From an uncultured Bacteroidales bacterium (GTDB lineage Bacteria > Bacteroidota > Bacteroidia > Bacteroidales > UBA932): a stretch of DNA of 64,000 nucleotides. Shown here piece by piece: positions 1 through 64,000 of this stretch; position 1 is the stretch's first letter; the number at the start of each line of letters is the position of its first letter. The notes under the pieces were generated by a model. It saw only the letters and a program-made list of their open reading frames with translations. It was not told the DNA's origin and searched no databases. The position numbers and the translations under genes are program-made. The DNA lies in the NCBI GenBank assembly GCA_944322925.1, contig CALUQM010000001.1, forward strand, positions 84,192 to 148,191, read 5' to 3'.

Positions 1-765
1 GATACGTGGACGCCGAGAAGTACCGACCGTGACGAGTGGATAGGCCAGACAGTCACGCTGAAATGGGGCCTGACAAAGAGCAGCAACAACATATCCGCCT
101 ATCTGATGAAGCAGTTTGGTCCTCACGCGATGGCGGAAATGATGCGCAAGATGGGAATAGGAAGCCATATAGACGAGGTGCCGTCGCTGTGTGTCGGCCC
201 GGCTGACCTTTCCCTGTACGAAATGGTTTCCGCATACAATACTTTCCCGTCCAGGGGCGTATTTGTCGAACCGTTGTTCGTGACCAGGATAGAAGACAAC
301 ATGGGCAACCTTCTTGCGGAGTTCAGCAATGAAAAAAGAGAAGCCATAAGCGAGCAGACGGCGTATCTTATGGCAAATCTGATGCAGGGGGTAGTGACCG
401 GCGGCACGGCGGTAAGACTGCGTTTCAAATACCAGCTGACCGGAGAAATCGCCGGCAAGACCGGAACTACGAATGACCAGTCGGACGGCTGGTTCATAGG
501 ATATACTCCTGCCATTACTGCCGGTATATGGGTCGGTGCCGAAGACAGGCAGGTGCATTTCGAGTCCCTTTCTCTCGGAGGAGGATCGAACATGGCCCTT
601 CCTATCTGGGGAATTTTCATGAACAAGGTTCTGAAGGACGGGACTCTCGGCATAACCGGAGATGAAAAATTCATAGCGCCCGCAGGCATGGAACTGAATC
701 TGGATTGCGACGGAAGCGATGCTGATGCCGTAGCGGGGAACAGCGACGTAGATTTTTTTGATTGA
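1..765 (+). CDS. Class A penicillin-binding protein (PBP1A-type), C-terminal transpeptidase part, 5' truncated by window edge
   Basis: The reading frame is open from base 1, so the N-terminal glycosyltransferase domain and the SxxK active-site serine lie outside the window. What remains is the end of the transpeptidase domain, which cross-links peptidoglycan in the periplasm. The SxN motif is seen in TKSSNN (bases 73-90) and the KTG motif in AGKTGTTN (about 451-474), followed by DGWFIGYTP, typical of class A PBPs. The tail is short and acidic, ending in DVDFFD. The stop codon (763-765) lies one base before the ddl ATG, so the two genes, both for cell-wall synthesis, are probably co-transcribed. 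The exact paralogue (PBP1A or PBP1C) is less certain than the family. Confidence 0.93.
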   Translation, partial: DTWTPRSTDRDEWIGQTVTLKWGLTKSSNNISAYLMKQFGPHAMAEMMRKMGIGSHIDEVPSLCVGPADLSLYEMVSAYNTFPSRGVFVEPLFVTRIEDNMGNLLAEFSNEKREAISEQTAYLMANLMQGVVTGGTAVRLRFKYQLTGEIAGKTGTTNDQSDGWFIGYTPAITAGIWVGAEDRQVHFESLSLGGGSNMALPIWGIFMNKVLKDGTLGITGDEKFIAPAGMELNLDCDGSDADAVAGNSDVDFFD

Positions 766-766
766 T

Positions 767-1783
767 ATGGGCAAGTACAGTACTATTGCCGTGATTTACG
801 GCAGCGACTCTTCGGAATGGGAGATTTCGTGCCGGAGCGGAGAATTCACGGCTTCCCGCATAGACGGGAACAGATATAGCGTCTATGAGATTTTCGCCAG
901 ATTCGGACGCTGGCATCTTGTGGCTTACAGGAAAAAGAATGCAGTCAGAATCATTATCCCTGAAGATTCCCGTCCGGAAATAGACAAGACGGATTTCTCT
1001 GTAACCGTCGCAGGTGAGAAGGTCAAGTTCGACTTCGCATACATCATGCAGCACGGGACCCCCGGGGAGAACGGTCTCATGCAGGGGTATCTTGAAATGC
1101 TCGGCATTCCTTTCAGCAGCTGCAGTTCGTTCGTCTCGACGATTACGTTCGACAAGTTCACATGCAAGAATTATCTGAGGAACGTTGACTACGTGAAATG
1201 TGCCGACGATGTCTTCATCCGTCAGGGCGAAGCCGTACCGGGTCTTGCGGACAAGGTTATCGGAAAGCTCGGACTTCCTCTTTTTGTCAAGCCCACCGAC
1301 GGAGGGTCGAGTTTCGGCGTGGTGAAAGTGAAGAAGCGCGAAGAATTCGACGATGCGGTAAAGACGGCCTTTTCCGAAGGCAAAATGATCCTGGCCGAGC
1401 AGTTCATTCCCGGCAGGGAGATTACCGATGCCGTTTATTTCGACGGAAAGGAACTTGTGGCCCTGCCGGTCATAGAAATAGTCACCGATCATGAATTTTT
1501 CGATTATGATGCCAAGTATAACGGCTTCAGCGAAGAAATCTGCCCGGCTCCGATATCTGCCGAACTGACGGCCAAAGTCCAGGAGGCCTCGAAAAAAATA
1601 TACGGACGCCTCGGATGTTCCGGTCTTGTCAGGGTCGATTACATATTGTCCGGCGAGGACCTGTATTTCCTTGAGGTCAATACTATCCCCGGAATGACGA
1701 GCGCATCTCTTGTTCCGAAAATGGTCAGGACCGCAGGTCTCGACATCACCGATTTCCTGACGCAGATAATAGAAAATTCCTGA
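767..1783 (+). CDS. ddl: D-alanine--D-alanine ligase
   Basis: ATP-grasp ligase joining two D-alanines for the peptidoglycan stem peptide, in the cytosol. The protein is 338 aa from the ATG at 767; an in-frame TTG at 758 overlaps the PBP gene and is less likely. Seen in the sequence: a central ATP-grasp region with VKPTDGGSSFGVVKV, EQFIPGREIT, and the C-terminal metal/substrate motif FLEVNTIPGMTSASL, characteristic of Ddl. Length is normal for the family. It follows the penicillin-binding protein by one base and is followed after one base by prmC, so these three are likely one transcript. Confidence 0.95.
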   Translation: MGKYSTIAVIYGSDSSEWEISCRSGEFTASRIDGNRYSVYEIFARFGRWHLVAYRKKNAVRIIIPEDSRPEIDKTDFSVTVAGEKVKFDFAYIMQHGTPGENGLMQGYLEMLGIPFSSCSSFVSTITFDKFTCKNYLRNVDYVKCADDVFIRQGEAVPGLADKVIGKLGLPLFVKPTDGGSSFGVVKVKKREEFDDAVKTAFSEGKMILAEQFIPGREITDAVYFDGKELVALPVIEIVTDHEFFDYDAKYNGFSEEICPAPISAELTAKVQEASKKIYGRLGCSGLVRVDYILSGEDLYFLEVNTIPGMTSASLVPKMVRTAGLDITDFLTQIIENS

Positions 1784-1784
1784 C

Positions 1785-2654
1785 GTGACAACAGGGGAGT
1801 TCAGAAAGCAGGCGCTGGCCCGTCTGTCTGCAGTATATGACGACAGAGAGGCAGACGCGATGGTCCGGATCCTGTACGGCTCCGTTCTCGGCCTGCCTGA
1901 TTATGTCTGCGTGACCGAGCCGGACCGTGTGATATCATGCTCCGATATCGACAGGCTCGAGTCATGTATGAAAAGGCTGGAAGCCGAAGAGCCTCTGCAG
2001 TATGTGCTCGGAGAAGCCGAATTCTACGGGCTCCGTTTCAATGTATCTCCGGCCGTACTTATCCCTCGCCCGGAAACGGAATTCCTCTGCCGCCTGCTTG
2101 TTGAAGATATTGTTCCTTCGCTTGGAAACAGGACGCCGGCCGTTCTGGACCTATGTACAGGTTCCGGCTGCATCGCCTGGACCATCGCCCATTATGTGCC
2201 CGGCTCTGCGGTGACTGCCGCTGATGTTTCCGAAGCTGCCGTCGCGGTGGCTTCTTCCCAGAATATCGCCGGGAACAGACCGGAGTTCCGCATAATGGAC
2301 GTATTGGGATCGCCGGAGAGTATTCGCGGGATACTTGGCGATTCTGTTTTCGATATAATAGTAAGCAACCCGCCTTACGTGACGGAAGGGGAAAAGCGGC
2401 TGATGGCCGGGAATGTGCTTGATTATGAACCGGAAATGGCCCTGTTTGTCCCGGACGACGATCCGCTTCTGTTCTACAGGGCCATTGCATCCATAGCTGC
2501 CGTATATCTTTCTCCCGGCGGTCTCGGGGCCGTCGAGATAAACGAAAGTTACGGCAAGGATGCCTGCAGCCTGTTCAGCGGTGCCGGATTCCGGAAAGTG
2601 TCTCTGGAGAAGGATTTGTCCGGCCGGGACCGGTTCGTGTTTTTCGGAAAATGA
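1785..2654 (+). CDS. prmC: Peptide chain release factor N5-glutamine methyltransferase
   Basis: SAM-dependent methyltransferase that modifies the GGQ glutamine of release factors RF1 and RF2. The 289-aa protein has an N-terminal helical release-factor-binding domain (about residues 1-85) and a Rossmann methyltransferase domain with motif I LDLCTGSGCIAW and the substrate motif VSNPPYVTEG, where NPPY marks glutamine N5 methyltransferases. The start is GTG at 1785, one base after the ddl stop; no upstream in-frame alternative fits between the genes. Length is as expected for PrmC. Confidence 0.95.
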   Translation: MTTGEFRKQALARLSAVYDDREADAMVRILYGSVLGLPDYVCVTEPDRVISCSDIDRLESCMKRLEAEEPLQYVLGEAEFYGLRFNVSPAVLIPRPETEFLCRLLVEDIVPSLGNRTPAVLDLCTGSGCIAWTIAHYVPGSAVTAADVSEAAVAVASSQNIAGNRPEFRIMDVLGSPESIRGILGDSVFDIIVSNPPYVTEGEKRLMAGNVLDYEPEMALFVPDDDPLLFYRAIASIAAVYLSPGGLGAVEINESYGKDACSLFSGAGFRKVSLEKDLSGRDRFVFFGK

Positions 2655-2694
2655 AATCATTTGTCAGTTAAACGTTTATTTCTTGATTAAACCG

Positions 2695-2736
2695 ATAACT
2701 GTCGCTCTCTTTGCAGAAAAAAGGGAGGACAGTTAT
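2695..2736 (+). promoter_or_regulatory. Inverted repeat overlapping a start codon
   Basis: ATAACTGTC (2695-2703) and GACAGTTAT (2728-2736) are perfectly complementary over 9 bp with a 24-nt loop. The right arm includes the first two bases of the ATG at 2735, so the RNA hairpin would hide the start codon of the downstream lipoprotein. No TAnnTTTG promoter match is seen nearby, so whether the hairpin lies inside the transcript is unknown. Confidence 0.35.
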
Positions 2737-3985
2737 GAGAAGGTTTTGTTTAAGTTCGTTGTCGGCAGTCCTGTGTCTGGTTCCGACGCTGCAGGGGTGC
2801 ATCGATCCGATTCCGGCAGAAGGCGGCGATGTTGTCGGAGGGGATGCCGTTCCTGCCCCGACCCTGGCTGAAATAGCCGGGCTGCTTGCGGAGCTGCCGC
2901 TGGAGTACGAGCATCTGAAGGAAGTCCATGACGCCGTGTCGTCTTCATCGGAAAACGGATATGACGAGGAATACACCATGTATGATCTCTTTGCCGCCCC
3001 CGGTTCCGGAGTCGGAGACCCCCGTCTGCCGTCGAAGAGCCCCGGCAAGTATGAAAATCCCGTTTCAGACCTTATCCGGAGTCATCTCGAGGCAAAATCT
3101 GCGACCAGATCAGTTCCGGGTCAGCCGGCTCTTTCTTCAGGTATCGGCGCAGACGACTATGTCGAAGCCCTTGCATCGTCGGATATCCAGATTTACTGGC
3201 CTTTTTCTGAAACATGGGACGGGACAGATGCCCTGCCCGTGATAACATTCGATCCTGAAAATGATGCTTCGGTCAATACAGGCTACAGAATGACAAGGCT
3301 GGATGACGGAAGTGTGAAGATAGACACGGTAGCGGTCGATGAGAAAATGGCAATGGAACATCCGGTATGGGTCGTGAACAGGAACAGCGACAGCGGATAT
3401 CTTTCGCTCGACATGGTCAGGCAGCTTTATCCGGACAGGCTGGAAGGAGGGAATGTAGTTGTCGGCCCGTCAACGGAAACGCGCACCCCAGCCGGCGGTG
3501 CTCCGGGGATGAAGACTCTCGTCCTAAAGGATTTCATCATGAACAGGAACTATGACTCATGGTTTGCGGGGGCTTCAGAATTCTTCGTGAAATGCGGATC
3601 GGTGGAAAACTTTACCGCAAGCACCGAAGCGGAGCTCCAGCTGTATTCGCCAGCAATAACGGATTTCATTATAGTGGTGAAAAGAAATCAGGTCGGAAAA
3701 GCCCAGCCTTTCAATGCCGTCCTTGTGTCGGATCTTACGGACCAGGTCGAAAACCTTGCATTTATGATCATAGAGGACGACGGAGGCAAGAGGACTTCGT
3801 GGAAATGTACCGCCCTCGTCAGGATAGCGTCCAAAAGCTACGGCGTCGAGATCGAACTTCCGTTCAATACAAGGGACGACATAGTCTGGAGAGGGTCATT
3901 GAGCAGCAGGTATCTTGCCGCGCACAGCAATATCCCGGAAAATTTCGGGGACGTCGTGATTACATTTGAAATGGAAGAATACTGA
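2735..3985 (+). CDS. Hypothetical secreted lipoprotein
   Basis: 416 aa from the ATG at 2735 (a TTG at 2711 would add eight residues ahead of the signal peptide and is unlikely). A lipoprotein signal peptide ends in LQGC with the lipidated cysteine at residue 22, placing the protein in the periplasm or outer membrane. The mature protein starts with an acidic, proline-rich linker, then a soluble region of unrecognised fold with segments such as WPFSETWDG and PVWVVNRNSDSGY. No catalytic motif or repeat is evident. It ends one base before the convergent U32 gene. A 9-bp inverted repeat (2695-2703 and 2728-2736) encloses its start codon and could affect translation. Function unknown. Confidence 0.8.
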   Translation: MRRFCLSSLSAVLCLVPTLQGCIDPIPAEGGDVVGGDAVPAPTLAEIAGLLAELPLEYEHLKEVHDAVSSSSENGYDEEYTMYDLFAAPGSGVGDPRLPSKSPGKYENPVSDLIRSHLEAKSATRSVPGQPALSSGIGADDYVEALASSDIQIYWPFSETWDGTDALPVITFDPENDASVNTGYRMTRLDDGSVKIDTVAVDEKMAMEHPVWVVNRNSDSGYLSLDMVRQLYPDRLEGGNVVVGPSTETRTPAGGAPGMKTLVLKDFIMNRNYDSWFAGASEFFVKCGSVENFTASTEAELQLYSPAITDFIIVVKRNQVGKAQPFNAVLVSDLTDQVENLAFMIIEDDGGKRTSWKCTALVRIASKSYGVEIELPFNTRDDIVWRGSLSSRYLAAHSNIPENFGDVVITFEMEEY

Positions 3986-3986
3986 T

Positions 3987-5849
3987 TCAGGCTTCCCTGA
4001 CAATCATTTCGCAGTTCCTGCAGTCGAATCCAAGGGCGAAAGTCCTTCCGTTGTTTTTCAGGAAAAGCCTTTCCGGCCATGACCGGAGATGGTATTTAGG
4101 ACATCTGCCGAACTGATATCTTATGCAGTATCTGCTCCTCATCAGTTCGGCTCCTTTCGGACGGGCCAGTTCGTATGCCTGCTCTACCTTTCCGGAACCG
4201 GCAGCCGCTGCAAGACCTGCGGCGACTCTGTTGGAAATATTGTCTCTGTATGTGAAGTCCCGGTCCGTGCGGACAGGCTTTTCAGCGGCTGCCGTATTAC
4301 GGTACAGAGGTATTCCGATACAATTTTCCGAATCGATTTCCTCGGCCATCATTCTTCTGAAAGCATTGACGGCGGATACGGGCAGGAACGGCAGTGTCCC
4401 GGCGGAAAAACCGTCTACATGGAAAGAGTAGCGGCCGACGCTTTTGGATAGCTGGGAGACAAGTGTCTTTTTCATGTTTTCGGTATTCCTGGCCGGTTCG
4501 GCGCCGTCTCCTATCGTGCCGCGGAATTTCCTTCCGTCTTCGGTCTCGGCGGTCACCGACAGCCTGCATCCGGTTTCAGGAGATTCCCGGGATATGTTTA
4601 CGCTGACTCTTATCATGCGCTCGGGAGAACAGGTTTCGAGTTCTTTTTCGAAAGAGGTATCGATATTCCGGAACAATGCGGCCCCGGAGAACAGTTCCGG
4701 TACTGGTTTGCACCTGATTTCGAGCCCGTTGCATACATCGGCCCTGAACCCTATGACTTCATTCCTGCCGGATACGAAGCAGAAGCCGTCACCGTTGCTT
4801 AACGACAGTCCGGATTTTGTCGGACGTATTCTTATTGCCGATTTGTCTCTGGAAAGGATTTCGGCGGTGCCGACGTGCTCTCCCATGGATTTTGCAGCAT
4901 CCGTACTTGCCCACTGTCCTCTTTTGCCGTCAAGATACAGCTCTGTATATCCCCTGTTGAAAGTCTTGTCGGGGGCGGGGATGAACCCTCCAGAGGATTT
5001 TCCCCATGAGGCCCGTCTGTACAGGTCCGGGCGGGCTTCCACAATCCTGTCGAGCGCCAGGGAGTAGTCTCGGGTTATGTTCCTGACGTAAGAAATGTTT
5101 TTCAGCCTTCCTTCTATCTTGAATGAAGATATGCCGGCGGCTGCGAGATCCTCCATGCGGTCTTTCAGGCAATAGTCCTTGAGGGAGAGAAGCGGCCTGG
5201 AAGACACGAGTTTTTTCCCGTTTTCATCCGTAAGGTCATAGAGCGACCTGCAGGCCTGTATGCAGCTGCCGCGGTTGGCGCTCCGTCCCGCTATGTTTTC
5301 GGAAATGTAGCATTGCCCGCTATAGCATACGCAAAGTGCTCCGTGCACGAAAAACTCCAGTTCGCAGCTTACTGCTTTCCTGATGGCCGCTATCTCTTCC
5401 AGGGAAAGTTCCCTTTCGAGAATCAGCCTTGAAAATCCGAGACTTTCCAGAAAGGCAGCCCGCTCAGGCGTACGTATGGCACATTGGGTCGACGCGTGGA
5501 GAGGTATTCTGATGTCGCGGCTTATTCCGGCTATCCGCCTTGCGGTCTCTGTCAGCCCGAGATCCTGGATGATTATGGCATCTGCTCCGGCTTCCTGCAG
5601 GTCTTCCATGAGCCTGAATGCCCGTTCCATCTCGTCGTCATAGATAATCGTATTCAGGGCCGCGAATATCCTCGCCCCGAATTTGTGCGCATGGTCGCAG
5701 AGCCTGCGTATGTCTTCAATGCTGTTTCCTGCAGCCTGCCTTGCCCCGAATTCAGGCCCGGCAATATATACGGCATCGGCACCGCAGTCTATTGCTGCAA
5801 TGCCGATGTCGCATGTCCTGGCAGGTGCCAGCAGTTCAAGATCTCTCAT
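3987..5849 (-). CDS. Peptidase U32 family protein (RlhA/YdcP-like)
   Basis: 620 aa from the ATG at 5849 (MRDLELLAPA); an in-frame extension to 5933 runs into the preceding gene and is rejected. The start beginning with ELLAPAR, the block FFVHGALCVCYSGQCYIS and the following cysteines (GSCIQACRSLYDL) are the U32 family signature, which in RNA-modifying members binds an iron-sulfur cluster. A long C-terminal region ends with another cysteine group (RYCIRYQFGRCPKYH, CRNCEM). Members of this size act in hydroxylation of 23S rRNA C2501 (RlhA); peptidase activity is doubtful for this subgroup. Its ATG overlaps the stop of the upstream TPR gene by one base (TAATG), so translation is probably coupled. 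Confidence 0.85.
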   Translation of the reverse strand: MRDLELLAPARTCDIGIAAIDCGADAVYIAGPEFGARQAAGNSIEDIRRLCDHAHKFGARIFAALNTIIYDDEMERAFRLMEDLQEAGADAIIIQDLGLTETARRIAGISRDIRIPLHASTQCAIRTPERAAFLESLGFSRLILERELSLEEIAAIRKAVSCELEFFVHGALCVCYSGQCYISENIAGRSANRGSCIQACRSLYDLTDENGKKLVSSRPLLSLKDYCLKDRMEDLAAAGISSFKIEGRLKNISYVRNITRDYSLALDRIVEARPDLYRRASWGKSSGGFIPAPDKTFNRGYTELYLDGKRGQWASTDAAKSMGEHVGTAEILSRDKSAIRIRPTKSGLSLSNGDGFCFVSGRNEVIGFRADVCNGLEIRCKPVPELFSGAALFRNIDTSFEKELETCSPERMIRVSVNISRESPETGCRLSVTAETEDGRKFRGTIGDGAEPARNTENMKKTLVSQLSKSVGRYSFHVDGFSAGTLPFLPVSAVNAFRRMMAEEIDSENCIGIPLYRNTAAAEKPVRTDRDFTYRDNISNRVAAGLAAAAGSGKVEQAYELARPKGAELMRSRYCIRYQFGRCPKYHLRSWPERLFLKNNGRTFALGFDCRNCEMIVREA

Positions 5850-6787
5850 TAATTGCACTTGAGAGCTGCGATCTGCTGTTTTGCTGTCTCCCCGTATGTA
5901 GGGTGGGAGGTAAGCTTCTGGTAATAGCTGCATGCCTTGCCGTTGTCGCCAGCCTGCTGGGCAAGGACTGCTATCGAGTAGAATATGTCATTGACATTTC
6001 TTGCGTTAGGGGAGAGTGCCACGTATTTCTCGAAATATGAGATGGCGTCATCGTTTTTCTGGAGCTGAACCGAAGCCTGACCTGCAACCTGCATTGCTGT
6101 AGCGTTCTCTGCATACTCGTTCGATTTGAGGGCGTATGAGATGGCTGCGTCATAGTTCTTGGCTTTCAGGGCAGAAGCTGCAAGTTTCAGATATGTGCTT
6201 GAAAGCTGCTTTACGGCATTTGCCTGCTGTCCGTGCCTCATTGCCATCTTGTAGGCATTTTCGGCTTCGGCTATCTTTCCTGCGTTCGTAAGGGCCATGC
6301 CGAGTCTGAGGCAGGCGGTTCCGTTGGTAGAGTCGATTTCCACGGCTTTCTGATAGCTTTCAGCCGCGCCGGCGAAATCCTTGTTGTTCAGCAAGGTATT
6401 TCCTTTCTGAAGATATACCTGAGGGATCAGTTCTGTCGCCTCTGCGGAAACTTCAACGTTCTCGTATTCTTCAGCTATCTTTATCGCTTCATCGAGTTTG
6501 GCGAGAGCTTCGTCGTATGCTTCGCTTTTTATCTGGTTCTTGGCAATGGCAAGAGTCAGTACCGGTATGTAAGTCTTGCAGTTGGCTACTATGTCGGCAC
6601 CTTCTTCCCCGCAGGCTTCTGCCATGGTCATGGCTTCCCTGTAATAGTTGAGGGCGCTGTCGTAGTCGCCCATGTTCTGAGCAGTAGCACCGTTGTTGAA
6701 TGTTTCAGTAGCTGTCGCCATATCCTGGGCAGAAAGCGTCACTGCCGCGATGGCCGATGATAAGATGATAAGGATTGCTTTCTTCAT
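5849..6787 (-). CDS. Secreted tetratricopeptide-repeat protein
   Basis: 312 aa. A cleavable signal peptide (MKKAILIILSSAIAAVTLSAQ) is followed by about seven TPR-like helical pairs, for example AQNMGDYDSALNYYREAM, AGAAESYQKAVEIDSTNGTACLRLG and DDAISYFEKYVALSPNA. TPR arrays are protein-protein interaction scaffolds, here in the periplasm. No enzyme domain is present. The gene is divergent from the M16-like gene and overlaps the start of the U32 gene by one base. A -7-like TATTTTTG box on the minus strand lies at 6857-6850. Partner unknown. Confidence 0.88.
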   Translation of the reverse strand: MKKAILIILSSAIAAVTLSAQDMATATETFNNGATAQNMGDYDSALNYYREAMTMAEACGEEGADIVANCKTYIPVLTLAIAKNQIKSEAYDEALAKLDEAIKIAEEYENVEVSAEATELIPQVYLQKGNTLLNNKDFAGAAESYQKAVEIDSTNGTACLRLGMALTNAGKIAEAENAYKMAMRHGQQANAVKQLSSTYLKLAASALKAKNYDAAISYALKSNEYAENATAMQVAGQASVQLQKNDDAISYFEKYVALSPNARNVNDIFYSIAVLAQQAGDNGKACSYYQKLTSHPTYGETAKQQIAALKCN

Positions 6788-6846
6788 AATGATTGTTTAT
6801 TTGATTCGCATTTTTTTCGCATGTGTGGCATTCTATGTGCACATCA

Positions 6847-6879
6847 TTGCAAAAATAGCAAATTTTTATTTTACTTTTG
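6847..6879 (+). promoter_or_regulatory. Bacteroidota-type promoter for the M16-like gene
   Basis: TTG at 6847-6849 and TACTTTTG at 6872-6879 (TAnnTTTG consensus) with a 22-nt spacer, 30 bp upstream of the ATG at 6910. Confidence 0.5.
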
Positions 6880-6909
6880 CCCAGTTTAACAATAAATACG
6901 AAAATTATC

Positions 6910-9468
6910 ATGAAAAAACATATACTGTATCTGGCGCTTTTCCTGTGTGCGGCGTATTCTTACGCGGCTCCGGCGCTGGAGACAGATCCGTCGGTCGCGT
7001 CCGGAACCCTTGACTGCGGGCTGAACTACTATATGGTGACCAACGACTCCAGGGTCGGCCTGGCGGATTTTGCCATTGCCATAAGATATGACTCTCCGCA
7101 GGCGAAAAGTGAGGTTCCCGGATTATTGAGGCGCAGTCTGGACTCCCTTCCTCATTTCAGGGTACGTACCCCTTCAGCTTTCCTCCTTGACAACGGAATA
7201 CGTTTTTCAAGAAGCGGATATGTCAGCGCCGGGAAAGATGCCGCCATGCTGCATTTGCGGAATGTCGCCGTAAACCGGTCGGACAAGATGGTGGATTCCA
7301 CGCTGCTGTTTTTTTTCGATATCGTTTCGGAAGCTGTTTCCGGAAATTCGGGAGGAATGCGTAATGCGTCCGGCCCGGGATCCTGCGCTGTTATTGTTTC
7401 CGGCAATGTGGACAAGGACGAGATATTGAAGAAAATGAACATGCTGTCGCTCATGATAGACAGATCAGCAGGGACTGCCTGTCCGGTGGCCGACAGCATT
7501 GACGTGCAGAGGGCCGGTTCCGTGCCGGAATCCGGTATTGAAGTCCATACAGGCTCTTCCGGACTATCTTCTGTCAGCGCCGTATTTTACGGGACGAAGA
7601 TTCCGGAGAATCTCAGGGGAACCGCTCTGTCATTGATTTCGGATCATTTCTACAGCGAGTTCAGAACAGTCGCGGAGCGCAGGACCGTATCCTTGCTCAG
7701 GAACATGGGAATCCCTTATGCTTCCGTCCGCTGCTCCCGCTCCCCGTCTGCCGAGTCGGGGGAGTCCGACAGATTCTCGATATCGGTACTGGCTGCTACG
7801 GATGACACTTCTGCCGTAAAAGCCGCCGTCGCCGAAGTGCTTGGCGAACTCAGGGACAAAGGAGTGTCGGAACAGGAATATTCGTTCGCTTCATATACTG
7901 CGACGAGGGAACTTTATTTCAGGTCCATTGCGTCCTTCAGGGAAAACAGCGACTATGTCCGGAAATGTTTTTCGGCATTCGTTTACGGCTCTCCCGTGTT
8001 TTCAACCGGGGCACAGGCGGCTTTTTTCATGGAAGCCGCACTTCCCGACACCACTGGCAGGCGGCTGTTGAACGAGTATCTTGCCGGGCTGATACCGGAC
8101 TTTCCGGAGTATGCCGGCGGCAGTCCGTCCCGCTATGAACCGGGCCCCGGTTTCGAAAAGTCCGACACCCTGCTCCTGTCGTCGTCCTTTCCCAAGGTCA
8201 AATTGAGAAAGACAAGGCAAAGCAAGACCTCTGACGGAAAGATAATGTACTTTTCCAACGGAATGATTGTGGTGTACAAGCAGATGCCGACAGACGGCAA
8301 CATGTACTATTCCTGGGTAATAAGGGGAGGTTTTTCCTCCGTTCCGGATCTCCAGCGCGGCGAAGGGGCGTTTTATTCCGACATCCTGATGAACGGGAAA
8401 ATATGCGGGCTTGAAGGCCCTGCCTTCCTTGACCTGCTCAGGTCTGAAGGGATATCCGCAGATGCCGGTGTCGGCATTTCGGATATCAGGATATCGGGCA
8501 CGGCCCCGGTTTCCCGGATGACACTCCTTCTGAAAGCTCTGACATCGTTTTCGAGATCATACGAAGAAGATGATGCTCTGTGCAGCTATCATCTTGAATG
8601 CGAGAAACTGCGTCTGTCTTCCATGCGAGGGGAATATGTATCGAGAGTCGCGACAATAGACAGCATAATGTGTCCGGACTACAGATATTCTGCCTCTAAA
8701 TCCCTTTCCGGCATCTATGCGAATACGGTGGAAAGAGCCGGGGATTTCTTCCGAACCCAGTTCGCCAAATCCAACGACGGCGTACTTGTACTCGTGGGAG
8801 ACATGGAAGAATTCGAACTGAAAAAGGTTCTCGAGTCGTATCTCGGAGGATTCAGGACGGCTCCATACGTGGTAAACAGGCCATCGGTCGTCTATCAGCC
8901 GGTGTCAGGCTGGTCCACATACGTGTCGGACGGCCGGTCAAACTCGATCGATGTGGTCCTGTCTTCGCGGATTGTGCTCAATTCCGTGAATTACATGTCG
9001 GCACAGATAGCTGCCATGCTTCTGAGAGATACCTTTGCAGGTGCATTGTATGACTGCGGGATGACGGTGGACATGAAGGACAGCTGCTCTGTCTTTCCTC
9101 ATGAAAGGTTTACGGTATCCTTGTCTGCCGTACCTGCCGCCCTTTCCGGGCTGGGAGCGTCGGTTTCGTACGGAAGCTATTTCAGAAGCCTCTATTCCGC
9201 ACGGGCCGCATTGTATTCTCTTGTAGAAGGAGGAATAGACGATGCGACACTTTCCGTCTACAAAAAAGAACTTCTCGACAGGTACGATTCGGGCCAGAAA
9301 GACCCTGTCTACTGGCTGGACCTGATTTCGGACAGAGTGTCCACAGGAAAGGACCTGGATTCAGGTTACAAGGACAAGATAGCATCAGTTACGACCGAAT
9401 CGGTAATGAAAGTTCTTTCCGGTCTTGATGAAGGCGGCAAGGTAGAATATGTTATAAAAAAGGACTGA
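6910..9468 (+). CDS. M16 (insulinase-like) family protein lacking the zinc-binding motif
   Basis: 852 aa from the ATG at 6910; signal peptide MKKHILYLALFLCAAYSYA. The layout is that of a fused two-half M16 protein. The second half has the typical VLVLVGDMEEFELKKVLESYLGGF segment (residues about 627-650). The first-half zinc signature HxxEH cannot be found; where it should be, the sequence reads LLRRSLDSLPHFRVRT. It is therefore probably non-catalytic, like the non-catalytic subunits of paired M16 proteases or processing chaperones. The predicted location is the periplasm. It is followed after one base by the DUF3109 gene. An active partner is not visible in the window. Confidence 0.82.
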   Translation: MKKHILYLALFLCAAYSYAAPALETDPSVASGTLDCGLNYYMVTNDSRVGLADFAIAIRYDSPQAKSEVPGLLRRSLDSLPHFRVRTPSAFLLDNGIRFSRSGYVSAGKDAAMLHLRNVAVNRSDKMVDSTLLFFFDIVSEAVSGNSGGMRNASGPGSCAVIVSGNVDKDEILKKMNMLSLMIDRSAGTACPVADSIDVQRAGSVPESGIEVHTGSSGLSSVSAVFYGTKIPENLRGTALSLISDHFYSEFRTVAERRTVSLLRNMGIPYASVRCSRSPSAESGESDRFSISVLAATDDTSAVKAAVAEVLGELRDKGVSEQEYSFASYTATRELYFRSIASFRENSDYVRKCFSAFVYGSPVFSTGAQAAFFMEAALPDTTGRRLLNEYLAGLIPDFPEYAGGSPSRYEPGPGFEKSDTLLLSSSFPKVKLRKTRQSKTSDGKIMYFSNGMIVVYKQMPTDGNMYYSWVIRGGFSSVPDLQRGEGAFYSDILMNGKICGLEGPAFLDLLRSEGISADAGVGISDIRISGTAPVSRMTLLLKALTSFSRSYEEDDALCSYHLECEKLRLSSMRGEYVSRVATIDSIMCPDYRYSASKSLSGIYANTVERAGDFFRTQFAKSNDGVLVLVGDMEEFELKKVLESYLGGFRTAPYVVNRPSVVYQPVSGWSTYVSDGRSNSIDVVLSSRIVLNSVNYMSAQIAAMLLRDTFAGALYDCGMTVDMKDSCSVFPHERFTVSLSAVPAALSGLGASVSYGSYFRSLYSARAALYSLVEGGIDDATLSVYKKELLDRYDSGQKDPVYWLDLISDRVSTGKDLDSGYKDKIASVTTESVMKVLSGLDEGGKVEYVIKKD

Positions 9469-9469
9469 C

Positions 9470-10069
9470 ATGAAACAGCCTGCAATAATACAGATCGGGG
9501 AATGCCTGGTCTCCTCGGAAATATTTACGGAATATTTCGCCTGCGACTACGGGACATGCAAGGGAGTGTGCTGCGTCGCCGGCGACAGCGGGGCTCCCCT
9601 GGATGAATCCGAGCCTGCGGCACTGGCAGAAAATTACGCGGCCTATTCGGAACTCATGAGCGTGAAAGGCCGGGAAACCGTGGACGGGACGGGCTTTTCC
9701 GTAATCGATTCGGACGGAGATCTTGTTACTCCCCTTGTCCCCGGAAGCGAGGAGTGCGTGTACAGCAATTTCGATGGGGACGGCAACTGTTTCTGTACTG
9801 TAGAAAGGTGTTGGATGAATGGGAAAGGCACATTCCGCAAGCCGATATCATGCTGGCTCTATCCTGTCCGGATTTCAGTCCTGGGCAACGGGCTGACAGC
9901 GCTTAACCTGCACAGATGGGAGATATGCAAATGCGCTTTCGAAAAGGGGAAAAGGGAAAACATCAGAGTGTACCGGTTCCTGAAAGAACCGATAATCCAC
10001 CGTTTCGGGGAGGATTTCTATTCGGAAATGGAAGAGGTGGCAGAGATGTTTCTCAGTCATTCCCGCTGA
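9470..10069 (+). CDS. DUF3109 family cysteine-rich protein
   Basis: 199 aa with cysteines spaced as in the DUF3109 family: FACDYGTCKGVCC near residues 24-36, then GNCFCTVERCWMNG and PISCWLYP, and EICKC. This pattern is expected for a metal-binding site related to the YkgJ/zinc-or-iron-sulfur cluster families; the metal is not known from sequence. No signal peptide. It begins one base after the M16-like gene (TGACATGA junction) and its 3' end overlaps the convergent membrane-protein gene by 17 bp. Biochemical role unknown. Confidence 0.85.
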   Translation: MKQPAIIQIGECLVSSEIFTEYFACDYGTCKGVCCVAGDSGAPLDESEPAALAENYAAYSELMSVKGRETVDGTGFSVIDSDGDLVTPLVPGSEECVYSNFDGDGNCFCTVERCWMNGKGTFRKPISCWLYPVRISVLGNGLTALNLHRWEICKCAFEKGKRENIRVYRFLKEPIIHRFGEDFYSEMEEVAEMFLSHSR

Positions 10070-10517
10070 GGCGGTGTTCCATTCTGGATACTATCCTGAC
10101 TACATCTTTCCTCAGACCCTCGACGCAGACCCTTTCTCCTCCGAGACTGACTGTAATCCTGTCTTCGTATCTGCGCGACAGCCTTGCCCCGGTATTTTTC
10201 TGCCTGAAAGTCATGACATCGTCCTCGTCTTTTTCCGGAATATAATTGAATTCCTGCATTATGGCGGTGATGGATTGCCTGAGGTTTTTCCCTCCAGTCC
10301 TCACGCAAGTCTGGTAGTCGGTATAGCTCACTTTCGGATAGACGGCGGCGATCAGGACCAGAATTACGGCTATCTGCCACAGCGAGGCATACCCGTTCCT
10401 GAACATTGTCTCTATATTGAATTCCGTCATGCCCGAGAGGACGAAAAATGCGACTATTATGACGAAAATCAGGAGAAAATATACAAATGTTTTCAGCGAT
10501 CTTATGAAATATCTCAT
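10053..10517 (-). CDS. Hypothetical membrane protein
   Basis: 154 aa from the ATG at 10517 (MRYFIRSL); an alternative ATG at 10541 adds eight residues. Two hydrophobic helices (about residues 11-30 and 45-62, FVYFLLIFVIIVAFFVLSG and LWQIAVILVLIAAVY) precede a soluble domain of about 90 residues with KNLRQSITAIMQEFNYIPEKDED. The soluble part resembles a small cytoplasmic domain often seen in short Bacteroidales membrane proteins, but I cannot name a family. Its 3' end overlaps DUF3109 by 17 bp, tail to tail. Confidence 0.75.
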   Translation of the reverse strand: MRYFIRSLKTFVYFLLIFVIIVAFFVLSGMTEFNIETMFRNGYASLWQIAVILVLIAAVYPKVSYTDYQTCVRTGGKNLRQSITAIMQEFNYIPEKDEDDVMTFRQKNTGARLSRRYEDRITVSLGGERVCVEGLRKDVVRIVSRMEHRLSGND

Positions 10518-10574
10518 GGCGGGTTGTTTTAAGGCCGCCAATATACGAAGAAACCTCCATTATTTATGCCTCTT

Positions 10575-10607
10575 TTTGAGAAAAATCAAAACAACTTGTT
10601 ATCTTTG
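10575..10607 (+). promoter_or_regulatory. Promoter, full Bacteroidota consensus
   Basis: TTTG at 10575-10578, a 21-nt spacer and TATCTTTG at 10600-10607 match the TTTG-N19-21-TAnnTTTG consensus. The ATG of the coiled-coil protein lies 28 bp downstream. Confidence 0.7.
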
Positions 10608-10635
10608 TATGAATTGCGAATAAATCAGAATTATT

Positions 10636-11526
10636 ATGGAAGAAATGAATTTCACTCCGGAATCGAAGGAGCCGATGCTGAAGAAGACAATGTACGTGAT
10701 GATAGCGGTAGCAGTCGCTCTCGCCGTTGCGCTGGCATATATCTGGTATCAGAAAAGTTCTCTTGTCAATGAGCTGAACATAGAGAAAGACGCCCTCACA
10801 GAACAGATGATCGCCCTGCAGAACGATTATGCCGCCCTTTCTTCGGACAACGAGATGATAAACGCGCAGCTTGACTCTTCCAGAGAGGAAGTTTCACAGC
10901 TTATAGAAAGGATAAAACATACCGAGGCCACGAACAGGGCGATGATCAGAAAATATGAGCAGGAACTCGGTACGCTCAGAAGCATAATGAGAAATTATAT
11001 CGTACAGATAGACTCCCTCAATACGCTGAATCACCAGCTTACGGCAGATGCGGCTGCGGCAAGGAAAGAGGCGGCCGAAACCCGTCGCCAGTCCGAGGAG
11101 CTCAGCAAGGCGGTGGAAAGCCTTTCGGATCAGGTAGCTGCCGGTTCCGTGCTGAAAGGCAGGGCGATAAGAATGGATGCCTACAATGCTTCCGACAAGG
11201 TTACGGACAGAAGCAGCAGGGTCGTCAGACTGATGACTACTCTCAGTCTTGTCGAGAACGAACTCGCGCCGAAGGGGCCTGTCCGCGTGTATATAAGGGT
11301 CAAGGACCCGGACGGAATCCTTCTGACGGGAGATGATCAGAGACCGTTCAATTTCAACGGAGAACCGATGATAAGTTCCGCTTCCCGCGAAGTGGACTAC
11401 CAGGGCAAGGAGGTCGAGATGAGCATCTATCTCAACGGCATATCCGATTATGTCAAGGGTATATATACTGTCGAGGCATATACGGAAAACAATCTCCTCG
11501 GATCGGCCGAACTCATGCTCAGGTAA
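10636..11526 (+). CDS. Membrane-anchored coiled-coil protein
   Basis: 296 aa. One transmembrane helix near the N-terminus (about residues 18-38, MYVMIAVAVALAVALAYIWY) is followed by a long coiled coil (about residues 40-175, heptad-like with many E, Q, L and K) and a C-terminal beta-rich domain (about 180-296) containing GPVRVYIRVKDPDGILLTGD. The N-terminus is presumably cytosolic and the rest periplasmic. No enzyme motif is visible. It has its own promoter at 10575-10607 and precedes hemW by 21 bp. Genes of this build are common beside hemW in Bacteroidales, but their role is not known to me. Confidence 0.82.
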   Translation: MEEMNFTPESKEPMLKKTMYVMIAVAVALAVALAYIWYQKSSLVNELNIEKDALTEQMIALQNDYAALSSDNEMINAQLDSSREEVSQLIERIKHTEATNRAMIRKYEQELGTLRSIMRNYIVQIDSLNTLNHQLTADAAAARKEAAETRRQSEELSKAVESLSDQVAAGSVLKGRAIRMDAYNASDKVTDRSSRVVRLMTTLSLVENELAPKGPVRVYIRVKDPDGILLTGDDQRPFNFNGEPMISSASREVDYQGKEVEMSIYLNGISDYVKGIYTVEAYTENNLLGSAELMLR

Positions 11527-11547
11527 TCCGGGACCGGACAATTTCCG

Positions 11548-12705
11548 ATGATTTACATACACATTCCGTTCTGCAGATCCTTCTGCACGTACTGCGGGTT
11601 CTATTCGGAACTCCTGTGCAGCTGTGGCGGACAGCCGGACAGGCAGCTTGAATCTTTCGCCGAAGCCCTGTCGGAAGAATATGCGGACAGAATGACGGAA
11701 TCTTTCAGGACTCCGGATACGTTGTACATAGGAGGCGGCACCCCTTCGGTGCTGCCTTTTCCTGTCCTGTCGGCTATCGTCAGGGCCGTGTCCGGAGGCG
11801 GGTCAAGGCATTTTTCGGAATTCACGGTTGAGGTGAATCCCGATGACATAATATCTGGCGGATACGGGTATGTCGAAAACCTGCTTTCCATCGGAGCCGG
11901 CAGAATCAGCATGGGCATACAGTCGCTGGATGACGGAGTACTGAAATGGATGAACCGCAGGCATGATTCGGCATCGGCGGTAGAGGCCTATTCCATGTTG
12001 AGGCGGGCGGGCGTAGCCAACGTGAGCATAGATCTCATATTCGGGGCATCCATGATAGGGAACGACATGTGGCGCAGCACCCTGGAAAAAATACTTGCCA
12101 TGCCGGGCGGTCCTCCGGACCATGTTTCGGCATATCAGCTTTCTGTCGAGCCGGATACTGCCCTCGATTCTCTTCTTAGGAAAGGCCGTTATCGTGAAGC
12201 CGATGAAGAGACGTGCGGTACCCAGTACGGGATATTGTGCGATGTCCTCGGGGATGCCGGCTACCATCATTACGAAGTGTCGAATTTTGCCCTGCCCGGA
12301 AAGGAGGCTGCCCATAATTCGGCATACTGGTCCGGTCTGCCTTATCTCGGACTCGGCCCGGGGGCGCATTCCTACAGCATCCATGACGGCGTCCGTGTCA
12401 GAAGCTGGAATTTACCGTCTGTCAGGGACTATACGGCTGCCTATCATTCTGCAGATGCCTCTCTCCGCAGGTCAGTCAGGGAATCGGAGACGTTGACCGA
12501 AGCCCAGACCGGAATAGAAAGGATAATGCTGTCGCTGCGGACTGATGCCGGAATCCCTGAAGAGGAACTTTGGAAATACGGAGCCCGTGAAGGGATAGAA
12601 AAAATGCTTTCATCGGGGAATATCGTGCGGCTCGGAAACGGGAGGATCAGGATACCGGAAGAAAAATTCTTCATATCGGATTCCGTTATCGCCGGTCTGA
12701 TATGA
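11548..12705 (+). CDS. hemW: Radical SAM heme chaperone HemW
   Basis: 385 aa. The radical SAM cluster motif is at the extreme N-terminus, C9-x3-C13-x2-C16 in IPFCRSFCTYCGF; the position after the third cysteine is GF rather than the extra cysteine of true coproporphyrinogen oxidase HemN, which points to HemW. GGGTPSVLP (glycine-rich SAM contact) and GPGAHSY (residues about 270) are HemW hallmarks, and a C-terminal winged-helix HemN_C domain follows. HemW binds heme and hands it to target proteins. It lies 21 bp after the coiled-coil protein. Confidence 0.93.
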   Translation: MIYIHIPFCRSFCTYCGFYSELLCSCGGQPDRQLESFAEALSEEYADRMTESFRTPDTLYIGGGTPSVLPFPVLSAIVRAVSGGGSRHFSEFTVEVNPDDIISGGYGYVENLLSIGAGRISMGIQSLDDGVLKWMNRRHDSASAVEAYSMLRRAGVANVSIDLIFGASMIGNDMWRSTLEKILAMPGGPPDHVSAYQLSVEPDTALDSLLRKGRYREADEETCGTQYGILCDVLGDAGYHHYEVSNFALPGKEAAHNSAYWSGLPYLGLGPGAHSYSIHDGVRVRSWNLPSVRDYTAAYHSADASLRRSVRESETLTEAQTGIERIMLSLRTDAGIPEEELWKYGAREGIEKMLSSGNIVRLGNGRIRIPEEKFFISDSVIAGLI

Positions 12706-12737
12706 TTTGAACCATGGTCAAATAATTTCATACAGTC

Positions 12738-14546
12738 ATGAATATTTATACGGAAAGAATCGGAAAACTCAGGTCGCTGATGGCCGCCAACGGGTGGGAT
12801 GCCGTGATTGTTACGGGTTCGGATCCCCATGCGAGCGAATATCCCGCAGTCAGATGGCAGCAGGTATCCTGGCTTTGCGGATTTACCGGTGAGGCCGGAG
12901 ACCTTGTCATAACAATGGATCATGCAGGTCTCTGGACCGATTCGAGATATTTTATCCAGGCGCTCCGGCAGCTGGAAGGAACCGGTGTCGAACTCCACAG
13001 GACAAGAGTCCCCGACGCAGTCGGCATTCCTGAATGGATTTCAGGCCGGGCATCCGTCATTGCAGTGGACGGACTTTGCCAGACAGCGGATTCGGTGGCC
13101 TCGCTCAGGAAAGCCCTGGCTTCCGATGCCGGGGCCAGGATAGTCGATGTCCCCGACCTTCTTTCAGGAATATGGGAAGACAGACCCGGGATTCCATCCT
13201 CTCCGGTGATAACCCTTTCGGAGGACACGGTCGGAAGGTCCAGGTACGACAAACTTACGGATCTCAGGAAATTCCTGCTCATGAAAGACTGTGACAGTAT
13301 CCTTATTTCCGCCCTGGATGAGATAGCATGGCTTCTGAATATCAGGGGAAGCGATATCGAATATAACCCGTACACCGTTTCCTATCTTTTCGTGAGCCAG
13401 TCCGATGTCCTGTGGTTCGTGCAGAAAGAAGATGAGCCACGCGATCCGGATACGGAAGACAGTTTCGCCGAGCTTGCGACGGACGAGGTCGGAATCATGC
13501 CGTATTCCGGTGTCGCGCAGAGTCTCGGAACCATGTTCGGAGGGGAAGTCGGGACAATATTCGTCGATACGTCTTCCCTGAACTATGACCTGTTTTCAAC
13601 GGTTGTCGAAGCGGCGGGAGAGGAGAATATAATTACAGGGACATCTCCGGTGCAGCTTTGGAAAGCAATAAAGAATGATGTGGAAATCAGCGGAATACGC
13701 GAAGCATGTCTTGAGGACGGGGTCGCGATGGAGAAATTCCTGTACTGGCTCGAAACTTCCGTCAGGTCAGGGCAGAGCGTTACGGAATGGGACGCTTCAG
13801 TGAAACTGACCTCCCTGCGAGCTGAAATTCCGGGGTACAGGGGAAACAGTTTTGCGAATATTTCAGCATACGGACAGAATGCCGCCCTGCCGCACTATTC
13901 CACTCCGGAGTACGGATCTGCGGTAATTCATTCCAGGGGTCTTTATCTTGCCGACTCCGGCGGGCAGTATCTTTTCGGTACTACGGACATTACGAGAACG
14001 GTTCCGATGGGCGAGTGTTCGTATCTCGAGAAAGAGGACTATACGCTTGTCCTTAAAGGAATGATATCTCTGGCAATGGCCGTTTTCCCCAGGGGGACGG
14101 CAGGCTGTCAGCTCGACATCCTTGCGAGAAATGCCCTGTGGCGGAATATCCGCAATTTCGGGCACGGAACAGGGCACGGCATAGGCTTTTATCTCGGCGT
14201 GCATGAAGGCCCCCAGGATATCAGGCAGAATTTCAATGCCCAGCCTTTACTTCCGGGAATGGTCACGTCCGATGAACCCGGCATATACAGGGAGGGCATG
14301 CACGGCATAAGGCACGAGAACATGATACTTTGCAGGGAGAAATGCACAAACGAATTCGGTTCATGGCTCGATTTCGAGACGCTGACCCTGTGCCATATAG
14401 ATACATCAGCCGTCATCAGGGAGCTGATGACGGCCGATGAACTGGCCTGGCTGAACGCCTACAACGGAAATGTATTCACTGCACTGTCTCCGAGGCTCGA
14501 CGATGACGTCGCGGCCTGGCTCAGAATGAAAACCCTTCCGCTGTAG
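12738..14546 (+). CDS. Xaa-Pro aminopeptidase (M24B family)
   Basis: 602 aa, the long form typical of eukaryotic-type XPNPEP1 and Bacteroidota proteins. It has two N-terminal creatinase-like domains (about residues 1-310) and a C-terminal pita-bread metallopeptidase domain with metal ligands in LADSGGQYLFGTTDITRT (two Asp), GHGTGHGIGFYLGVHEGP (His) and SDEPGIYREGMHGIRHEN (Glu), plus a C-terminal extension. It removes N-terminal residues preceding proline in the cytosol with two divalent metals. No signal peptide. The gene ends five bases before the convergent trpB. Confidence 0.93.
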   Translation: MNIYTERIGKLRSLMAANGWDAVIVTGSDPHASEYPAVRWQQVSWLCGFTGEAGDLVITMDHAGLWTDSRYFIQALRQLEGTGVELHRTRVPDAVGIPEWISGRASVIAVDGLCQTADSVASLRKALASDAGARIVDVPDLLSGIWEDRPGIPSSPVITLSEDTVGRSRYDKLTDLRKFLLMKDCDSILISALDEIAWLLNIRGSDIEYNPYTVSYLFVSQSDVLWFVQKEDEPRDPDTEDSFAELATDEVGIMPYSGVAQSLGTMFGGEVGTIFVDTSSLNYDLFSTVVEAAGEENIITGTSPVQLWKAIKNDVEISGIREACLEDGVAMEKFLYWLETSVRSGQSVTEWDASVKLTSLRAEIPGYRGNSFANISAYGQNAALPHYSTPEYGSAVIHSRGLYLADSGGQYLFGTTDITRTVPMGECSYLEKEDYTLVLKGMISLAMAVFPRGTAGCQLDILARNALWRNIRNFGHGTGHGIGFYLGVHEGPQDIRQNFNAQPLLPGMVTSDEPGIYREGMHGIRHENMILCREKCTNEFGSWLDFETLTLCHIDTSAVIRELMTADELAWLNAYNGNVFTALSPRLDDDVAAWLRMKTLPL

Positions 14547-14551
14547 TCCGG

Positions 14552-15898
14552 CTATTCGGCAAGGTTTCTGGCGATTTCCTCGTCGGACAGGGTGTAGTCG
14601 ATAAGGTCGCCTGCAAGGTACTGGTCGTAGGAGGACATGTCGACAAGTCCGTGTCCGGAAAGATTGAACAGAATGACCTTGCTTTCTCCGCTTTCCCTGC
14701 ATTTGAGGGCTTCGTTGACCGTTGCTGCAATGGCATGGCAGGATTCCGGAGCCGGAATGATGCCCTCTGCCTTCGCAAACAGGCAGCCGGCCTTGAATGA
14801 CTCGAGCTGTCTGATGTCTACTGCTTCCATCAGCCCGTCTTTCAGAAGCTGCGATACGATTACTCCTGCCCCATGGTATCTCAGACCGCCTGCATGGATA
14901 TTGGCCGGCTTGAACTTGTGTCCGAGAGTGAACATCGGAAGTAGAGGGGTATATCCTGTCTCGTCTCCGAAATCGTACTCGAACTTGCCTTTGGTCAGTT
15001 TCGGACAGGATGCCGGCTCTGCAGCAATGAATCTCGTTTTCTTTCCCTCGAGGATATTGTGCCTCAGGAAAGGAAATGCGATGCCTCCGAAATTGGACCC
15101 TCCCCCGAAGCATGCGATAACCATGTCAGGGTATTCTCCTGCCATCTCCATCTGTTTTTCCGCTTCGAGTCCGATGACCGTCTGGTGCAGTGAAACGTGG
15201 CTCAGCACCGATCCTAAAGTGTATTTGCAGTTAGGAGTCATCTGCGCAAGCTCCACTGCCTCGGAAATCGCCGTGCCGAGAGAGCCCTGATGGTTCGGAT
15301 CCCTTGTCAGGATATCCTTGCCGGCCCTCGTCGTCATGGAAGGGGACGGGATGACCTGGGCCCCGAAAACCTGCATGATGCTGCGCCTGTAAGGCTTCTG
15401 CTCATAGCTGATCTTTACCTGATATACGGCAGCTTCGAGACCGAAGAGTTTTGCCGCATACGACAGGGCTGCACCCCATTGTCCGGCTCCGGTTTCCGTG
15501 GTGACATTCGTGACGCCTTCCTGTTTGCAGTAATAGGCCTGGGCAAGGGCGGAATTGAGCTTGTGCGACCCTACGGGGCTTACACTTTCGTTCTTGAAAT
15601 ATATATGGGCAGGTGTATCCAGCGCTTTTTCGAGTCCGTATGCACGGACGAGGGGAGTAGAGCGGTAGTAGGTATACATTTCCCTTACCTTGTCAGGAAT
15701 GTCGATCCATCGGTCAGTCTGATTCAACTCTTGTCTGCTGAGTTCTTCAGCGAACAGGGGATAGAGATCCTCAGGCTTCAGAGGTTGTCTTGTGGCAGGG
15801 TTCAGAAGCGGCATGGGCTTGTTGACCATGTCTGCCTGGATGTTGTACCATTGTTTCGGCAGATCCGCTTCATTCAGGAAAAATCTTTTCTGTTTCAT
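14552..15898 (-). CDS. trpB: Tryptophan synthase beta chain, TrpB2 type
   Basis: 448 aa, longer than standard TrpB (about 400 aa) and with the TrpB2 N-terminus (NEADLPKQWYNIQADM). The PLP lysine lies in SPVGSHKLNSALAQAY, and the phosphate-binding glycine loop in CFGGGSNFGG. TrpB2 condenses indole with serine and can work without TrpA, often as an indole-salvage enzyme. No other trp gene is adjacent. Upstream lies a 6-bp inverted repeat (15937-15952) and, before it, the sdhC terminator, so trpB probably has its own promoter, although no clear TAnnTTTG box is seen. Confidence 0.93.
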   Translation of the reverse strand: MKQKRFFLNEADLPKQWYNIQADMVNKPMPLLNPATRQPLKPEDLYPLFAEELSRQELNQTDRWIDIPDKVREMYTYYRSTPLVRAYGLEKALDTPAHIYFKNESVSPVGSHKLNSALAQAYYCKQEGVTNVTTETGAGQWGAALSYAAKLFGLEAAVYQVKISYEQKPYRRSIMQVFGAQVIPSPSMTTRAGKDILTRDPNHQGSLGTAISEAVELAQMTPNCKYTLGSVLSHVSLHQTVIGLEAEKQMEMAGEYPDMVIACFGGGSNFGGIAFPFLRHNILEGKKTRFIAAEPASCPKLTKGKFEYDFGDETGYTPLLPMFTLGHKFKPANIHAGGLRYHGAGVIVSQLLKDGLMEAVDIRQLESFKAGCLFAKAEGIIPAPESCHAIAATVNEALKCRESGESKVILFNLSGHGLVDMSSYDQYLAGDLIDYTLSDEEIARNLAE

Positions 15899-15936
15899 GA
15901 TGCGATGATTTTTAAGTTTGTTTTATATCGACATTC

Positions 15937-15952
15937 CTTAACGGGTGTTAAG
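15937..15952. promoter_or_regulatory. Candidate operator upstream of trpB2
   Basis: CTTAAC-GGGT-GTTAAG, a perfect 6-bp inverted repeat with a 4-bp centre, sits 39 bp upstream of the trpB2 start and downstream of the sdhC terminator. Size and position fit a repressor site, but no regulator gene is adjacent and no second copy was noticed. Confidence 0.35.
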
Positions 15953-15966
15953 ATCGTATTTTCCGG

Positions 15967-16011
15967 AAAATAAAAAGGAGCCGGTCGCGTGTTCTGCTTG
16001 GCCGGCTCCTT
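15967..16011 (-). terminator. Rho-independent terminator of sdhC
   Basis: On the minus strand a 10-bp stem AAGGAGCCGG/CCGGCTCCTT (arms at 16011-16002 and 15984-15975) with a 17-nt loop is followed by a run of T. It lies 22 bp beyond the sdhC stop. Confidence 0.85.
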
Positions 16012-16032
16012 AAAGTTCTTCTGATTTTATCC

Positions 16033-16722
16033 TTATGCCATTATTGCTTCCAGGTAGGCATTTACTGCAACTGCGGTGAATCCGATAAAAATCAGGGTTG
16101 CGAATATGTATGCAATGACTTTAAGTCGCTTGAGCCAGATCTTGTTGTTCCAGCCGATAGTCTGGAAAGCGCTCCAGAATCCATGAGTCAGGTGGAACCA
16201 CAATGCGCCGAACCAGACGATGTAGAGCACCACCATCCACCACTTGCCGAACGTCGCGGTAAGCAGCAGGTACGGATCGGTAGCTTCTTCTCCCATGAAT
16301 TCCTTGAGCTGCATTTCATCCCAGAAGTGCGTAAGGTGCAGGGCGATGAATCCGAGAACGATGATTCCGAGGACGATCATGTTCTTCGAAGCCCATGAAT
16401 CGGCCTTTGCCTTGCTGCCTACCTTGTAACGGAAATATCCGCCACGGGTGTTTATGTTGTGCAGCGTAAGGATGATTGCATATATGATATGTATGATGAA
16501 GCCGAAAGCGAGAACCGGTACCATGATGGTAACGATAGGAAGGGACATGAATTCGCAGCCCATTGCGAACAGTCCGTCTTCAGCTCCGAAACTGCCGTTG
16601 ATAGAATCTATGATGGAAAATGAATTGATGGTAAGATGCAGCAAGAGAAAGATGATGAGGAAAAGTCCGCTTATACTCATTATGAGTTTCTTGCCGATGG
16701 AAGATGTGAAAATGTTTGCCAT
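16033..16722 (-). CDS. sdhC: Succinate dehydrogenase/fumarate reductase cytochrome b subunit
   Basis: 229 aa from the ATG at 16722 (MANIFTSSIGKK); an ATG four codons earlier at 16734 is possible. About five hydrophobic helices (for example ISGLFLIIFLLLHLTINSF, IVTIMVPVLAFGFIIHIIYAIIL, MIVLGIIVLGFIALHLTHFW) with several membrane histidines fit the type B, diheme cytochrome b558 anchor that links the flavoprotein and iron-sulfur subunits to menaquinone. The sdhA and sdhB genes that normally follow are absent: a strong terminator and trpB2 come next. A minus-strand -7 box TATCTTTG lies at 16765-16758. Confidence 0.92.
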   Translation of the reverse strand: MANIFTSSIGKKLIMSISGLFLIIFLLLHLTINSFSIIDSINGSFGAEDGLFAMGCEFMSLPIVTIMVPVLAFGFIIHIIYAIILTLHNINTRGGYFRYKVGSKAKADSWASKNMIVLGIIVLGFIALHLTHFWDEMQLKEFMGEEATDPYLLLTATFGKWWMVVLYIVWFGALWFHLTHGFWSAFQTIGWNNKIWLKRLKVIAYIFATLIFIGFTAVAVNAYLEAIMA

Positions 16723-16757
16723 GTCAGTATTCAATTTCGTTTTAGACTTCAGTTGTG

Positions 16758-16765
16758 CAAAGATA
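16758..16765 (-). promoter_or_regulatory. -7 box of sdhC promoter
   Basis: TATCTTTG on the minus strand, 36 bp upstream of the ATG at 16722, matches TAnnTTTG; no good -33 TTG box is seen at the expected spacing. Confidence 0.45.
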
Positions 16766-16774
16766 TATTCTTTC

Positions 16775-16805
16775 TTGCAAGTTTCATAATAAAATGATAT
16801 TTTTG
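16775..16805 (+). promoter_or_regulatory. Promoter of pyrH-frr
   Basis: TTG at 16775-16777, a 20-nt spacer and TATTTTTG at 16798-16805 fit the Bacteroidota consensus; pyrH starts 21 bp downstream. Confidence 0.65.
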
Positions 16806-16825
16806 TTTGCGTAAAAATTCAATTT

Positions 16826-17530
16826 ATGTATAAAAGGGTATTGCTGAAGCTCAGCGGAGAAAGTCTCGGCGGTCCTTCGGGGAAAGGAATAAGCGAAGAA
16901 ATCCTGGCTGCCTATGCTCGGGAGATCGCGGCGGCAGTGAAGGCCGGGCTTGAAGTGGCGATCGTAATAGGCGGAGGCAACATTTTCAGAGGATTGTCCG
17001 GAGCAGGAAAAGGTTTCGACAGGGTGAACGGCGACAAGATGGGAATGCTTGCCACTGTCATCAATTCTCTCGGTCTTGCGATGGCGATCCGTTCCGAAGG
17101 TGTCGAGGCGGAAGTCTTTACGGCGACTCCGATGATGCCTGTGGCAAGATATTACATGAGGGATGACGCCGTGGCCGTGCTGGAGAAGGGCGGAGTGGCC
17201 CTTATAGCCGGAGGTACGGGGAATCCGTTTTTCACTACGGATTCAGGAGCGGCTCTGAGGGCGCTGGAAACAGGCGCCGACGCTCTCCTGAAAGGTACCC
17301 GCGTGGACGGAGTTTACAGTGCGGACCCTGAAAAGGACCCGTCCGCAGTCAGATACGACGAACTTACGTTCGACAAGGCCCTGGAAGACCACCTGAAGGT
17401 GATGGACCAGACCGCATTCGCCCTTTGCCGGGAAGGAAACATGCCTGTCATCGTTTTCGACATGAACGCAAAGGGGAACCTGAGCAGGCTGATAAGAGGC
17501 GAAAAGGTCGGTACACTCGTGCATGTCTGA
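16826..17530 (+). CDS. pyrH: UMP kinase
   Basis: 234 aa, amino-acid-kinase fold. It phosphorylates UMP to UDP in pyrimidine nucleotide synthesis. Diagnostic segments are KRVLLKLSGESLGG at the N-terminus (phosphate-binding loop), VIGGGNIFRG, and GTGNPFFTTDSGAALRALE. Length is standard. It is followed after 27 bp by frr, the usual bacterial pairing (often tsf-pyrH-frr), and has its own promoter in the divergent gap with sdhC. Confidence 0.97.
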   Translation: MYKRVLLKLSGESLGGPSGKGISEEILAAYAREIAAAVKAGLEVAIVIGGGNIFRGLSGAGKGFDRVNGDKMGMLATVINSLGLAMAIRSEGVEAEVFTATPMMPVARYYMRDDAVAVLEKGGVALIAGGTGNPFFTTDSGAALRALETGADALLKGTRVDGVYSADPEKDPSAVRYDELTFDKALEDHLKVMDQTAFALCREGNMPVIVFDMNAKGNLSRLIRGEKVGTLVHV

Positions 17531-17557
17531 TTTATTGCGAACAAAATATTCTTATTT

Positions 17558-18121
17558 ATGATAGACAAAGCTAAAGAAATCTGCTCCGCAGCCAAGACAA
17601 AGATGTCCGATGCTGTGAAATTCCTTGAAGAGGATGTCAAGACTTACAGGGTAGGCAAGGCCAATCCTATGGTTTTCAATAATGTTGTCGTGGATTACTA
17701 CGGCACTCCCACACCGGTTCCGCAGGTGGCGTCGATAACCACTCCGGACGCGAAGACCCTTGTCATCCAGCCGTGGGAGAAGAAAATGATTCCTGTCATC
17801 GAAAAGGCGATAATGGACGCTAATATAGGCCTGACCCCTCAGAACAACGGGGAGAGCATCAGATGTTCGGTTCCGCCGCTTACCGAGGACAGAAGGAAAG
17901 AACTCATAAAGAAGGTCAAGTCTGCAGGTGAGAATGCCAAGGTCGTTGTCCGCAATGCCCGCAGGGATGCCATCGACGCCTTGAAAAAGGCCCAGAAGGA
18001 CGGACTTCCGGAAGATGCCGAAAAGGATTTCGAACAGAATGTGCAGAAGGATACGGATTCCTTTGTCAAGAAAGTCGACGAGATCGTTTCCGCAAAGGAG
18101 AAGGAGATTCTTACTGTCTGA
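17558..18121 (+). CDS. frr: Ribosome recycling factor
   Basis: 187 aa. It releases post-termination ribosomes together with EF-G. Matches to the family: KTYRVGKANPMVFNNVVVDYYGTPTPVPQVA near residues 28-58, IQPWEKKM, and the long C-terminal helix ending in KKVDEIVSAKEKEIL. Standard length. It lies 27 bp after pyrH, presumably in the same transcript. Confidence 0.97.
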   Translation: MIDKAKEICSAAKTKMSDAVKFLEEDVKTYRVGKANPMVFNNVVVDYYGTPTPVPQVASITTPDAKTLVIQPWEKKMIPVIEKAIMDANIGLTPQNNGESIRCSVPPLTEDRRKELIKKVKSAGENAKVVVRNARRDAIDALKKAQKDGLPEDAEKDFEQNVQKDTDSFVKKVDEIVSAKEKEILTV

Positions 18122-18177
18122 GACCTGATTCGCTGCAGAAAAACCTGCATGACAGGTGCGGAATTGAAAAATTTTAG

Positions 18178-18185
18178 TATATTTG
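18178..18185 (+). promoter_or_regulatory. -7 box ahead of the Phe/Tyr leader peptide
   Basis: TATATTTG matches TAnnTTTG and lies 19 bp before the leader ATG at 18205. A TTG (18164-18166) is present but too close to be a standard -33 box. A transcript starting just after it would carry the whole attenuator. Confidence 0.5.
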
Positions 18186-18204
18186 TATCCTAAGTACGGA
18201 AAAC

Positions 18205-18267
18205 ATGAACACACGATTTAGCGCATACGGTTATTTTTATTTCTATTTCTTTAAAAGGAGGAAATAG
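18205..18267 (+). CDS. Phe/Tyr-rich attenuator leader peptide of the pheA operon
   Basis: A 20-codon reading frame from ATG 18205 to TAG 18265-18267. Nine of the 20 residues are aromatic: five Phe and four Tyr, with the run YGYFYFYFF at residues 8-16. It sits 104 bp upstream of pheA, at the head of the operon that makes exactly these two amino acids, and is followed by a strong terminator with an alternative pairing partner. This is the classic design of a ribosome-mediated attenuator: slow translation at Phe/Tyr codons would favour antitermination. The last codons AAA AGG AGG also form a Shine-Dalgarno-like stretch at 18253-18261, probably incidental. Translation is inferred, not shown. Confidence 0.85.
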   Translation: MNTRFSAYGYFYFYFFKRRK

Positions 18268-18314
18268 CCGGACGCGCGTATCGTATATAATATACAGTAG
18301 AATGAGCTGTCCGG
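18268..18314 (+). promoter_or_regulatory. Antiterminator pairing of the pheA attenuator
   Basis: CCGGAC at 18268-18273, directly after the leader stop codon, is perfectly complementary to GTCCGG at 18309-18314 inside the left arm of the terminator. A small internal hairpin GTATA-TAA-TATAC lies between. A ribosome finishing at the stop codon would cover 18268-18273 and leave the terminator free to form; one stalled on Phe/Tyr codons would not. A third CCGGAC lies after the terminator at 18338-18343. Confidence 0.65.
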
Positions 18315-18335
18315 GTGCGGATGGCTCTTTTTTTT
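18304..18335 (+). terminator. Attenuator terminator upstream of pheA
   Basis: A 10-bp stem GAGCTGTCCG/CGGATGGCTC (two G-T wobbles) with a GGTG loop is followed by eight T (18328-18335). It ends 35 bp before the pheA start. Confidence 0.88.
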
Positions 18336-18370
18336 ATCCGGACATACCGGCAAATTTATTTTGAAAGATT

Positions 18371-19222
18371 ATGGACCAGACAGAAAATATTGCGAGAAGG
18401 GTGGCGATACAGGGCTATTCGGGCTGCTTCCACGAGCAGGCTGCCAGGATTTTCTATGAAAAATTCGACGGAAGCACTCCGGAGATAGTGGAATGCGCCA
18501 CTTTCGACGACTTGTACGGTGCAATGGATGCAGGCAAGGCTGATGCCGCCATCATGGCGATAGAGAACACGGTTTCAGGCGGTCTTCTTCCCAACTTCGA
18601 ACTTCTCCGCAAGTTCAATATCAAGATCAAGGGCGAAGTTTTCCTCAGAATCCAGCAGAATCTGATGGCTTTGCCGGGACAGAAGATAGAAGACATAAAA
18701 GAGGTCAGGACGCATTACATGGCGATCAATCAGACTCGCCCGTTTTTCCAGTCCTGCCCGTGGATAAGACTCGTGGAATCGGAAGATACGGCGAAAAGTG
18801 CGGCTGACATTGCCCGTGAGAACCTGCATGGAGTGGGGGCGGTGGCGTCCTTGCTGGCGGCCGACCTGTACGGGCTCGAAGTCCTCAGGGAAAGTATCGA
18901 GACATACAAGCAGAATTTCACGAGATTCCTGATTCTCGATGACAGGATCACGATACCGAAGGAGAAGGTGAACAAGGTTTCGCTCTGTTTCACGCTCCCG
19001 CACAAGGCCGGCTCGCTGGCCCAGGTACTTACCATCCTGTCCTTTTACGACATGAATCTCACGAGGATACAGTCCCTTCCGATACCGGGCAAGACATGGC
19101 AGTATTTTTTCTATGCCGATATCAAGTTCGACAATTATCTCCGTTACAGCCAGGCCATATCTGCGGTCAGGCCGCTGATGGAAGACCTCAATATCCTCGG
19201 AGAATACGAGGCTGCAGTATGA
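18371..19222 (+). CDS. pheA: Prephenate dehydratase
   Basis: 283 aa, monofunctional (no N-terminal chorismate mutase). It converts prephenate to phenylpyruvate in phenylalanine synthesis. The catalytic domain (about residues 10-190) starts with VAIQGYSGCFHEQAA and holds the TRF motif in KQNFTRFLIL; a C-terminal ACT domain (about 200-275, SLCFTLPHKAGSLAQVLTIL) is the usual site of allosteric phenylalanine binding. First structural gene after the attenuator, and 23 bp before the aminotransferase. Confidence 0.95.
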   Translation: MDQTENIARRVAIQGYSGCFHEQAARIFYEKFDGSTPEIVECATFDDLYGAMDAGKADAAIMAIENTVSGGLLPNFELLRKFNIKIKGEVFLRIQQNLMALPGQKIEDIKEVRTHYMAINQTRPFFQSCPWIRLVESEDTAKSAADIARENLHGVGAVASLLAADLYGLEVLRESIETYKQNFTRFLILDDRITIPKEKVNKVSLCFTLPHKAGSLAQVLTILSFYDMNLTRIQSLPIPGKTWQYFFYADIKFDNYLRYSQAISAVRPLMEDLNILGEYEAAV

Positions 19223-19245
19223 AAACAACCTGAAAAAACAGTATC

Positions 19246-20487
19246 ATGATAATAAGACCAGCAAAACGGACCGGGTCGGTCCAGGAATATTATTTCTCCA
19301 GAAAGCTCAAGGAAATAGACCGGATGAATGCCGGAAGGAAGGCGGCCGGGCAGGACGGCATAATAAATCTCGGCATAGGGGCCCCGGACGGAATGCCCCC
19401 CGCAGAGGCCGTGAAAGCTCTGGCGGAAGCGGCTTCCCAGCCGGGAAACCATGCTTATCAGAGCTATACCGGCATCCCGCAGTTGAGACAGGCATTTGCC
19501 GACTGGTATGCGAGATACTACGGGGTCGGACTCGATCCGGCAAAGGAAATCCAGCCTCTGGTCGGGTCGAAGGAAGGAATCCTGCTCATTTCCCTCGCTT
19601 TTCTCGACAAGGGAGACAAGGTCCTCGTTCCTGATCCGGGCTATCCTACCTATTCGTCTGCGACGGCGCTTGCGGAAGCGGAGCTGGTGCCTTATGACCT
19701 GATGCCGGACAACGGATGGCAGCCGGACTTCGATGCGCTGGAAAAAATGGACCTGACCGGGGTAAAGATAATGTGGACCAACTACCCGAACATGCCGACG
19801 GGCGCCGCAGCAACCGTTGAGCTGTATTCGCGTCTTGCCGATTTCGGGAGAAGGCACGGTATCCTCGTCTGCAATGACAATCCGTACAGTTTCATACTCA
19901 ACGACAATCCGCTTTCCATTCTTTCCGTCCCGGGCGCGAAGGAATGCTGTCTGGAACTCAACTCCCTGAGCAAGGCCCACAACATGTCGGGATGGCGCAT
20001 AGGGATGGTGGCTGCAGATGCGGACATTATCGCACAGATCCTGAAAGTGAAGAGCCAGATGGACTCGGGCATGTTCAAGCCTCTCCAGCTTGCTGCAATA
20101 GCCGCTCTGGGGCAGGGACCGGAATGGTTTGGGGCGTTGAATGAAGAATACAGGCGGCGCAGGGTGCTTGCCGGGCGTATTTTCGACATTATCGGGGCGG
20201 ATTACGACAGGAACAGCAGCGGAATGTTCCTTTGGGGAAGGATCGCCCCGGGAAACAGGTTTCTGGACGCTGCGGAAAGCGGACTTTCGTCAGGCGAACA
20301 GGTTTCCGACAGGATACTCTACGGTGCCGGCGTATTCATTACTCCCGGGTTCATTTTCGGACGGAACGGAAGAGACTATGTCAGGATTTCGCTTTGCGCC
20401 AAACCGGAAATCCTGGAAGAATCCGCCCGGAAAATATCGGAACTGATATCGGAAACCGGCGGTAGCAGCCGGACTGCAAATTCATGA
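19246..20487 (+). CDS. Class I/II PLP aminotransferase, probable aromatic aminotransferase
   Basis: 413 aa, fold type I. The PLP lysine lies in LNSLSKAHNMSGWRIGM, and MWTNYPNMPTGAAA and VCNDNPYSF are the usual cofactor contacts. The sequence resembles the LL-diaminopimelate/aspartate aminotransferase branch. Its place between pheA and tyrA implies that it transaminates phenylpyruvate and 4-hydroxyphenylpyruvate (or prephenate); this is inferred from context. Its stop overlaps the tyrA start by 4 bp (ATGA at 20484-20487), so the two are translationally coupled. Confidence 0.9.
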   Translation: MIIRPAKRTGSVQEYYFSRKLKEIDRMNAGRKAAGQDGIINLGIGAPDGMPPAEAVKALAEAASQPGNHAYQSYTGIPQLRQAFADWYARYYGVGLDPAKEIQPLVGSKEGILLISLAFLDKGDKVLVPDPGYPTYSSATALAEAELVPYDLMPDNGWQPDFDALEKMDLTGVKIMWTNYPNMPTGAAATVELYSRLADFGRRHGILVCNDNPYSFILNDNPLSILSVPGAKECCLELNSLSKAHNMSGWRIGMVAADADIIAQILKVKSQMDSGMFKPLQLAAIAALGQGPEWFGALNEEYRRRRVLAGRIFDIIGADYDRNSSGMFLWGRIAPGNRFLDAAESGLSSGEQVSDRILYGAGVFITPGFIFGRNGRDYVRISLCAKPEILEESARKISELISETGGSSRTANS

Positions 20488-21359
20488 AGAGTATGAAAAC
20501 AGGAATCATAGGACTGGGCCTTATCGGAGGTTCGATGGCGATAGATCTCAAAAGGAGAGGCTTCGCGGATGAAATAATAGGGGTGGAGGCGGACAGCGTC
20601 AATGCGGCTGCCGCCTTGAAAATCGGTCTGGCGGACAGGATCATGTCACTGGAAGAATGCGTCAGAGCAAGCGACCTGATAATACTGGCAGTCCCTGTAG
20701 GGGCCGCAGTGAAAATGCTGCCTGCCGTGCTGGATATTTTCGAGAATGAAATGACTTCGGCAGGAGTATGCAGCAAGACGGTCATCGATGTCTGCTCCAC
20801 GAAGGAACAGCTTTCCAGGACTGCGCATTATCATCCGATGCGCTCCCGTTACGTGGCCACGCACCCGATGGCGGGTACGGAATATTCCGGTCCGTGGGCA
20901 GCAATGCCCGGTCTTTTCGACGGCCGGGCCTGCATAATCTGCAATCAGGAAGAGTCCGCCCCTGCCTCGGTGCGCCTCGTGGAAAAAATGTACGATTGCC
21001 TGAACATGAGGCCGATATACATGAATGCTTCGAGCCATGACGTACATACGGCCTACGTGTCGCATATCTCCCATATCACTTCATTTGCGCTGGCTCTTAC
21101 CGTGCTCGACAAGGAAAAGAACGAGAAGCATATTTTCGATCTCGCCTCGGGAGGATTTTCTTCGACCGTAAGGCTTGCAAAGAGCAACGCGGACATGTGG
21201 GTGCCGATTTTTTCCCAGAACCGCGAGAATCTTCTGAAAGTCATTGACACTTATATAGAAAAAATCGGAAGTTTCCGCAAGGCGATAGACGAATTCGACG
21301 AAAAAGGCATCAGGACCCTCATCGAGGATGCCAACAGGATAAAAAGAATAATCAGATAA
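20484..21359 (+). CDS. tyrA: Prephenate dehydrogenase
   Basis: 291 aa. It begins with an NAD(P)-binding Rossmann motif (TGIIGLGLIGGSMA) and carries family segments ATHPMAGTEYSGP and HDVHTAYVSHISHI, whose histidines are expected in the active site. It oxidatively decarboxylates prephenate to 4-hydroxyphenylpyruvate for tyrosine. No fused ACT or mutase domain; the mutase is in the next gene, 13 bp downstream. Confidence 0.94.
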   Translation: MKSMKTGIIGLGLIGGSMAIDLKRRGFADEIIGVEADSVNAAAALKIGLADRIMSLEECVRASDLIILAVPVGAAVKMLPAVLDIFENEMTSAGVCSKTVIDVCSTKEQLSRTAHYHPMRSRYVATHPMAGTEYSGPWAAMPGLFDGRACIICNQEESAPASVRLVEKMYDCLNMRPIYMNASSHDVHTAYVSHISHITSFALALTVLDKEKNEKHIFDLASGGFSSTVRLAKSNADMWVPIFSQNRENLLKVIDTYIEKIGSFRKAIDEFDEKGIRTLIEDANRIKRIIR

Positions 21360-21372
21360 AACGAACTGCAAT

Positions 21373-22494
21373 ATGGAAAAAAGACTCGACATTATTCCTT
21401 TGAAGGAATGGAACCTGTTTAATCTGTTCAATGAAAAGCGCCCGTTTCTCATTGCCGGGCCGTGCAGCGCCGAATCCGAAATCCAGATCATGGAAACTGC
21501 ACGCGGTCTGAAGGCTATGGGTATCAGCGTGTTCCGTGCGGGAATATGGAAGCCCCGCACTCATCCCAACACTTTCGAGGGCGTGGGCACGCCGGGACTT
21601 AAATGGATGCAGAGGGTGAAAAATGAACTCGGAATGAAGATCTGCACCGAAGTCGCAAGCGAAAAGCATATTTTCGACTGCATCAAGTTCGGAGTAGACA
21701 TGGTGTGGATAGGGGCGAGGACGACCGCCAATCCTTTCCTTGTACAGGAAATCGCCGACGCCCTGAAGGATACGGACATTCCGGTCCTTGTCAAGAATCC
21801 CGTAAACCCCGATATCGATCTGTGGATAGGTGCGCTGGAGCGGCTCAACCAGGCCGGTGTCAAAAAGCTCGGTGTCATACACCGCGGATTCTCCACTTCT
21901 GAAAAAATCCCGTACAGGAACCGGCCGGACTGGCAGATAGCCATCGAACTCAGGTCGCGATATCCGGAACTTCCGTTCTTCTGCGACCCGAGCCACATGG
22001 GCGGAGCCAAGAATTATCTTCAGGAAATATCCCAGACTGCCATGGACCTGGGACTCGACGGGCTTATGATAGAGTCCCACTGCGATCCTACATGTGCGTT
22101 GAGCGATGCCAAACAGCAGCTTACACCGAAAGAACTCGACGAGATGATCCAGAAACTGATTGTCCGGGAAGCAGACTCCGACAGCCCGGAATACAGGGAG
22201 AATATCCATCAGCTGAGAGCCAAGATAGACGTGATAGACGACAGCCTGATATACCTGCTCAGCTCGAGGATGGATATCAGCCGGCAGATAGGCGAATACA
22301 AGAAGAGCAACAACATCGCCATTCTCCAGACCGGCAGATGGGATTCCCTTCTTGCCAAGGTCATAGAAAAGGGAATGGCTCAGGGATTGTCGGAAAAGTT
22401 CATCTCTACTGTATTCAATGCCATACACGAAGCCTCGGTGCAGGTGCAGAACGAGATTCTTACACCAGATTCTTCAGTAGATTCCGGAAAATAA
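21373..22494 (+). CDS. Bifunctional DAHP synthase / chorismate mutase
   Basis: 373 aa fusion. Residues about 1-265 are a KDPG-like type I DAHP synthase (IAGPCSAES, FRAGIWKPRT, CTEVAS, WIGARTTANPF, VKNPVNPD, FFCDPSHMGG), catalysing the first step of the shikimate pathway from PEP and erythrose 4-phosphate. Residues about 278-370 are an AroQ-type helical chorismate mutase (IHQLRAKIDVIDDSLIYLLSSRM). This fusion is usual in Bacteroidota and lets prephenate-pathway flux inhibit the first step. It supplies the AroB-AroC cluster at 50564-54649. Its 3' end overlaps the convergent lpxK by 35 bp. Confidence 0.95.
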   Translation: MEKRLDIIPLKEWNLFNLFNEKRPFLIAGPCSAESEIQIMETARGLKAMGISVFRAGIWKPRTHPNTFEGVGTPGLKWMQRVKNELGMKICTEVASEKHIFDCIKFGVDMVWIGARTTANPFLVQEIADALKDTDIPVLVKNPVNPDIDLWIGALERLNQAGVKKLGVIHRGFSTSEKIPYRNRPDWQIAIELRSRYPELPFFCDPSHMGGAKNYLQEISQTAMDLGLDGLMIESHCDPTCALSDAKQQLTPKELDEMIQKLIVREADSDSPEYRENIHQLRAKIDVIDDSLIYLLSSRMDISRQIGEYKKSNNIAILQTGRWDSLLAKVIEKGMAQGLSEKFISTVFNAIHEASVQVQNEILTPDSSVDSGK

Positions 22495-23587
22495 GCTCTT
22501 CCTGTTCGGTCAGGAAAACGGCTTTTATCGGTACCTGGAACATTCTTTTCCGGAGTGTTTCAGGTATTTTCTTCATGTCTTTCAGCCTCTGGCTGTCTTT
22601 TGCGGTAGTGACGACTATGGCGGTAGGCTCATTCTCGGCGGCATTGCGTATTGCCCTGATATCGGAATCCGTGAATTTGTGGTGGTCGCTGAATGTCAGG
22701 TGTCTGGCGATTCTGTAACTGCCGGCAAGATATGATTTCAGCGGAGTGTCATCGGCTATGCCCGAGAAAAGTACGGCACGCCCGGCATAAATGTAATGCG
22801 GATCGCCTTCCGGAAAGACTGCGACCGGTCTGCAATACTCTATCGTAGTGAACAGGATCGTCTGTTTCCTGCCTTTCGCATTTGTTCCTTGCCCTGATTC
22901 ACGGTCGAAGTCCCGGATGCCGAGAGATCTGATCCATCTGTCCTTTTCCGGTTCGCCGAGAAATGTAGGACATTTGGTTACGATGACTACATCTGCGGAT
23001 GCGGCTCTTTTCCTGAGGTCCCGAAGGTGTCCGAACGGAATCAGGCAGTCATTCTGTATCGGGCGGTTGTAGTCTATGAGAAGAATCTGCAGGCTCGGTT
23101 GCAGCGCCCTGTGCTGGAAAACATCGTCGAGTACGATGATGTCGGCAGGCGGAAATTTCCTGTCAAGGCATTTCCGGCCCTTTTTAGATGTTTCGAGTTC
23201 TTCAGGGTGACAGAGGAATCTGCACCCTTCGACACGTCCGGCATCCACCGCTACCGTCACTTCCGGAAATCCTGTCTTTATCTGCAGCGGCTCGTCTCCG
23301 GAAAATGCCGCACTGCTGTCTGCAAGGACCTGCTGGAAGCCCCGGCTTTTTCTCCGGTATCCTCTCGACAGGACTGCAACATGCTTCCCTTCCATTTCTT
23401 CCATCGACAGCAATGTCCTGAGCGTCAGTTCCGTGTGCGGAGTCTTTCCGGTCCCGCCGACCGTAATATTTCCTATGCCTACGGTCGGGACCTCTGCCTT
23501 TTTGGCTTTCCGTATTCCCTTGTCATAAAGGAAATGCCTGAATTCCAGCGCAAGGTAATACGGTGCGAGTAGTATTCTGTCTATCAT
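22460..23587 (-). CDS. lpxK: Tetraacyldisaccharide 4'-kinase
   Basis: 375 aa. It phosphorylates the 4' position of the lipid A disaccharide at the inner membrane. An N-terminal membrane-associating helix (RILLAPYYLALEFRHFLYD) is followed by a Walker A loop in VGNITVGGTGKTPHTE and the LpxK segment IIVLDDVFQHRAL. Length is normal. Its start overlaps the dusB stop by 4 bp, giving the order metK-dusB-lpxK in one transcript. Confidence 0.95.
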   Translation of the reverse strand: MIDRILLAPYYLALEFRHFLYDKGIRKAKKAEVPTVGIGNITVGGTGKTPHTELTLRTLLSMEEMEGKHVAVLSRGYRRKSRGFQQVLADSSAAFSGDEPLQIKTGFPEVTVAVDAGRVEGCRFLCHPEELETSKKGRKCLDRKFPPADIIVLDDVFQHRALQPSLQILLIDYNRPIQNDCLIPFGHLRDLRKRAASADVVIVTKCPTFLGEPEKDRWIRSLGIRDFDRESGQGTNAKGRKQTILFTTIEYCRPVAVFPEGDPHYIYAGRAVLFSGIADDTPLKSYLAGSYRIARHLTFSDHHKFTDSDIRAIRNAAENEPTAIVVTTAKDSQRLKDMKKIPETLRKRMFQVPIKAVFLTEQEELIFRNLLKNLV

Positions 23588-24585
23588 AAGTCACCCCATC
23601 TTTCTTTTACGTAATCCAGTGTCCTGTACAATTCTTCCGGCTCATAGAGCGTGACCAGTTTCAGCCTCGTGTCCTTGAAGTCCGGCAGTCCCTTGAAATA
23701 GGCCGAAAGATGCCTCCTCATTTCCAGGACTCCGACCTTTTCGCCCTTGACTTCGATGGATTTGGCAAGGTGCCTTTTGGCGAGGTCCACCCTTTCCGCC
23801 ACACCCATTGGCGGCAGAAGTTCTCCGGTATCGAGATAATGGCGTATTTCCCTGAATATCCACGGATGACCGTAGGTGGCCCTGCCGATCATGATGCCGT
23901 CCACTCCGTATCTGTCGAAATATTCTCCGGCCTTTTCGGGGGAACAGATATCCCCGTTGCCTATGACGGGAATACGCATTCTCGGGTTTTCCTTTACTTT
24001 CCCGATCAGAGTCCAGTCTGCTTCTCCCTTGTACATCTGGCATCTGGTGCGTCCGTGAATCGTGATGGCCATTATGCCGGCATCCTGCAACCTTTCAGCC
24101 AGATCCACTATTATTTTGGAGTCTTCGTCCCAGCCGAGCCTTGTCTTTACCGTGACCGGCAGCCTGACTGCGTCCACTACCATTTTTGTGATCCGGACCA
24201 TCTTGTCCGGTTCCTTCATCATGCCTGACCCGGCGCCGCGGCGGGCAATCTTGTTCACCGGACAGCCGAAATTGATGTCTATCAGGTCCGCTCCGTGTCC
24301 TCCGACCAGTCTGACGGCATCTTCCGCCATTCTGGCGGCATCGACCATGGCTTCGGGGATATTTCCGTAGATCTGGATTCCGATAGGGGCTTCATAGTCG
24401 TGTGTCACCATTTTGGCCAGAGCTTTCCGCGCATCGCGGATCAGCCCGTCGGAAGACACGAATTCCGTGTACATCATGTCCGCCCCGAACTCCTTGCATA
24501 CGAAACGGAAAGATGCGTCGGTCACATCTTCCATGGGTGCCAGGAAAAGAGGCTTCTCTCCAAGATCTATGTCCCCTATCTTCAT
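23584..24585 (-). CDS. dusB: tRNA-dihydrouridine synthase
   Basis: 333 aa FMN-dependent TIM-barrel enzyme that reduces uridine in tRNA D-loops. Diagnostic pieces are [15 protein letters not shown], the catalytic cysteine in [29 protein letters not shown], and [18 protein letters not shown]. DusB subtype is assigned from overall pattern and length. It overlaps both neighbours by 4 bp (metK upstream, lpxK downstream). Confidence 0.93.
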
Positions 24586-25937
24586 TTTTGACAGTTTCCC
24601 GCCTGAAGGTTGAATTCAGTTCTGACAAGATCTACCGAATCGAGGAGTTCCCAGCCGAAAAACTGTACGAATTCCTGGGCCCTGACCCCTCCGTGGCGTA
24701 TCTCGACGAAATCCTTGTACGGTTTTCTTCCGACATGGCCGTAGGCTGCGGTCGGTTCGTAGATAGGTTTTTTCAACTGGAACTTTTCTATTATCCTGGC
24801 AGGGCGCAGGTCGAAAATCCTGCCTATGCGCTCTGCAATGGACGAATCGCTGATCTGCTTTCCTGAAGCGTCTTTTGCCGCAGTGCCGTAAGTATTCACG
24901 TATATGCTGACAGGTTCGGCTACGCCTATCGCGTATGAAATCTGTACCAGCATTTCGTGCGCGAGACCTGCGGCGACCATGTTCTTGGCGATATATCTTG
25001 CGGCGTATGCGGCCGAGCGGTCGACTTTCGACGGATCTTTTCCTGAAAAGGCTCCTCCTCCATGCGCTCCCTTGCCTCCGTATGTATCGACTATTATTTT
25101 CCTGCCGGTCAGTCCGGTGTCGCCGTGCGGTCCTCCGATAACGAATTTTCCCGTTGGGTTAACATGGAGGATGTAGCCGCCCTCGAACAGGGCTGCTGTT
25201 TCAGCAGGCAGCTCGGCAATCAGTTCGGGTATCAGTATTTCCTGGACATCCTTCCGGATTTTCGCCTGCATCGCAGCGTCTACGCGTTTCTGTCCGTACT
25301 GGTCGCAGGCTTCCCTGTAAGTCATGTTTCCGAGTTCCGACGGCACGAATTCATCGTGCTGGGTGGATATGACTATGGTATGCACCCTTACCGGCCTGTG
25401 TGTGTCGTCATCATATTCTATGGTAAACTGGGACTTCGAATCCGGCCTGAGATAAGGCATTTTTTCCGGAGTTTCCTTTCTGATTCTTGCAAGGATCATA
25501 AGGGCCTTGTGTGCGAGGGCGAGCGGCAGAGGCATGTATTCGGCAGTGTCATCGCAGGCGTAGCCGAACATCATTCCCTGGTCTCCGGCCCCCTGTTCGT
25601 CGGCGTTTTCCGTCACTACCCCGCGGTTTATGTCCTGCGACTGTTCGTGTATGGCGGAAATCACTCCGCACGAGTTTCCGTCGAACATGTATTCGGCCTT
25701 GTTATAGCCTATTCTGTTTATCACCTGCCGCGCCACGCTCTGTATGTCCACGTATGCGTCCCTGGAATTCACTTCACCGCCCACGACCACAAGTCCGGTG
25801 CTGCAGAAAGTCTCGCAGGCTACCTTGGCTTCAGGGTCCTGACGGAGGAATTCGTCGAGTATGGCGTCTGAAATCTGGTCCGAAACCTTGTCCGGATGCC
25901 CTTCCGATACTGATTCTGATGTAAAAAGATATGCCAT
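24582..25937 (-). CDS. metK: S-adenosylmethionine synthetase
   Basis: 451 aa from the ATG at 25937 ([10 protein letters not shown]); the frame stays open further upstream through the riboswitch, but that part does not resemble MetK. It makes SAM from methionine and ATP. Signature segments are [31 protein letters not shown] and [18 protein letters not shown]. It is longer than the about 384-aa E. coli enzyme, owing to insertions common in Bacteroidota. A SAM-II riboswitch lies in its leader, giving feedback control by the product. It heads the metK-dusB-lpxK operon. Confidence 0.96.
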
Positions 25938-26066
25938 TTCCAATGTTTTGTTTATGTTGTCATGTTTGCAGTTCCCCGCCGTGCGGGCCGGGCATAAAAA
26001 ATGCCCCTTCGGAACAAGGAGCAAAACACATGTCTGAAAACTGATCCGGTGCACACACACGCGCAC

Positions 26067-26122
26067 GGCTTTTCATTTTAGCATTTTTTTGTGTGGTTGC
26101 AAGCAGCCAAATCTCTCCACAT
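26067..26122 (-). promoter_or_regulatory. SAM-II riboswitch in the metK leader
   Basis: Read on the minus strand, TGTGG (26121-26117) pairs with CCACA (26097-26093) as stem P1. GGCT, just after GATTT, pairs with AGCC at 26070-26067 to make the second stem of an H-type pseudoknot. The conserved linkers are present: GATTT after P1, TTGCAA before the P1 3' strand, and GCTAAAA near the 3' end. These correspond one by one to the SAM-II consensus. It starts a few bases after the predicted transcription start and ends 130 nt before metK. SAM-II is known mainly from Alphaproteobacteria. Pairing was judged by eye. Confidence 0.82.
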
Positions 26123-26136
26123 TCCGTTTCGGGCTG

Positions 26137-26167
26137 CAAAGGTATATATAAAGTATGAAAAAACAAA
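26137..26167 (-). promoter_or_regulatory. Promoter of metK-dusB-lpxK
   Basis: On the minus strand TTTG (26167-26164), a 19-nt spacer and TACCTTTG (26144-26137) form a full consensus promoter. Transcription would start near 26131, just before the riboswitch. Confidence 0.75.
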
Positions 26168-26258
26168 ATCCGCCGCGGCGGCACCGGAAAATCTTTCAAA
26201 ATACGGTTAAAATAATGTTAAAATCAGGCAAAATCGGGGCTGGCATTATAAAAAATAT

Positions 26259-26266
26259 TACATTTG
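26259..26266 (+). promoter_or_regulatory. -7 box of the first TonB receptor gene
   Basis: TACATTTG matches TAnnTTTG, 37 bp before the ATG at 26303. No -33 box at the right distance. Confidence 0.5.
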
Positions 26267-26302
26267 CGGCTTCGAAAATATTATTTAACAACAAAAGCTA
26301 TT

Positions 26303-29300
26303 ATGAAACAAGCAATTAAAGGAATGTTGACTGTACTTGCGGTATTTATCGCAGGCGCAGCATCCTTTGCGCAGGTCACAACTTCAGGTCTCAACGGTCA
26401 TGTTTACGACGAGGCCGGTGAACCTCTTGCCGGTGCAGCAGTAATCGCTGTCCACACCCCTTCAGGAACACAGTACGCAGCTGTGGCAAATGAAGAAGGC
26501 CGTTATGTCATCAATGGTATGCGTTCTGGCGGACCTTACAATGTGGAGATTTCGTACCTCGGGATGTCCACAATCGAATATACAGATGTGACCCTGAAGC
26601 TCGGAGAACCTCTGGAACTTAATGCCTCCATGAAGGCATCCAATGAACTGGATGCCGTCTTTGTCGTGAGCGAGAGCTCTTTCAATGCAGGCAAGACAGG
26701 GGCAGGTGCGAGCTTCAGCCGCAAGGCTGTGGAGACAACCCCGTCTGTCGACAGAAGCATCTATGACGTGGTACAGTACACGCCTCAGGCCATGCTGAAC
26801 AAGAACGGCGGTATTTCCTTTGCCGGTACGAACAACCGTTACAACAGTTTCCAGATCGACGGTGCGGTGGCGAATGATGCTTTCGGACTTGCTTCGACAG
26901 GAACAAACGGCGGTCAGGTAGGCGCGAATCCTGTTTCCCTCGATGCCATAGATGAGATACAGGTAGTAGTGGCCCCTTTCGACGTGCGTCAGTCGGGTTT
27001 CACCGGCGGCGCCATCAATGCCGTGACGAAATCCGGTACCAACACCGTGACAGGTTCATTCTACAGCTATCTTAATAATCAGGATTTCATAGGTTCGACT
27101 CCTGGAGAACTTCAGGAGGGCCAGACACGTGAAAAGTATGATACCCAGCTGTCCCAGACATACGGCTTTACCGTAGGGGCTCCCATTATCAAGGATAAGC
27201 TCTTCATTTTCGCGAGTGCTGAATACAAGAGGAATTCGACTCCGAACATATACACTCCGTACAACAATTCCTACGACGGCATCGAACTCCTCGAGAACGT
27301 CATTTACAACGGCCAGGACCTCGGCAACCGTTTCAACAGCGCCATAGCCGATGCCATGATAGAATATTATGAGGCCAACTACGGAATTTCGGATACGGGA
27401 GAAACCTATACTCCGCATCAGGTGATAGACCAGTCCATCAACGCAATGGCGAGAATCGACTGGAATATCAGGGACAACCACAAGTTCATGTTCCGTTACC
27501 AGCTCGTGGACGCCTATGCGGACAAGTACGATGCAGGTGCGACGCAGTACATGTTTAACAATTCTTCCTACAGGCAGTCGAATCAGACTCATACCCTTGT
27601 GGCAGAATTGAATTCCCGCGTATCGGACGAGGTTTCCAATGAATTCCGCGCTACTGCCGTCTTCGTAAGGGACGACAGGACGGTACCGTATGCCGGAGCC
27701 AACATCTTCATTACTGATGCCTTCAGAGTCACCCTCGGTACGGACTACTCTTCCGGAGCCAATGCCGTCCACTCCGATGTATATACCATTTCCGACAACG
27801 TTTCCATTTTCAAGGGCAACCATAATATTACCGTAGGTACCCATAACGAAATCATGCGCTTCTACAACGTATTCCTTGAAGGAGCCTACGGTTCGTACGG
27901 ATTCAGTTCGATAAACGATTTCTTCAAGGGCTCCGACGCAATCAATGCCTACGGGTACTTCTATGCCGATCCTTCCCTTACCGGAGGCGAGACAAGATGG
28001 GGAGCTACGGCCTGGACTGCCCAGTTCGGACTGTATGCCCAGGACGAGTGGAAACCCAATACGCAGTTTACCCTTACCTACGGTCTGAGAATGGACATGC
28101 CGATGCTTCTGAACAAGCCGACGGCCAATCCTGATTTCAATGCAAGTCAGTTGGCTGCCGAGCACGGCCAGTACGTAGGGAATGTTCCAAGGCCGACAGT
28201 CCTTTTCTCTCCACGCATAGGCTTCCGCTGGTATGCTGACAAGGCCAGGAAGTCGCTGATCCGCGGAGGTGCAGGCCTCTTCACGGGCAGGGTTCCTTTC
28301 GTATGGCTGGTGAACGCCTACAACAATACGGGCATGGAGTCCAAGTCCATTTATCTTGAAGGGGCAGAGACAGCGGGTCTTCCTCTGACAAGCAATCCGT
28401 ATCGCGACATAGTGGAGTCCGGCAAATATCCTGTCCTCGGTTCCTCGGTAATCAACACTATTTCAAGGAATTTCAAATATCCTCAGACTTTCAGGGTGAA
28501 CCTCGGCTATGAGCAGGTATTCGGACAGGGCTGGAAATTCACATTCGACGCTCTCTATTCGAAAGGAATAAACAATGTATTTTTCGAGAATCTGGCTCTT
28601 GTAGACAACGGGCACAAGACCTACGCCGTAAATGCCGCCGCTGCCAATGCCGACAATGTCGCACCTTATTACAGCGTCGACGGCACGTACGATACAGTGA
28701 TCGCCCTCAGGAATACGAACAAAGGCTATTCCTACTCGCTCAGCGGTCAGATTGAAAAGAGTTTCGACTTCGGTCTCGATCTCATGGCAGCCTATACTTT
28801 CGGCCATTCTTATTCGGTAAATGACGGAACTTCATCAGTGGCTTCGTCGAACTGGAAATACAATTACGCAGTGGATTCCAATTCCCCTGAACTTTCGCAC
28901 TCCCTGTTCGACCGCCCTCACAAGGTGATGGCAGCCGTTACCTACACTACTCCTGCCTATGCGCGCGGCCGCCTGCAGACTACCGTTTCTCTCAGATACA
29001 ACGGTCTCAGCGGACAGAGATATTCCTATTCTCTGAATGAAGGGCGCAACATGAACTACAACGGTGACGGGACATACGGCAACTCGCTCATGTATATCCC
29101 TACCAGGGAAGAAGTAGGGCAGATGGACTGGGCAAGCCAGGAAGATGCCGACAAGTTCGAGGCTTATGTGAGCGGAGACAGGTATCTCAGCAGACACAGA
29201 GGCGAATGGTCGACAAGATACGGTGCGATAACAAGGTTCGAGAATCATTTTGACCTTCACATAGCACAGGATTTCTATTATGACAGAAAGAGCGGACGCA

Positions 29301-29533
29301 AGATCCAGGTCGTAGTGGATTTCCTGAATATCGGAAACATGTTCAACCGCGAATGGGGACTTTACGGAGATGCCGAATTCTATACACGCCAGATTCTGCA
29401 TGTGTCGAACCTCACTGCCGATGAATCCGGGAACATAACTCCTACGTATCAGTTCATGGAACCGGTAGACTTTGCCCTGAATGACTTTTATTCAAGGTGG
29501 AGATGCCAGATCGGCCTGAGAGTCACGTTCTGA
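26303..29533 (+). CDS. TonB-dependent outer-membrane receptor, Oar-like
   Basis: 1076 aa from the ATG at 26303. Signal peptide (MKQAIKGMLTVLAVFIAGAASFAQ), then a carboxypeptidase-D-like beta-sandwich (about residues 30-110, GHVYDEAGEPLAGAAVIAVH), a plug domain with YNSFQIDGAVANDAFG and DEIQVVVAPFDVRQSGFTGGAINAVTKSG, and a long beta-barrel ending in RWRCQIGLRVTF with the terminal Phe needed for BAM insertion. No SusD-like partner follows, and the plug resembles Oar-type receptors. It has its own promoter and a strong terminator, so it is a single-gene unit. Ligand unknown. Confidence 0.92.
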   Translation: MKQAIKGMLTVLAVFIAGAASFAQVTTSGLNGHVYDEAGEPLAGAAVIAVHTPSGTQYAAVANEEGRYVINGMRSGGPYNVEISYLGMSTIEYTDVTLKLGEPLELNASMKASNELDAVFVVSESSFNAGKTGAGASFSRKAVETTPSVDRSIYDVVQYTPQAMLNKNGGISFAGTNNRYNSFQIDGAVANDAFGLASTGTNGGQVGANPVSLDAIDEIQVVVAPFDVRQSGFTGGAINAVTKSGTNTVTGSFYSYLNNQDFIGSTPGELQEGQTREKYDTQLSQTYGFTVGAPIIKDKLFIFASAEYKRNSTPNIYTPYNNSYDGIELLENVIYNGQDLGNRFNSAIADAMIEYYEANYGISDTGETYTPHQVIDQSINAMARIDWNIRDNHKFMFRYQLVDAYADKYDAGATQYMFNNSSYRQSNQTHTLVAELNSRVSDEVSNEFRATAVFVRDDRTVPYAGANIFITDAFRVTLGTDYSSGANAVHSDVYTISDNVSIFKGNHNITVGTHNEIMRFYNVFLEGAYGSYGFSSINDFFKGSDAINAYGYFYADPSLTGGETRWGATAWTAQFGLYAQDEWKPNTQFTLTYGLRMDMPMLLNKPTANPDFNASQLAAEHGQYVGNVPRPTVLFSPRIGFRWYADKARKSLIRGGAGLFTGRVPFVWLVNAYNNTGMESKSIYLEGAETAGLPLTSNPYRDIVESGKYPVLGSSVINTISRNFKYPQTFRVNLGYEQVFGQGWKFTFDALYSKGINNVFFENLALVDNGHKTYAVNAAAANADNVAPYYSVDGTYDTVIALRNTNKGYSYSLSGQIEKSFDFGLDLMAAYTFGHSYSVNDGTSSVASSNWKYNYAVDSNSPELSHSLFDRPHKVMAAVTYTTPAYARGRLQTTVSLRYNGLSGQRYSYSLNEGRNMNYNGDGTYGNSLMYIPTREEVGQMDWASQEDADKFEAYVSGDRYLSRHRGEWSTRYGAITRFENHFDLHIAQDFYYDRKSGRKIQVVVDFLNIGNMFNREWGLYGDAEFYTRQILHVSNLTADESGNITPTYQFMEPVDFALNDFYSRWRCQIGLRVTF

Positions 29534-29574
29534 CAATCCGGTCTTACATGGTCCTCCCGACCGCATGACAATAA

Positions 29575-29648
29575 GGGCTGACTGACAAGGGTGCTTTCTG
29601 TTGCGCAAGCCATGAAATCCGCCTTTTTCAGTCAGCCCCGTTTTTTTT
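29575..29648 (+). terminator. Rho-independent terminator after the first TonB receptor
   Basis: An 11-bp perfect stem GGGCTGACTGA (29575-29585) / TCAGTCAGCCC (29628-29638) with a long loop, followed by eight T at 29641-29648. Confidence 0.88.
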
Positions 29649-29720
29649 GCAGGCCGACCTGAACCGCATAATCATTAGTGATAAAGTGTAAGGGGTAATC
29701 GAAATTTAATTGGGATTTTA

Positions 29721-29750
29721 TTGTTTCGGAGGTAAAATTGTATAAATTTG
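29721..29750 (+). promoter_or_regulatory. Promoter of the surface nuclease/TonB operon
   Basis: TTG at 29721-29723, a 19-nt spacer and TAAATTTG at 29743-29750. It gives a 50-nt leader before the ATG at 29802 and is the only clear promoter seen before the genes that follow on the same strand up to 41421. Confidence 0.7.
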
Positions 29751-29801
29751 CCACTGAATAGCATGCAAAGGCAAATTTTGTTCATTTAACTACTTGATAT
29801 T

Positions 29802-31814
29802 ATGAAGTTAAGAAGTTTACTATCAGGAATTATCCCTTTCATGGCACTCGCTTTCGTGTCATGCGAGGAAGAAGAGACTGTAAAGCCTGCAAGCATTTTT
29901 GCAGATAAGGAGTCGGTTTCCATTCCTGCCGAGGGCGGATCGGAAAAAATCATGATCACTTCGACAAGAAACTGGACCTCTACCGTCTACGGAGAAGGCA
30001 TTACTGTCGCTCCGAACACGGGAGAGGCTTCGGAAGAAGCGGTGGAAGTTGTCATCACTGCGGAGCCGAATACCGAGTCGACGACAAGAAAGGCTACAGT
30101 CATTTTCGACGCAGGAAGCGTGGAGACAACTGTTACCGTGACCCAGTTCGCGGCCGGGACTTCACTCGCCACGATTTCCGGAATACGCGAACTTGCTCCG
30201 TCCGGGAATGATAAAGTGACGATAGCCGACGGTACGATCATCAGGGCCACTGTCGTTTCGAGCAGGGAGCTCAACAACATGATTTCACAGAAAAACGCCT
30301 ATATACAGGATGCTTCTGCCGGAATACAGATCAGATTTGCGGAAAATCATGAATACGACTTCGGGGCAGAGATTGAAATCGACCTTTCGGGCGAGCAGCT
30401 CTCGCTGTACGGAGGCGCACCTCAGCTCGGAGAGATTCCTCTGAATAAAGTGACAGTCGTTTCAACAGGCAACAAGGTAGAGCCGAAGGCCGTTTCCATC
30501 ACGGATTTCATGGCAAACAAGTACGACGGCCAGTATATATCCCTGAGCAATGTCCAGGTAGCCGGAGAGGATCTCGGGAAGACGTTTGTCGTAAATGATT
30601 CCCATACATCCATCACGATGGAAGCCCAGACAGGCGAACGTTTTGTCATTTTCTCATCGAAATATGCGACATACAAGGATCAGACAGTCCCTGAAGGTTC
30701 GGGAACCGTCAGCGGCGTGGCCATGATCAACAACGGTACGATCCAGCTGTCATTCGCACAGGAATCGGACTGGGCCGGACTTACGGGAGCACGTTTCGAA
30801 GGCGTGGACTATCTGACGGTAGATGTCGAATCCACGAGCGTCGGCAAGGAGGCCGGTTCGTTCAAGGTTAATGTCAGTGCGAAGGACGCTGCTTCATGGA
30901 CGGCAGAGTCTTCCGATCCGTCATGGCTTACGGTCAGCCCTGCATCGGGTACGGGCTCTTCCGAAGTGACGGTTTCCTATACGGCCGGAACGCAAAACAG
31001 GGAAGGCATCATCACGTTCAAGTCAGGCGAACTTACTGCAACCTGCACTGTAAGCCAGCTCGCGGAAGGTCTTGAAAAGCTGACTGTCGCCGAATTCCTG
31101 GCAAAGGAACCGGGCGATACCTATTATGAACTCACCGGTACCATTACCAATATCGCAAATACTACCTACGGAAACCTTACTATAAAGGATGAGACCGGAG
31201 ACGTCTATATTTACGGCGTGACACAGACGAAGGTCGAGGGATCGAACGACAAGTCATTCTCGAAGATAGGCCTCAAGGTCGGCGACATACTTACTCTCGC
31301 TACGAGAAGAGATGAGTACAACGGCACTCCGCAGGGCGGCGGAAACAGCAATCCTGCATATTATATCAGCCACATCGAAAGTGAACTTCCTGCAGAGGAG
31401 CTCAAGAACCCTTTGACGAGCAATGTGAAATTTACCGAAGTCAACAAGTTCTATTCGGAAAAGGCGGAGGTAAACGGCACTGCTGACGTCGCCGTATTCA
31501 AATTCGGAACATCCAGTGTAGACGGAGAGGCTACAATGACGATTCCTGCGGGAACAACGAAAATTTCCTTCTACGGAGTGGCCTGGAACAACAAGACGGG
31601 AAGCATTACACTGTCTGCGGCCGGAGCTACCTTCTCTCCTTCGACAATAGATTTCAAGGCGAATGCCGGTGCAAACAACAATTCGCCATATACCATCACC
31701 GTATCTGACGAGAGCGACTGGTACGAAGTATCGGTTTCAGGGGTTACGGCGGAAACGACAGTTACCGTGAAGAGCAAAACCCGCGCAATCATCTGGGGCG
31801 TGAACGCCGAATAA
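29802..31814 (+). CDS. Surface lipoprotein with two BACON domains and OB-fold/DUF5689-like domains
   Basis: 670 aa. Lipoprotein signal with Cys21 in AFVSC, followed by EEEE, the acidic type of tail linked to surface export in Bacteroidota. Domain order: BACON-like Ig fold (about 30-110, SIPAEGGSEKIMITSTRNWTS); a DUF5689/OB-like domain (about 115-325, with AYIQDASAGIQIRF and GQYISLSNV); second BACON (about 340-425, SWLTVSPASGTG); a second OB-fold (about 430-530, LTVAEFLAKEPGDTYYELTG, GNLTIKDETGDVYIYG) of the kind found next to extracellular nucleases; C-terminal beta region. No catalytic site is seen. First gene of the nuclease operon, so a nucleic-acid-binding surface protein is a reasonable inference. 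Confidence 0.85.
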   Translation: MKLRSLLSGIIPFMALAFVSCEEEETVKPASIFADKESVSIPAEGGSEKIMITSTRNWTSTVYGEGITVAPNTGEASEEAVEVVITAEPNTESTTRKATVIFDAGSVETTVTVTQFAAGTSLATISGIRELAPSGNDKVTIADGTIIRATVVSSRELNNMISQKNAYIQDASAGIQIRFAENHEYDFGAEIEIDLSGEQLSLYGGAPQLGEIPLNKVTVVSTGNKVEPKAVSITDFMANKYDGQYISLSNVQVAGEDLGKTFVVNDSHTSITMEAQTGERFVIFSSKYATYKDQTVPEGSGTVSGVAMINNGTIQLSFAQESDWAGLTGARFEGVDYLTVDVESTSVGKEAGSFKVNVSAKDAASWTAESSDPSWLTVSPASGTGSSEVTVSYTAGTQNREGIITFKSGELTATCTVSQLAEGLEKLTVAEFLAKEPGDTYYELTGTITNIANTTYGNLTIKDETGDVYIYGVTQTKVEGSNDKSFSKIGLKVGDILTLATRRDEYNGTPQGGGNSNPAYYISHIESELPAEELKNPLTSNVKFTEVNKFYSEKAEVNGTADVAVFKFGTSSVDGEATMTIPAGTTKISFYGVAWNNKTGSITLSAAGATFSPSTIDFKANAGANNNSPYTITVSDESDWYEVSVSGVTAETTVTVKSKTRAIIWGVNAE

Positions 31815-31824
31815 GTCTTTTTAT

Positions 31825-31908
31825 GATGCCGGCCGAGAGACAGCCAGAATGCTGCCGCCCGGCCGGTATCGTCGATATGAAAACGACGGAGAGGGTTCAT
31901 GCCCTCTC
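31825..31908 (+). other. Two intercistronic hairpins
   Basis: First: an 11-bp stem GATGCCGGCCG (31825-31835) / CGGCCGGTATC (31860-31870), one wobble. Second: a 7-bp stem GAGAGGG (31889-31895) / CCCTCTC (31902-31908). Neither has a U-tract, so they look like mRNA-stabilising or partially polar structures after the first gene rather than full terminators. Confidence 0.5.
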
Positions 31909-31940
31909 ATCGTTTCTTGAATACAGTTAACAATATGCCG

Positions 31941-32942
31941 ATGAAAAAATATTTGATATTTGCGGTGTCGCTCTATGCAGCATTGTTCCTGACTTCCTGT
32001 CATGAGGAAGTCGTGCAGCCGCCGCTTCCGGAACTCTCTGTTTCCGGAACTTCCTTTGAATTCAAGTCCGGAGGCGGGACCGAAGAATTTACCGTAAGCA
32101 CAAACAGGTCGTTTACGGTCATTTCCGACGCTTCCTGGCTCGCTTTCGATCCGGCGTCAGTCGAAAAGCCTGCCGGAGAGGCGGGAGAACATTCCGTGAC
32201 TGTGACAGCCCTTCCCAATTCAAGGTACGAGTCCAGGACAGGGGTCATTACCGTAAAGATTCTCAGCGACTATCAGAATATAACCGTCAGCCAGTCCGGA
32301 AATCAGGATGCCACACCGTCCCTTATATATCAGAACGACTTTGACAAGGGTTCGCAAAGCGGAAATCCTTTTGTTGACGAAACGGATATCTGGAGAAACG
32401 AGACCGGTGTCGGCACGAGTACGGCCGTATATTATGCTTCCGGCGTGAGTGTGAGAACCTCGAGAACTTCGTCGACGGACGGCAACAAATATCCGGACTA
32501 TACCGCTTCCGGAAGCAACAACCTCTTTTTCGGCAGCGGCTCTCCGTATTTTGTCATTGCGAACCTCGCGCTTCAGAGCGCGCATAAGGATCTTGCCCTT
32601 ACATTCGGAGTCGATCCGGGCATGAATGCCGTTTTCTCGGACGAGGATTTCCCTGTAATGATCAGCCGCAACGGAACTGACTGGGTGACATTGCCGGGCT
32701 GCAGATTTTCCGAGGAGACCGGTGCCGCTCCTGAAGGGAAATGGGCTCTTGCTTCCATATATTTCTCACTTCCTGAACCTGTGTCGCAGCTGTGGCTCCG
32801 TTTTGCCCCTGGCGTACCGTCGATGTACAGAATAGACGACCTTACTCTCAGAATGGCCGATGAAGACGAGGCGGACATGCTCGTGACTGTCGACTGGTCC
32901 GATTCGAAAAAGATAACGGTATCAGGAACACCTATCGAGTAA
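31941..32942 (+). CDS. BACON-domain surface lipoprotein
   Basis: 333 aa from the ATG at 31941 (MKKYLIFAV); ATG 31935 adds two residues. Lipid attachment at Cys20 (FLTSC), followed by HEE. A BACON domain covers about residues 33-120 (LSVSGTSFEFKSGGGTEEFTV, ASWLAFDP). The C-terminal half (about 125-310) looks like a secreted jelly-roll/concanavalin-like beta-sandwich (LIYQNDFDKGS, RIDDLTLRM), a type that often binds ligands. It overlaps the next start by one base (TAATG), so it is co-translated with the nuclease gene. No enzyme motif seen. Confidence 0.82.
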   Translation: MKKYLIFAVSLYAALFLTSCHEEVVQPPLPELSVSGTSFEFKSGGGTEEFTVSTNRSFTVISDASWLAFDPASVEKPAGEAGEHSVTVTALPNSRYESRTGVITVKILSDYQNITVSQSGNQDATPSLIYQNDFDKGSQSGNPFVDETDIWRNETGVGTSTAVYYASGVSVRTSRTSSTDGNKYPDYTASGSNNLFFGSGSPYFVIANLALQSAHKDLALTFGVDPGMNAVFSDEDFPVMISRNGTDWVTLPGCRFSEETGAAPEGKWALASIYFSLPEPVSQLWLRFAPGVPSMYRIDDLTLRMADEDEADMLVTVDWSDSKKITVSGTPIE

Positions 32943-34099
32943 TGAAGTCCGGTCTGCTATACATAATCGCCTGCACTGCATTGATATATTGTTCCTGCTC
33001 CGCCGGGAGCCAGTACGGACAGGTCATGCTGAAAACAGACGTTATCGCAGCCGAAGACAATGCGGTTTTCGTGCAGGTAACTTCCGACGGGAGCTGGACC
33101 CTGAGCCTTGATTTCTCCGGGCAGGAAGAATGGGCGCAACTGTCCAGGACATCAGGGACCGGCAGCAGCAACAGCATTGTCCTTGCCTGTGAGACAAACA
33201 CGTCCGGGAATCCGAGATCGGTGACTGTAATTGCGGATTTTCGGGACAATTCAAGTTCAACAGTGCTTGTCCAGCTCGGTGCCGAAGAGTCTCTGTCTCC
33301 GGATCCTGAATTCCCCGGACTTGAGTCCGATCCTGTGCGTACATGGATGGAACTGCCCGAAATGCATTCGGAGAAAGGCTGTGCCTGGGTGTTCCACAAC
33401 ATGAACATAGGCGGCGGCAGGGTCGTCAGGAACTATTCTCTGTTCTATGATGCGGAGAACATGCTTGCGAGGTGGGTAGCTTATCCGCTGAATCCCGGGC
33501 TTAACGGTTCGGGATCCAGAAATGACCAGTTCGAGGCCAAGGATCCCAAGATCCCTGTAGAATACCAGCCGTACACCGAACGCGGATGGGGCGTCAGCGG
33601 CTATGACAGGGGGCACCAGATTCCCGCGGCAGACAGGTATCATACATATTCTCAGGACAGGACTCTCGACTCCCACAGGTCGACATTCTATCCGACCAAC
33701 ATGACTGTACAGAATTCCAGACTGAACCAGAGCGTCTGGTCGGATCTCGAAGGCAAGGTCAGGTCATGGTCGTCCCGCTCCGACACCCTGTACGTCGTCA
33801 CGGGCTGTGTCCCGTCCGAAGCGGATTTCATTACCGACAGGGCGGGCAACAGGGTGAATGTTCCTGCCGGATATTACAAGGCCCTGTTGAGATACAGTGC
33901 CTCGAGCACTGTCGGAGAATATTTGGGAATCGCATTTTATTTCGACAATTCGGCTCCTTCCTCGAATAAGGTCAGTTCCTCCATGTGCATGACCATAGAT
34001 GCCCTTGAGGAGAAGCTTGACATGAATTTCTTTCCGCGCCTGACATCCGAACAGGAGGCCGCAGCCGAAGCCTTCGTCTCCAGCTGGTGGTGGAATTGA
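32942..34099 (+). CDS. DNA/RNA non-specific endonuclease (NUC1 family), surface or periplasmic lipoprotein
   Basis: 385 aa. Lipoprotein signal with Cys19 (IYCSC), a BACON-like N-terminal domain (about 25-110), then a His-Me finger nuclease domain (about 130-380). The active-site motif DRGHQIPAADR contains the catalytic histidine, and FYPTNMTVQNSRLNQSVW supplies the metal-binding asparagine. The family cuts single- and double-stranded DNA and RNA without sequence preference using Mg. The lipid anchor indicates action outside the cytosol. It is coupled to the preceding BACON lipoprotein and followed after 44 bp by an EEP-family phosphodiesterase. Confidence 0.92.
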   Translation: MKSGLLYIIACTALIYCSCSAGSQYGQVMLKTDVIAAEDNAVFVQVTSDGSWTLSLDFSGQEEWAQLSRTSGTGSSNSIVLACETNTSGNPRSVTVIADFRDNSSSTVLVQLGAEESLSPDPEFPGLESDPVRTWMELPEMHSEKGCAWVFHNMNIGGGRVVRNYSLFYDAENMLARWVAYPLNPGLNGSGSRNDQFEAKDPKIPVEYQPYTERGWGVSGYDRGHQIPAADRYHTYSQDRTLDSHRSTFYPTNMTVQNSRLNQSVWSDLEGKVRSWSSRSDTLYVVTGCVPSEADFITDRAGNRVNVPAGYYKALLRYSASSTVGEYLGIAFYFDNSAPSSNKVSSSMCMTIDALEEKLDMNFFPRLTSEQEAAAEAFVSSWWWN

Positions 34100-34143
34100 C
34101 ATACTGAGAAACTCCGTCGAACAGACGCTAATTTATTTGCGAA

Positions 34144-35223
34144 ATGAGAAAATTATTTTTTACAGTCCTTGCCTTTGCCTTTTCCTGCATCCTCGTATTT
34201 GCCGGAAACGGTCTGAAAACCAGACAGAACTATGTCATAGGATTCTATAATCTTGAGAATCTGTTTGATGTCTATAACGATCCTGCCAAGAACGACGAGG
34301 AGTTCCTTCCGGACGGGCAGAACAACTGGACGGAAGTCAAATATAAAAAGAAACTCCACAACATGGCCGTTGTCATAGCCGACATGGCCAGGTCCAACGG
34401 AGCATTCCATACCATCCTCGGAGTTTCGGAAATAGAAAACAGGCTCGTCCTCGAAGACCTGATCTCCCAGCCGGAACTTTTGCCGGCGCGTTTCGAAATC
34501 GTGCATTATGACAGTCCGGACCGCAGGGGGGTCGATGTCGGCCTGCTTTACCGTCCCGATCAGTTCGAATATCTCGACAGCGAGTCGATTCCGTTTTCCT
34601 TCGAAGGAACCGAGGTGGATATTACCCTGACGAAGGAGGAACAGGAAGATTTCCGGACAAGGGACATACTCATGGTGCACGGGAGGATTGCGGATGAGGA
34701 TTTCGCGATTTATGTGGCCCATCTCCCGTCGCGCTCCGGCGGCAAGGGCGGGGATCTCAGAAGTCTCGGCGGTGAAATCATAAGGAAACATGCTGACAGG
34801 ATGATGGAGAAATATCCCGGGATCAAGATTGTCATCATGGGCGACATGAACGACAATCCTTTCGATGACAGCATGGCAAAGTATCTCGGCGCCGTGAAGA
34901 ATATCGGCGACGTACCTGCGGAAGGCTTTTTCAATCCGTTCTGGAAAATGCTCGATGAAGGCTACGGCTCCATAGCCTACAGAGACGTATGGAGCATCTA
35001 CGACCAGGTCATCGTCAACGGTGCGCTCGTCAGGGCTGAATCCGGCTCTCTTGCCATACAGCAGGTCGACAGGAAAGGTCATTACGGCGTAGTGTTCAAG
35101 CGTCCATACATGGTGACCCAGAAAGGATATTACAAAGGTTATCCGTTCAGGACCTTTTCCAGCGGGAAATTCATCAACGGCTACAGCGACCATTTCCCTA
35201 CATACATCGTAATCGGCAAATAG
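34144..35223 (+). CDS. Secreted endonuclease/exonuclease/phosphatase family protein
   Basis: 359 aa. Signal peptide MRKLFFTVLAFAFSCILVFA. The EEP fold is recognised by YNLENLFD near the start of the mature protein, the metal-binding Glu in LGVSEIENR, VAHLPSRSGG, MGDMNDNP (catalytic Asp and Asn) and the C-terminal GYSDHFPTY (Asp-His pair). All catalytic positions are present. Members cleave phosphodiester or phosphomonoester bonds of nucleic acids or other substrates. Context between a non-specific nuclease and a TonB receptor suggests that it trims nucleic-acid fragments. It precedes the receptor by 14 bp. Confidence 0.9.
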   Translation: MRKLFFTVLAFAFSCILVFAGNGLKTRQNYVIGFYNLENLFDVYNDPAKNDEEFLPDGQNNWTEVKYKKKLHNMAVVIADMARSNGAFHTILGVSEIENRLVLEDLISQPELLPARFEIVHYDSPDRRGVDVGLLYRPDQFEYLDSESIPFSFEGTEVDITLTKEEQEDFRTRDILMVHGRIADEDFAIYVAHLPSRSGGKGGDLRSLGGEIIRKHADRMMEKYPGIKIVIMGDMNDNPFDDSMAKYLGAVKNIGDVPAEGFFNPFWKMLDEGYGSIAYRDVWSIYDQVIVNGALVRAESGSLAIQQVDRKGHYGVVFKRPYMVTQKGYYKGYPFRTFSSGKFINGYSDHFPTYIVIGK

Positions 35224-35237
35224 AAAACATAATCGAT

Positions 35238-38102
35238 ATGAAAAAATATATTATACTGTTATTGGCAGTGCTCGTATCCGTCCCGTCTTTCGCCCAGTTC
35301 GAGAAAGGCGGTATCGAGGGACGAATTGTCAGCCGTTCAGGCAGAATCCCTGTACCGCAGGCGGAAATTACGGTCCGGAATGCCACGGGAGACATCCTGC
35401 AGACCGAATCCGGCGATGACGGAACTTTTCTCATTTCAGGAATACCGGCCGGAGACTATACCCTTGTAGTCAGCGCCCCGGGGTTTGCGACAGGCAGGGT
35501 GCAGGTGGAAGTGGAAGATTACCTGAAGGACATTTTCTTCGTTTCGCTGCAGCCGGAAGACATAATGATGGACATGGACGATGCGATGTTCGCGGATTTC
35601 GACATGGATGACGGAGGTTATCAGCATGTCCCTTCCACGCTTTCGACATCTTCCGATGTCTTCGACAATGTAGCCGGCTATGACTTCAGCCAGGTGCGTT
35701 TCAGGGTAAGAGGGTTCGACAGCAGCACTCAGGATGTGTACCTGTCGGGAGTCAGACTGAACGACGCCCTGACCGGATATACTCCATGGTCGTTGTGGAG
35801 CGGCCTTAACGAAGCTACGCGGGAGAAGGAAACGGTGTCAGGCTCCGCCTTGTCGGATTACGGACTCGGAGGCTTCAACGGTGTGACGAATATTCTCGGT
35901 ACGGCATCGTCGATGCGCAAGGGCGCGAGGTTCAGTGTCCTTACGAACAGTTCTTTCTACAGGCTGAGACTCATGGCTTCGTATGCAACTGGCGAACTGG
36001 ACAATGGCTGGTCCTTTGCGGCCAACGTGTCCACGAGACTCGGCGGAAACGACTGGATCCAGGGCGTTTATTACCGGTCATTCGCATATTACCTCGCTGC
36101 TGAAAAGAACATAAACGACATACACAGGCTGAGCCTGTCGATCTTCGGGTCTCCGGTTCAGAGAGGCGCCCAGAACGGATCCACCCAGGAGGTGTACGAC
36201 CTCGTCGGGAGCAATTACTACAACTCCAACTGGGGCTGGCAGGACGGCAAGATCCGCAATGCGCGCGTGAGGAACAATCACGAACCTGTCGCAGTCCTGA
36301 AATACACCTTTACGCCTGCCTACAACTGGTCTCTCGACGCCACCGTCGTCTACAGGACAGGACGGAACGGATATTCAGCACTCGACTGGTACGATGCTCC
36401 GGACCCGAGACCTGACTATTACAGAAATCTTCCGAGCTACATGTACATGGAAGAAGCGGATTATGACAAGAGGGATGCCGAATTCCAGGCAGGATGGGCT
36501 ACGGAAGCCTGGCTGTACAATTACAACAACACCCGTCATATCAACTGGGACAGACTTTACAACGTGAACTACAACAGTCTTGACGATGACGGTAACAAAC
36601 GTTCGAAATATATTCAGGAAGAACGCCGTACCGACCAGAATGACCTGAACCTCGCTCTCAGTACGAAATGGATTTCGGATGATTACTTCACTGTCCAGGG
36701 CGGAGTGAATTTCCGCTGGAACAGGACGGAGTATTACAAGATCGTCAAGGATCTTCTCGGCGGCGACTATTATCTCAATATCGACCAGTTCGCCGAGCGT
36801 GATTTCGCTTCCGATCCGGTCAAGATCCAGAATGACCTCGATTATTACCTTGCGCATGGCGAAGCCCAGAAACTCCGTCAGGGCGACAAATACGGATATG
36901 ACTATTATGCGAATGTGAGAGATGCCAACGTGTGGGCGGATTTCAGGTTTGCCAAAGGCGGCTGGGCCGCTTTTGCCGCCGTTCAGGGAGGATACAATTC
37001 TTTCTGGCGCGACGGACTTGTCCGCAAGGGTCTTTTCCCGAACAATTCTCTCGGAAAGTCGGAGGTGGCGCAGTTCTTTACATACAGGGCGAAGGCAGGG
37101 GCCAGCTATACTTACGGCCCGCACAGGGTGTATGCCAATGCCGGATATTTCAATGACGCCCCTTATTTTGCGGAATCATTCGTCTCCCCGAGGACAAGGA
37201 ATACGCTGACCCCGAATCTGACCACGCAGAAAACCATGTCTGCGGATCTCAGCTATTCATTCTCCAAAAACGGCTACAGGGTGAGAGTGACAGGATACTA
37301 TGCCAGGATCAATGACCAGACTGACCTGATGAGTTTCTATGACGATTCCCAGCATTCGTTCACGAATTTCGCCATGAGCGGCATAGACGAGAGGCATGCA
37401 GGAGTCGAGCTCGGGTTCGAGATACCTTTGCCTGTGACCGGACTTTCAGTTCTCGGCGCACTGAACTGGGGCGATTATGTCTATACTTCGACACCGTACG
37501 TCACCCAGACCGTCGACAACAACGGCGAGCTTGTCATGGACAATCTTCCTGTAGCGTACTGGAAATCGAACAATATCTACAAGAAAGACCCTGCTACCGG
37601 TTCCATCCTGACGGATGCCTTCGGCAATGCCGAGGTGGAGAAGGTCCAGAAACACTATGTCCCTTCCACCCCTCAGGTTGCGGCAAGCCTCGGGCTGAGC
37701 TACCGTTCTCCGAATTATCTGTTTGCAGGAATCGACGTACAGTATTTCGACAAGATGTATCTTGACATGAATCCTCTTTACCGTACCGACATGGCTGTCA
37801 TGGGACCTGACCATACATGGACTCCGCAGGAAGAAGAGTACATGGCTTCCCAGGAACAGTTCCCGCGCCAGTTCGTACTCAATGCCAACATCGGCAAATC
37901 ATGGTATATCCAGAGAAAGTACAATATCGGAATATCGTTCGAGCTGAGGAATATCCTCAACAACCAGGCTCTCAGGACGGGAGGCTACGAGCAGACGAGA
38001 CTTATAGACTCTACCAACGGAGAAAGATATTACAAGTTCGATTCGAGATACTTCTACATGTACGGAATCAACTATATGCTCAATATCTATTTCAGATTCT
38101 AA
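35238..38102 (+). CDS. TonB-dependent outer-membrane receptor of the nuclease operon
   Basis: 954 aa. Signal peptide MKKYIILLLAVLVSVPSFAQ, carboxypeptidase-D-like domain (about 25-105, GRIPVPQAEITVRNATGD), plug (about 130-240, VRFRVRGFDSSTQDVYLSG, LSDYGLGGFNGVTNI), then a 22-strand-type barrel ending in YMLNIYFRF. It imports substrates across the outer membrane using TonB energy. No SusD follows; instead the next gene is a DUF5689 lipoprotein, which may take the SusD-like role. With the two upstream nucleases the likely cargo is oligonucleotides, nucleosides or phosphate, by inference. Confidence 0.92.
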   Translation: MKKYIILLLAVLVSVPSFAQFEKGGIEGRIVSRSGRIPVPQAEITVRNATGDILQTESGDDGTFLISGIPAGDYTLVVSAPGFATGRVQVEVEDYLKDIFFVSLQPEDIMMDMDDAMFADFDMDDGGYQHVPSTLSTSSDVFDNVAGYDFSQVRFRVRGFDSSTQDVYLSGVRLNDALTGYTPWSLWSGLNEATREKETVSGSALSDYGLGGFNGVTNILGTASSMRKGARFSVLTNSSFYRLRLMASYATGELDNGWSFAANVSTRLGGNDWIQGVYYRSFAYYLAAEKNINDIHRLSLSIFGSPVQRGAQNGSTQEVYDLVGSNYYNSNWGWQDGKIRNARVRNNHEPVAVLKYTFTPAYNWSLDATVVYRTGRNGYSALDWYDAPDPRPDYYRNLPSYMYMEEADYDKRDAEFQAGWATEAWLYNYNNTRHINWDRLYNVNYNSLDDDGNKRSKYIQEERRTDQNDLNLALSTKWISDDYFTVQGGVNFRWNRTEYYKIVKDLLGGDYYLNIDQFAERDFASDPVKIQNDLDYYLAHGEAQKLRQGDKYGYDYYANVRDANVWADFRFAKGGWAAFAAVQGGYNSFWRDGLVRKGLFPNNSLGKSEVAQFFTYRAKAGASYTYGPHRVYANAGYFNDAPYFAESFVSPRTRNTLTPNLTTQKTMSADLSYSFSKNGYRVRVTGYYARINDQTDLMSFYDDSQHSFTNFAMSGIDERHAGVELGFEIPLPVTGLSVLGALNWGDYVYTSTPYVTQTVDNNGELVMDNLPVAYWKSNNIYKKDPATGSILTDAFGNAEVEKVQKHYVPSTPQVAASLGLSYRSPNYLFAGIDVQYFDKMYLDMNPLYRTDMAVMGPDHTWTPQEEEYMASQEQFPRQFVLNANIGKSWYIQRKYNIGISFELRNILNNQALRTGGYEQTRLIDSTNGERYYKFDSRYFYMYGINYMLNIYFRF

Positions 38103-38136
38103 CAAGGTTCGAGAACAAACGATAAAGCTGTAAATT

Positions 38137-39141
38137 ATGAAATTCAATATTTCCAACAAGATATTTTCTCTGATTGCCGCCGCATCGGCAGTCCTCGGAC
38201 TGTCGTCATGCGAGGAATTCGGTCCGGTATTTACCGGCAAGTATGACGAGCCGGCCCCTTACGAATATTATACCGACGAGGATTTTGCCGGCAAGACCCA
38301 TGTTACCATTGCCGAGCTTAAGGCAATGTATCCGGGGACGCCGTTAGAAATATCGGACGACATATACATCAAGGGACAGGTGGTGTCGTCCGACAGGTCC
38401 GGAAACGTGTACAAGACCATGTATATTCAGGATGAGACAGCCGGAATAGAGATAAAGATGGGCAAGACCGGCCTTTACAACGAATACAAGACCGGACAGT
38501 GGGTGTACATCCTGTGCAAGGACCTTTCCCTCGGCAATTACAGGGGAATGATAGGTCTCGGATATGAATCGTCTGATCCGAAATACGAGACTGCCTACAT
38601 CGAAGTCCAGCTGATTATCGACAGTCATGTCTTCAGGGGAGAGATGGGCGATCCTGTCCAGCCTGAAGTGCTGACAGAGACGACTATTGCGGACCCTTCC
38701 AATCTGGCGACCTATGTCACTGTTCCAGGACTTGTCTATATGAACAGGGTTTTCTGCATGCTGTATTATGACCCGGACGGCAACAGGGAAGACTATCAGA
38801 ACAACTGTCTTTTCCTGGATGAGGAAGGCGACGGCAATTATGGCATCAATACCTGGGCGTTGACCGAAGAACGTACTAAGGCCCATTATTACGAGGACCG
38901 CTTCGACGGTATGGCTACAAAGGATTTCGTAAGTTTCACCCCGTATTCTGTCAGCCAGTATTTTGAAATGGGTTCCGAGACGGTTCAGATACGTTCGAGC
39001 GGATATTCGAGATTCGCCGACGAGGAGATCGATCCTGAAATAAGGTCCGGCGCTCCGATATCGGCGACCGGAATACTGACTATTTATGACGGTGAATACC
39101 AGCTTACCCTGCTGGACCTGTCAGGTATCCGGATAGAGTAG
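38137..39141 (+). CDS. DUF5689 family surface lipoprotein
   Basis: 334 aa. Lipoprotein signal with Cys25 (LGLSSC) followed by EEF, an acidic surface-export type tail. The mature protein matches DUF5689: THVTIAELKAMYPG, IKGQVVSSDRSGNVYKTMYIQDETAGIEIKMG, an OB-fold-like beta-barrel, and a second half ending in TIYDGEYQLTLLDLSGIRIE. The same domain is seen in the lipoprotein at 29802. It lies 34 bp after the TonB receptor and is probably its extracellular partner. Ligand unknown. Confidence 0.85.
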   Translation: MKFNISNKIFSLIAAASAVLGLSSCEEFGPVFTGKYDEPAPYEYYTDEDFAGKTHVTIAELKAMYPGTPLEISDDIYIKGQVVSSDRSGNVYKTMYIQDETAGIEIKMGKTGLYNEYKTGQWVYILCKDLSLGNYRGMIGLGYESSDPKYETAYIEVQLIIDSHVFRGEMGDPVQPEVLTETTIADPSNLATYVTVPGLVYMNRVFCMLYYDPDGNREDYQNNCLFLDEEGDGNYGINTWALTEERTKAHYYEDRFDGMATKDFVSFTPYSVSQYFEMGSETVQIRSSGYSRFADEEIDPEIRSGAPISATGILTIYDGEYQLTLLDLSGIRIE

Positions 39142-39163
39142 TAAATTCTGAAACTGCAATTGT

Positions 39164-39188
39164 CCGGACGGCTTCGGGCGCTGTCCGG
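39164..39188 (+). other. Intercistronic hairpin
   Basis: CCGGAC (39164-39169) pairs with GTCCGG (39183-39188), with further pairing inside the loop; no U-tract. It may separate expression of the M3 peptidase from the upstream operon. Confidence 0.4.
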
Positions 39189-39210
39189 CTTGTACTAAAC
39201 CTTTACCAAG

Positions 39211-41421
39211 ATGGACAAGAAAATAATATTATCGGGTATTGCTTTGATTATGATGTCTTGCAGCAATCTCAATCCCTTCTTCGGGGAATGGGACACTCCG
39301 TACGGGATTCCGCCTTTCGATGAGATTTCCGAAAACGACTACATAAGGGCTGTCAAATACGGGATTCACCAGCAGTCGGCCGAAGTCGATGCGATAATCG
39401 CAAGGGACGCCGAGCCTGATTTCGAAAACACCGTTGCCGCTTACGAATATTCCGGCAGGATCCTCGACAGGACATGTCTGGTGCTGTTCAATCTTGCCGA
39501 GAGCGATGCGACGGCTTCGCTTCAGAAAACAGTGGACAAGGTAATACCTCTGCTTACCGAACATACAGACAATATTTTCATGAATCCGTATTTCTTCGAA
39601 AGGGTGAAAGCCGTATATGACACGAGGAATTCCTCCGGTCTTACTACGGAACAGATCATGCTGACGGAGAAACTCTACAACCAGTTCATGTCCAACGGAG
39701 TGTCGCTTGATGCTGCCGGGCAGGAAAGAATGAGGGAAATCAACAAGGAACTCGCCGCCCTGGAGCAGACGTTCGGGAACAACCTGCTTGCCGAGACCAA
39801 CGCTTTCTCCCTGGTCCTGAAAGATACGTCGGATATAGCCGGTCTGCCTGAATCGGTGCTGCATTCTGCGGCTGCCGAAGACGGGTCGTGGGTTTTCACT
39901 CTTCAGAATCCGAGTTATGTCCCTTTCATGACATACAGCGCTGACAGGGGGCTCAGGGAAAAGATGTTCATGGCATATTCTTCCCGCGGGAACAACGGGA
40001 ATGACTGCGACAACAAGGATGTCATCCTGAAAATCATGGCTCTGAGGATTGAGAAGGCCAGGCTGCTCGGATACGAGACTCCTGCGGAATTCATACTTTC
40101 CGACAAGATGGCCGCTACTCCGGCCGCCGTGGATTCATTCCTCGACAGGATATTCAGGGCCGGCGTGGCAAAAGCCAGGGAAGAAGTAACCGACATGCAG
40201 GCAATCATGGATGCCGATGTGGAGGCTGGACTGCTTCCGGATGACAGCACCTCGGTGATCAGACCGTGGGACTGGGCCTATTATGCCGAAAGGGTAAGGC
40301 TTGCGAAATATGCCATCGACGAAACTTCCGTCAAGCCTTATTTCAGGATGGAAAACGTAAGGGACGGAGTTTTTGCCACGGCGCACAGGCTGTACGGCCT
40401 GAATTTCGAGAAACTCGACAGTATCCCTGTCTACCATTCTGACGTGGAAGGCTTCAAGGTAACAGACTCGGACAGTTCTCTGGTCGGTATTCTGCTGACT
40501 GACTACTATCCGCGCAGCACCAAGAGGGGCGGAGCGTGGATGAGCAATTTGCGAAATCAGGAAATAACCGGGGACGGGACGGATATCCGTCCGATAATCG
40601 TGAATGTCGGCAATTTCACGAAACCTGTCGCGGACAAACCGTCCTTGCTGACTCTTGACGAAACGGCAACCATGTTCCATGAATTCGGACATGCCCTGCA
40701 TGGACTCTTGAGCAGGTGTACCTATAAGGACATAAGCGGGACGAATGTTGCCAGGGACTTCGTGGAACTTCCGTCTCAGCTGAATGAGAACTGGGCTTTC
40801 CAGCCAGAGGTACTTGCGATGTATGCAAGGCATTACGAGACTGGAGAGGCCATCCCGGATTCTCTCGTGAACAAGATAAGGCAGGCAGGCAAGTTCAACC
40901 AGGGATTCATGACCACCGAACTTGCTGCAGCCTCGATTCTCGACATGAGATGGCATGAGCTTACTTCCGTATATGTCCCTTCGGATTCTCCGTTCGCATC
41001 GGATACTCCGGCTCCTAAGGATGCCGAACCGGCCTTCCTTATAGTCGGCGGCCGTAAAATACCTACGGGGACATCGGAAGAGCTGCGCCTGATGGATCCG
41101 ATTAAATTCGAATCCTACGTGATGAAGGAAGCGGGCCTGATAGACGAGATCATCCCGCGTTACCGGACTACTTATTTCAATCATATATTCAAGTCCGGCT
41201 ACAACGCAGGTTATTACAGCTATCTTTGGGCAGAAGTCCTGGACAAGGATGCCTTCGAGCTTTTCAGGGAAAAGGGTATCTTCGACCGCAAGACCGCGAT
41301 GTCATATCGCCGCAATATCCTTGAAAAGGGAGGCAGCGACGATCCTATGGTCCTGTACAAAAGGTTCCGCGGGGCGGAGCCTGACCCTGACGCCTTGCTG
41401 AGGGCAAGAGGATTGAAATAA
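39211..41421 (+). CDS. dcp: M3 family zinc metallopeptidase (peptidyl-dipeptidase Dcp-like), lipoprotein
   Basis: 736 aa. Lipobox LIMMSC with Cys17, so envelope-bound rather than cytosolic. The M3 zinc site is MFHEFGHALHGLLSRC (HExxH), with the third ligand in FVELPSQLNENW. Helical N-terminal region (about 30-230) and the C-terminal YSYLWAEVLDKDAFELF are typical of Dcp/oligopeptidase A. It releases dipeptides or cleaves short peptides. It follows the DUF5689 gene by 69 bp with a hairpin between, so it may be the last gene of the surface operon or separate. A terminator follows. Confidence 0.93.
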   Translation: MDKKIILSGIALIMMSCSNLNPFFGEWDTPYGIPPFDEISENDYIRAVKYGIHQQSAEVDAIIARDAEPDFENTVAAYEYSGRILDRTCLVLFNLAESDATASLQKTVDKVIPLLTEHTDNIFMNPYFFERVKAVYDTRNSSGLTTEQIMLTEKLYNQFMSNGVSLDAAGQERMREINKELAALEQTFGNNLLAETNAFSLVLKDTSDIAGLPESVLHSAAAEDGSWVFTLQNPSYVPFMTYSADRGLREKMFMAYSSRGNNGNDCDNKDVILKIMALRIEKARLLGYETPAEFILSDKMAATPAAVDSFLDRIFRAGVAKAREEVTDMQAIMDADVEAGLLPDDSTSVIRPWDWAYYAERVRLAKYAIDETSVKPYFRMENVRDGVFATAHRLYGLNFEKLDSIPVYHSDVEGFKVTDSDSSLVGILLTDYYPRSTKRGGAWMSNLRNQEITGDGTDIRPIIVNVGNFTKPVADKPSLLTLDETATMFHEFGHALHGLLSRCTYKDISGTNVARDFVELPSQLNENWAFQPEVLAMYARHYETGEAIPDSLVNKIRQAGKFNQGFMTTELAAASILDMRWHELTSVYVPSDSPFASDTPAPKDAEPAFLIVGGRKIPTGTSEELRLMDPIKFESYVMKEAGLIDEIIPRYRTTYFNHIFKSGYNAGYYSYLWAEVLDKDAFELFREKGIFDRKTAMSYRRNILEKGGSDDPMVLYKRFRGAEPDPDALLRARGLK

Positions 41422-41462
41422 GTAAGATTGAAGAGGTATAGTCTTTCGAAGAAAGATAAAGA

Positions 41463-41495
41463 GAGGGTGGCCAGAATTCCTTTTTGGTCACCCTC
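41463..41495. terminator. Terminator between convergent dcp and manA
   Basis: An 11-bp stem GAGGGTGGCCA (41463-41473) / TGGTCACCCTC (41485-41495) with one G-T wobble and an 11-nt loop; the T-rich stretch after it on the plus strand is short. Placed between two gene ends, it may serve both. Confidence 0.7.
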
Positions 41496-41518
41496 TTCTT
41501 ACTTGTGTCCCCAAGTCT

Positions 41519-42490
41519 TTATACGAAAGATGTGAGTATCTTCATTTCTCCGTCCGGAACAAACTCCACGGAAGCGGTCGAAGCAGGGATCAGTACCGTT
41601 TCTCCCTGTCTGATGCTTTCACGGTTTCCTTCATTGTCGACGATTTCCCCTTTGCCGGCGGTGCAGATGACGATGAGGAAAGAATCCAGTCCGGAAAGGT
41701 CTTTTCTGTACGGTCTGTCCGTTTCCAGCAGTGAAGTCGTGAAATAACTGCAGCTCACAAGTTCGGTTTCCTCGTTCTTTTTTTCCGTATAATGTGTGCG
41801 GTAGTCATCGTATACGCTGTAGTCGATGGCATCCTTGGCAAGTTCCGTGTGCAGTTCACGCGGCTTTCCGTCGAGTCCCAGCCTTCCGAAGTCATAGATG
41901 CGGTAAGTGATGTTCGATGTCTGTTGTATTTCCGCAATGAAAGAACCCGCCCCTATGCTGTGGATACGTCCTGCAGGCAGGAAGAAGACATCGCCGGGAG
42001 AGACTTTGTAGTCACGCAGCACTTCCGTGATGGTGTTGTCCGCCACCCGTGCGACATATTCTTCAGGAGTGATGGCCCTGGTCAGTCCCGACATCAGATG
42101 GGCATCCTTGTCAGCATTTACGACATACCACATTTCGGTTTTCCCTTTCGAGCCGTTGTGGCGTTCCGCCGCAAGCCTGTCGTCGGGATGCACCTGTATG
42201 GAAAGGTCCTGTCTGGCATCGATGAATTTTATCAGGAGAGGGAATTCCGTCCCTGTCTTCTCATAATTTGCCCTGCCTATGAGCCTGTCCTTGTATTCGG
42301 CAATCAGTTCCGTGATGGTACGTCCGGCCAGTGGCCCGTTTGCCACGACGGATTCATTGTCTTTGACTCCGGAGAGTTCCCAGCTCTCGCCGATGTTGTG
42401 CTGGTCGGTATCTATGCCTTTGAAAGGAGCGATTTTTTCTCCGCCCCAGACGAGGGTCTTCAGTATTGGTTTGAATTTTAGAGGATACAT
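41519..42490 (-). CDS. manA: Mannose-6-phosphate isomerase, class I
   Basis: 323 aa cupin enzyme that interconverts mannose 6-phosphate and fructose 6-phosphate. Zinc ligands are expected in LSIQVHPDDRLA, KTEMWYVV and PAGRIHSIGAG; the N-terminal KPILKTLVWGGEKIAPF is typical of the short bacterial type I enzyme. It begins one base after the stop of the upstream ROK kinase gene, so kinase and isomerase are made together, which suits mannose catabolism or the supply of mannose 6-phosphate for glycans. Confidence 0.94.
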   Translation of the reverse strand: MYPLKFKPILKTLVWGGEKIAPFKGIDTDQHNIGESWELSGVKDNESVVANGPLAGRTITELIAEYKDRLIGRANYEKTGTEFPLLIKFIDARQDLSIQVHPDDRLAAERHNGSKGKTEMWYVVNADKDAHLMSGLTRAITPEEYVARVADNTITEVLRDYKVSPGDVFFLPAGRIHSIGAGSFIAEIQQTSNITYRIYDFGRLGLDGKPRELHTELAKDAIDYSVYDDYRTHYTEKKNEETELVSCSYFTTSLLETDRPYRKDLSGLDSFLIVICTAGKGEIVDNEGNRESIRQGETVLIPASTASVEFVPDGEMKILTSFV

Positions 42491-42491
42491 G

Positions 42492-43598
42492 TTACTTCTT
42501 GTCTAATTGGTTCAATGCAAAAGTGTATGCGCCTACGGATATGGCCTTGCTGGCTCCGAGTTTGGAAATTGCGATGCCGATGCGCTTCTGCGGGTCATAT
42601 ATGACTTCATCGTCGAAACCGTAGACCTTGAGTTTCTTCTGGTCTCCTGCGGCGAAGGCAGCGAATTCGTCCGGATTGTCGAGATTGTAGACTTTCGACT
42701 GTACGCGGCTTACCTCATCTCCCTTGAAAGTGTGGATTTTCCCTCTCAGGGCAGTCAGGAGGCTCGGCATGAAATATTTGTGCGAGGCCGTGATGCCGCC
42801 TCCGATTACGATCAGTCCGTCGATAAGGGAGGCCGCCGTAGCCATCGTATCTCCTGCTGCAGCGCCCATTTCTTCGAACGCCTTTACTGCTGCATTCCTG
42901 TCGCCCGGAATCTTTCCTTCGGCAATGTCGAAGATGTCCTTCGGCTCGAACTTGTGACCTTTGTCTCCGGACAGTTCCCCGTACAGACGTTTTACTGCCT
43001 TTATGGCAACTCCTTCCTCAACGATCATGTCCTTGTTGTCCTTGTGCGGAAGACAGAATGTCTCGACGCAGGAATTGTCCCCTCTGTTCAGCCTGTCATT
43101 CACCACTATGCCGATCCCCAATCCGGTTCCGAAAGTGTATCCGATAAGATTGTGGTAGCGTTTGCTGCATCCTGCCGCAGCAAGCCTTGCGTTGATTTCG
43201 GGCAGCACACCTCCGAGAGCCTCCCCGTAGGCGAAAAGATCTCCGTCGTTGTTGATGAAGACAGGGACTCCGAATGTCCTGCTTAGGAATGGCCCGAGAG
43301 CAACTCCGTCCCTGAAGGAAGGAAAGTTCGGGAGATATCCTCCGATAATGCCGTTTGGATAGTCCGCCGGTCCGGGGAATGCGAAACTTATTGCGGCGGG
43401 TTTTTCTCCGATCCTGTCCGTGACAGTCCTGAATCCCGTGACCATTGTATCGAGGCAGAGGTCGAGAGTGTCGGAGTGAGAAGGAAGTGTCAGTGGTTCC
43501 GTGATGGATTCGCCGCCTTTCATGGCTCCGAACACCATGTTGGTTCCTCCCGCATCAAGTGTCAGCACAATGCGCGGGTCGTTTTTGAAATTTTCCAT
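42492..43598 (-). CDS. ROK family sugar kinase, atypical
   Basis: 368 aa. ATPase-type fold with phosphate-1 motif LTLDAGGTNMVFGA and the phosphotransfer region SFAFPGPADYP, FINNDGDLFAYGEALGG (catalytic Asp), and VIGGGITAS. The usual ROK zinc motif CxCGxxGCxE is not present; the matching region reads ETFCLPHKDNKDMIVEEG. It probably phosphorylates a hexose; mannose or glucose is suggested by the directly following manA. A minus-strand -7 box TATCTTTG lies at 43653-43646, 47 bp upstream, so it may be transcribed apart from nhaC. Confidence 0.85.
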   Translation of the reverse strand: MENFKNDPRIVLTLDAGGTNMVFGAMKGGESITEPLTLPSHSDTLDLCLDTMVTGFRTVTDRIGEKPAAISFAFPGPADYPNGIIGGYLPNFPSFRDGVALGPFLSRTFGVPVFINNDGDLFAYGEALGGVLPEINARLAAAGCSKRYHNLIGYTFGTGLGIGIVVNDRLNRGDNSCVETFCLPHKDNKDMIVEEGVAIKAVKRLYGELSGDKGHKFEPKDIFDIAEGKIPGDRNAAVKAFEEMGAAAGDTMATAASLIDGLIVIGGGITASHKYFMPSLLTALRGKIHTFKGDEVSRVQSKVYNLDNPDEFAAFAAGDQKKLKVYGFDDEVIYDPQKRIGIAISKLGASKAISVGAYTFALNQLDKK

Positions 43599-43670
43599 GT
43601 ATTGTTTACTGAGTTTAGTGAAACTGTATGTGATATAATGTCATGCAAAGATAGCATAATTCCTCAAACA

Positions 43671-44966
43671 TCAGCTGTATTTCCGGGGATACCGGAACAA
43701 AATGGCGCAGACCGCGCAGATGCCCATCATGAACGGATAGAACATGCAGCCGGCTATCGATATCGAAGACACTCCCGACAGGCCGGAAGCCATCAGCATC
43801 TGTGCCCCGTAAGGGATAAGCCCCTGTACGAAACAGGAGAAAGTGTCCAGGATGCTCGCCGTTTTCCTCGGGTCGAGGCCGAAACGGGCGGAAATATCCT
43901 TTGCGAGACTTCCTGTCGTGATAATCGCGACCGTATTATTGGCGGTGCACAGATTGGCAAGGCTGACCAGGGCCGCTATGCTGAATTCTGCTCCTCTTTT
44001 CCCGGAAATCCGCCTGGTCAGTCCGGAAATGATGAAATCGAGGCCTCCGTTATGTCTTATGATTTCCAGCATTCCTCCCGCGAGCATCGTGACGATTATC
44101 AGTTCTCCCATAGAGCCTATGCCTGCTCCGACCGAACCGAGCCAGCCCACCCAGGAAAACGAACCGTATGCAAAACCTATCACGGCATTGGCCAGGATTC
44201 CGATCATCAGGACAATAGTCACGTTGATTCCTATCAATGCAAGCCCGATGACAAGAAGGTAAGGTATGAGTTTCACCCCGTCTACCGCTCCCGCAGCCAC
44301 TGAAATATCTTCAGACAGCCCGTACAGTACATAAACGGCAGTCACGATCAGTGCAGCCGGGGCTACAATTCCGACATTCACCCTGAACTTGTCTTTCATG
44401 GAACATCCCTGTGTCCTGGTGGCGGCTATTGTCGTGTCCGAAATAAAGGACAGGTTGTCTCCGAAAAACGCGCCTCCGGCGACTGCGGCCGTCACGAACG
44501 GGATATCGAGGCCTGCCTCGACGGCGATCCCGGAAGCGACGGGCACCAGGGCAACTATTGTACCTACGCTTGTCCCGATAGCCATCGATATGAAGCACGA
44601 GGCTATGAACAGACCGGCGTATATGAATTTCCCCGGCAGTATTTCCAGGGCCAGGTTCACTGAAGCGTCTATCGCTCCGATGTCTTTGGCGGTATTCGCA
44701 AATGCTCCCGCAAGCACGAATATCCATATCATCAGAAGGACATTCCTGTTACCGGCGCCTTCGGAAAAAATATTGATTTTTTCTTCCGTCGTGGCTTTCG
44801 GGGTTATGATCAGTGCGTATGCCGAAGCTATCAGGAACGCTGCAGCTATCGGTACCTTGTAGAAATCCGATGCCGCTACGGATGAAAGCAGATAAAGGCA
44901 GATGAAAAGCAGAAGAGGACTCAGCGCTATCCATCCTCTCAACCGTCTGTTCAATGGTTTTTTCAT
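43671..44966 (-). CDS. Na+/H+ antiporter, NhaC family
   Basis: 431 aa inner-membrane protein with about 11-12 hydrophobic helices. NhaC-type hallmarks are GTSVGTIVALVPVASGIA, GGAFFGDNLSFISDTTIAATRTQGC and TANNTVAIITTGSLAKDI. The family exchanges protons for sodium (some members carry amino or organic acids). A minus-strand -7 box TATTTTTG is at 44992-44985, 19 bp before the ATG. It is followed by the ROK gene 72 bp downstream, with no obvious functional link. Confidence 0.9.
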   Translation of the reverse strand: MKKPLNRRLRGWIALSPLLLFICLYLLSSVAASDFYKVPIAAAFLIASAYALIITPKATTEEKINIFSEGAGNRNVLLMIWIFVLAGAFANTAKDIGAIDASVNLALEILPGKFIYAGLFIASCFISMAIGTSVGTIVALVPVASGIAVEAGLDIPFVTAAVAGGAFFGDNLSFISDTTIAATRTQGCSMKDKFRVNVGIVAPAALIVTAVYVLYGLSEDISVAAGAVDGVKLIPYLLVIGLALIGINVTIVLMIGILANAVIGFAYGSFSWVGWLGSVGAGIGSMGELIIVTMLAGGMLEIIRHNGGLDFIISGLTRRISGKRGAEFSIAALVSLANLCTANNTVAIITTGSLAKDISARFGLDPRKTASILDTFSCFVQGLIPYGAQMLMASGLSGVSSISIAGCMFYPFMMGICAVCAILFRYPRKYS

Positions 44967-45084
44967 AATCAGTCATATAATCGGCAAAAATACAGTAATT
45001 GGACAAGATAACTGCCGGATTTTTATTATTTTTACACTTTATGATTTATGATGCAATTGGAAAAATAACTTAAAATAGAAAACC

Positions 45085-46359
45085 ATGAATCACCTGACAA
45101 GATTTTTGACCGTCATCACTTGTTTTGCATTTGTCGCTAACGGATGCGATATTCTGTCTGACAAGGAATCAGGGAACGAAGATGACTTCGAATATGCGGA
45201 AATACGGATTTCAAAAGATATTATTGTCTTCGAGGAAGGAAACGTGGCCAACAACAGTTTCACCGTAACCTCGAATGTCGGCTGGTACACCGAGTGCGAC
45301 AATCCTTCTCTGGAATTTTCTCCTGAATCCGGTGACAAGGGTACTGCGGAAATCAGGATTTCCGACATCGGCGAAGGTGAAAGCGGGACGATTGCCATAA
45401 TATCTCTCAAGAGATCGCCCGGCGATCCCGTAGTCCGCGAGGAGGTGTATGTGTCGCGAGAGTCCGACAAGCCTGTTCCATGGCCGGAAATGCCTGAGAC
45501 TGTCAAGGCAAACAGCGATTACAAATATGTGACGCATTATGCTACGACCGTAAGGACAGGACAGTACGTGCGCAATTACTCGGCATGCTACGACACAGAA
45601 AGACATAATCCGGTCTGGGTCGCCTATCCCATGCATTCGTGCTATCAGGAAGGAGGCTGGGCACGCACGGAGCCGGATCCGTGGAGACCTGATCCGGATT
45701 TCGAAAGCCATGAGCAGTCCATCATCTACGGTTCGGACTGGAATGACTGGCCGTGGGGCGGCGCGTCTTCGGCCACTGACCGGTATCAGTACTGGAGTCC
45801 GCTCGACAACGGTCCGTTCTTCAGCAGGGGGCATCTGCTCCGATCCGCTGACAGGGGAGGTCACAACACTACTCTCAACATCCAGACTTTCTATCCGACG
45901 AACATAGTTCCGGAAAGACTGCTTTATCCGGATATCCATTCCCGTCTCGAAGACCTGTTGTCCGACAGCTGGACATGCCGGGATACGATTTACGTAGTGG
46001 CCGGCTGCTATTATGAAGACGACGGCTATTATGTTTACGATGCCTGCTCGTATGACACTCATTCATCCCTGTCGAAACGCTGCGATCTGCCTTCGGCGAT
46101 ATACAAGGTCTATCTGAGGACAAAAAGAGGGAATACCGGAAAGCGCATAAGCGACTGCTCCGCGGACGAACTCAAGGCCATCGGATTCTGGATGCCTCAG
46201 GACCTGACCAACCAGGGCAGCATTTCAGGTGGCAACATCAGGGATTTTGCCTGCAGTGTCGATGAAATCGAAGAAAAAACAGGCGGAGAATTCAGGTTCT
46301 TCCCTGAAGTTCCCGCCTCGGTCACTTCCAGCTACAATCCTTCTGACTGGGGTATCTGA
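45085..46359 (+). CDS. Second DNA/RNA non-specific endonuclease-like lipoprotein
   Basis: 424 aa. Lipobox FVANGC with Cys21. A BACON-like beta domain (about 35-130, NNSFTVTSNVGWYTE) precedes a NUC1-type nuclease domain (about 155-415). The active-site segment reads SRGHLLRSADR, so the catalytic histidine and arginine are kept while the usual first Asp of DRGH is Ser; FYPTNIVPERLLYPD holds the metal-binding Asn. The architecture copies the nuclease at 32942 but the sequences are quite different, so they are old paralogues. The gene stands alone and ends nine bases before the convergent galM. Probably active, but the change at the motif makes this less sure. Confidence 0.85.
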   Translation: MNHLTRFLTVITCFAFVANGCDILSDKESGNEDDFEYAEIRISKDIIVFEEGNVANNSFTVTSNVGWYTECDNPSLEFSPESGDKGTAEIRISDIGEGESGTIAIISLKRSPGDPVVREEVYVSRESDKPVPWPEMPETVKANSDYKYVTHYATTVRTGQYVRNYSACYDTERHNPVWVAYPMHSCYQEGGWARTEPDPWRPDPDFESHEQSIIYGSDWNDWPWGGASSATDRYQYWSPLDNGPFFSRGHLLRSADRGGHNTTLNIQTFYPTNIVPERLLYPDIHSRLEDLLSDSWTCRDTIYVVAGCYYEDDGYYVYDACSYDTHSSLSKRCDLPSAIYKVYLRTKRGNTGKRISDCSADELKAIGFWMPQDLTNQGSISGGNIRDFACSVDEIEEKTGGEFRFFPEVPASVTSSYNPSDWGI

Positions 46360-46368
46360 CAAGTCTGT

Positions 46369-47496
46369 TTACTGCCTGACGGAGAATCTGTAAATGCAGA
46401 CGCTGTTGTAGGTTTCTCCCGGGCGCAATACTGCGGACGGCCAGTCAGGCTTGTTCGGGGAGTCGGGATAATGCTGGGTCTCCAGACATACTGCCGACCT
46501 GAAATTGTATGCCTTGCCGTTCTTCCCTGTGACGGATCCGTCCAGGAAGTTGCCGGTATAAACCTGTATGCCCGGTTCATTGGTGCGTACCTCCAGCATG
46601 ATGCCGGTGTCGGGAGAATATACTGAAGCCGCAACCTGCGAAGTGTCCCCGGCTGTGTTCAGCACCCAGTTGTGATCGTATCCGTTTCCGTTGATAGTCT
46701 GCTGGAAATCCGACTCTATGTCGCGCCCTATCGCCTTGGCTTCAGTGAAATCCATCGGTGTGCCCTTTACCGGCAGGATCTCGCCTGTGGTCATGAAAGT
46801 GGAATCGACAGGAGTGAAACTGTCGGCATTTATGTAGAGGATATTGTCGGCGACTGAATGCAGCGGGTCTCCTGAAAGATTGAAATACGAGTGGTTCGTC
46901 ATGTTGATGACGGTAGCCTTGTCCGTTTCCGCCGAATATTCGATTTTCAGTGCATTGTCGTCTGTCAGGGTGTATGTGACCGTAGCTTTGACATGTCCGG
47001 GGAAATTGGCTTCACCGTCCGGCGAGTCGACGGCAAGCTGAAGCATGTTGCCGGAGGCTTTCACGAAGTCGAACACTTTGTACTGCCATCCGTGCGGACC
47101 TCCGTGCAGGCAATGTCCGAAATTGTTCGTCGGCAGCTGGTATTCCTGTCCGTCAACGGTAATCCTTCCCTTGTTTATCCTGTTGGCATAACGGCCGATG
47201 ACAGCGCCGAAATCGCTCGGGACAGTCATGTAGTCCCTTATATTGTCGAAGCCGTGTACGACATCCAGGAAAGTACCGTCCCTGTCCGGGACCATTATGG
47301 AAACGATGCGTCCGCCGAAATTGGTAATGCAGACCTCCATCCCGTTGTCATTGGTCAAGGTGTAGAGTGCGGTCTCCGGGGCGCCCGGTTCCGATATGAA
47401 ATTCCGGGGATCCAGCCCCGAGTCTGTGGTTTGCGGTACCGCAGCACAGCCTGCAATTATTGCAAGCGCTGCAGCAAAAGCCGATACGTGTTTCAT
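46369..47496 (-). CDS. galM: Aldose 1-epimerase, lipoprotein
   Basis: 375 aa. Lipoprotein signal with Cys17 (AIIAGC), which places this mutarotase in the envelope rather than the cytosol. Family segments are NFGGRIVSIMVPDRDG, VIGRYANRI, HGGPHGWQYKVFD (active-site His), and NMTNHSYFNLSG (second active-site His); the catalytic Glu region near the C-terminus is LETQHYPDSPN. It interconverts alpha and beta anomers of sugars, and a periplasmic form is common in Bacteroidota glycan users. The adjacent nifX-like gene is 36 bp upstream on the same strand. Confidence 0.93.
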   Translation of the reverse strand: MKHVSAFAAALAIIAGCAAVPQTTDSGLDPRNFISEPGAPETALYTLTNDNGMEVCITNFGGRIVSIMVPDRDGTFLDVVHGFDNIRDYMTVPSDFGAVIGRYANRINKGRITVDGQEYQLPTNNFGHCLHGGPHGWQYKVFDFVKASGNMLQLAVDSPDGEANFPGHVKATVTYTLTDDNALKIEYSAETDKATVINMTNHSYFNLSGDPLHSVADNILYINADSFTPVDSTFMTTGEILPVKGTPMDFTEAKAIGRDIESDFQQTINGNGYDHNWVLNTAGDTSQVAASVYSPDTGIMLEVRTNEPGIQVYTGNFLDGSVTGKNGKAYNFRSAVCLETQHYPDSPNKPDWPSAVLRPGETYNSVCIYRFSVRQ

Positions 47497-47532
47497 CTGT
47501 CTGAAAATTTTATTTTACGATAACCGGTTTGT

Positions 47533-47937
47533 CTATCCGATATGCCATCCTTCCGGATTGTTCTCGTCCGAATGTGCGCAGCTGTGCCCTTCTTCATGAT
47601 GGCTGCAGGACTCTCCCGAATCTTCCAGTTTCCCGTCAAGATAAGCGTTCAGCACGGTCTCTATGTCTCCGGAACAGCCTCTGATTACTTCTATCCCGCA
47701 GGCGGCGAGCTTTTCGAGGGCTCCGTTTCCCATATTGCCGGCAAGCATTACCGATACGCCTTCCGACTGCAGTTTTTCAGCTATTCCCGACTTGCATCCG
47801 CAAGTGCGTGGCGAAGGTATCTCTTCTCTTTCCAAGATTTTCCCTGAATCGTCCACCGTATAGATGGCATAATACTCGCAATGTCCGAAGTGGTCGTCGA
47901 TGCTGCCGTTTCTTGTCGGCATGGCTATTCTTTTCAT
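47533..47937 (-). CDS. NifX/NafY-type dinitrogenase iron-molybdenum cofactor domain protein
   Basis: 134 aa. The RNase H-like fold of this family is recognised by KRIAMPTRNGSIDDHFGHCEYYAIY at the start, CGCKSGIAEKL, and LAGNMGNGALEKLAACGIEV. The C-terminal 25 residues are a Cys/His-rich tail (SCSHHEEGHSCAHSDE) that looks metal-binding. No nitrogenase genes are in the window; stand-alone members occur in anaerobes and are thought to carry iron-sulfur or metal clusters. A -7 box TATATTTG on the minus strand is at 47968-47961, divergent from ndk. Confidence 0.88.
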   Translation of the reverse strand: MKRIAMPTRNGSIDDHFGHCEYYAIYTVDDSGKILEREEIPSPRTCGCKSGIAEKLQSEGVSVMLAGNMGNGALEKLAACGIEVIRGCSGDIETVLNAYLDGKLEDSGESCSHHEEGHSCAHSDENNPEGWHIG

Positions 47938-48015
47938 CTGTACTGATTTTTAATATCAGACAAATATATCATTATTTTCGTATCTTTGGAACGGACATTA
48001 TAATTAATAACTAAT

Positions 48016-48477
48016 ATGGAACGTACTTTGGTTATCCTGAAACCCGGCGCCCTTCAGAGAGGGCTTGTCGGAGAAGTGATTTCACGTTTCGAGAAAAGGG
48101 GCCTGAAACTTGTCGCAATGAAAATGAAACAGCTCACGCCGGAAATTCTCGACGAACATTATGCCCATCTCAAGGACAGGCCGTTCTTTCCGTGGCTGAA
48201 AGCCGGAATGATGGCTGCTCCTGTCATACTCTGCTGCTGGGAAGGCTTCGAAGCCATAAAGACAGTGCGCGAAATGGCCGGGGCCACTAATGCCCGCAAG
48301 GCCGCACCCGGAACGATACGCGGCGATTACGGCATGAGTTCCCAGGAAAACATAGTCCACACGTCGGACTCTCCGGAAAATGCGAAAATCGAACTGGACA
48401 GGTTCTTCTCTGCCGAGGACTACTGCGAATACCCTTCGCCGCTGCAGCAGTACCTGTATGCCCCCGACGAAAAATAG
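48016..48477 (+). CDS. ndk: Nucleoside diphosphate kinase
   Basis: 153 aa. It transfers the gamma phosphate from ATP to nucleoside diphosphates through a phosphohistidine. The active-site histidine is in NIVHTSDSPENAKIEL (the common form is HGSD, here HTSD). ERTLVILKPGALQRGLVGEVISRFEKRGLKLV is the standard start. Length is as usual for bacteria. A -7 box TATCTTTG lies at 47981-47988, 27 bp upstream. It ends 32 bp before the convergent S15-type hydrolase. Confidence 0.96.
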   Translation: MERTLVILKPGALQRGLVGEVISRFEKRGLKLVAMKMKQLTPEILDEHYAHLKDRPFFPWLKAGMMAAPVILCCWEGFEAIKTVREMAGATNARKAAPGTIRGDYGMSSQENIVHTSDSPENAKIELDRFFSAEDYCEYPSPLQQYLYAPDEK

Positions 48478-48509
48478 CGAAGGAAATCCGTCTGTCAGAG
48501 AATAATCCG

Positions 48510-50411
48510 CTATTCGACTACAGGAAGCATTATACATGACGGTCTGTCTTTCTGATGCCAGACCGTCATTTCTTCCGCTCTGAAATCATCTTCTGCCGCC
48601 TTGTAGATATTACGCACGAACTTCTGCGGATTCCTGTCCGCTATAGGGAACCATGTGCTCTGTATCTGCACCATTACCCTGTGCCCTGGCAGAAACCAGT
48701 GGGCGACATCGTCCATGTCGAATTCTATCCTGACTGTCTCGTCCGGCTTCAGCGGAACGGGATTTTCATAGCTTTCCCTGTATCTTGCCCTGAAAATGTC
48801 TCCTCTGACCAGCATCTGGTATCCTCCCATCTGATATCCGTCCACGTTCATCTTTTCGGAAACTTCATCGTCATATTCGAAATCGGCGGGGTACACATCC
48901 ACGAGTTTTACCACGATGTCGGCATCCGATCCGGTAGTCCGGAAAAAGATGTCGGCCGATACCGGACCTTCGAGTTTTAGCGTATCTTCAAGCGGAGGAG
49001 TGACGAATGTCAGTACGTCAGGCCTTGCAGATGCGAAGCGCTGGTCTTCTACCATGTATTCCCTGGTTCTTTTCCCTATCGGAAATCCTATATGGGGAAC
49101 AGGTTTCTGCGGATCCGACACATAGGAGGAAAACGACTCCGTCTCATCAGGTCGCATGAACGAAAGGCTGTCTCCCTGTCTCAGATACAAGCGTGTACAG
49201 GATACATGTTCGGGCGGCCATGACCTGTATTCTCTTTTAGACTGTCCGCCTGACGGGAAAACCGTGACAGGGGCCGGGGCATCGCCCTTTCCTTCAAGGT
49301 AATGCCTGAAAAACGGATATTCGATGTTCTTCATGAAATATTCCGAAAGTCCTTCGCCGAACCATACGTGGCCCAGATGAGTGTATGAGGTGTTGTGCCA
49401 GCCGCCATGGTACCACGGTCCGTAGACCAGATGCAGCGGAGTGTCCGGAGACTGGCTTCTGATCGTTCCGTAGGTCTGGAGAGCTCCGTAACAGTCATCA
49501 GTGTCGAAGGTCCCGCCGACTACGAGTACTGCCGGCATGATGTCGCGCAGATGCCGGCCCGGGGTCCTTTCCTTCCAGAATGCGTCATAATCCGGATGTT
49601 CCATAATCTGGTGCCAGAAAACGAGGGAATCCTTGAAAGTGGCAGTGATATTCTCCATCGTAGCCTTTTCGAGAAAGAACGAATAGGCGTCTCCCCGTAT
49701 TTTTCCGGCATTGCCTCTGGACTTGACTGAAGGATTGTCCTGATCCCTGTACATCGACCCTCCGAAAGAATAGGTGTCGAGAAGCATCAGCACTCCGTTG
49801 TGGTGTGCGTCGTCTCCCATATACCAGTCGAATACCGGTGCCTGAGGCGATACTGCCTTTATGGCAGGGTGCCCGGACAGGGCCGCCATTATCGCGTAGA
49901 AACCGGGATAGGAGACCCCTGTCACTCCTACGTTTCCGTTGGTGCAGGTATTTTCGAGCAGCCATTCGACTGTGTCGTATGTATCCGAGGCTTCATCTGT
50001 CTGCCTTCCTGTCTTGTGCGGGTTGAACGGGCGGATATTCTCGTATTTCCCTTCGCTCATGTACCTGCCGCGCACATTCTGGAACACTATTATGTACCGG
50101 TTTTCGGCAAAGAAACGCATGTCCTGTCTCAGCGATTTCGTGAATCCTTCTCCGTACGGAGAGCAGGAATAAGGCGTCCGGAGCATTATGATCGGTCTTT
50201 CTTCGTCCATTCCGTCCGGATCTGCCGGAGACTGTCTTACGGGTTCATATATTGCGGTATAGAGTTTCACTCCGTCGCGCATGGAGATCATCACTTCCCT
50301 TTTCGTATAATTCGATTCGATCCATGATTCCGTAATTCCGGCCGCTTCCGGGCTCAGGAAAATGGAAACGGCGAAAATTGCAGCCGCTTTCAACAGGAGA
50401 AATTTTTTCAT
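48510..50411 (-). CDS. Secreted CocE/NonD (S15-type) hydrolase
   Basis: 633 aa from the ATG at 50411 (MKKFLLLK), with a signal peptide; the frame extends to 50465 without support. Alpha/beta-hydrolase domain (about 30-370) with the nucleophile serine in VGVTGVSYPGFYAIMAAL (GxSYxG), the probable acid in GGTFDTDDCYGAL and the probable histidine in GPWYHGGWHNT; a C-terminal jelly-roll domain (about 400-600) typical of Xaa-Pro dipeptidyl-peptidases and cocaine-esterase-type acylases. Substrate is not determined by sequence: peptides with N-terminal X-Pro or esters/amides. A -7 box TAATTTTG lies at 50442-50435 on the minus strand. Confidence 0.9.
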   Translation of the reverse strand: MKKFLLLKAAAIFAVSIFLSPEAAGITESWIESNYTKREVMISMRDGVKLYTAIYEPVRQSPADPDGMDEERPIIMLRTPYSCSPYGEGFTKSLRQDMRFFAENRYIIVFQNVRGRYMSEGKYENIRPFNPHKTGRQTDEASDTYDTVEWLLENTCTNGNVGVTGVSYPGFYAIMAALSGHPAIKAVSPQAPVFDWYMGDDAHHNGVLMLLDTYSFGGSMYRDQDNPSVKSRGNAGKIRGDAYSFFLEKATMENITATFKDSLVFWHQIMEHPDYDAFWKERTPGRHLRDIMPAVLVVGGTFDTDDCYGALQTYGTIRSQSPDTPLHLVYGPWYHGGWHNTSYTHLGHVWFGEGLSEYFMKNIEYPFFRHYLEGKGDAPAPVTVFPSGGQSKREYRSWPPEHVSCTRLYLRQGDSLSFMRPDETESFSSYVSDPQKPVPHIGFPIGKRTREYMVEDQRFASARPDVLTFVTPPLEDTLKLEGPVSADIFFRTTGSDADIVVKLVDVYPADFEYDDEVSEKMNVDGYQMGGYQMLVRGDIFRARYRESYENPVPLKPDETVRIEFDMDDVAHWFLPGHRVMVQIQSTWFPIADRNPQKFVRNIYKAAEDDFRAEEMTVWHQKDRPSCIMLPVVE

Positions 50412-50563
50412 CTCGGTAAATTTTCCCGAATTTACAAAATTATAATTGATTATCGGTAAAAACATCTCCCAAGTTGCTCTTGTGTTTCTTTTGAACTGCC
50501 GTTTTTTCTCCGTTTGCGGAAAAATGATTATCTTCGCTTAGAACATGAAACGGACTTGCCCCA

Positions 50564-51679
50564 ATGGATGATATATTTATTTCTGACGGAAATGCCGTGC
50601 TCAGCCGGATAGTTTTCGGTGACAGGGTTTCCGACATGACGGCGATTCTCGGCATTTGCGCCGGTAAGGAAGACCGTCTCCCACTCTACATAATAACGGA
50701 CAGCAATACGGACCGGTATGCCGATGTTTTGGCGCATGCGGCCGGCGTCATGCACAATGTCGAGGTCTGCGGCCAATATCGGATAGACGCTGCGGAAGAG
50801 TCCAAGACCATGTCTTCCGTGCTTTCCATGGTTTCGTGGCTGCTTGAATCAGGAGCTGACAGAAATGCCTTTCTGCTTGCCGTGGGAGGCGGGATTACTA
50901 CGGACATGGCCGGTTTTGCCGCATCGGTTTTCAAGCGTGGAATCAGATTCGCCTATATGCCGACGACATTGCTTGCCCAGGTGGATGCGGCTATCGGAGG
51001 CAAGACAGGGGTCAATTATGATTCCTACAAGAACATGATCGGGGTAATCAGGCAGCCTGAGTTCACTTTCATCTGTCCTGAAGTACTGGAAACCCTGCCT
51101 TCCCGGGATTTTCTTTCAGGGGCGGCAGAGCTTGTCAAGACATTTCTGATACAGGACGGCGGGAATTACGCAGGCTCGATAGCATTCCTGTCGGAACTCG
51201 GAGAGGCTCGGGACAGGACGGCTTTCCTTAAGGAAAATGCGGCGCGTTTGTCGGAACTGGTACATGCGGCTGCCGCTGTTAAGGCCGGCATAGTTTCGAG
51301 AGACCAGTTCGAGTCCGGTGAAAGACGGAAACTGAATCTGGGACATACTTTCGCCCATGCGATAGAAAAGAATGCCCGGATGGCAGGAGACGATATTTCA
51401 CACGGAGAAGCCGTTTCAATGGGGATTCTGATGGCTGCAACCCTGTCGTGCCGGACAGGTCTTGCCGAAGTCGGGATGGACAATGCACTCAGAAACGATT
51501 TCATGAAGGCCGGACTGGCTGCCGACTGCCCTTATACTGCGGCAAGTCTGGCGGAAGCGATGGCCAAAGACAAGAAAGCCGAGAACGGAAAGATTCATTT
51601 CGTGCTTCTTTCCCGTCCAGGCGATGTGCGGATAGTAGACATGGCGGCGGCCGATGCTGTCGGGATTTTGAACGAATGA
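50564..51679 (+). CDS. aroB: 3-dehydroquinate synthase
   Basis: 371 aa. It converts DAHP to 3-dehydroquinate with NAD and a metal ion. Motifs: VGGGITTDMAGFAASVFKRG (nucleotide loop), YMPTTLLAQVDAAIGGKTGVNY, and metal ligands in GAAELVKTF, LNLGHTFAHAIEK and DISHGEAV. First gene of a shikimate cluster; it is one base from the fused aroD-aroA gene. No leader peptide or riboswitch was found in the 152-bp gap upstream, which holds a near-consensus TATCTTCG (50529-50536). Confidence 0.95.
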   Translation: MDDIFISDGNAVLSRIVFGDRVSDMTAILGICAGKEDRLPLYIITDSNTDRYADVLAHAAGVMHNVEVCGQYRIDAAEESKTMSSVLSMVSWLLESGADRNAFLLAVGGGITTDMAGFAASVFKRGIRFAYMPTTLLAQVDAAIGGKTGVNYDSYKNMIGVIRQPEFTFICPEVLETLPSRDFLSGAAELVKTFLIQDGGNYAGSIAFLSELGEARDRTAFLKENAARLSELVHAAAAVKAGIVSRDQFESGERRKLNLGHTFAHAIEKNARMAGDDISHGEAVSMGILMAATLSCRTGLAEVGMDNALRNDFMKAGLAADCPYTAASLAEAMAKDKKAENGKIHFVLLSRPGDVRIVDMAAADAVGILNE

Positions 51680-51680
51680 T

Positions 51681-53675
51681 ATGATTTGTACCGTAATACA
51701 GAACAAGGACGCTTCCATGATAGAAAAGATAATGGAGAGCGCGGAAATGGTTGAAATACGTCTTGACAGATGCACCCTCGACGACGAGGAGATAATTTCA
51801 TGCTTTGAATCGGATGTGCCTGCGGTAGCCACATGCAGGGTGTCGGAGGTTATGGCCGCCGACCCTTCACTGTCGGAGATCAGGGCGGCAAGCATCTGCG
51901 AGGAGCGGTTGTGCAAGGCAGTCAGGGCCGGGGCAAGATATGTCGACGTGGAAGTCGAGGCTCCGAAATTCATGTCGAAGAGAGTAAAGGCATGCGCCCT
52001 GGAGTACGGCAGCATATTCATCAAGTCGTATCATGACTTTTCAGGCACGCCTGCCTTCGAGGATCTGCGTGAGATTGTGGAAAAATGTATCCGGATAGGG
52101 GCTGATATCGTGAAAATCGTGACGACTGCGGCAACCGTGGAAGATGCGGACCGTGTCCTTTCGCTGTATGATGTTTTCGACCCTGCCGGGCTGATCGCGT
52201 TTTCCATGGGAGAAGCAGGCCGCAGTTCCAGGATGGAATGTCTGGCCAAGGGGGCGCCATACACTTATGCGGCTCTCGCTGAAGGCGATGCTGCAGCTCC
52301 GGGCCAGTGGTCTGCCGGGGAAATGTCCGAGGCCCTGTATGGAGACAGGCGTTTCATAAACGGCTCTGTCCATATACCGTCTTCCAAAAGCTTTGCACAG
52401 AGGGCCATCATTGCGGCCGCTCTTGCAGAGGGTACGTCTCATCTGTCCGGTTATTCTCCTTGCGGGGACAACGAAGCGGCTCTTGCCGTAGCGACCGCTC
52501 TCGGGGCGGAAGTCAAAAAAGACGGGGACAGGCTGACGGTCAGGGGGATAGCCGCATCTCCTGGCTGTGTCGGTATTTCCGTTCTGCATACCGGAGAATC
52601 AGGGCTTCTTACGAGACTTATGATTCCTCTGCTTCCGATGATTTCCAGGACTCCCGTAAAAATCACAGGGGAAAGGACATTGCTCGAACGGCCGCTGAAA
52701 GGGGCGGAGAAGATGATGTCCGCATTCGGGGTGAGACTGGAAAGCGAGACTGGGGACTGCCGCGTTCCCCTCGAAGTCTCCGGTCCTTTGTGCGGAGGGA
52801 AAACCGGAATTTCAGGCAAGGACGGTTCCCAGCTGATTTCCGGACTGCTGATGTCTCTTCCTTTGGGTGACAGATATTCGAATGTCTCGGTGAGCGATCC
52901 CAAAAGCATTCCCTATATGTTCATTACCCTCGACGTGATGAAGAAATTTGGCGTGAAGGTTTCCAATGAGATGTTCGGAGACAAGGCTTTTGCCGAATCG
53001 GGAGGGGACTGGTCCTATTGTGACGAGATAGTGTTCAGAATCAGGGGAGGACAGAGATACAGGGCCGCCGACTTCGCTATTGAGGGCGACTGGAGTTCGG
53101 CCGCCAATTTTCTGGTTGCAGGCGCGGTGTTCGGGAAAGTAGAAATTTCCGGCCTTGACACGGCATCTCTTCAGGCGGACCTTACCATCATGGATATATT
53201 GATGGATGCAGGCGCGAGCCTGTCCCAGACTGACGGCAGTCTCGGACCCGTGACGGTGCAGCGTTCTCCATTGAAGGCGTTTCAGACGGATGCTTCGAAC
53301 TGTCCGGATCTTTTCCCGGCAATTTCCGTCCTTGCCGCATTCTGTCAGGGAACAAGCCGGATTTCCGGGGTCGACAGACTGGCACACAAGGAAAGCGACA
53401 GGGGCAGGGCCATAGTGGCAATGCTCAGGCAGATGGGCGTAAAGGCGGAGACGGAAGGCAACGACCTTGTCATAGAAGGCCATTCGCTGGCATCGCGCAT
53501 ATTGAACGGGAATCTTCTCAAGGGAGGTTCATATACTTCGAGCCATGATCACAGAATGGCGATGGCTCTGGCCGTAGCCGGCCTCGGGGCGGACAGCCCG
53601 ATTGTCGTTGATGACATGGACTGTGTCTCCAAATCATTCCCGGCATTTACTGAATTGTTTAGCAGAATATCATGA
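51681..53675 (+). CDS. Fused type I 3-dehydroquinate dehydratase - EPSP synthase
   Basis: 664 aa, two enzymes of the pathway in one chain. Residues about 1-215 are a type I dehydroquinase with all key residues: Glu in VEIRLDRC, the catalytic His in KSYHDFSG, and the Schiff-base Lys in ADIVKIV. Residues about 230-664 are EPSP synthase: VHIPSSKSFAQRAIIAAALAEG, HTGESGLLTR, DGSQLISGLL, SNCPDLFPAISVLAAF (catalytic Asp), HKESDRG, SSHDHRMAMALAVAG. The reading frame is open across the joint with no stop. Enzymes 3 and 6 of the pathway are joined; AroE and AroK, acting between them, are elsewhere. Stop overlaps the aroC start by 4 bp. Confidence 0.93.
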   Translation: MICTVIQNKDASMIEKIMESAEMVEIRLDRCTLDDEEIISCFESDVPAVATCRVSEVMAADPSLSEIRAASICEERLCKAVRAGARYVDVEVEAPKFMSKRVKACALEYGSIFIKSYHDFSGTPAFEDLREIVEKCIRIGADIVKIVTTAATVEDADRVLSLYDVFDPAGLIAFSMGEAGRSSRMECLAKGAPYTYAALAEGDAAAPGQWSAGEMSEALYGDRRFINGSVHIPSSKSFAQRAIIAAALAEGTSHLSGYSPCGDNEAALAVATALGAEVKKDGDRLTVRGIAASPGCVGISVLHTGESGLLTRLMIPLLPMISRTPVKITGERTLLERPLKGAEKMMSAFGVRLESETGDCRVPLEVSGPLCGGKTGISGKDGSQLISGLLMSLPLGDRYSNVSVSDPKSIPYMFITLDVMKKFGVKVSNEMFGDKAFAESGGDWSYCDEIVFRIRGGQRYRAADFAIEGDWSSAANFLVAGAVFGKVEISGLDTASLQADLTIMDILMDAGASLSQTDGSLGPVTVQRSPLKAFQTDASNCPDLFPAISVLAAFCQGTSRISGVDRLAHKESDRGRAIVAMLRQMGVKAETEGNDLVIEGHSLASRILNGNLLKGGSYTSSHDHRMAMALAVAGLGADSPIVVDDMDCVSKSFPAFTELFSRIS

Positions 53676-54649
53676 ATACTTTTGGCGGAAAATTCAAGGT
53701 CTCCATCTTCGGAGAGTCGCACGGCAGGGCTGTCGGTATCGTTGTAGACGGTGTCCCTGCCGGAATTTCCCTTTCCGAGCAGGACTTCTCGGAAGATATT
53801 TCGAGACGCAAGAGCGGAGCTAAGGGTACGACTCCGAGAATAGAGGACGACAAACCGGAGATTCTCAGCGGGGTCTTCGGAGGAAAGACGACCGGAGCGC
53901 CTCTTACGGTTGTGTTCAGGAACAACAATACGAGGTCTTCCGATTATGAGATTTTCAAGGAGAAACCGCGTCCGGGACATGCGGATTTCGCGGCAGGAGT
54001 GAAATGGGACAATTTCAATGACCCCCGCGGCGGAGGACATTTTTCCGGAAGGCTTACTCTTCCTGTCGTAGCTGCCGGGGTGGTGGCCAAGAAAGCCGTC
54101 GATGATGTCTGTATAAACGCGAGGCTGGTCGAGGTCGGAGGCGTTGCCGGAGGCGAGGATAAATGGAAGGACGTTCTTGACCGGGCCATTGCGGATGGCG
54201 ACTCGCTCGGAGGCATCGTGGAGTGTTCCATAGAAGGGGTGCCGACAGGAGTGGGGGAGCCGTTTTTCGATTCGCTGGAGTCGGTGATTTCCCATGCGGT
54301 CTTCTCGATCCCGGGAGTGCGCGGCATTGAGTTCGGGGACGGATTCCATGCAGCGAGGATGAAAGGTTCCGAGCATAATGATCCGATAACTTCCGAGACG
54401 GGGCATTGCCTTAAAAACGGGGCAGGCGGAATAAACGGCGGTCTCGCAAACGGCAACCCCATAGTCTTCCGGGTGGCTTTCAAGCCTACATCCAGCATCC
54501 GGCGGCCGCAGACTACCTACGATTTTACTACGGGGCGCATGGATACTCTTGAAATTCCGGGCCGGCATGACGTCTGCTTTGCACTCAGGACGCCTGTCGT
54601 CGTGGAAGCCATGGCCGCAATATCTTTGGCCGACCTGATGTTACGTTGA
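53672..54649 (+). CDS. aroC: Chorismate synthase
   Basis: 325 aa FMN-dependent enzyme, removing phosphate from EPSP to give chorismate. Motifs: GKFKVSIFGESHGRAVGIVVDGVPAG, RPGHADF, DPRGGGHFSGRLTLPVVAAG, and RHDVCFALRTPVVVEAMAAI. It is somewhat shorter than the usual about 355 aa but contains all conserved blocks. Starts with the ATG at 53672 inside the stop of the fused aroD-aroA gene (ATGA overlap). Confidence 0.96.
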   Translation: MNTFGGKFKVSIFGESHGRAVGIVVDGVPAGISLSEQDFSEDISRRKSGAKGTTPRIEDDKPEILSGVFGGKTTGAPLTVVFRNNNTRSSDYEIFKEKPRPGHADFAAGVKWDNFNDPRGGGHFSGRLTLPVVAAGVVAKKAVDDVCINARLVEVGGVAGGEDKWKDVLDRAIADGDSLGGIVECSIEGVPTGVGEPFFDSLESVISHAVFSIPGVRGIEFGDGFHAARMKGSEHNDPITSETGHCLKNGAGGINGGLANGNPIVFRVAFKPTSSIRRPQTTYDFTTGRMDTLEIPGRHDVCFALRTPVVVEAMAAISLADLMLR

Positions 54650-54654
54650 AGAAA

Positions 54655-55989
54655 ATGAAGAACAATATGATATTCAGCGAAGAACTCGTGTCTGAAGTCG
54701 TGAATGAACTTCAGATAGCCGATCTTTGCAATGCCACCATAGGCGAGGTCCTGCTGGTGGCATCACGTCTCGAGGAACTGACTGGAATACCGTTCATTCG
54801 CATGGACCAGGGATCGCCCGGTCTTGAAGCCAACCGCATCGGAGTCGAAGCCGAGAAAGCCGCTCTCGACAGGGGTGTGGGGTCGCAGTATCCTCCGGCA
54901 GCCGGGATCCCTGAGCTGAAGGAGCAGGCCTCCAGATTCGTCAAGGCTTTTCTCGACATAGACATCAGTCCGATGTCGTGCATCCCGACTACCGGAGGCG
55001 TGGCAGCTTCTTTCAGTTCGTTCATAGCATGTACCCAGAGAATACCCGGCAAGGACAAGGTGCTTTTCATAGATCCGGGATTCCCTATCCAGAAGTCCCA
55101 GTTGAAGATCCTCGGACTGGAATGCGAAAGTTTCGATATCCATGATTTCAGGGGAGCAGCCCTGAGAGGTAAGATTGAGGATTATCTGAAAAAAGGCGAT
55201 ATCGCCGCCATCGTTTACTCCAATCCGAACAATCCAGCATGGATCTGTCTCGAGGAATCCGAACTGTCGGACATAGGAGAACTTGCCACCATGTATGATG
55301 CCGTGGTTATGGAGGATCTGGCCTATTTCTGCATGGATTTCAGACATCCTTACGGCCGGCCTTGCGAACCTCCGTATCCTCCTACTGTGGCGAGATATAC
55401 GGACAACTATATTCTCATGCTGTCATCGTCCAAGATTTTCAGCTATGCAGGACAGCGTATGGCTCTGGCATGTATTTCAGACAGGCTGTTCAATACTTTT
55501 TATCCGGCACTGGCATCGAGGTACGGAGATTCCGGCATTTTCGGCCAGACCTACATCGCATCTGTCCTTTACATGATTACGAGCGGCTGCACGGCTTCGA
55601 CACAATATGCGTATGCGGAGATGCTCAGGGCGTCGAGTGACGGCAGGCTCGATTTCAACGGCGATACGATGGAATATGCCGTAAGGGCCCGCCGGATGAA
55701 GAAGATATTTACGGGCAACGGGTTCCGCATAGTATATGACAGGGATGTGACGGAACCTGTAGGCGACGGCTTTTTCTTTACTCTCGGATATGGACGGATG
55801 ACAGGCGGGGAACTGCTGAAGGAACTGCTGTATTACGGAGTGAGCTGCATCAATCTTTCTACGACTGGAAGTCTCCAGCAGGGCGTCCGTGCATGTACGT
55901 CCAGAATGACTGAAGACCTGTATCCCGTACTGGCGGAAAGAATGGAAGCCTTCGCAAAGGACCACCCGCTTACCGATAACGGACAATAA
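54655..55989 (+). CDS. Class I/II PLP-dependent aminotransferase
   Basis: 444 aa from the ATG at 54655; a TTG at 54646 would overlap the aroC stop. PLP lysine in MLSSSKIFSYAGQRMALA, cofactor contacts in YSNPNNPAWICL and VMEDLAYFCMD. It is clearly distinct from the aminotransferase at 19246. The position between aroC and the aryl-CoA ligase suggests an aromatic amino-acid substrate, but the sequence alone does not fix it. It follows aroC by five bases and precedes paaK by 21. Confidence 0.88.
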   Translation: MKNNMIFSEELVSEVVNELQIADLCNATIGEVLLVASRLEELTGIPFIRMDQGSPGLEANRIGVEAEKAALDRGVGSQYPPAAGIPELKEQASRFVKAFLDIDISPMSCIPTTGGVAASFSSFIACTQRIPGKDKVLFIDPGFPIQKSQLKILGLECESFDIHDFRGAALRGKIEDYLKKGDIAAIVYSNPNNPAWICLEESELSDIGELATMYDAVVMEDLAYFCMDFRHPYGRPCEPPYPPTVARYTDNYILMLSSSKIFSYAGQRMALACISDRLFNTFYPALASRYGDSGIFGQTYIASVLYMITSGCTASTQYAYAEMLRASSDGRLDFNGDTMEYAVRARRMKKIFTGNGFRIVYDRDVTEPVGDGFFFTLGYGRMTGGELLKELLYYGVSCINLSTTGSLQQGVRACTSRMTEDLYPVLAERMEAFAKDHPLTDNGQ

Positions 55990-56010
55990 CCTTAAACGAC
56001 AATAAAACTG

Positions 56011-57312
56011 ATGATCTGGAACAAAAGCAAAGAATGTATGAGCAGGGACGAAATGACGGACCTGCAGGGAAAACGGTTGAGGAAACTCGTCGACCTCGTA
56101 TATCATCATGTACCTTTTTACAGGGAAAAGATGCAGGCCATGGATCTGTCTCCCGAGGATATCCGGACTATAGAAGATATCCGCAAGCTCCCGTTTACTA
56201 CCAAGCAGGATCTGCGCGACAACTATCCTCTCGGCCTGCAGGCTGCGGCCCAGTCTGAAATCGTGCGCATCCATGCCTCTTCAGGAACTACCGGCAATCC
56301 TACCATTGTAGGGTATACGGGACGCGACCTCGAAATCTGGAAAGAGGTGGCGGCGCGCTGCCTTACCGCATACGGGGTGACACGCAACGATATCTTTTCG
56401 GTCGGCTACGGATACGGACTTTTTACCGGCGGCCTCGGAGTCCATAACGGGGTGGAATACGTCGGGGCTTCCGTTGTCCCTACATCGACGGGCAACACCG
56501 AGAAGCATCTGCGCCTTTTGAGGGATCTGAAAATTACCGGAATAGCCTGTACTCCATCCTATGCCCTGTATCTGGCAGAGGCCATGGACAAGGCAGGCAT
56601 GACCAGGGATGACATTTATCTTAAAACAGGGGCTTTCGGAGCCGAGCCGTGGACTGAGAATATGAGAAAGGAAATCGAGTCGAGGCTCGGACTTCAGGCG
56701 TACAATATCTACGGTCTCAGCGAGATAATGGGACCGGGTGTTTCGTATGAATGCGAATGCAAGGACGGTTCGCATATATGCGAGGACCATTTCTATCCTG
56801 AAATCATCAATCCTGACACTCTGGAACCTCTCGGTCGCGGTCAGACCGGAGAGCTCGTGTTTACGACTCTTACCAAGACCGGAATGCCTCTTCTCCGGTA
56901 CAGGACCAAGGATCTCACTTCGTTGATGGAGGGTGAATGCGCCTGCGGAAGGACCAATGTGAGAATGACGAGAATCATAGGCAGAAGCGATGACATGCTT
57001 ATTATCCGCGGCATCAATGTCTTCCCTTCACAGGTGGAGAGCGTCATACTCGAAATGCCGGAATTCGAACCGAGATACATGCTTGTAGTGGACAGGGTAA
57101 ACAATCTCGATACGCTTCAGGTGCAGGTAGAGGTCCGGAGAGATTATTTCAGTGATGAGATAGGGACCATGCTGCAGCTGAAGAAAAAACTGGCGGACAG
57201 GCTCAGAAGCATACTTTCCATAAGTGCGGATGTCCGTCTGATGGAGCCTGATTCCATCCCTCGCTCTGAGGGCAAGAGTGTACGCATCGTCGACAAACGG
57301 CAGCTTCTTTAA
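56011..57312 (+). CDS. paaK: Phenylacetate-CoA ligase family protein
   Basis: 433 aa adenylate-forming enzyme. Phosphate loop HASSGTTGNPTIVGYTGRD, adenine region YNIYGLSEIMGPGVSYEC, and C-terminal RSDDMLIIRGINVFPSQVESVI are typical of PaaK-type arylacetate-CoA ligases. Such genes in anaerobes, next to an ACT protein and usually indolepyruvate:ferredoxin oxidoreductase, are linked to making aromatic amino acids from arylacetates, or the reverse fermentation. The oxidoreductase is not in this window. The ACT gene starts 19 bp after its stop. Confidence 0.93.
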   Translation: MIWNKSKECMSRDEMTDLQGKRLRKLVDLVYHHVPFYREKMQAMDLSPEDIRTIEDIRKLPFTTKQDLRDNYPLGLQAAAQSEIVRIHASSGTTGNPTIVGYTGRDLEIWKEVAARCLTAYGVTRNDIFSVGYGYGLFTGGLGVHNGVEYVGASVVPTSTGNTEKHLRLLRDLKITGIACTPSYALYLAEAMDKAGMTRDDIYLKTGAFGAEPWTENMRKEIESRLGLQAYNIYGLSEIMGPGVSYECECKDGSHICEDHFYPEIINPDTLEPLGRGQTGELVFTTLTKTGMPLLRYRTKDLTSLMEGECACGRTNVRMTRIIGRSDDMLIIRGINVFPSQVESVILEMPEFEPRYMLVVDRVNNLDTLQVQVEVRRDYFSDEIGTMLQLKKKLADRLRSILSISADVRLMEPDSIPRSEGKSVRIVDKRQLL

Positions 57313-57331
57313 CCATATAAATGACAACACC

Positions 57332-57733
57332 ATGATAATCAGACAAATTTCCATATTTCTCGAAAACAGGAAAGGCAGGATCAACGAAGTGACCAGGGTA
57401 CTTGCCGACAACGGAATAAACATGGAGGCGTTCTGCATTGCGGAAACTTCCGATTTCGGACTTATGAGGCTCATAGTCTCCGAAGTGGACAGAACCGTAT
57501 CCGTTCTCAGAGAGGCCGGATTCGCGGTTATCGTTACCGATGTCGTGAGCATAAGCTGCCGCAATGTTGCCGGAGCCCTGGCTTCCGTGCTTGAAATCCT
57601 TGCGGGACGCGGGATTTTCATAGAATACATGTACGCATTTTCGCAGAAGGAAACCGCCGATGTCATAATCAAGCCGGACAGCCTTGCCGACTGCGAAAAA
57701 GTCATCGAAGAACTCGGTCTCGATAACCGCTGA
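57332..57733 (+). CDS. Tandem ACT-domain protein
   Basis: 133 aa from the ATG at 57332 (MIIRQISIFLENRKG); a longer frame from 57278 lies inside paaK and is rejected. Two ACT units, about residues 1-68 (RQISIFLENRKGRINEVTRVLADNGINMEAF) and 70-133 (SISCRNVAGALASVLEILAGRGIFIEYMYAF). ACT domains bind amino acids; with paaK this protein probably senses an aromatic amino acid. Last gene of the cluster. Its 3' end overlaps the convergent 57702 gene by 32 bp. Confidence 0.9.
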   Translation: MIIRQISIFLENRKGRINEVTRVLADNGINMEAFCIAETSDFGLMRLIVSEVDRTVSVLREAGFAVIVTDVVSISCRNVAGALASVLEILAGRGIFIEYMYAFSQKETADVIIKPDSLADCEKVIEELGLDNR

Positions 57734-58565
57734 CCTTCAGTCTGTATTTCAGGCTTCCTTCATTCATGTACCATAAGGACCCCGATGACAGTGCGGAGCA
57801 AGGTTTCCGTCTCCAGTCGCCGGGGTCTACCGTAAAAAGGACCGGCTTTCTGAATCCGTCTTCGCTGAATCCGAGCTGTCTGTAGACATTGCCGTCGGAC
57901 CATTCAAGGTCGGCATAGCTCACGATATCGTCCGGACGTATCTCTTCTATGAAGCGTGCCAGTATTTTCCCCATTCCTCCCGGTATGCGGACGCCGCTGG
58001 CCGATGCGTATCTGACCCATTCGTACGATCTGATTTCCCTGCCATCCTTGATCCATCTGCGAGCATTGGAAAATGCTGCGACGGCTGCGGGGCCGGATGC
58101 TCCCTTTTCGAAAAGGCCGAAGCAGTACCGGCAGGATGCAGCCCCGTAATTGTGGTTTTCGTCGAGGAATGCGTTTGCGCTGAGCCGGTCTATCCTCCGT
58201 ACTTCACAGTTTCTTGCGAAGATACTCCTGAAACGGCCGGTGTGCGACAGCAGTCTCGCACGGAACAGCTCCGGACGGCTTCTCCAGAGATCTTCAGCGA
58301 CGGTCACCGCCCTGACATTACGCCCGGCACTGCTTTCCGAGGCTTTCAGCGCGGCTTTCACGGCAGCCCTTGCACGGTATTCCTCTTCAGCTTCTTCGGG
58401 CGACGATGAACGGATTTCCGCAGGTATCACATACAGAAGGCCGTATGAGCCTGCAGAGGCGAACTTGACTTCAAGGACAGGCATGCCGAGCACGGAAACG
58501 GTCCCGCATCCGATACCGTTTGCTTCAAAGTATTCATGCAGTTCATCGTAAAACATATTTTCCAT
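57702..58565 (-). CDS. Hypothetical protein with Mom/GNAT-like domain
   Basis: 287 aa from the ATG at 58565 (MENMFYDELHEYF); the frame stays open to 58892 but that part is out-of-frame sequence of a decayed neighbour. The C-terminal half (about 130-287) holds FLDENHNYGAASCRYCFGLFEKGASGPAAVAAFSN, YEWVRYASASGVRIPGGMGKILARFIEEIRPDDIVSYADLEWSDGNVYRQLGF and LWYMNEGSLKYRL, a pattern like the Mom/GNAT-type domains of phage DNA-modifying and homing proteins. Function here is not known. No signal peptide. It sits between the aromatic cluster and umuDC beside a pseudogene, so it may be part of an accessory remnant. Confidence 0.68.
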   Translation of the reverse strand: MENMFYDELHEYFEANGIGCGTVSVLGMPVLEVKFASAGSYGLLYVIPAEIRSSSPEEAEEEYRARAAVKAALKASESSAGRNVRAVTVAEDLWRSRPELFRARLLSHTGRFRSIFARNCEVRRIDRLSANAFLDENHNYGAASCRYCFGLFEKGASGPAAVAAFSNARRWIKDGREIRSYEWVRYASASGVRIPGGMGKILARFIEEIRPDDIVSYADLEWSDGNVYRQLGFSEDGFRKPVLFTVDPGDWRRKPCSALSSGSLWYMNEGSLKYRLKVSGYRDRVLR

Positions 58566-58627
58566 ACAATAGTGCAAGTCATCGTAGGTATTTTCTTCCT
58601 TGATTCTTCCAACTCGTCCATAATCCT

Positions 58628-59073
58628 TTATTCTATAATTTGCCAGTATTCTTGCTTTCTGCCTCCTATACGTTTCAGCAAGCCAAGCTCTTGAAGGCGG
58701 GAAAGATTGTGAATGATACTTGGGTAGTGTTTTGATCGTTTGGGGTAGTCGCCCTTTCCGGATATTCAAACTTAAACGTTGTCCATATCCCTGAAACATC
58801 ATAGCGGAATTCCGGCGTGGAGAATCCGTCATTCTTACAAGCCGTGATGATACGCTCGATTCCGCGTCCCCATGCCTCAATCTCGCCTTCACGGAAGAAG
58901 CCGATCTTCACAAACGCTCCGGTCACATACTTTTCCGGGTCGGGGTGGAACAGCAAAGCGGCGGCACGTTTCAAGTAACTGCCCTCATAAAGTCGGAGCT
59001 TCTCCAACAGTCTGTGATTGTCGTCCATCAAGTCTGCTTCCTCCATGCGTCCGCTCCGCTTGGCATATTTTGA
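58628..59073 (-). pseudogene. Remnant of an AlbA_2/AAA-4 (RecG-like) transcriptional regulator
   Basis: The minus strand encodes pieces of a family with an N-terminal AlbA_2 domain and a histidine-kinase-like ATPase domain. Visible parts: KRSGRMEEADLMDDNHRLLEKLRLYEGSYLKRAAALLFHPDPEKYVTGAFVKIGFF, then directly EGEIEAWGRGIERIITACKNDGFSTPEFRYD. By comparison with the family about 110-120 residues are missing between these, joined at a repeated GFF/FFR sequence. The N-terminal domain is gone, and an in-frame TAG stands at 59076. After QNTTQVSFTIF the frame shifts; the C-terminal winged helix continues in another frame (RLQELGLLKRIGGRKQEYWQIIE, stop at 58628-58630). Not functional. Confidence 0.8.
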
Positions 59074-59134
59074 CTACAAAGATATGTAATTTAGGTGCAC
59101 AATGGAAACATTAGACAAAGGCATCTTTCTTTTT

Positions 59135-59158
59135 TGACAAGTTTTCCGTATTTTGTCA
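59135..59158. promoter_or_regulatory. Candidate operator upstream of umuDC
   Basis: TGACAA (59135-59140) and TTGTCA (59153-59158) form a perfect 6-bp inverted repeat with 12-nt spacing, 20 bp before the umuD start. Near-consensus TATTTTG (59149-59155) overlaps its right half, so binding would block transcription. A damage-responsive repressor site is plausible; it is not an E. coli LexA box. Confidence 0.45.
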
Positions 59159-59178
59159 TCTTAAATCGGCAGCAAGCA

Positions 59179-59616
59179 ATGGCAGAAAAAGAAAAAGATA
59201 CCGGTTCCGGCCTGCCTCCGATGGCGGACAGCGGGATTCATGCCGGCTTCCCTTCTCCGGCCCAGGATTATATGAATCCGTGCATAGATCTGAACAAGGA
59301 GCTTGTCAGGCATCCTGCCGCCACGTTTTACGGCAGGGTCGTAGGAGATTCAATGATCGATGCCGGAGTAGAAGAAGGAGACATTCTCGTGATAGACAAG
59401 TCTCTTGAACCCGCAGACGGTTCCATGGCAGTGTGTTTTGTCGACGGTGAATTTACATTGAAGTTCATCTCGACTGCCAATCCGGATACCGGTGTCAGGG
59501 ACGGCCTCTGGCTGATTCCGGCCAACCCGAAATACAGGCCGCTCAAGGTTCAGGACCTGTCGGAGTTTTCGGTGTGGGGTATTGTCACTTATGTCATAAA
59601 GAAAGTTCACCGTTGA
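59179..59616 (+). CDS. umuD: UmuD-like translesion polymerase subunit, self-cleaving
   Basis: 145 aa from the ATG at 59179. LexA/signal-peptidase fold. Cleavage site Ala22-Gly23 in HAGFPSPAQDY, catalytic Ser58 in VVGDSMIDAG and Lys95 in DGEFTLKF, closely matching the spacing of E. coli UmuD (Ser60, Lys97). After RecA-stimulated self-cleavage UmuD' joins UmuC to form DNA polymerase V. The stop overlaps the umuC ATG (TGATG). A palindrome at 59135-59158 may be the SOS-type operator. Confidence 0.94.
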   Translation: MAEKEKDTGSGLPPMADSGIHAGFPSPAQDYMNPCIDLNKELVRHPAATFYGRVVGDSMIDAGVEEGDILVIDKSLEPADGSMAVCFVDGEFTLKFISTANPDTGVRDGLWLIPANPKYRPLKVQDLSEFSVWGIVTYVIKKVHR

Positions 59617-60881
59617 TGTACGCGCTGGTAGACTGCAACAATTTCTTTGTTTCCTGCGAAAGGGTTTTCAGACCGCAACTCGAAGGAAAGGCTGTCGTGG
59701 TCCTGTCCAACAATGACGGCTGTGTCGTCGCGCGGAGCAACGAAAGCAAGGCTATGGGCATTAAAATGGGAACGCCGTTCTATCAGATCAGTCGTCTCGC
59801 TGACAGCGGGAGGATAGTGGCATGTTCGTCGAATTATACCCTTTACGGAGACATGTCGGCGAGGGTGATGTCGATTCTTGCCGATGCGCTACCAAGAATC
59901 GAGATATATTCCATAGACGAGGCTTTCCTGGTTTTGGACGGCATTCCGGAAGGCAGGATCGGCGGGCTGTGTTCGTCGCTTGCGGCGAGGATACGCAAAT
60001 GGACCGGCATTCCCGTAAGCATCGGTGTCGCTCCGACGAAGACTCTGGCGAAAATCGCGAGTCATTTTGCGAAAAAATACAGGGGGTACAAAGGCGTCTG
60101 CATGATCGACACTGAAGAAAAGAGACGGAAGGCGCTGGAGCTGACACCCATTGAAGACGTCTGGGGCGTAGGCAGGAAGCTGGGGCCCAAACTCAGGGAG
60201 TCCGGAGTAAGAACGGCTTTCGACTATGCTCTCAGACCTGTGGAATGGATCAGGGCCAATTATATGCTGCATGGTGTCAGAACGTGGATGGAGCTCAACG
60301 GAACAGTGTGCTTAGAGGCCGAGACAGAGACTTCCAGAAAATCTATTTGTACTTCAAGGTCCTTTGCCGAAATGATGGACGGAGAGGATGAGATTGCCAT
60401 GAAAGTATCCGATTTTGCCGCTCAGTGCGCAAAAAAACTGAGACAGGAGGGAACGGCGGCAACGGATGTCACGACATTCCTTTACACCAACCGCTTCAGA
60501 ACGGATATGGACCAGTATTTCCCGTCTGCCACGATACGGCTCGAAACGGCAGCCAGCAATACTCAGGAGATTGTTGCGGCGGCTTTGCGTGCATTCAGGA
60601 TGATTTTCCGCCACGGATACAAATACAAGAAGGCAGGCGTAACCGTAAGCAACATAGTGCCGGCGGAAGCGGTGCAGGCTTCGATATTCGGTTTCGATCC
60701 TGCATTGAGGAGCAGAAATGACAGTCTTTCCAGAATCATGGACAGGTTGAACGCAACTGCGGATGCCCCTCTTCTCAGGCTTGCTTCCCAGAATGAAGGC
60801 CATTACGCTTCCGGCATAAGGAGCGAACATCGCTCACGCAGGTATTCCACGTCCCTTGATGAACTTATTGAAATCAAATGA
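59616..60881 (+). CDS. umuC: UmuC, Y-family DNA polymerase V catalytic subunit
   Basis: 421 aa from the ATG at 59616; the longer frame from 59574 is inside umuD. Catalytic metal ligands: Asp6 in YALVDCNNFFVSCERVF and the SIDEAFL motif; SNNDGCVVARSNESKAMGI is typical of UmuC rather than DinB. Helix-hairpin-helix WGVGRKLGPKLRESG and little-finger domain follow, with a C-terminal tail (STSLDELIEIK). Error-prone bypass of damaged DNA. Co-translated with umuD. Confidence 0.95.
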   Translation: MYALVDCNNFFVSCERVFRPQLEGKAVVVLSNNDGCVVARSNESKAMGIKMGTPFYQISRLADSGRIVACSSNYTLYGDMSARVMSILADALPRIEIYSIDEAFLVLDGIPEGRIGGLCSSLAARIRKWTGIPVSIGVAPTKTLAKIASHFAKKYRGYKGVCMIDTEEKRRKALELTPIEDVWGVGRKLGPKLRESGVRTAFDYALRPVEWIRANYMLHGVRTWMELNGTVCLEAETETSRKSICTSRSFAEMMDGEDEIAMKVSDFAAQCAKKLRQEGTAATDVTTFLYTNRFRTDMDQYFPSATIRLETAASNTQEIVAAALRAFRMIFRHGYKYKKAGVTVSNIVPAEAVQASIFGFDPALRSRNDSLSRIMDRLNATADAPLLRLASQNEGHYASGIRSEHRSRRYSTSLDELIEIK

Positions 60882-60903
60882 ACCGTAAATCCGATAAAAA
60901 ATA

Positions 60904-60911
60904 TAAATTTG
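60904..60911 (+). promoter_or_regulatory. -7 box of pgi
   Basis: TAAATTTG, 32 bp before the pgi ATG; no clear -33 box at 19-22 nt. Confidence 0.5.
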
Positions 60912-60942
60912 CAAAGATCAACAGAAACTAAAAAATATCATC

Positions 60943-62280
60943 ATGCTTAAAGTCAATTTGGGAGGCTGCAGTTCCTTCGTAAAAGATGCAGATTATAAAA
61001 AATATGTAGAAAAGGCCCTTGCGGCTTTCGATGTTCTCGAAAACGAGAATGGCGCCGGCAATGATTTTCTCGGATGGAAACATCTTCCGACGACTACTCC
61101 TGAATCGCTTATAACAGACTGCGAGGCTGTCAGGGACGCATGGAAAGCCAAGGGAGTGAACCTTGTCGTCGTCATAGGCATAGGCGGATCTTATCTCGGC
61201 GCCAAATGTGCCATAGAGGCCCTTTCTCATTCTTTTGCAAGGCAGCTTGCGTCTGCCGGAGATTCGATGGAAGTCGTATTCGCCGGACAGAATCTTTCGG
61301 AAGAATATCTCAGTGAACTGATGGATCTCGTCAGGGAGCGCAATGTCGCCACGGTGGTGATTTCGAAGTCCGGCACTACTACGGAACCGGCAGTGGCTTT
61401 CAGGCAGATCAGAAATTATCTCGAGGAAAAATACGGCAAGGCGGAAGCTGCCGAAAGGACGGTTGCTGTCACAGATGCGAAACGGGGAGCATTGAAATCC
61501 CTTTCCACCCAGGAAGGCTACAAGACTTTCGTCATAGAGGATAATGTCGGAGGCAGGTTCTCCGTTCTCACTCCGGTGGGAATTCTTCCTATAGTGCTTG
61601 CCGGTTTCGATATCAGGATGATGCTTAAAGGGGCTGCCGAAATGGAGGAGACTGCCGCCAGGCGCTCTGCCGACAATCCTGCAATACAGTATGCGGCAAT
61701 GAGGAACCTTCTGTATGACAGCGGAAAGAAGATAGAGATTCTGGTGTCATACAATCCCAAGCTCCAGTATCTCGGAGAGTGGTGGAAGCAACTTTTCGGA
61801 GAGTCGGAGGGCAAGGACGGGAAAGGCATATTCCCTGCTTCCGTAAACTTTACGACTGATCTTCATTCCATGGGTCAATACATCCAGGACGGAGAGCGCA
61901 TCCTTATGGAGACCGTAGTGTCCGTGGAAAGCAGCAACCGTTCCATGACGATAGCCGATGATCCTCAGAATCTCGACGGACTGAATTTCCTTTCGGGCAA
62001 GCCGCTCGAGCATTGCAATGCAATGGCCGAGCTCGGCACGAAGCTCGCTCATATCGACGGCGGTGTCCCTCAGCTTTCAGTATCCATCGAAAGAATCAAC
62101 GAGTACAATCTCGGAGCTCTCTTTTATTTCTTCGAGAAGGCATGCGGTATCAGCGCCTATATTCTCGGGGTCAATCCGTTCAACCAGCCAGGTGTTGAGG
62201 CCTACAAGAAAAACATGTTTGCTCTTCTCGGCAAGCCAGGCTATGAAGCCCAGGCAGCGGAACTGAAGAAAAGATTGTAG
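60943..62280 (+). CDS. pgi: Glucose-6-phosphate isomerase
   Basis: 445 aa, the shorter bacterial form. It interconverts glucose 6-phosphate and fructose 6-phosphate. Sugar-phosphate sites VVIGIGGSYLGAKCAIEAL and VISKSGTTTEPAVAFRQI, then NVGGRFSVLTPVGILPIVLAG and the C-terminal catalytic Lys region NPFNQPGVEAYKKNMFALLG. Own -7 box at 60904 and a strong terminator after the gene, so a single-gene unit at the edge of the accessory segment. Confidence 0.96.
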   Translation: MLKVNLGGCSSFVKDADYKKYVEKALAAFDVLENENGAGNDFLGWKHLPTTTPESLITDCEAVRDAWKAKGVNLVVVIGIGGSYLGAKCAIEALSHSFARQLASAGDSMEVVFAGQNLSEEYLSELMDLVRERNVATVVISKSGTTTEPAVAFRQIRNYLEEKYGKAEAAERTVAVTDAKRGALKSLSTQEGYKTFVIEDNVGGRFSVLTPVGILPIVLAGFDIRMMLKGAAEMEETAARRSADNPAIQYAAMRNLLYDSGKKIEILVSYNPKLQYLGEWWKQLFGESEGKDGKGIFPASVNFTTDLHSMGQYIQDGERILMETVVSVESSNRSMTIADDPQNLDGLNFLSGKPLEHCNAMAELGTKLAHIDGGVPQLSVSIERINEYNLGALFYFFEKACGISAYILGVNPFNQPGVEAYKKNMFALLGKPGYEAQAAELKKRL

Positions 62281-62337
62281 CGGCGGATTGTCAGGACGCG
62301 ATTTCCTGACATGACGAGGACCCCTCTCTGATTTATT

Positions 62338-62370
62338 GAAGAATGGCTTTAATAGTCATTCTTCTTTTTA
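62338..62370 (+). terminator. Rho-independent terminator after pgi
   Basis: An 11-bp stem GAAGAATGGCT (62338-62348) / AGTCATTCTTC (62354-62364) with one wobble and a TTAAT loop, then TTTTTA. A second hairpin without U-tract, TGTCAGGA/TCCTGACA (62289-62311), lies closer to the gene. Confidence 0.88.
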
Positions 62371-62379
62371 TTATACCAA

Positions 62380-62488
62380 CAGCCACCTCCATATACAAAA
62401 AAGCACCTGCAATTTCTCTGCAAGTGCTTGATTCCCCGTGAGTTTTAAGAGTGGCGGGGCGCAGGATTGAACTGCGGACCTCATGATT
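62380..62488. repeat. Left copy of direct repeat containing tRNA-Met 3' part (candidate attachment site)
   Basis: 109 bp that recur at 63891-64000 in the same orientation with about seven differences (about 94% identity). It includes a terminator hairpin and, on the minus strand, the 3' part of a Met-tRNA gene. The first-copy tRNA is broken in its D-arm, as expected where an element integrated into the 3' part of a tRNA gene. Confidence 0.8.
62395..62429 (-). terminator. Terminator downstream of the tRNA-Met fragment
   Basis: On the minus strand AAGCACTTGCA (62429-62419) and TGCAGGTGCTT (62411-62401) pair over 11 positions with one mismatch, followed by a run of six T. Confidence 0.8.
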
Positions 62489-62502
62489 ATGAATCATGCG
62501 CT
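62452..62502 (-). pseudogene. tRNA-Met (CAT) 3' fragment
   Basis: Minus strand, 3' part of a tRNA: anticodon arm CATGA-TTCATAA-TCATG with anticodon CAT, T-arm CGCAG-TTCAATC-CTGCG, acceptor 3' strand CCCCGCC plus A. The expected 5' partner GGCGGGG and the D-arm are absent; sequence 5' of AGCG is unrelated. Not a functional tRNA. Confidence 0.82.
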
Positions 62503-62575
62503 GGAATTTAGGTTGCAGTAAATTACACTGTAAAAATCAGTGAGTTATGAAGCCTTGCTGCGACTGTGCTATAAC

Positions 62576-62596
62576 TTTGCTAACAGGTTTGCTAAC
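62576..62596. repeat. Two tandem copies of TTTGCTAAC beside the tRNA fragment
   Basis: TTTGCTAAC at 62576-62584 and again at 62588-62596, 12 bp apart, about 75 bp inside the left repeat. Direct repeats at this distance could be integrase arm-binding sites. The whole 62503-62683 stretch is otherwise non-coding, AT-rich and shows nothing else recognisable. Confidence 0.4.
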
Positions 62597-62683
62597 ATAT
62601 TCACGCCAGCAGATACTGGGTTAAACATAAAGTAATATAATTGTAAATCAATAAATTGTGTTGTCTTGGCCAGCTCGATAACA

Positions 62684-62986
62684 TTACATCGGGCGAAGTT
62701 CCACTGTCAGTCCCATTGCCGCCGCTATCTTATAAAGTGTGGAAACAGTAGGAATTGTCAAGCCTCGTTCTATTCTGGAAATATACCCTTTATCCGCTCC
62801 GATGCGCTTTGCAAGTTCTGCCTGTGTAAGTCCTGCATTCTTTCTTGCATCAAGTAGAATCTGTGCATTGTATTCCTCCCACGCATGATTTATCGCAGCT
62901 TCCCTCTGCGGTGTGCCTTGTGCTCCGAACTCCCTCTCAAGTTCTGCGCTTACATCGTAAATGTCATTTGTTTTCATAATACTCAT
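62684..62986 (-). CDS. XRE-family antitoxin (HigA-like)
   Basis: 100 aa. C-terminal helix-turn-helix of the XRE type (about 38-95: LLDARKNAGLTQAELAKRIGADKGYISRIERG, then TVSTLYKIAAAMGLTVELRP). Antitoxins of this type bind the toxin and repress their own operon. Its start lies 23 bp inside the toxin gene. Base use is AT-rich compared with the main chromosome genes here. Confidence 0.9.
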   Translation of the reverse strand: MSIMKTNDIYDVSAELEREFGAQGTPQREAAINHAWEEYNAQILLDARKNAGLTQAELAKRIGADKGYISRIERGLTIPTVSTLYKIAAAMGLTVELRPM

Positions 62987-63287
62987 TCTTTAGTTTCACA
63001 GCCTTGTCTATCTCGCTTTTCGGAGTTTTCTGTGTCTTTTTCTTGAAACAGTTGAACAATACCACTATCGTATCCCCGTCATACGTAAAGAACAGTCTGA
63101 ACTCATTGTTACCATAGTTTACTCTGAACTCATAAATCCCGTCCCGTATGAACTTTATGTAATGATGAGGTATCTTGTCCTCCGTTTCAAATAGCAACAA
63201 TGCTCTCAATATCTTCTTCCTCTCCTGTTCCGACAATTTTGCCATGAACTCCGCATAATACCCCTTGTAAGCGATTATCTTTTTCAT
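62964..63287 (-). CDS. RelE/HigB-type toxin
   Basis: 107 aa from the ATG at 63287 (MKKIIAYKG); five extra residues from 63302 are possible. The phage Gp49-like/HigB family fold is suggested by YYAEFMAKLSEQERKKILRALLLFE, GIYEFRVNYGNNEFRLFFTYDGDTIVVLFNCFKKKTQKTP, including the basic residues that in relatives contact mRNA on the ribosome. Probably an mRNA interferase. Toxin-first order (higBA) with overlapping genes. Confidence 0.9.
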   Translation of the reverse strand: MKKIIAYKGYYAEFMAKLSEQERKKILRALLLFETEDKIPHHYIKFIRDGIYEFRVNYGNNEFRLFFTYDGDTIVVLFNCFKKKTQKTPKSEIDKAVKLKNEYYENK

Positions 63288-63291
63288 GCGA

Positions 63292-63322
63292 CAAATATAC
63301 AAAAGTTATACAAATGTACAAC
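63292..63322 (-). promoter_or_regulatory. Promoter and operator of the toxin-antitoxin operon
   Basis: On the minus strand TTG (63321-63319), a 19-nt spacer and TATATTTG (63299-63292). Overlapping the upstream box is the near-palindrome GTTATAC-AAAT-GTACAAC (63305-63322), a good candidate for antitoxin binding and autorepression. Confidence 0.6.
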
Positions 63323-63442
63323 TTCTGACATACAATTTCCACTCATTCTCCAGCCTACGCCATAATGTCCGGATTTTTCAATTTATATACCCCTCACGGA
63401 ATTAGTGTACCTATAATAGAATGATATATAATGAGATAAAAA

Positions 63443-63464
63443 TCCCCTCGGTTAGGAGGGGGAA
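63443..63464 (-). terminator. Terminator of the small lipoprotein gene
   Basis: Minus strand stem CCCCTC/GAGGGG with a CTAACC loop (63461-63444), then ATTTTTATC. It lies 27 bp beyond the lipoprotein stop. The rest of 63323-63490 shows no gene. Confidence 0.75.
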
Positions 63465-63490
63465 TTGAGTGTACATAGAAATTGCACAAA

Positions 63491-63859
63491 TTATTTATCA
63501 ATAAATTCTACAACCGTTCCATGTGCTACGACTGTTTTCCTGTTCCACACAAGAATAATCTTGTTTTGAACTTGAACTGTTACATTCACCAACGCCTGTG
63601 AACCTGTAAGGTTTGCCTTTTGGGTCAATTCGCTTACAGCGTTAGACATCAACGCCTTTTTGCTTAAACCGCCAATACCGAACACATAACTGTTCTTTAC
63701 AGTCGCCTCGACAGTCTTAACGACCTTGTAATTGTTGTCAGACAAAACGACATTCGTCTGATTTTGGTTCTGGTTTTGTGTCATGTAGGAAGAGACACCG
63801 CAACCGGATGCAAATAACAGTAACAATACACTTGTTACCAGTAAACTTAAATGTTTCAT
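63491..63859 (-). CDS. Small lipoprotein, DUF6567-like
   Basis: 122 aa from the ATG at 63859. Lipobox FASGC with Cys20. The mature part has a Gln/Asn-rich linker (QNQNQNQTN) then TVKNSYVFGIGGLSKKALMSNAVSELTQKANLTGSQALVNVTVQ, a pattern I associate with DUF6567 proteins of Bacteroidota. Function unknown. The gene is AT-rich and lies within the repeat-bounded cassette. An in-frame extension to 63883 has no signal character. Confidence 0.8.
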   Translation of the reverse strand: MKHLSLLVTSVLLLLFASGCGVSSYMTQNQNQNQTNVVLSDNNYKVVKTVEATVKNSYVFGIGGLSKKALMSNAVSELTQKANLTGSQALVNVTVQVQNKIILVWNRKTVVAHGTVVEFIDK

Positions 63860-63906
63860 AAAAGAAACCTCCAATCCACCCACATTACCGCAGCCACTTC
63901 CATATA

Positions 63907-63941
63907 CGAAAAAAGCACCTGCGATTTCTCTGCAAGTGCTT
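63907..63941 (-). terminator. Terminator downstream of the right tRNA-Met copy
   Basis: The same hairpin as in the left repeat, arms AAGCACTTGCA (63941-63931) and a partner at 63923-63913 with two mispairs, followed on the minus strand by six T. Confidence 0.7.
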
Positions 63942-63963
63942 GATTTTCCGTGAGTTTTAAGAG

Positions 63964-64000
63964 TAGCGGGTCGCAGGATTGAACTGCGGACCTCATGATT
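63964..64000 (-). tRNA. tRNA-Met, 3' part, truncated by window end
   Basis: Minus strand: acceptor 3' strand ACCCGCT plus A, T-arm CGCAG-TTCAATC-CTGCG, variable region and the 3' side of the anticodon arm. The anticodon and 5' half lie beyond the window, so it is not known whether this copy is intact. Identity as Met is taken from the left copy. Confidence 0.65.

Follow-up and report, generated by a model that had tools for sequence, protein, structure and literature searches.

A probable leader-peptide attenuator for phenylalanine and tyrosine before the pheA operon of a Bacteroidales bacterium, and its spread in Bacteroidia

Between frr (PF01765; end 18121) and pheA (PF00800) of an uncultured Bacteroidales bacterium, an intergenic stretch of 249 bases (18122-18370) holds a short reading frame rich in phenylalanine and tyrosine codons together with an intrinsic terminator, and the question raised by this locus is whether translation of the frame governs the terminator and thereby the genes behind it. 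The window, as the term is used here, is the whole stretch of DNA that was analysed, 64,000 nucleotides in length. Classical attenuation is the mechanism of the phe, trp and his leaders, and a first-pass annotation of the window had read the site as a leader-peptide attenuator, a reading now supported by conserved leaders, conserved terminators and compensatory pairings. Judged from these sequence comparisons, the site is very probably a classical ribosome-mediated transcription attenuator, which appears to read phenylalanine and tyrosine together, to be widespread in Bacteroidia and to be of a kind without an Rfam match.

Leader, terminator and promoter at the locus

The leader has five Phe and four Tyr in 20 codons, and both the composition and the coordinates given for it in the first-pass annotation proved exact (Table 1). 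Frames with at least nine Phe plus Tyr arise in 9 of 5000 dinucleotide shuffles of the 249-base intergenic region, and frames with at least seven in 112 of 5000; a single Phe/Tyr peptide by chance is unlikely but not impossible, and it is conservation that decides. A search of the whole genome with the leader peptide returned one match, the window site. Leader codons 4-5 read CGATTT (18214-18219, Arg-Phe) and form part of strand 1. The final codons contain AGGAGG at 18256-18261, a perfect Shine-Dalgarno-like hexamer that also occurs in loci L025 and L028.

The terminator is built from the arms GAGCTGTCCG (18304) and CGGATGGCTC (18318), which fold into a stem of 10 pairs, 6 of them G-C, with two G-U pairs among the remainder; the 10-bp stem (18304-18327) and the eight T had been described correctly. 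So had the hexamer CCGGAC directly past the leader (18268) as the exact complement of GTCCGG in the left arm of the terminator (18309). A second CCGGAC at 18338-18343, just 3' of the U run, could also pair with the GTCCGG of the terminator. The ATG of pheA (18371) stands 35 bases past the T run, the distance given earlier for the operon, and 103 bases past the leader stop, with the terminator in between, and domain matches bear out the operon content of pheA, aminotransferase, tyrA and DAHP synthase. Near the aromatic operon, on the minus strand at 14552-15898, lies a PLP-dependent enzyme with a PALP domain (PF00291), which we take to be of the tryptophan synthase beta type.

Upstream of the leader, TATATTTG (18178-18185) matches the Bacteroidota sigma-A -7 box and predicts a transcription start near 18190, ahead of the leader; a start downstream of 18268 is what the first-pass annotation had held would speak against its reading. 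In Bacteroidota, the -7 box occupies positions -12 to -5, according to the accessible text of PMC9723704. The window has 19 bases from the box to the ATG and a predicted 5' UTR of about 15 bases. Among the close relatives described below, the box stands 8 bases 5' of the first in-frame ATG in 41 of 70 leaders (31 directly; for the other 10 the listed distance is 11 bases and refers to the second ATG of an adjacent pair), for a predicted UTR of about 4 bases, and 3 of the 70 have no box within 60 bases 5' of the ATG. Across the class, the box is found at a spacer of 4-25 in only 18 of 57 leaders, against 62 of 2136 control positions, a count made on an earlier class set in which 13 minus-strand loci of L083-L111 were taken on the other side. 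A near-leaderless start was considered as a general rule and rejected on the spacing in the window, the three leaders lacking a box and the class count. In Bacteroides thetaiotaomicron, 5' UTRs of fewer than 10 bases make up only about 3.7% (PMC7366714, accessible part), and initiation in Bacteroidota is described in the accessible text of PMC9723704 as not relying on Shine-Dalgarno sites.

Table 1. Features of the putative attenuator and of the operon behind it, in window coordinates
Feature	Position	Strand	Remarks
-7 box TATATTTG	18178-18185	+	matches Bacteroidota sigma-A -7 box TAnnTTTG; predicted transcription start about 18190
Leader peptide ORF	18205-18267	+	MNTRFSAYGYFYFYFFKRRK; ATG 18205, 20 sense codons, stop TAG 18265-18267
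Strand 1	18213-18247	+	inside leader codons; predicted to pair with strand 2 if no ribosome lies on top (minimum-energy fold of 18190-18337 and duplex tests)
Sensing stretch, aromatic codon run YGYFYFYFF	18226-18252	+	TTC, TAT and TAC frame-specific in homologues
Strand 2	18253-18284	+	core CCGGAC 18268-18273, the antiterminator arm
Strand 3	18304-18314	+	terminator left arm; GTCCGG 18309-18314, exact complement of CCGGAC
Strand 4	18318-18327	+	terminator right arm
T8 run	18328-18335	+	end of intrinsic terminator
pheA, prephenate dehydratase	18371-19222	+	PF00800
Class I/II aminotransferase	19246-20487	+	PF00155
tyrA, prephenate dehydrogenase	20484-21359	+	PF02153, PF20463
DAHP synthase fused to chorismate mutase	21373-22494	+	PF00793, PF01817

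Conservation among close relatives and across Bacteroidia

The close relatives, referred to here as the own group, are the best 80 of 330 relatives from a PheA scan of genome contigs; their PheA proteins are 72-91% identical to that of the window, and they are assigned to Bacteroidales or Bacteroidia, and to Cryptobacteroides where a genus is named. With a leader defined as CGNTTY after an in-frame ATG and at least five Phe/Tyr, the leader is kept in 69 of the 80 loci, which together with the copy in the window makes 70. All 70 carry the motif as exactly CGATTT, identical even at silent positions across the 50 leaders that were aligned, and past each of these leaders lies a terminator below -8 kcal/mol. 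The peptide types include RFSAYGYFYFYF, GTYRFSSFGFYFFYFQKR, NDFRFSFYFYYYSQKRV and DFRFNAFGFYYFYY. Of the 69 leader loci, 62 show the full order pheA-aminotransferase-tyrA-DAHP synthase, as do 9 of the 11 loci that lack a leader by this definition; the remaining loci show part of it.

The 11 leaderless loci bear on the explanation that the terminator merely ends the frr transcript and that the reading frame arose by chance in T-rich intergenic DNA. With frr ending at 18121 a terminator would be useful there, and a frame as rich as the one in the window does turn up in 9 of 5000 shuffles. Moreover, frr adjoins pheA in nine of the leaderless loci (2-85 bases between match ends in eight, 213 in L048), and the terminator hairpin is retained in six of the 11 (L023, L032, L043, L048, L053 and L059), with frr next door in all six, so that the hairpin may serve some separate purpose there. 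Five of these six hairpin-only loci have the CTGTCCGG arm of the group, and in L032 and L059 the -7 box lies almost directly 5' of the hairpin, as though the leader had been excised between promoter and hairpin; by their sequences, these six are loci in which the leader is lost and the hairpin retained. Neither leader nor terminator was found 5' of pheA in L074, L077, L079, L080 and L081, and in L074, L079 and L081 pheA follows immediately after frr. Against this explanation, leader and terminator occur before pheA far more often than in shuffled sequence in other genera, where the pairing is compensatory, and none of the 29 class loci L083-L111 yielded frr within up to about 1.5 kb 5' of pheA. 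A terminator serving frr alone is accordingly rated very improbable.

The comparison was carried beyond the own group with a criterion based on the peptide, namely a frame of 13-32 codons with at least seven Phe plus Tyr, situated 60-400 bases from the end of the analysed stretch, which itself extends about 40 to 100 bases into the PheA match. For the class Bacteroidia, PheA was found in 107 of 395 genomes, and 89 upstream regions besides the own one were analysed, consisting of 29 loci and 60 of the other 77 genomes (106 besides the own), the 17 omitted being mostly the weakest PheA matches. For the order, 108 of 247 genomes yielded PheA, 99 of them new, from which 29 loci and, by rank, 40 of the other 70 were taken. 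A qualifying frame is present in 65 of the 89 class regions, compared with 77 of 1780 dinucleotide shuffles, and in 57 of the 69 further Bacteroidales regions, compared with 89 of 1380 shuffles. The remaining 24 class and 12 order regions have none; one of the order regions, L172, is from the genus of the window. As the Phe/Tyr-richest frame is always picked, a few picks, such as those in L245 and L255, may be chance, and four regions below the cut (L099, L100, L103 and L171) look real by eye. A strong terminator accompanies 64 of the 65 leaders from the class, where 62 of 650 shuffled tails have one, and 54 of 56 leaders from the order. The first-pass annotation had proposed a comparison of the pheA upstream regions of relatives, and in these the aromatic codons are conserved and the alternate pairing is kept, with compensatory change between genera.

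Among the other classes of the phylum, 127 genomes matched and 24 were analysed by rank, and only 3 of the 24 regions pass the leader criterion. The PheA proteins of these three genomes are 42-48% identical to that of the window, like those of many class members, and 20 others reach 33-38%; the twenty-fourth, G731 (PheA 42%), exceeds the length limit, and by eye has a 39-codon frame with RFGFFGYFYFYF before PheA. Because a class-like PheA is found in the leader carriers outside the class and a more distant one in the 20 others, the leader seems to accompany the Bacteroidia type of PheA. The four genomes concerned (L201, L216, L219 and L285, the last with its leader recognized by eye and the others by the criterion) lie outside the class and have a Bacteroidia-like PheA, which suggests that gene and leader were transferred together.

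Codon choice, competing pairings and the predicted switch

In the 65 class leaders, the counts in frames 0, 1 and 2 are 83, 4 and 13 for TTC, 123, 7 and 35 for TAC, 140, 19 and 20 for TAT, and 234, 161 and 130 for TTT; picking frames for their Phe/Tyr content itself favours frame 0, and the shuffle counts given above serve as the control. Both synonymous codons are favoured in one frame, which points to selection for Phe and Tyr residues and not for an RNA motif. At least two Phe and at least two Tyr are present in 68 of 70 leaders of the own group and in 113 of the 118 from elsewhere, and we infer a specificity for Phe plus Tyr from the content of the codons and of the genes. Tryptophan occurs in 23 of the 65 class leaders. 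It accounts for 24 of 1467 codons, not far from the 16 each of His and Met, and TGG is counted 24, 3 and 18 times in the three frames; these counts do not demonstrate enrichment, and Trp sensing was set aside. The 1247 leader residues of the own group contain no Trp. Sensing of Trp in some lineages is possible.

The pairing of the antiterminator (2:3) was assessed in 118 leaders with a strong terminator (64 from the class, 54 from the order), with the stretch from the last aromatic codon to the terminator matched against its left arm. Uninterrupted Watson-Crick runs reach a mean maximum length of 6.57 in the own combination, of 4.28 when that stretch is shuffled and of 4.83 when partners are swapped between genomes (own versus swapped, p 1.1e-16, shared ancestry not being corrected for). 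A core of at least 6 pairs is present in 88 of the 118 leaders and lacking in 30; the 88 use 57 distinct core sequences, of which many overlap, for example GCCGGG and GCCGGGACT, so that the number of independent core solutions is below 57. For the 64 class leaders, the 2:3 duplex energy is -14.9 for own, -7.6 for shuffled and -9.9 for swapped partners (p 2.5e-11, shared ancestry not corrected for), and 51 of 64 beat their own shuffles at p <0.05. The pairing of strands 1 and 2 had not been noticed in the first-pass annotation; its duplex energy in the same leaders is -17.9 for own, -11.9 for shuffled and -13.0 for swapped partners (p 8.5e-9, likewise without correction for shared ancestry), with 36 of 64 beating their own shuffles at p <0.05.

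Antiterminator (2:3) and terminator (3:4) are mutually exclusive, and the compensatory change that preserves this choice is found between genera. It is weaker among the close relatives, where strands 2 and 3 are nearly invariant, and the covariation therefore comes mainly from other genera. The own group was judged by the alignment-free swapped-partner test and not pair by pair on the alignment of 50 of its 70 leaders, because this alignment (A1) is misaligned between subgroups around the stop codon. In the own group, 43 of 70 leaders beat their own shuffles in 2:3 at p <0.05, and the 1:2 energy is -23.4 for own versus -19.1 for swapped partners (p 3.3e-11, shared ancestry not corrected for). 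In the 88 leaders with a core, strand 2 begins 7-17 bases past the aromatic run (5th to 95th percentile, median 12), and about as many bases are covered by a ribosome ahead of its A site. Strand 2 lies mostly inside the last codons in the class, its median start being 15 bases ahead of the point where the stop codon ends, which would explain recurring peptide tails such as SKSRD and AGVCM; the window, unlike most class leaders, has its strand 2 core just past the stop.

Such a terminator might also be controlled, with no role for translation, by a structured RNA with Phe or Tyr as its ligand or by a T-box, the ligand of which is uncharged tRNA; this would be in keeping with the conserved helices and with CGATTT and GCTGTCCGG, which show little or no variation in the own group. 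Yet no Rfam family, the T-box model included, matches the leader site at the gathering score, and between genera the nucleotides change while the one-frame Phe/Tyr codons stay and both synonymous codons are used. A ligand pocket would not preserve one-frame codons amid changing nucleotides, and we give control by such an RNA a very small chance.

How a translating ribosome would act on the strands was modelled by masking the bases up to 13 past the start of the A-site codon, an assumed footprint, and folding the remainder. With any aromatic codon from Phe5 to Phe16 of the window leader in the A site, strand 3 is predicted to be sequestered at 0.84 while strand 4 has yet to be transcribed; for a ribosome at the stop the value is 0.40 and the terminator has a probability of 0.99. 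At an aromatic stall the equilibrium probability of the terminator is still 0.48 to 0.71, and antitermination must therefore rely on 2:3 pairing first. In the 118 other leaders, the modelled sequestration is 0.77 at the best aromatic stall versus 0.17 at the stop, and the difference exceeds 0.3 in 112 of 118, compared with 93 of 236 controls in which strand 2 was shuffled. For the own group, 69 leaders were modelled (L027 was omitted, a distal hairpin having been picked there); the difference passes 0.3 in 44 of them, and in 32 the sequestration of strand 3 remains above 0.5 even at the stop. When no ribosome is present, strand 3 is sequestered at 0.51 in the window and at a mean of 0.64 elsewhere, and termination is not clearly predicted. 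The model would thus yield the classical switch, in which a stall at product codons frees strand 2 and a ribosome at the stop covers it, with a less sharp outcome in the own group.

Alternatively, what is sensed could be free Phe or Tyr and not charged tRNA, the sensor being the nascent peptide inside the ribosome tunnel, in the manner of TnaC and Trp. The early Arg-Phe of the leader and the fairly constant peptide of the own group would fit such a sensor, but the order and number of residues vary freely between genera, where mainly the Phe/Tyr content is kept, the unvarying codons of the own group belong to strand 1, where their very nucleotides do not vary, and such sensing would act on a biosynthetic operon with the wrong sign unless it were inverted; the probability of sensing in the tunnel is accordingly very low. 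Still less can be said for a leader that is mainly an upstream reading frame that serves to couple translation or to recruit ribosomes to pheA, for although leader frames in Bacteroidetes peak 11-14 bases before genes (PMC4833913, accessible text), the stop here lies 103 bases before pheA and a terminator intervenes, as it does in most other leaders.

Proposed mechanism, reach and known systems

As a classical attenuator, the locus would work as follows. RNA polymerase would start near 18190 and a ribosome would load on the leader at once. With both Phe-tRNA and Tyr-tRNA charged, the ribosome would reach the stop and cover strand 2 with its CCGGAC, strands 3 and 4 would pair, and transcription would end at the U run before pheA. 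With either charged tRNA scarce, the ribosome would pause at a Phe or Tyr codon, covering strand 1 and leaving strand 2 free to pair with strand 3 before strand 4 exists; the terminator would then fail, and pheA, the aminotransferase, tyrA and the DAHP synthase/chorismate mutase would be transcribed. Translation of the leader, the pause and the response to Phe and Tyr are predicted in the same sense as the throttling of entry into the shikimate pathway that the last gene implies. Outside the own group, a shared control of DAHP synthase is supported only in part, the gene having been seen near pheA in 10 of 29 class loci (with about 1.5 kb downstream covered). The leader is a candidate for joint control of Phe and Tyr synthesis and of shikimate pathway entry in Bacteroidia.

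A broader reading, which we offer tentatively and do not quite expect to hold in full, is that a single attenuator ancestral to Bacteroidia is the main aromatic feedback device of the class, reading charged Phe-tRNA and Tyr-tRNA (and Trp-tRNA where the leader has Trp codons) without reliance on Shine-Dalgarno sites and near-leaderless in some lineages. Both Phe-tRNA and Tyr-tRNA would be read in it because DAHP synthase is in the operon. If this were true, transcription and translation would be closely coupled at the 5' end of the mRNA across Bacteroidia. How tightly the ribosomes of Bacteroidota follow RNA polymerase is, to our knowledge, an open question; a ribosome-dependent terminator kept across the class argues that the ribosome must load and keep pace with the polymerase within the first hundred bases, and such coupling is possible as a general property of Bacteroidia. 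The leader offers a ready reporter for ribosome-polymerase coupling in Bacteroidota.

The element is of a kind for which Rfam has no matching family. At the gathering threshold, the sole Rfam match in the 64,000-nucleotide window is SAM-II at 26068-26126 on the minus strand (59.9 bits versus 44). Bacteroid-trp RNA is a Trp leader attenuator. It is likewise a candidate cis-regulatory RNA of Bacteroidetes (RF01692; PMC2864571, accessible text), and RF01692 has no match at the site nor anywhere else in the genome of the window.

Two earlier reports touch on the site itself, neither of them named in the first-pass annotation. A database scan of 2005 lists a putative attenuator before pheA>hisHb>aroA-aroQ>tyrA in Bacteroides thetaiotaomicron (PMC1173090, Table 7), which shares its operon and bacterial order with the window; the accessible part of that report does not describe a leader peptide, a specificity or a comparison. 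In 2021, a structured 5' element was reported before pheA in Flavobacterium psychrophilum and found to be conserved in other Flavobacteriaceae, in a study that found strong clues for leader-peptide attenuation 5' of amino acid operons (PMC9723704). Like the site in the window, this element, which is transcribed, is a conserved region before pheA with no Rfam hit, and the accessible text does not give its peptide, Phe/Tyr content, pairing or spread to other families. The kind of element is therefore known and the site half seen, since both reports flag it, as far as their accessible parts go, without a Phe/Tyr peptide. In the open-licence literature, no title among the matches listed concerns a Phe/Tyr leader of Bacteroidota, and subscription papers (e.g., Lopatovskaya 2010) may cover it. 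The present analysis contributes the peptide and the two amino acids it points to, the pairing together with its compensatory change, the spacing and the class-wide spread, the last going beyond the first-pass annotation as well.

The closest counterparts lie in E. coli, where pheL-pheA and pheM-pheST have phe leader attenuators and the tyrosine genes are controlled by TyrR instead. The element described here resembles these phe leaders in its short peptide rich in the regulated amino acid, in four strands with mutually exclusive pairings and in its intrinsic terminator, and it shares with pheL a pheA as first gene. It differs from them in that Phe and Tyr codons alternate in one leader, which heads pheA, tyrA and a DAHP synthase together.
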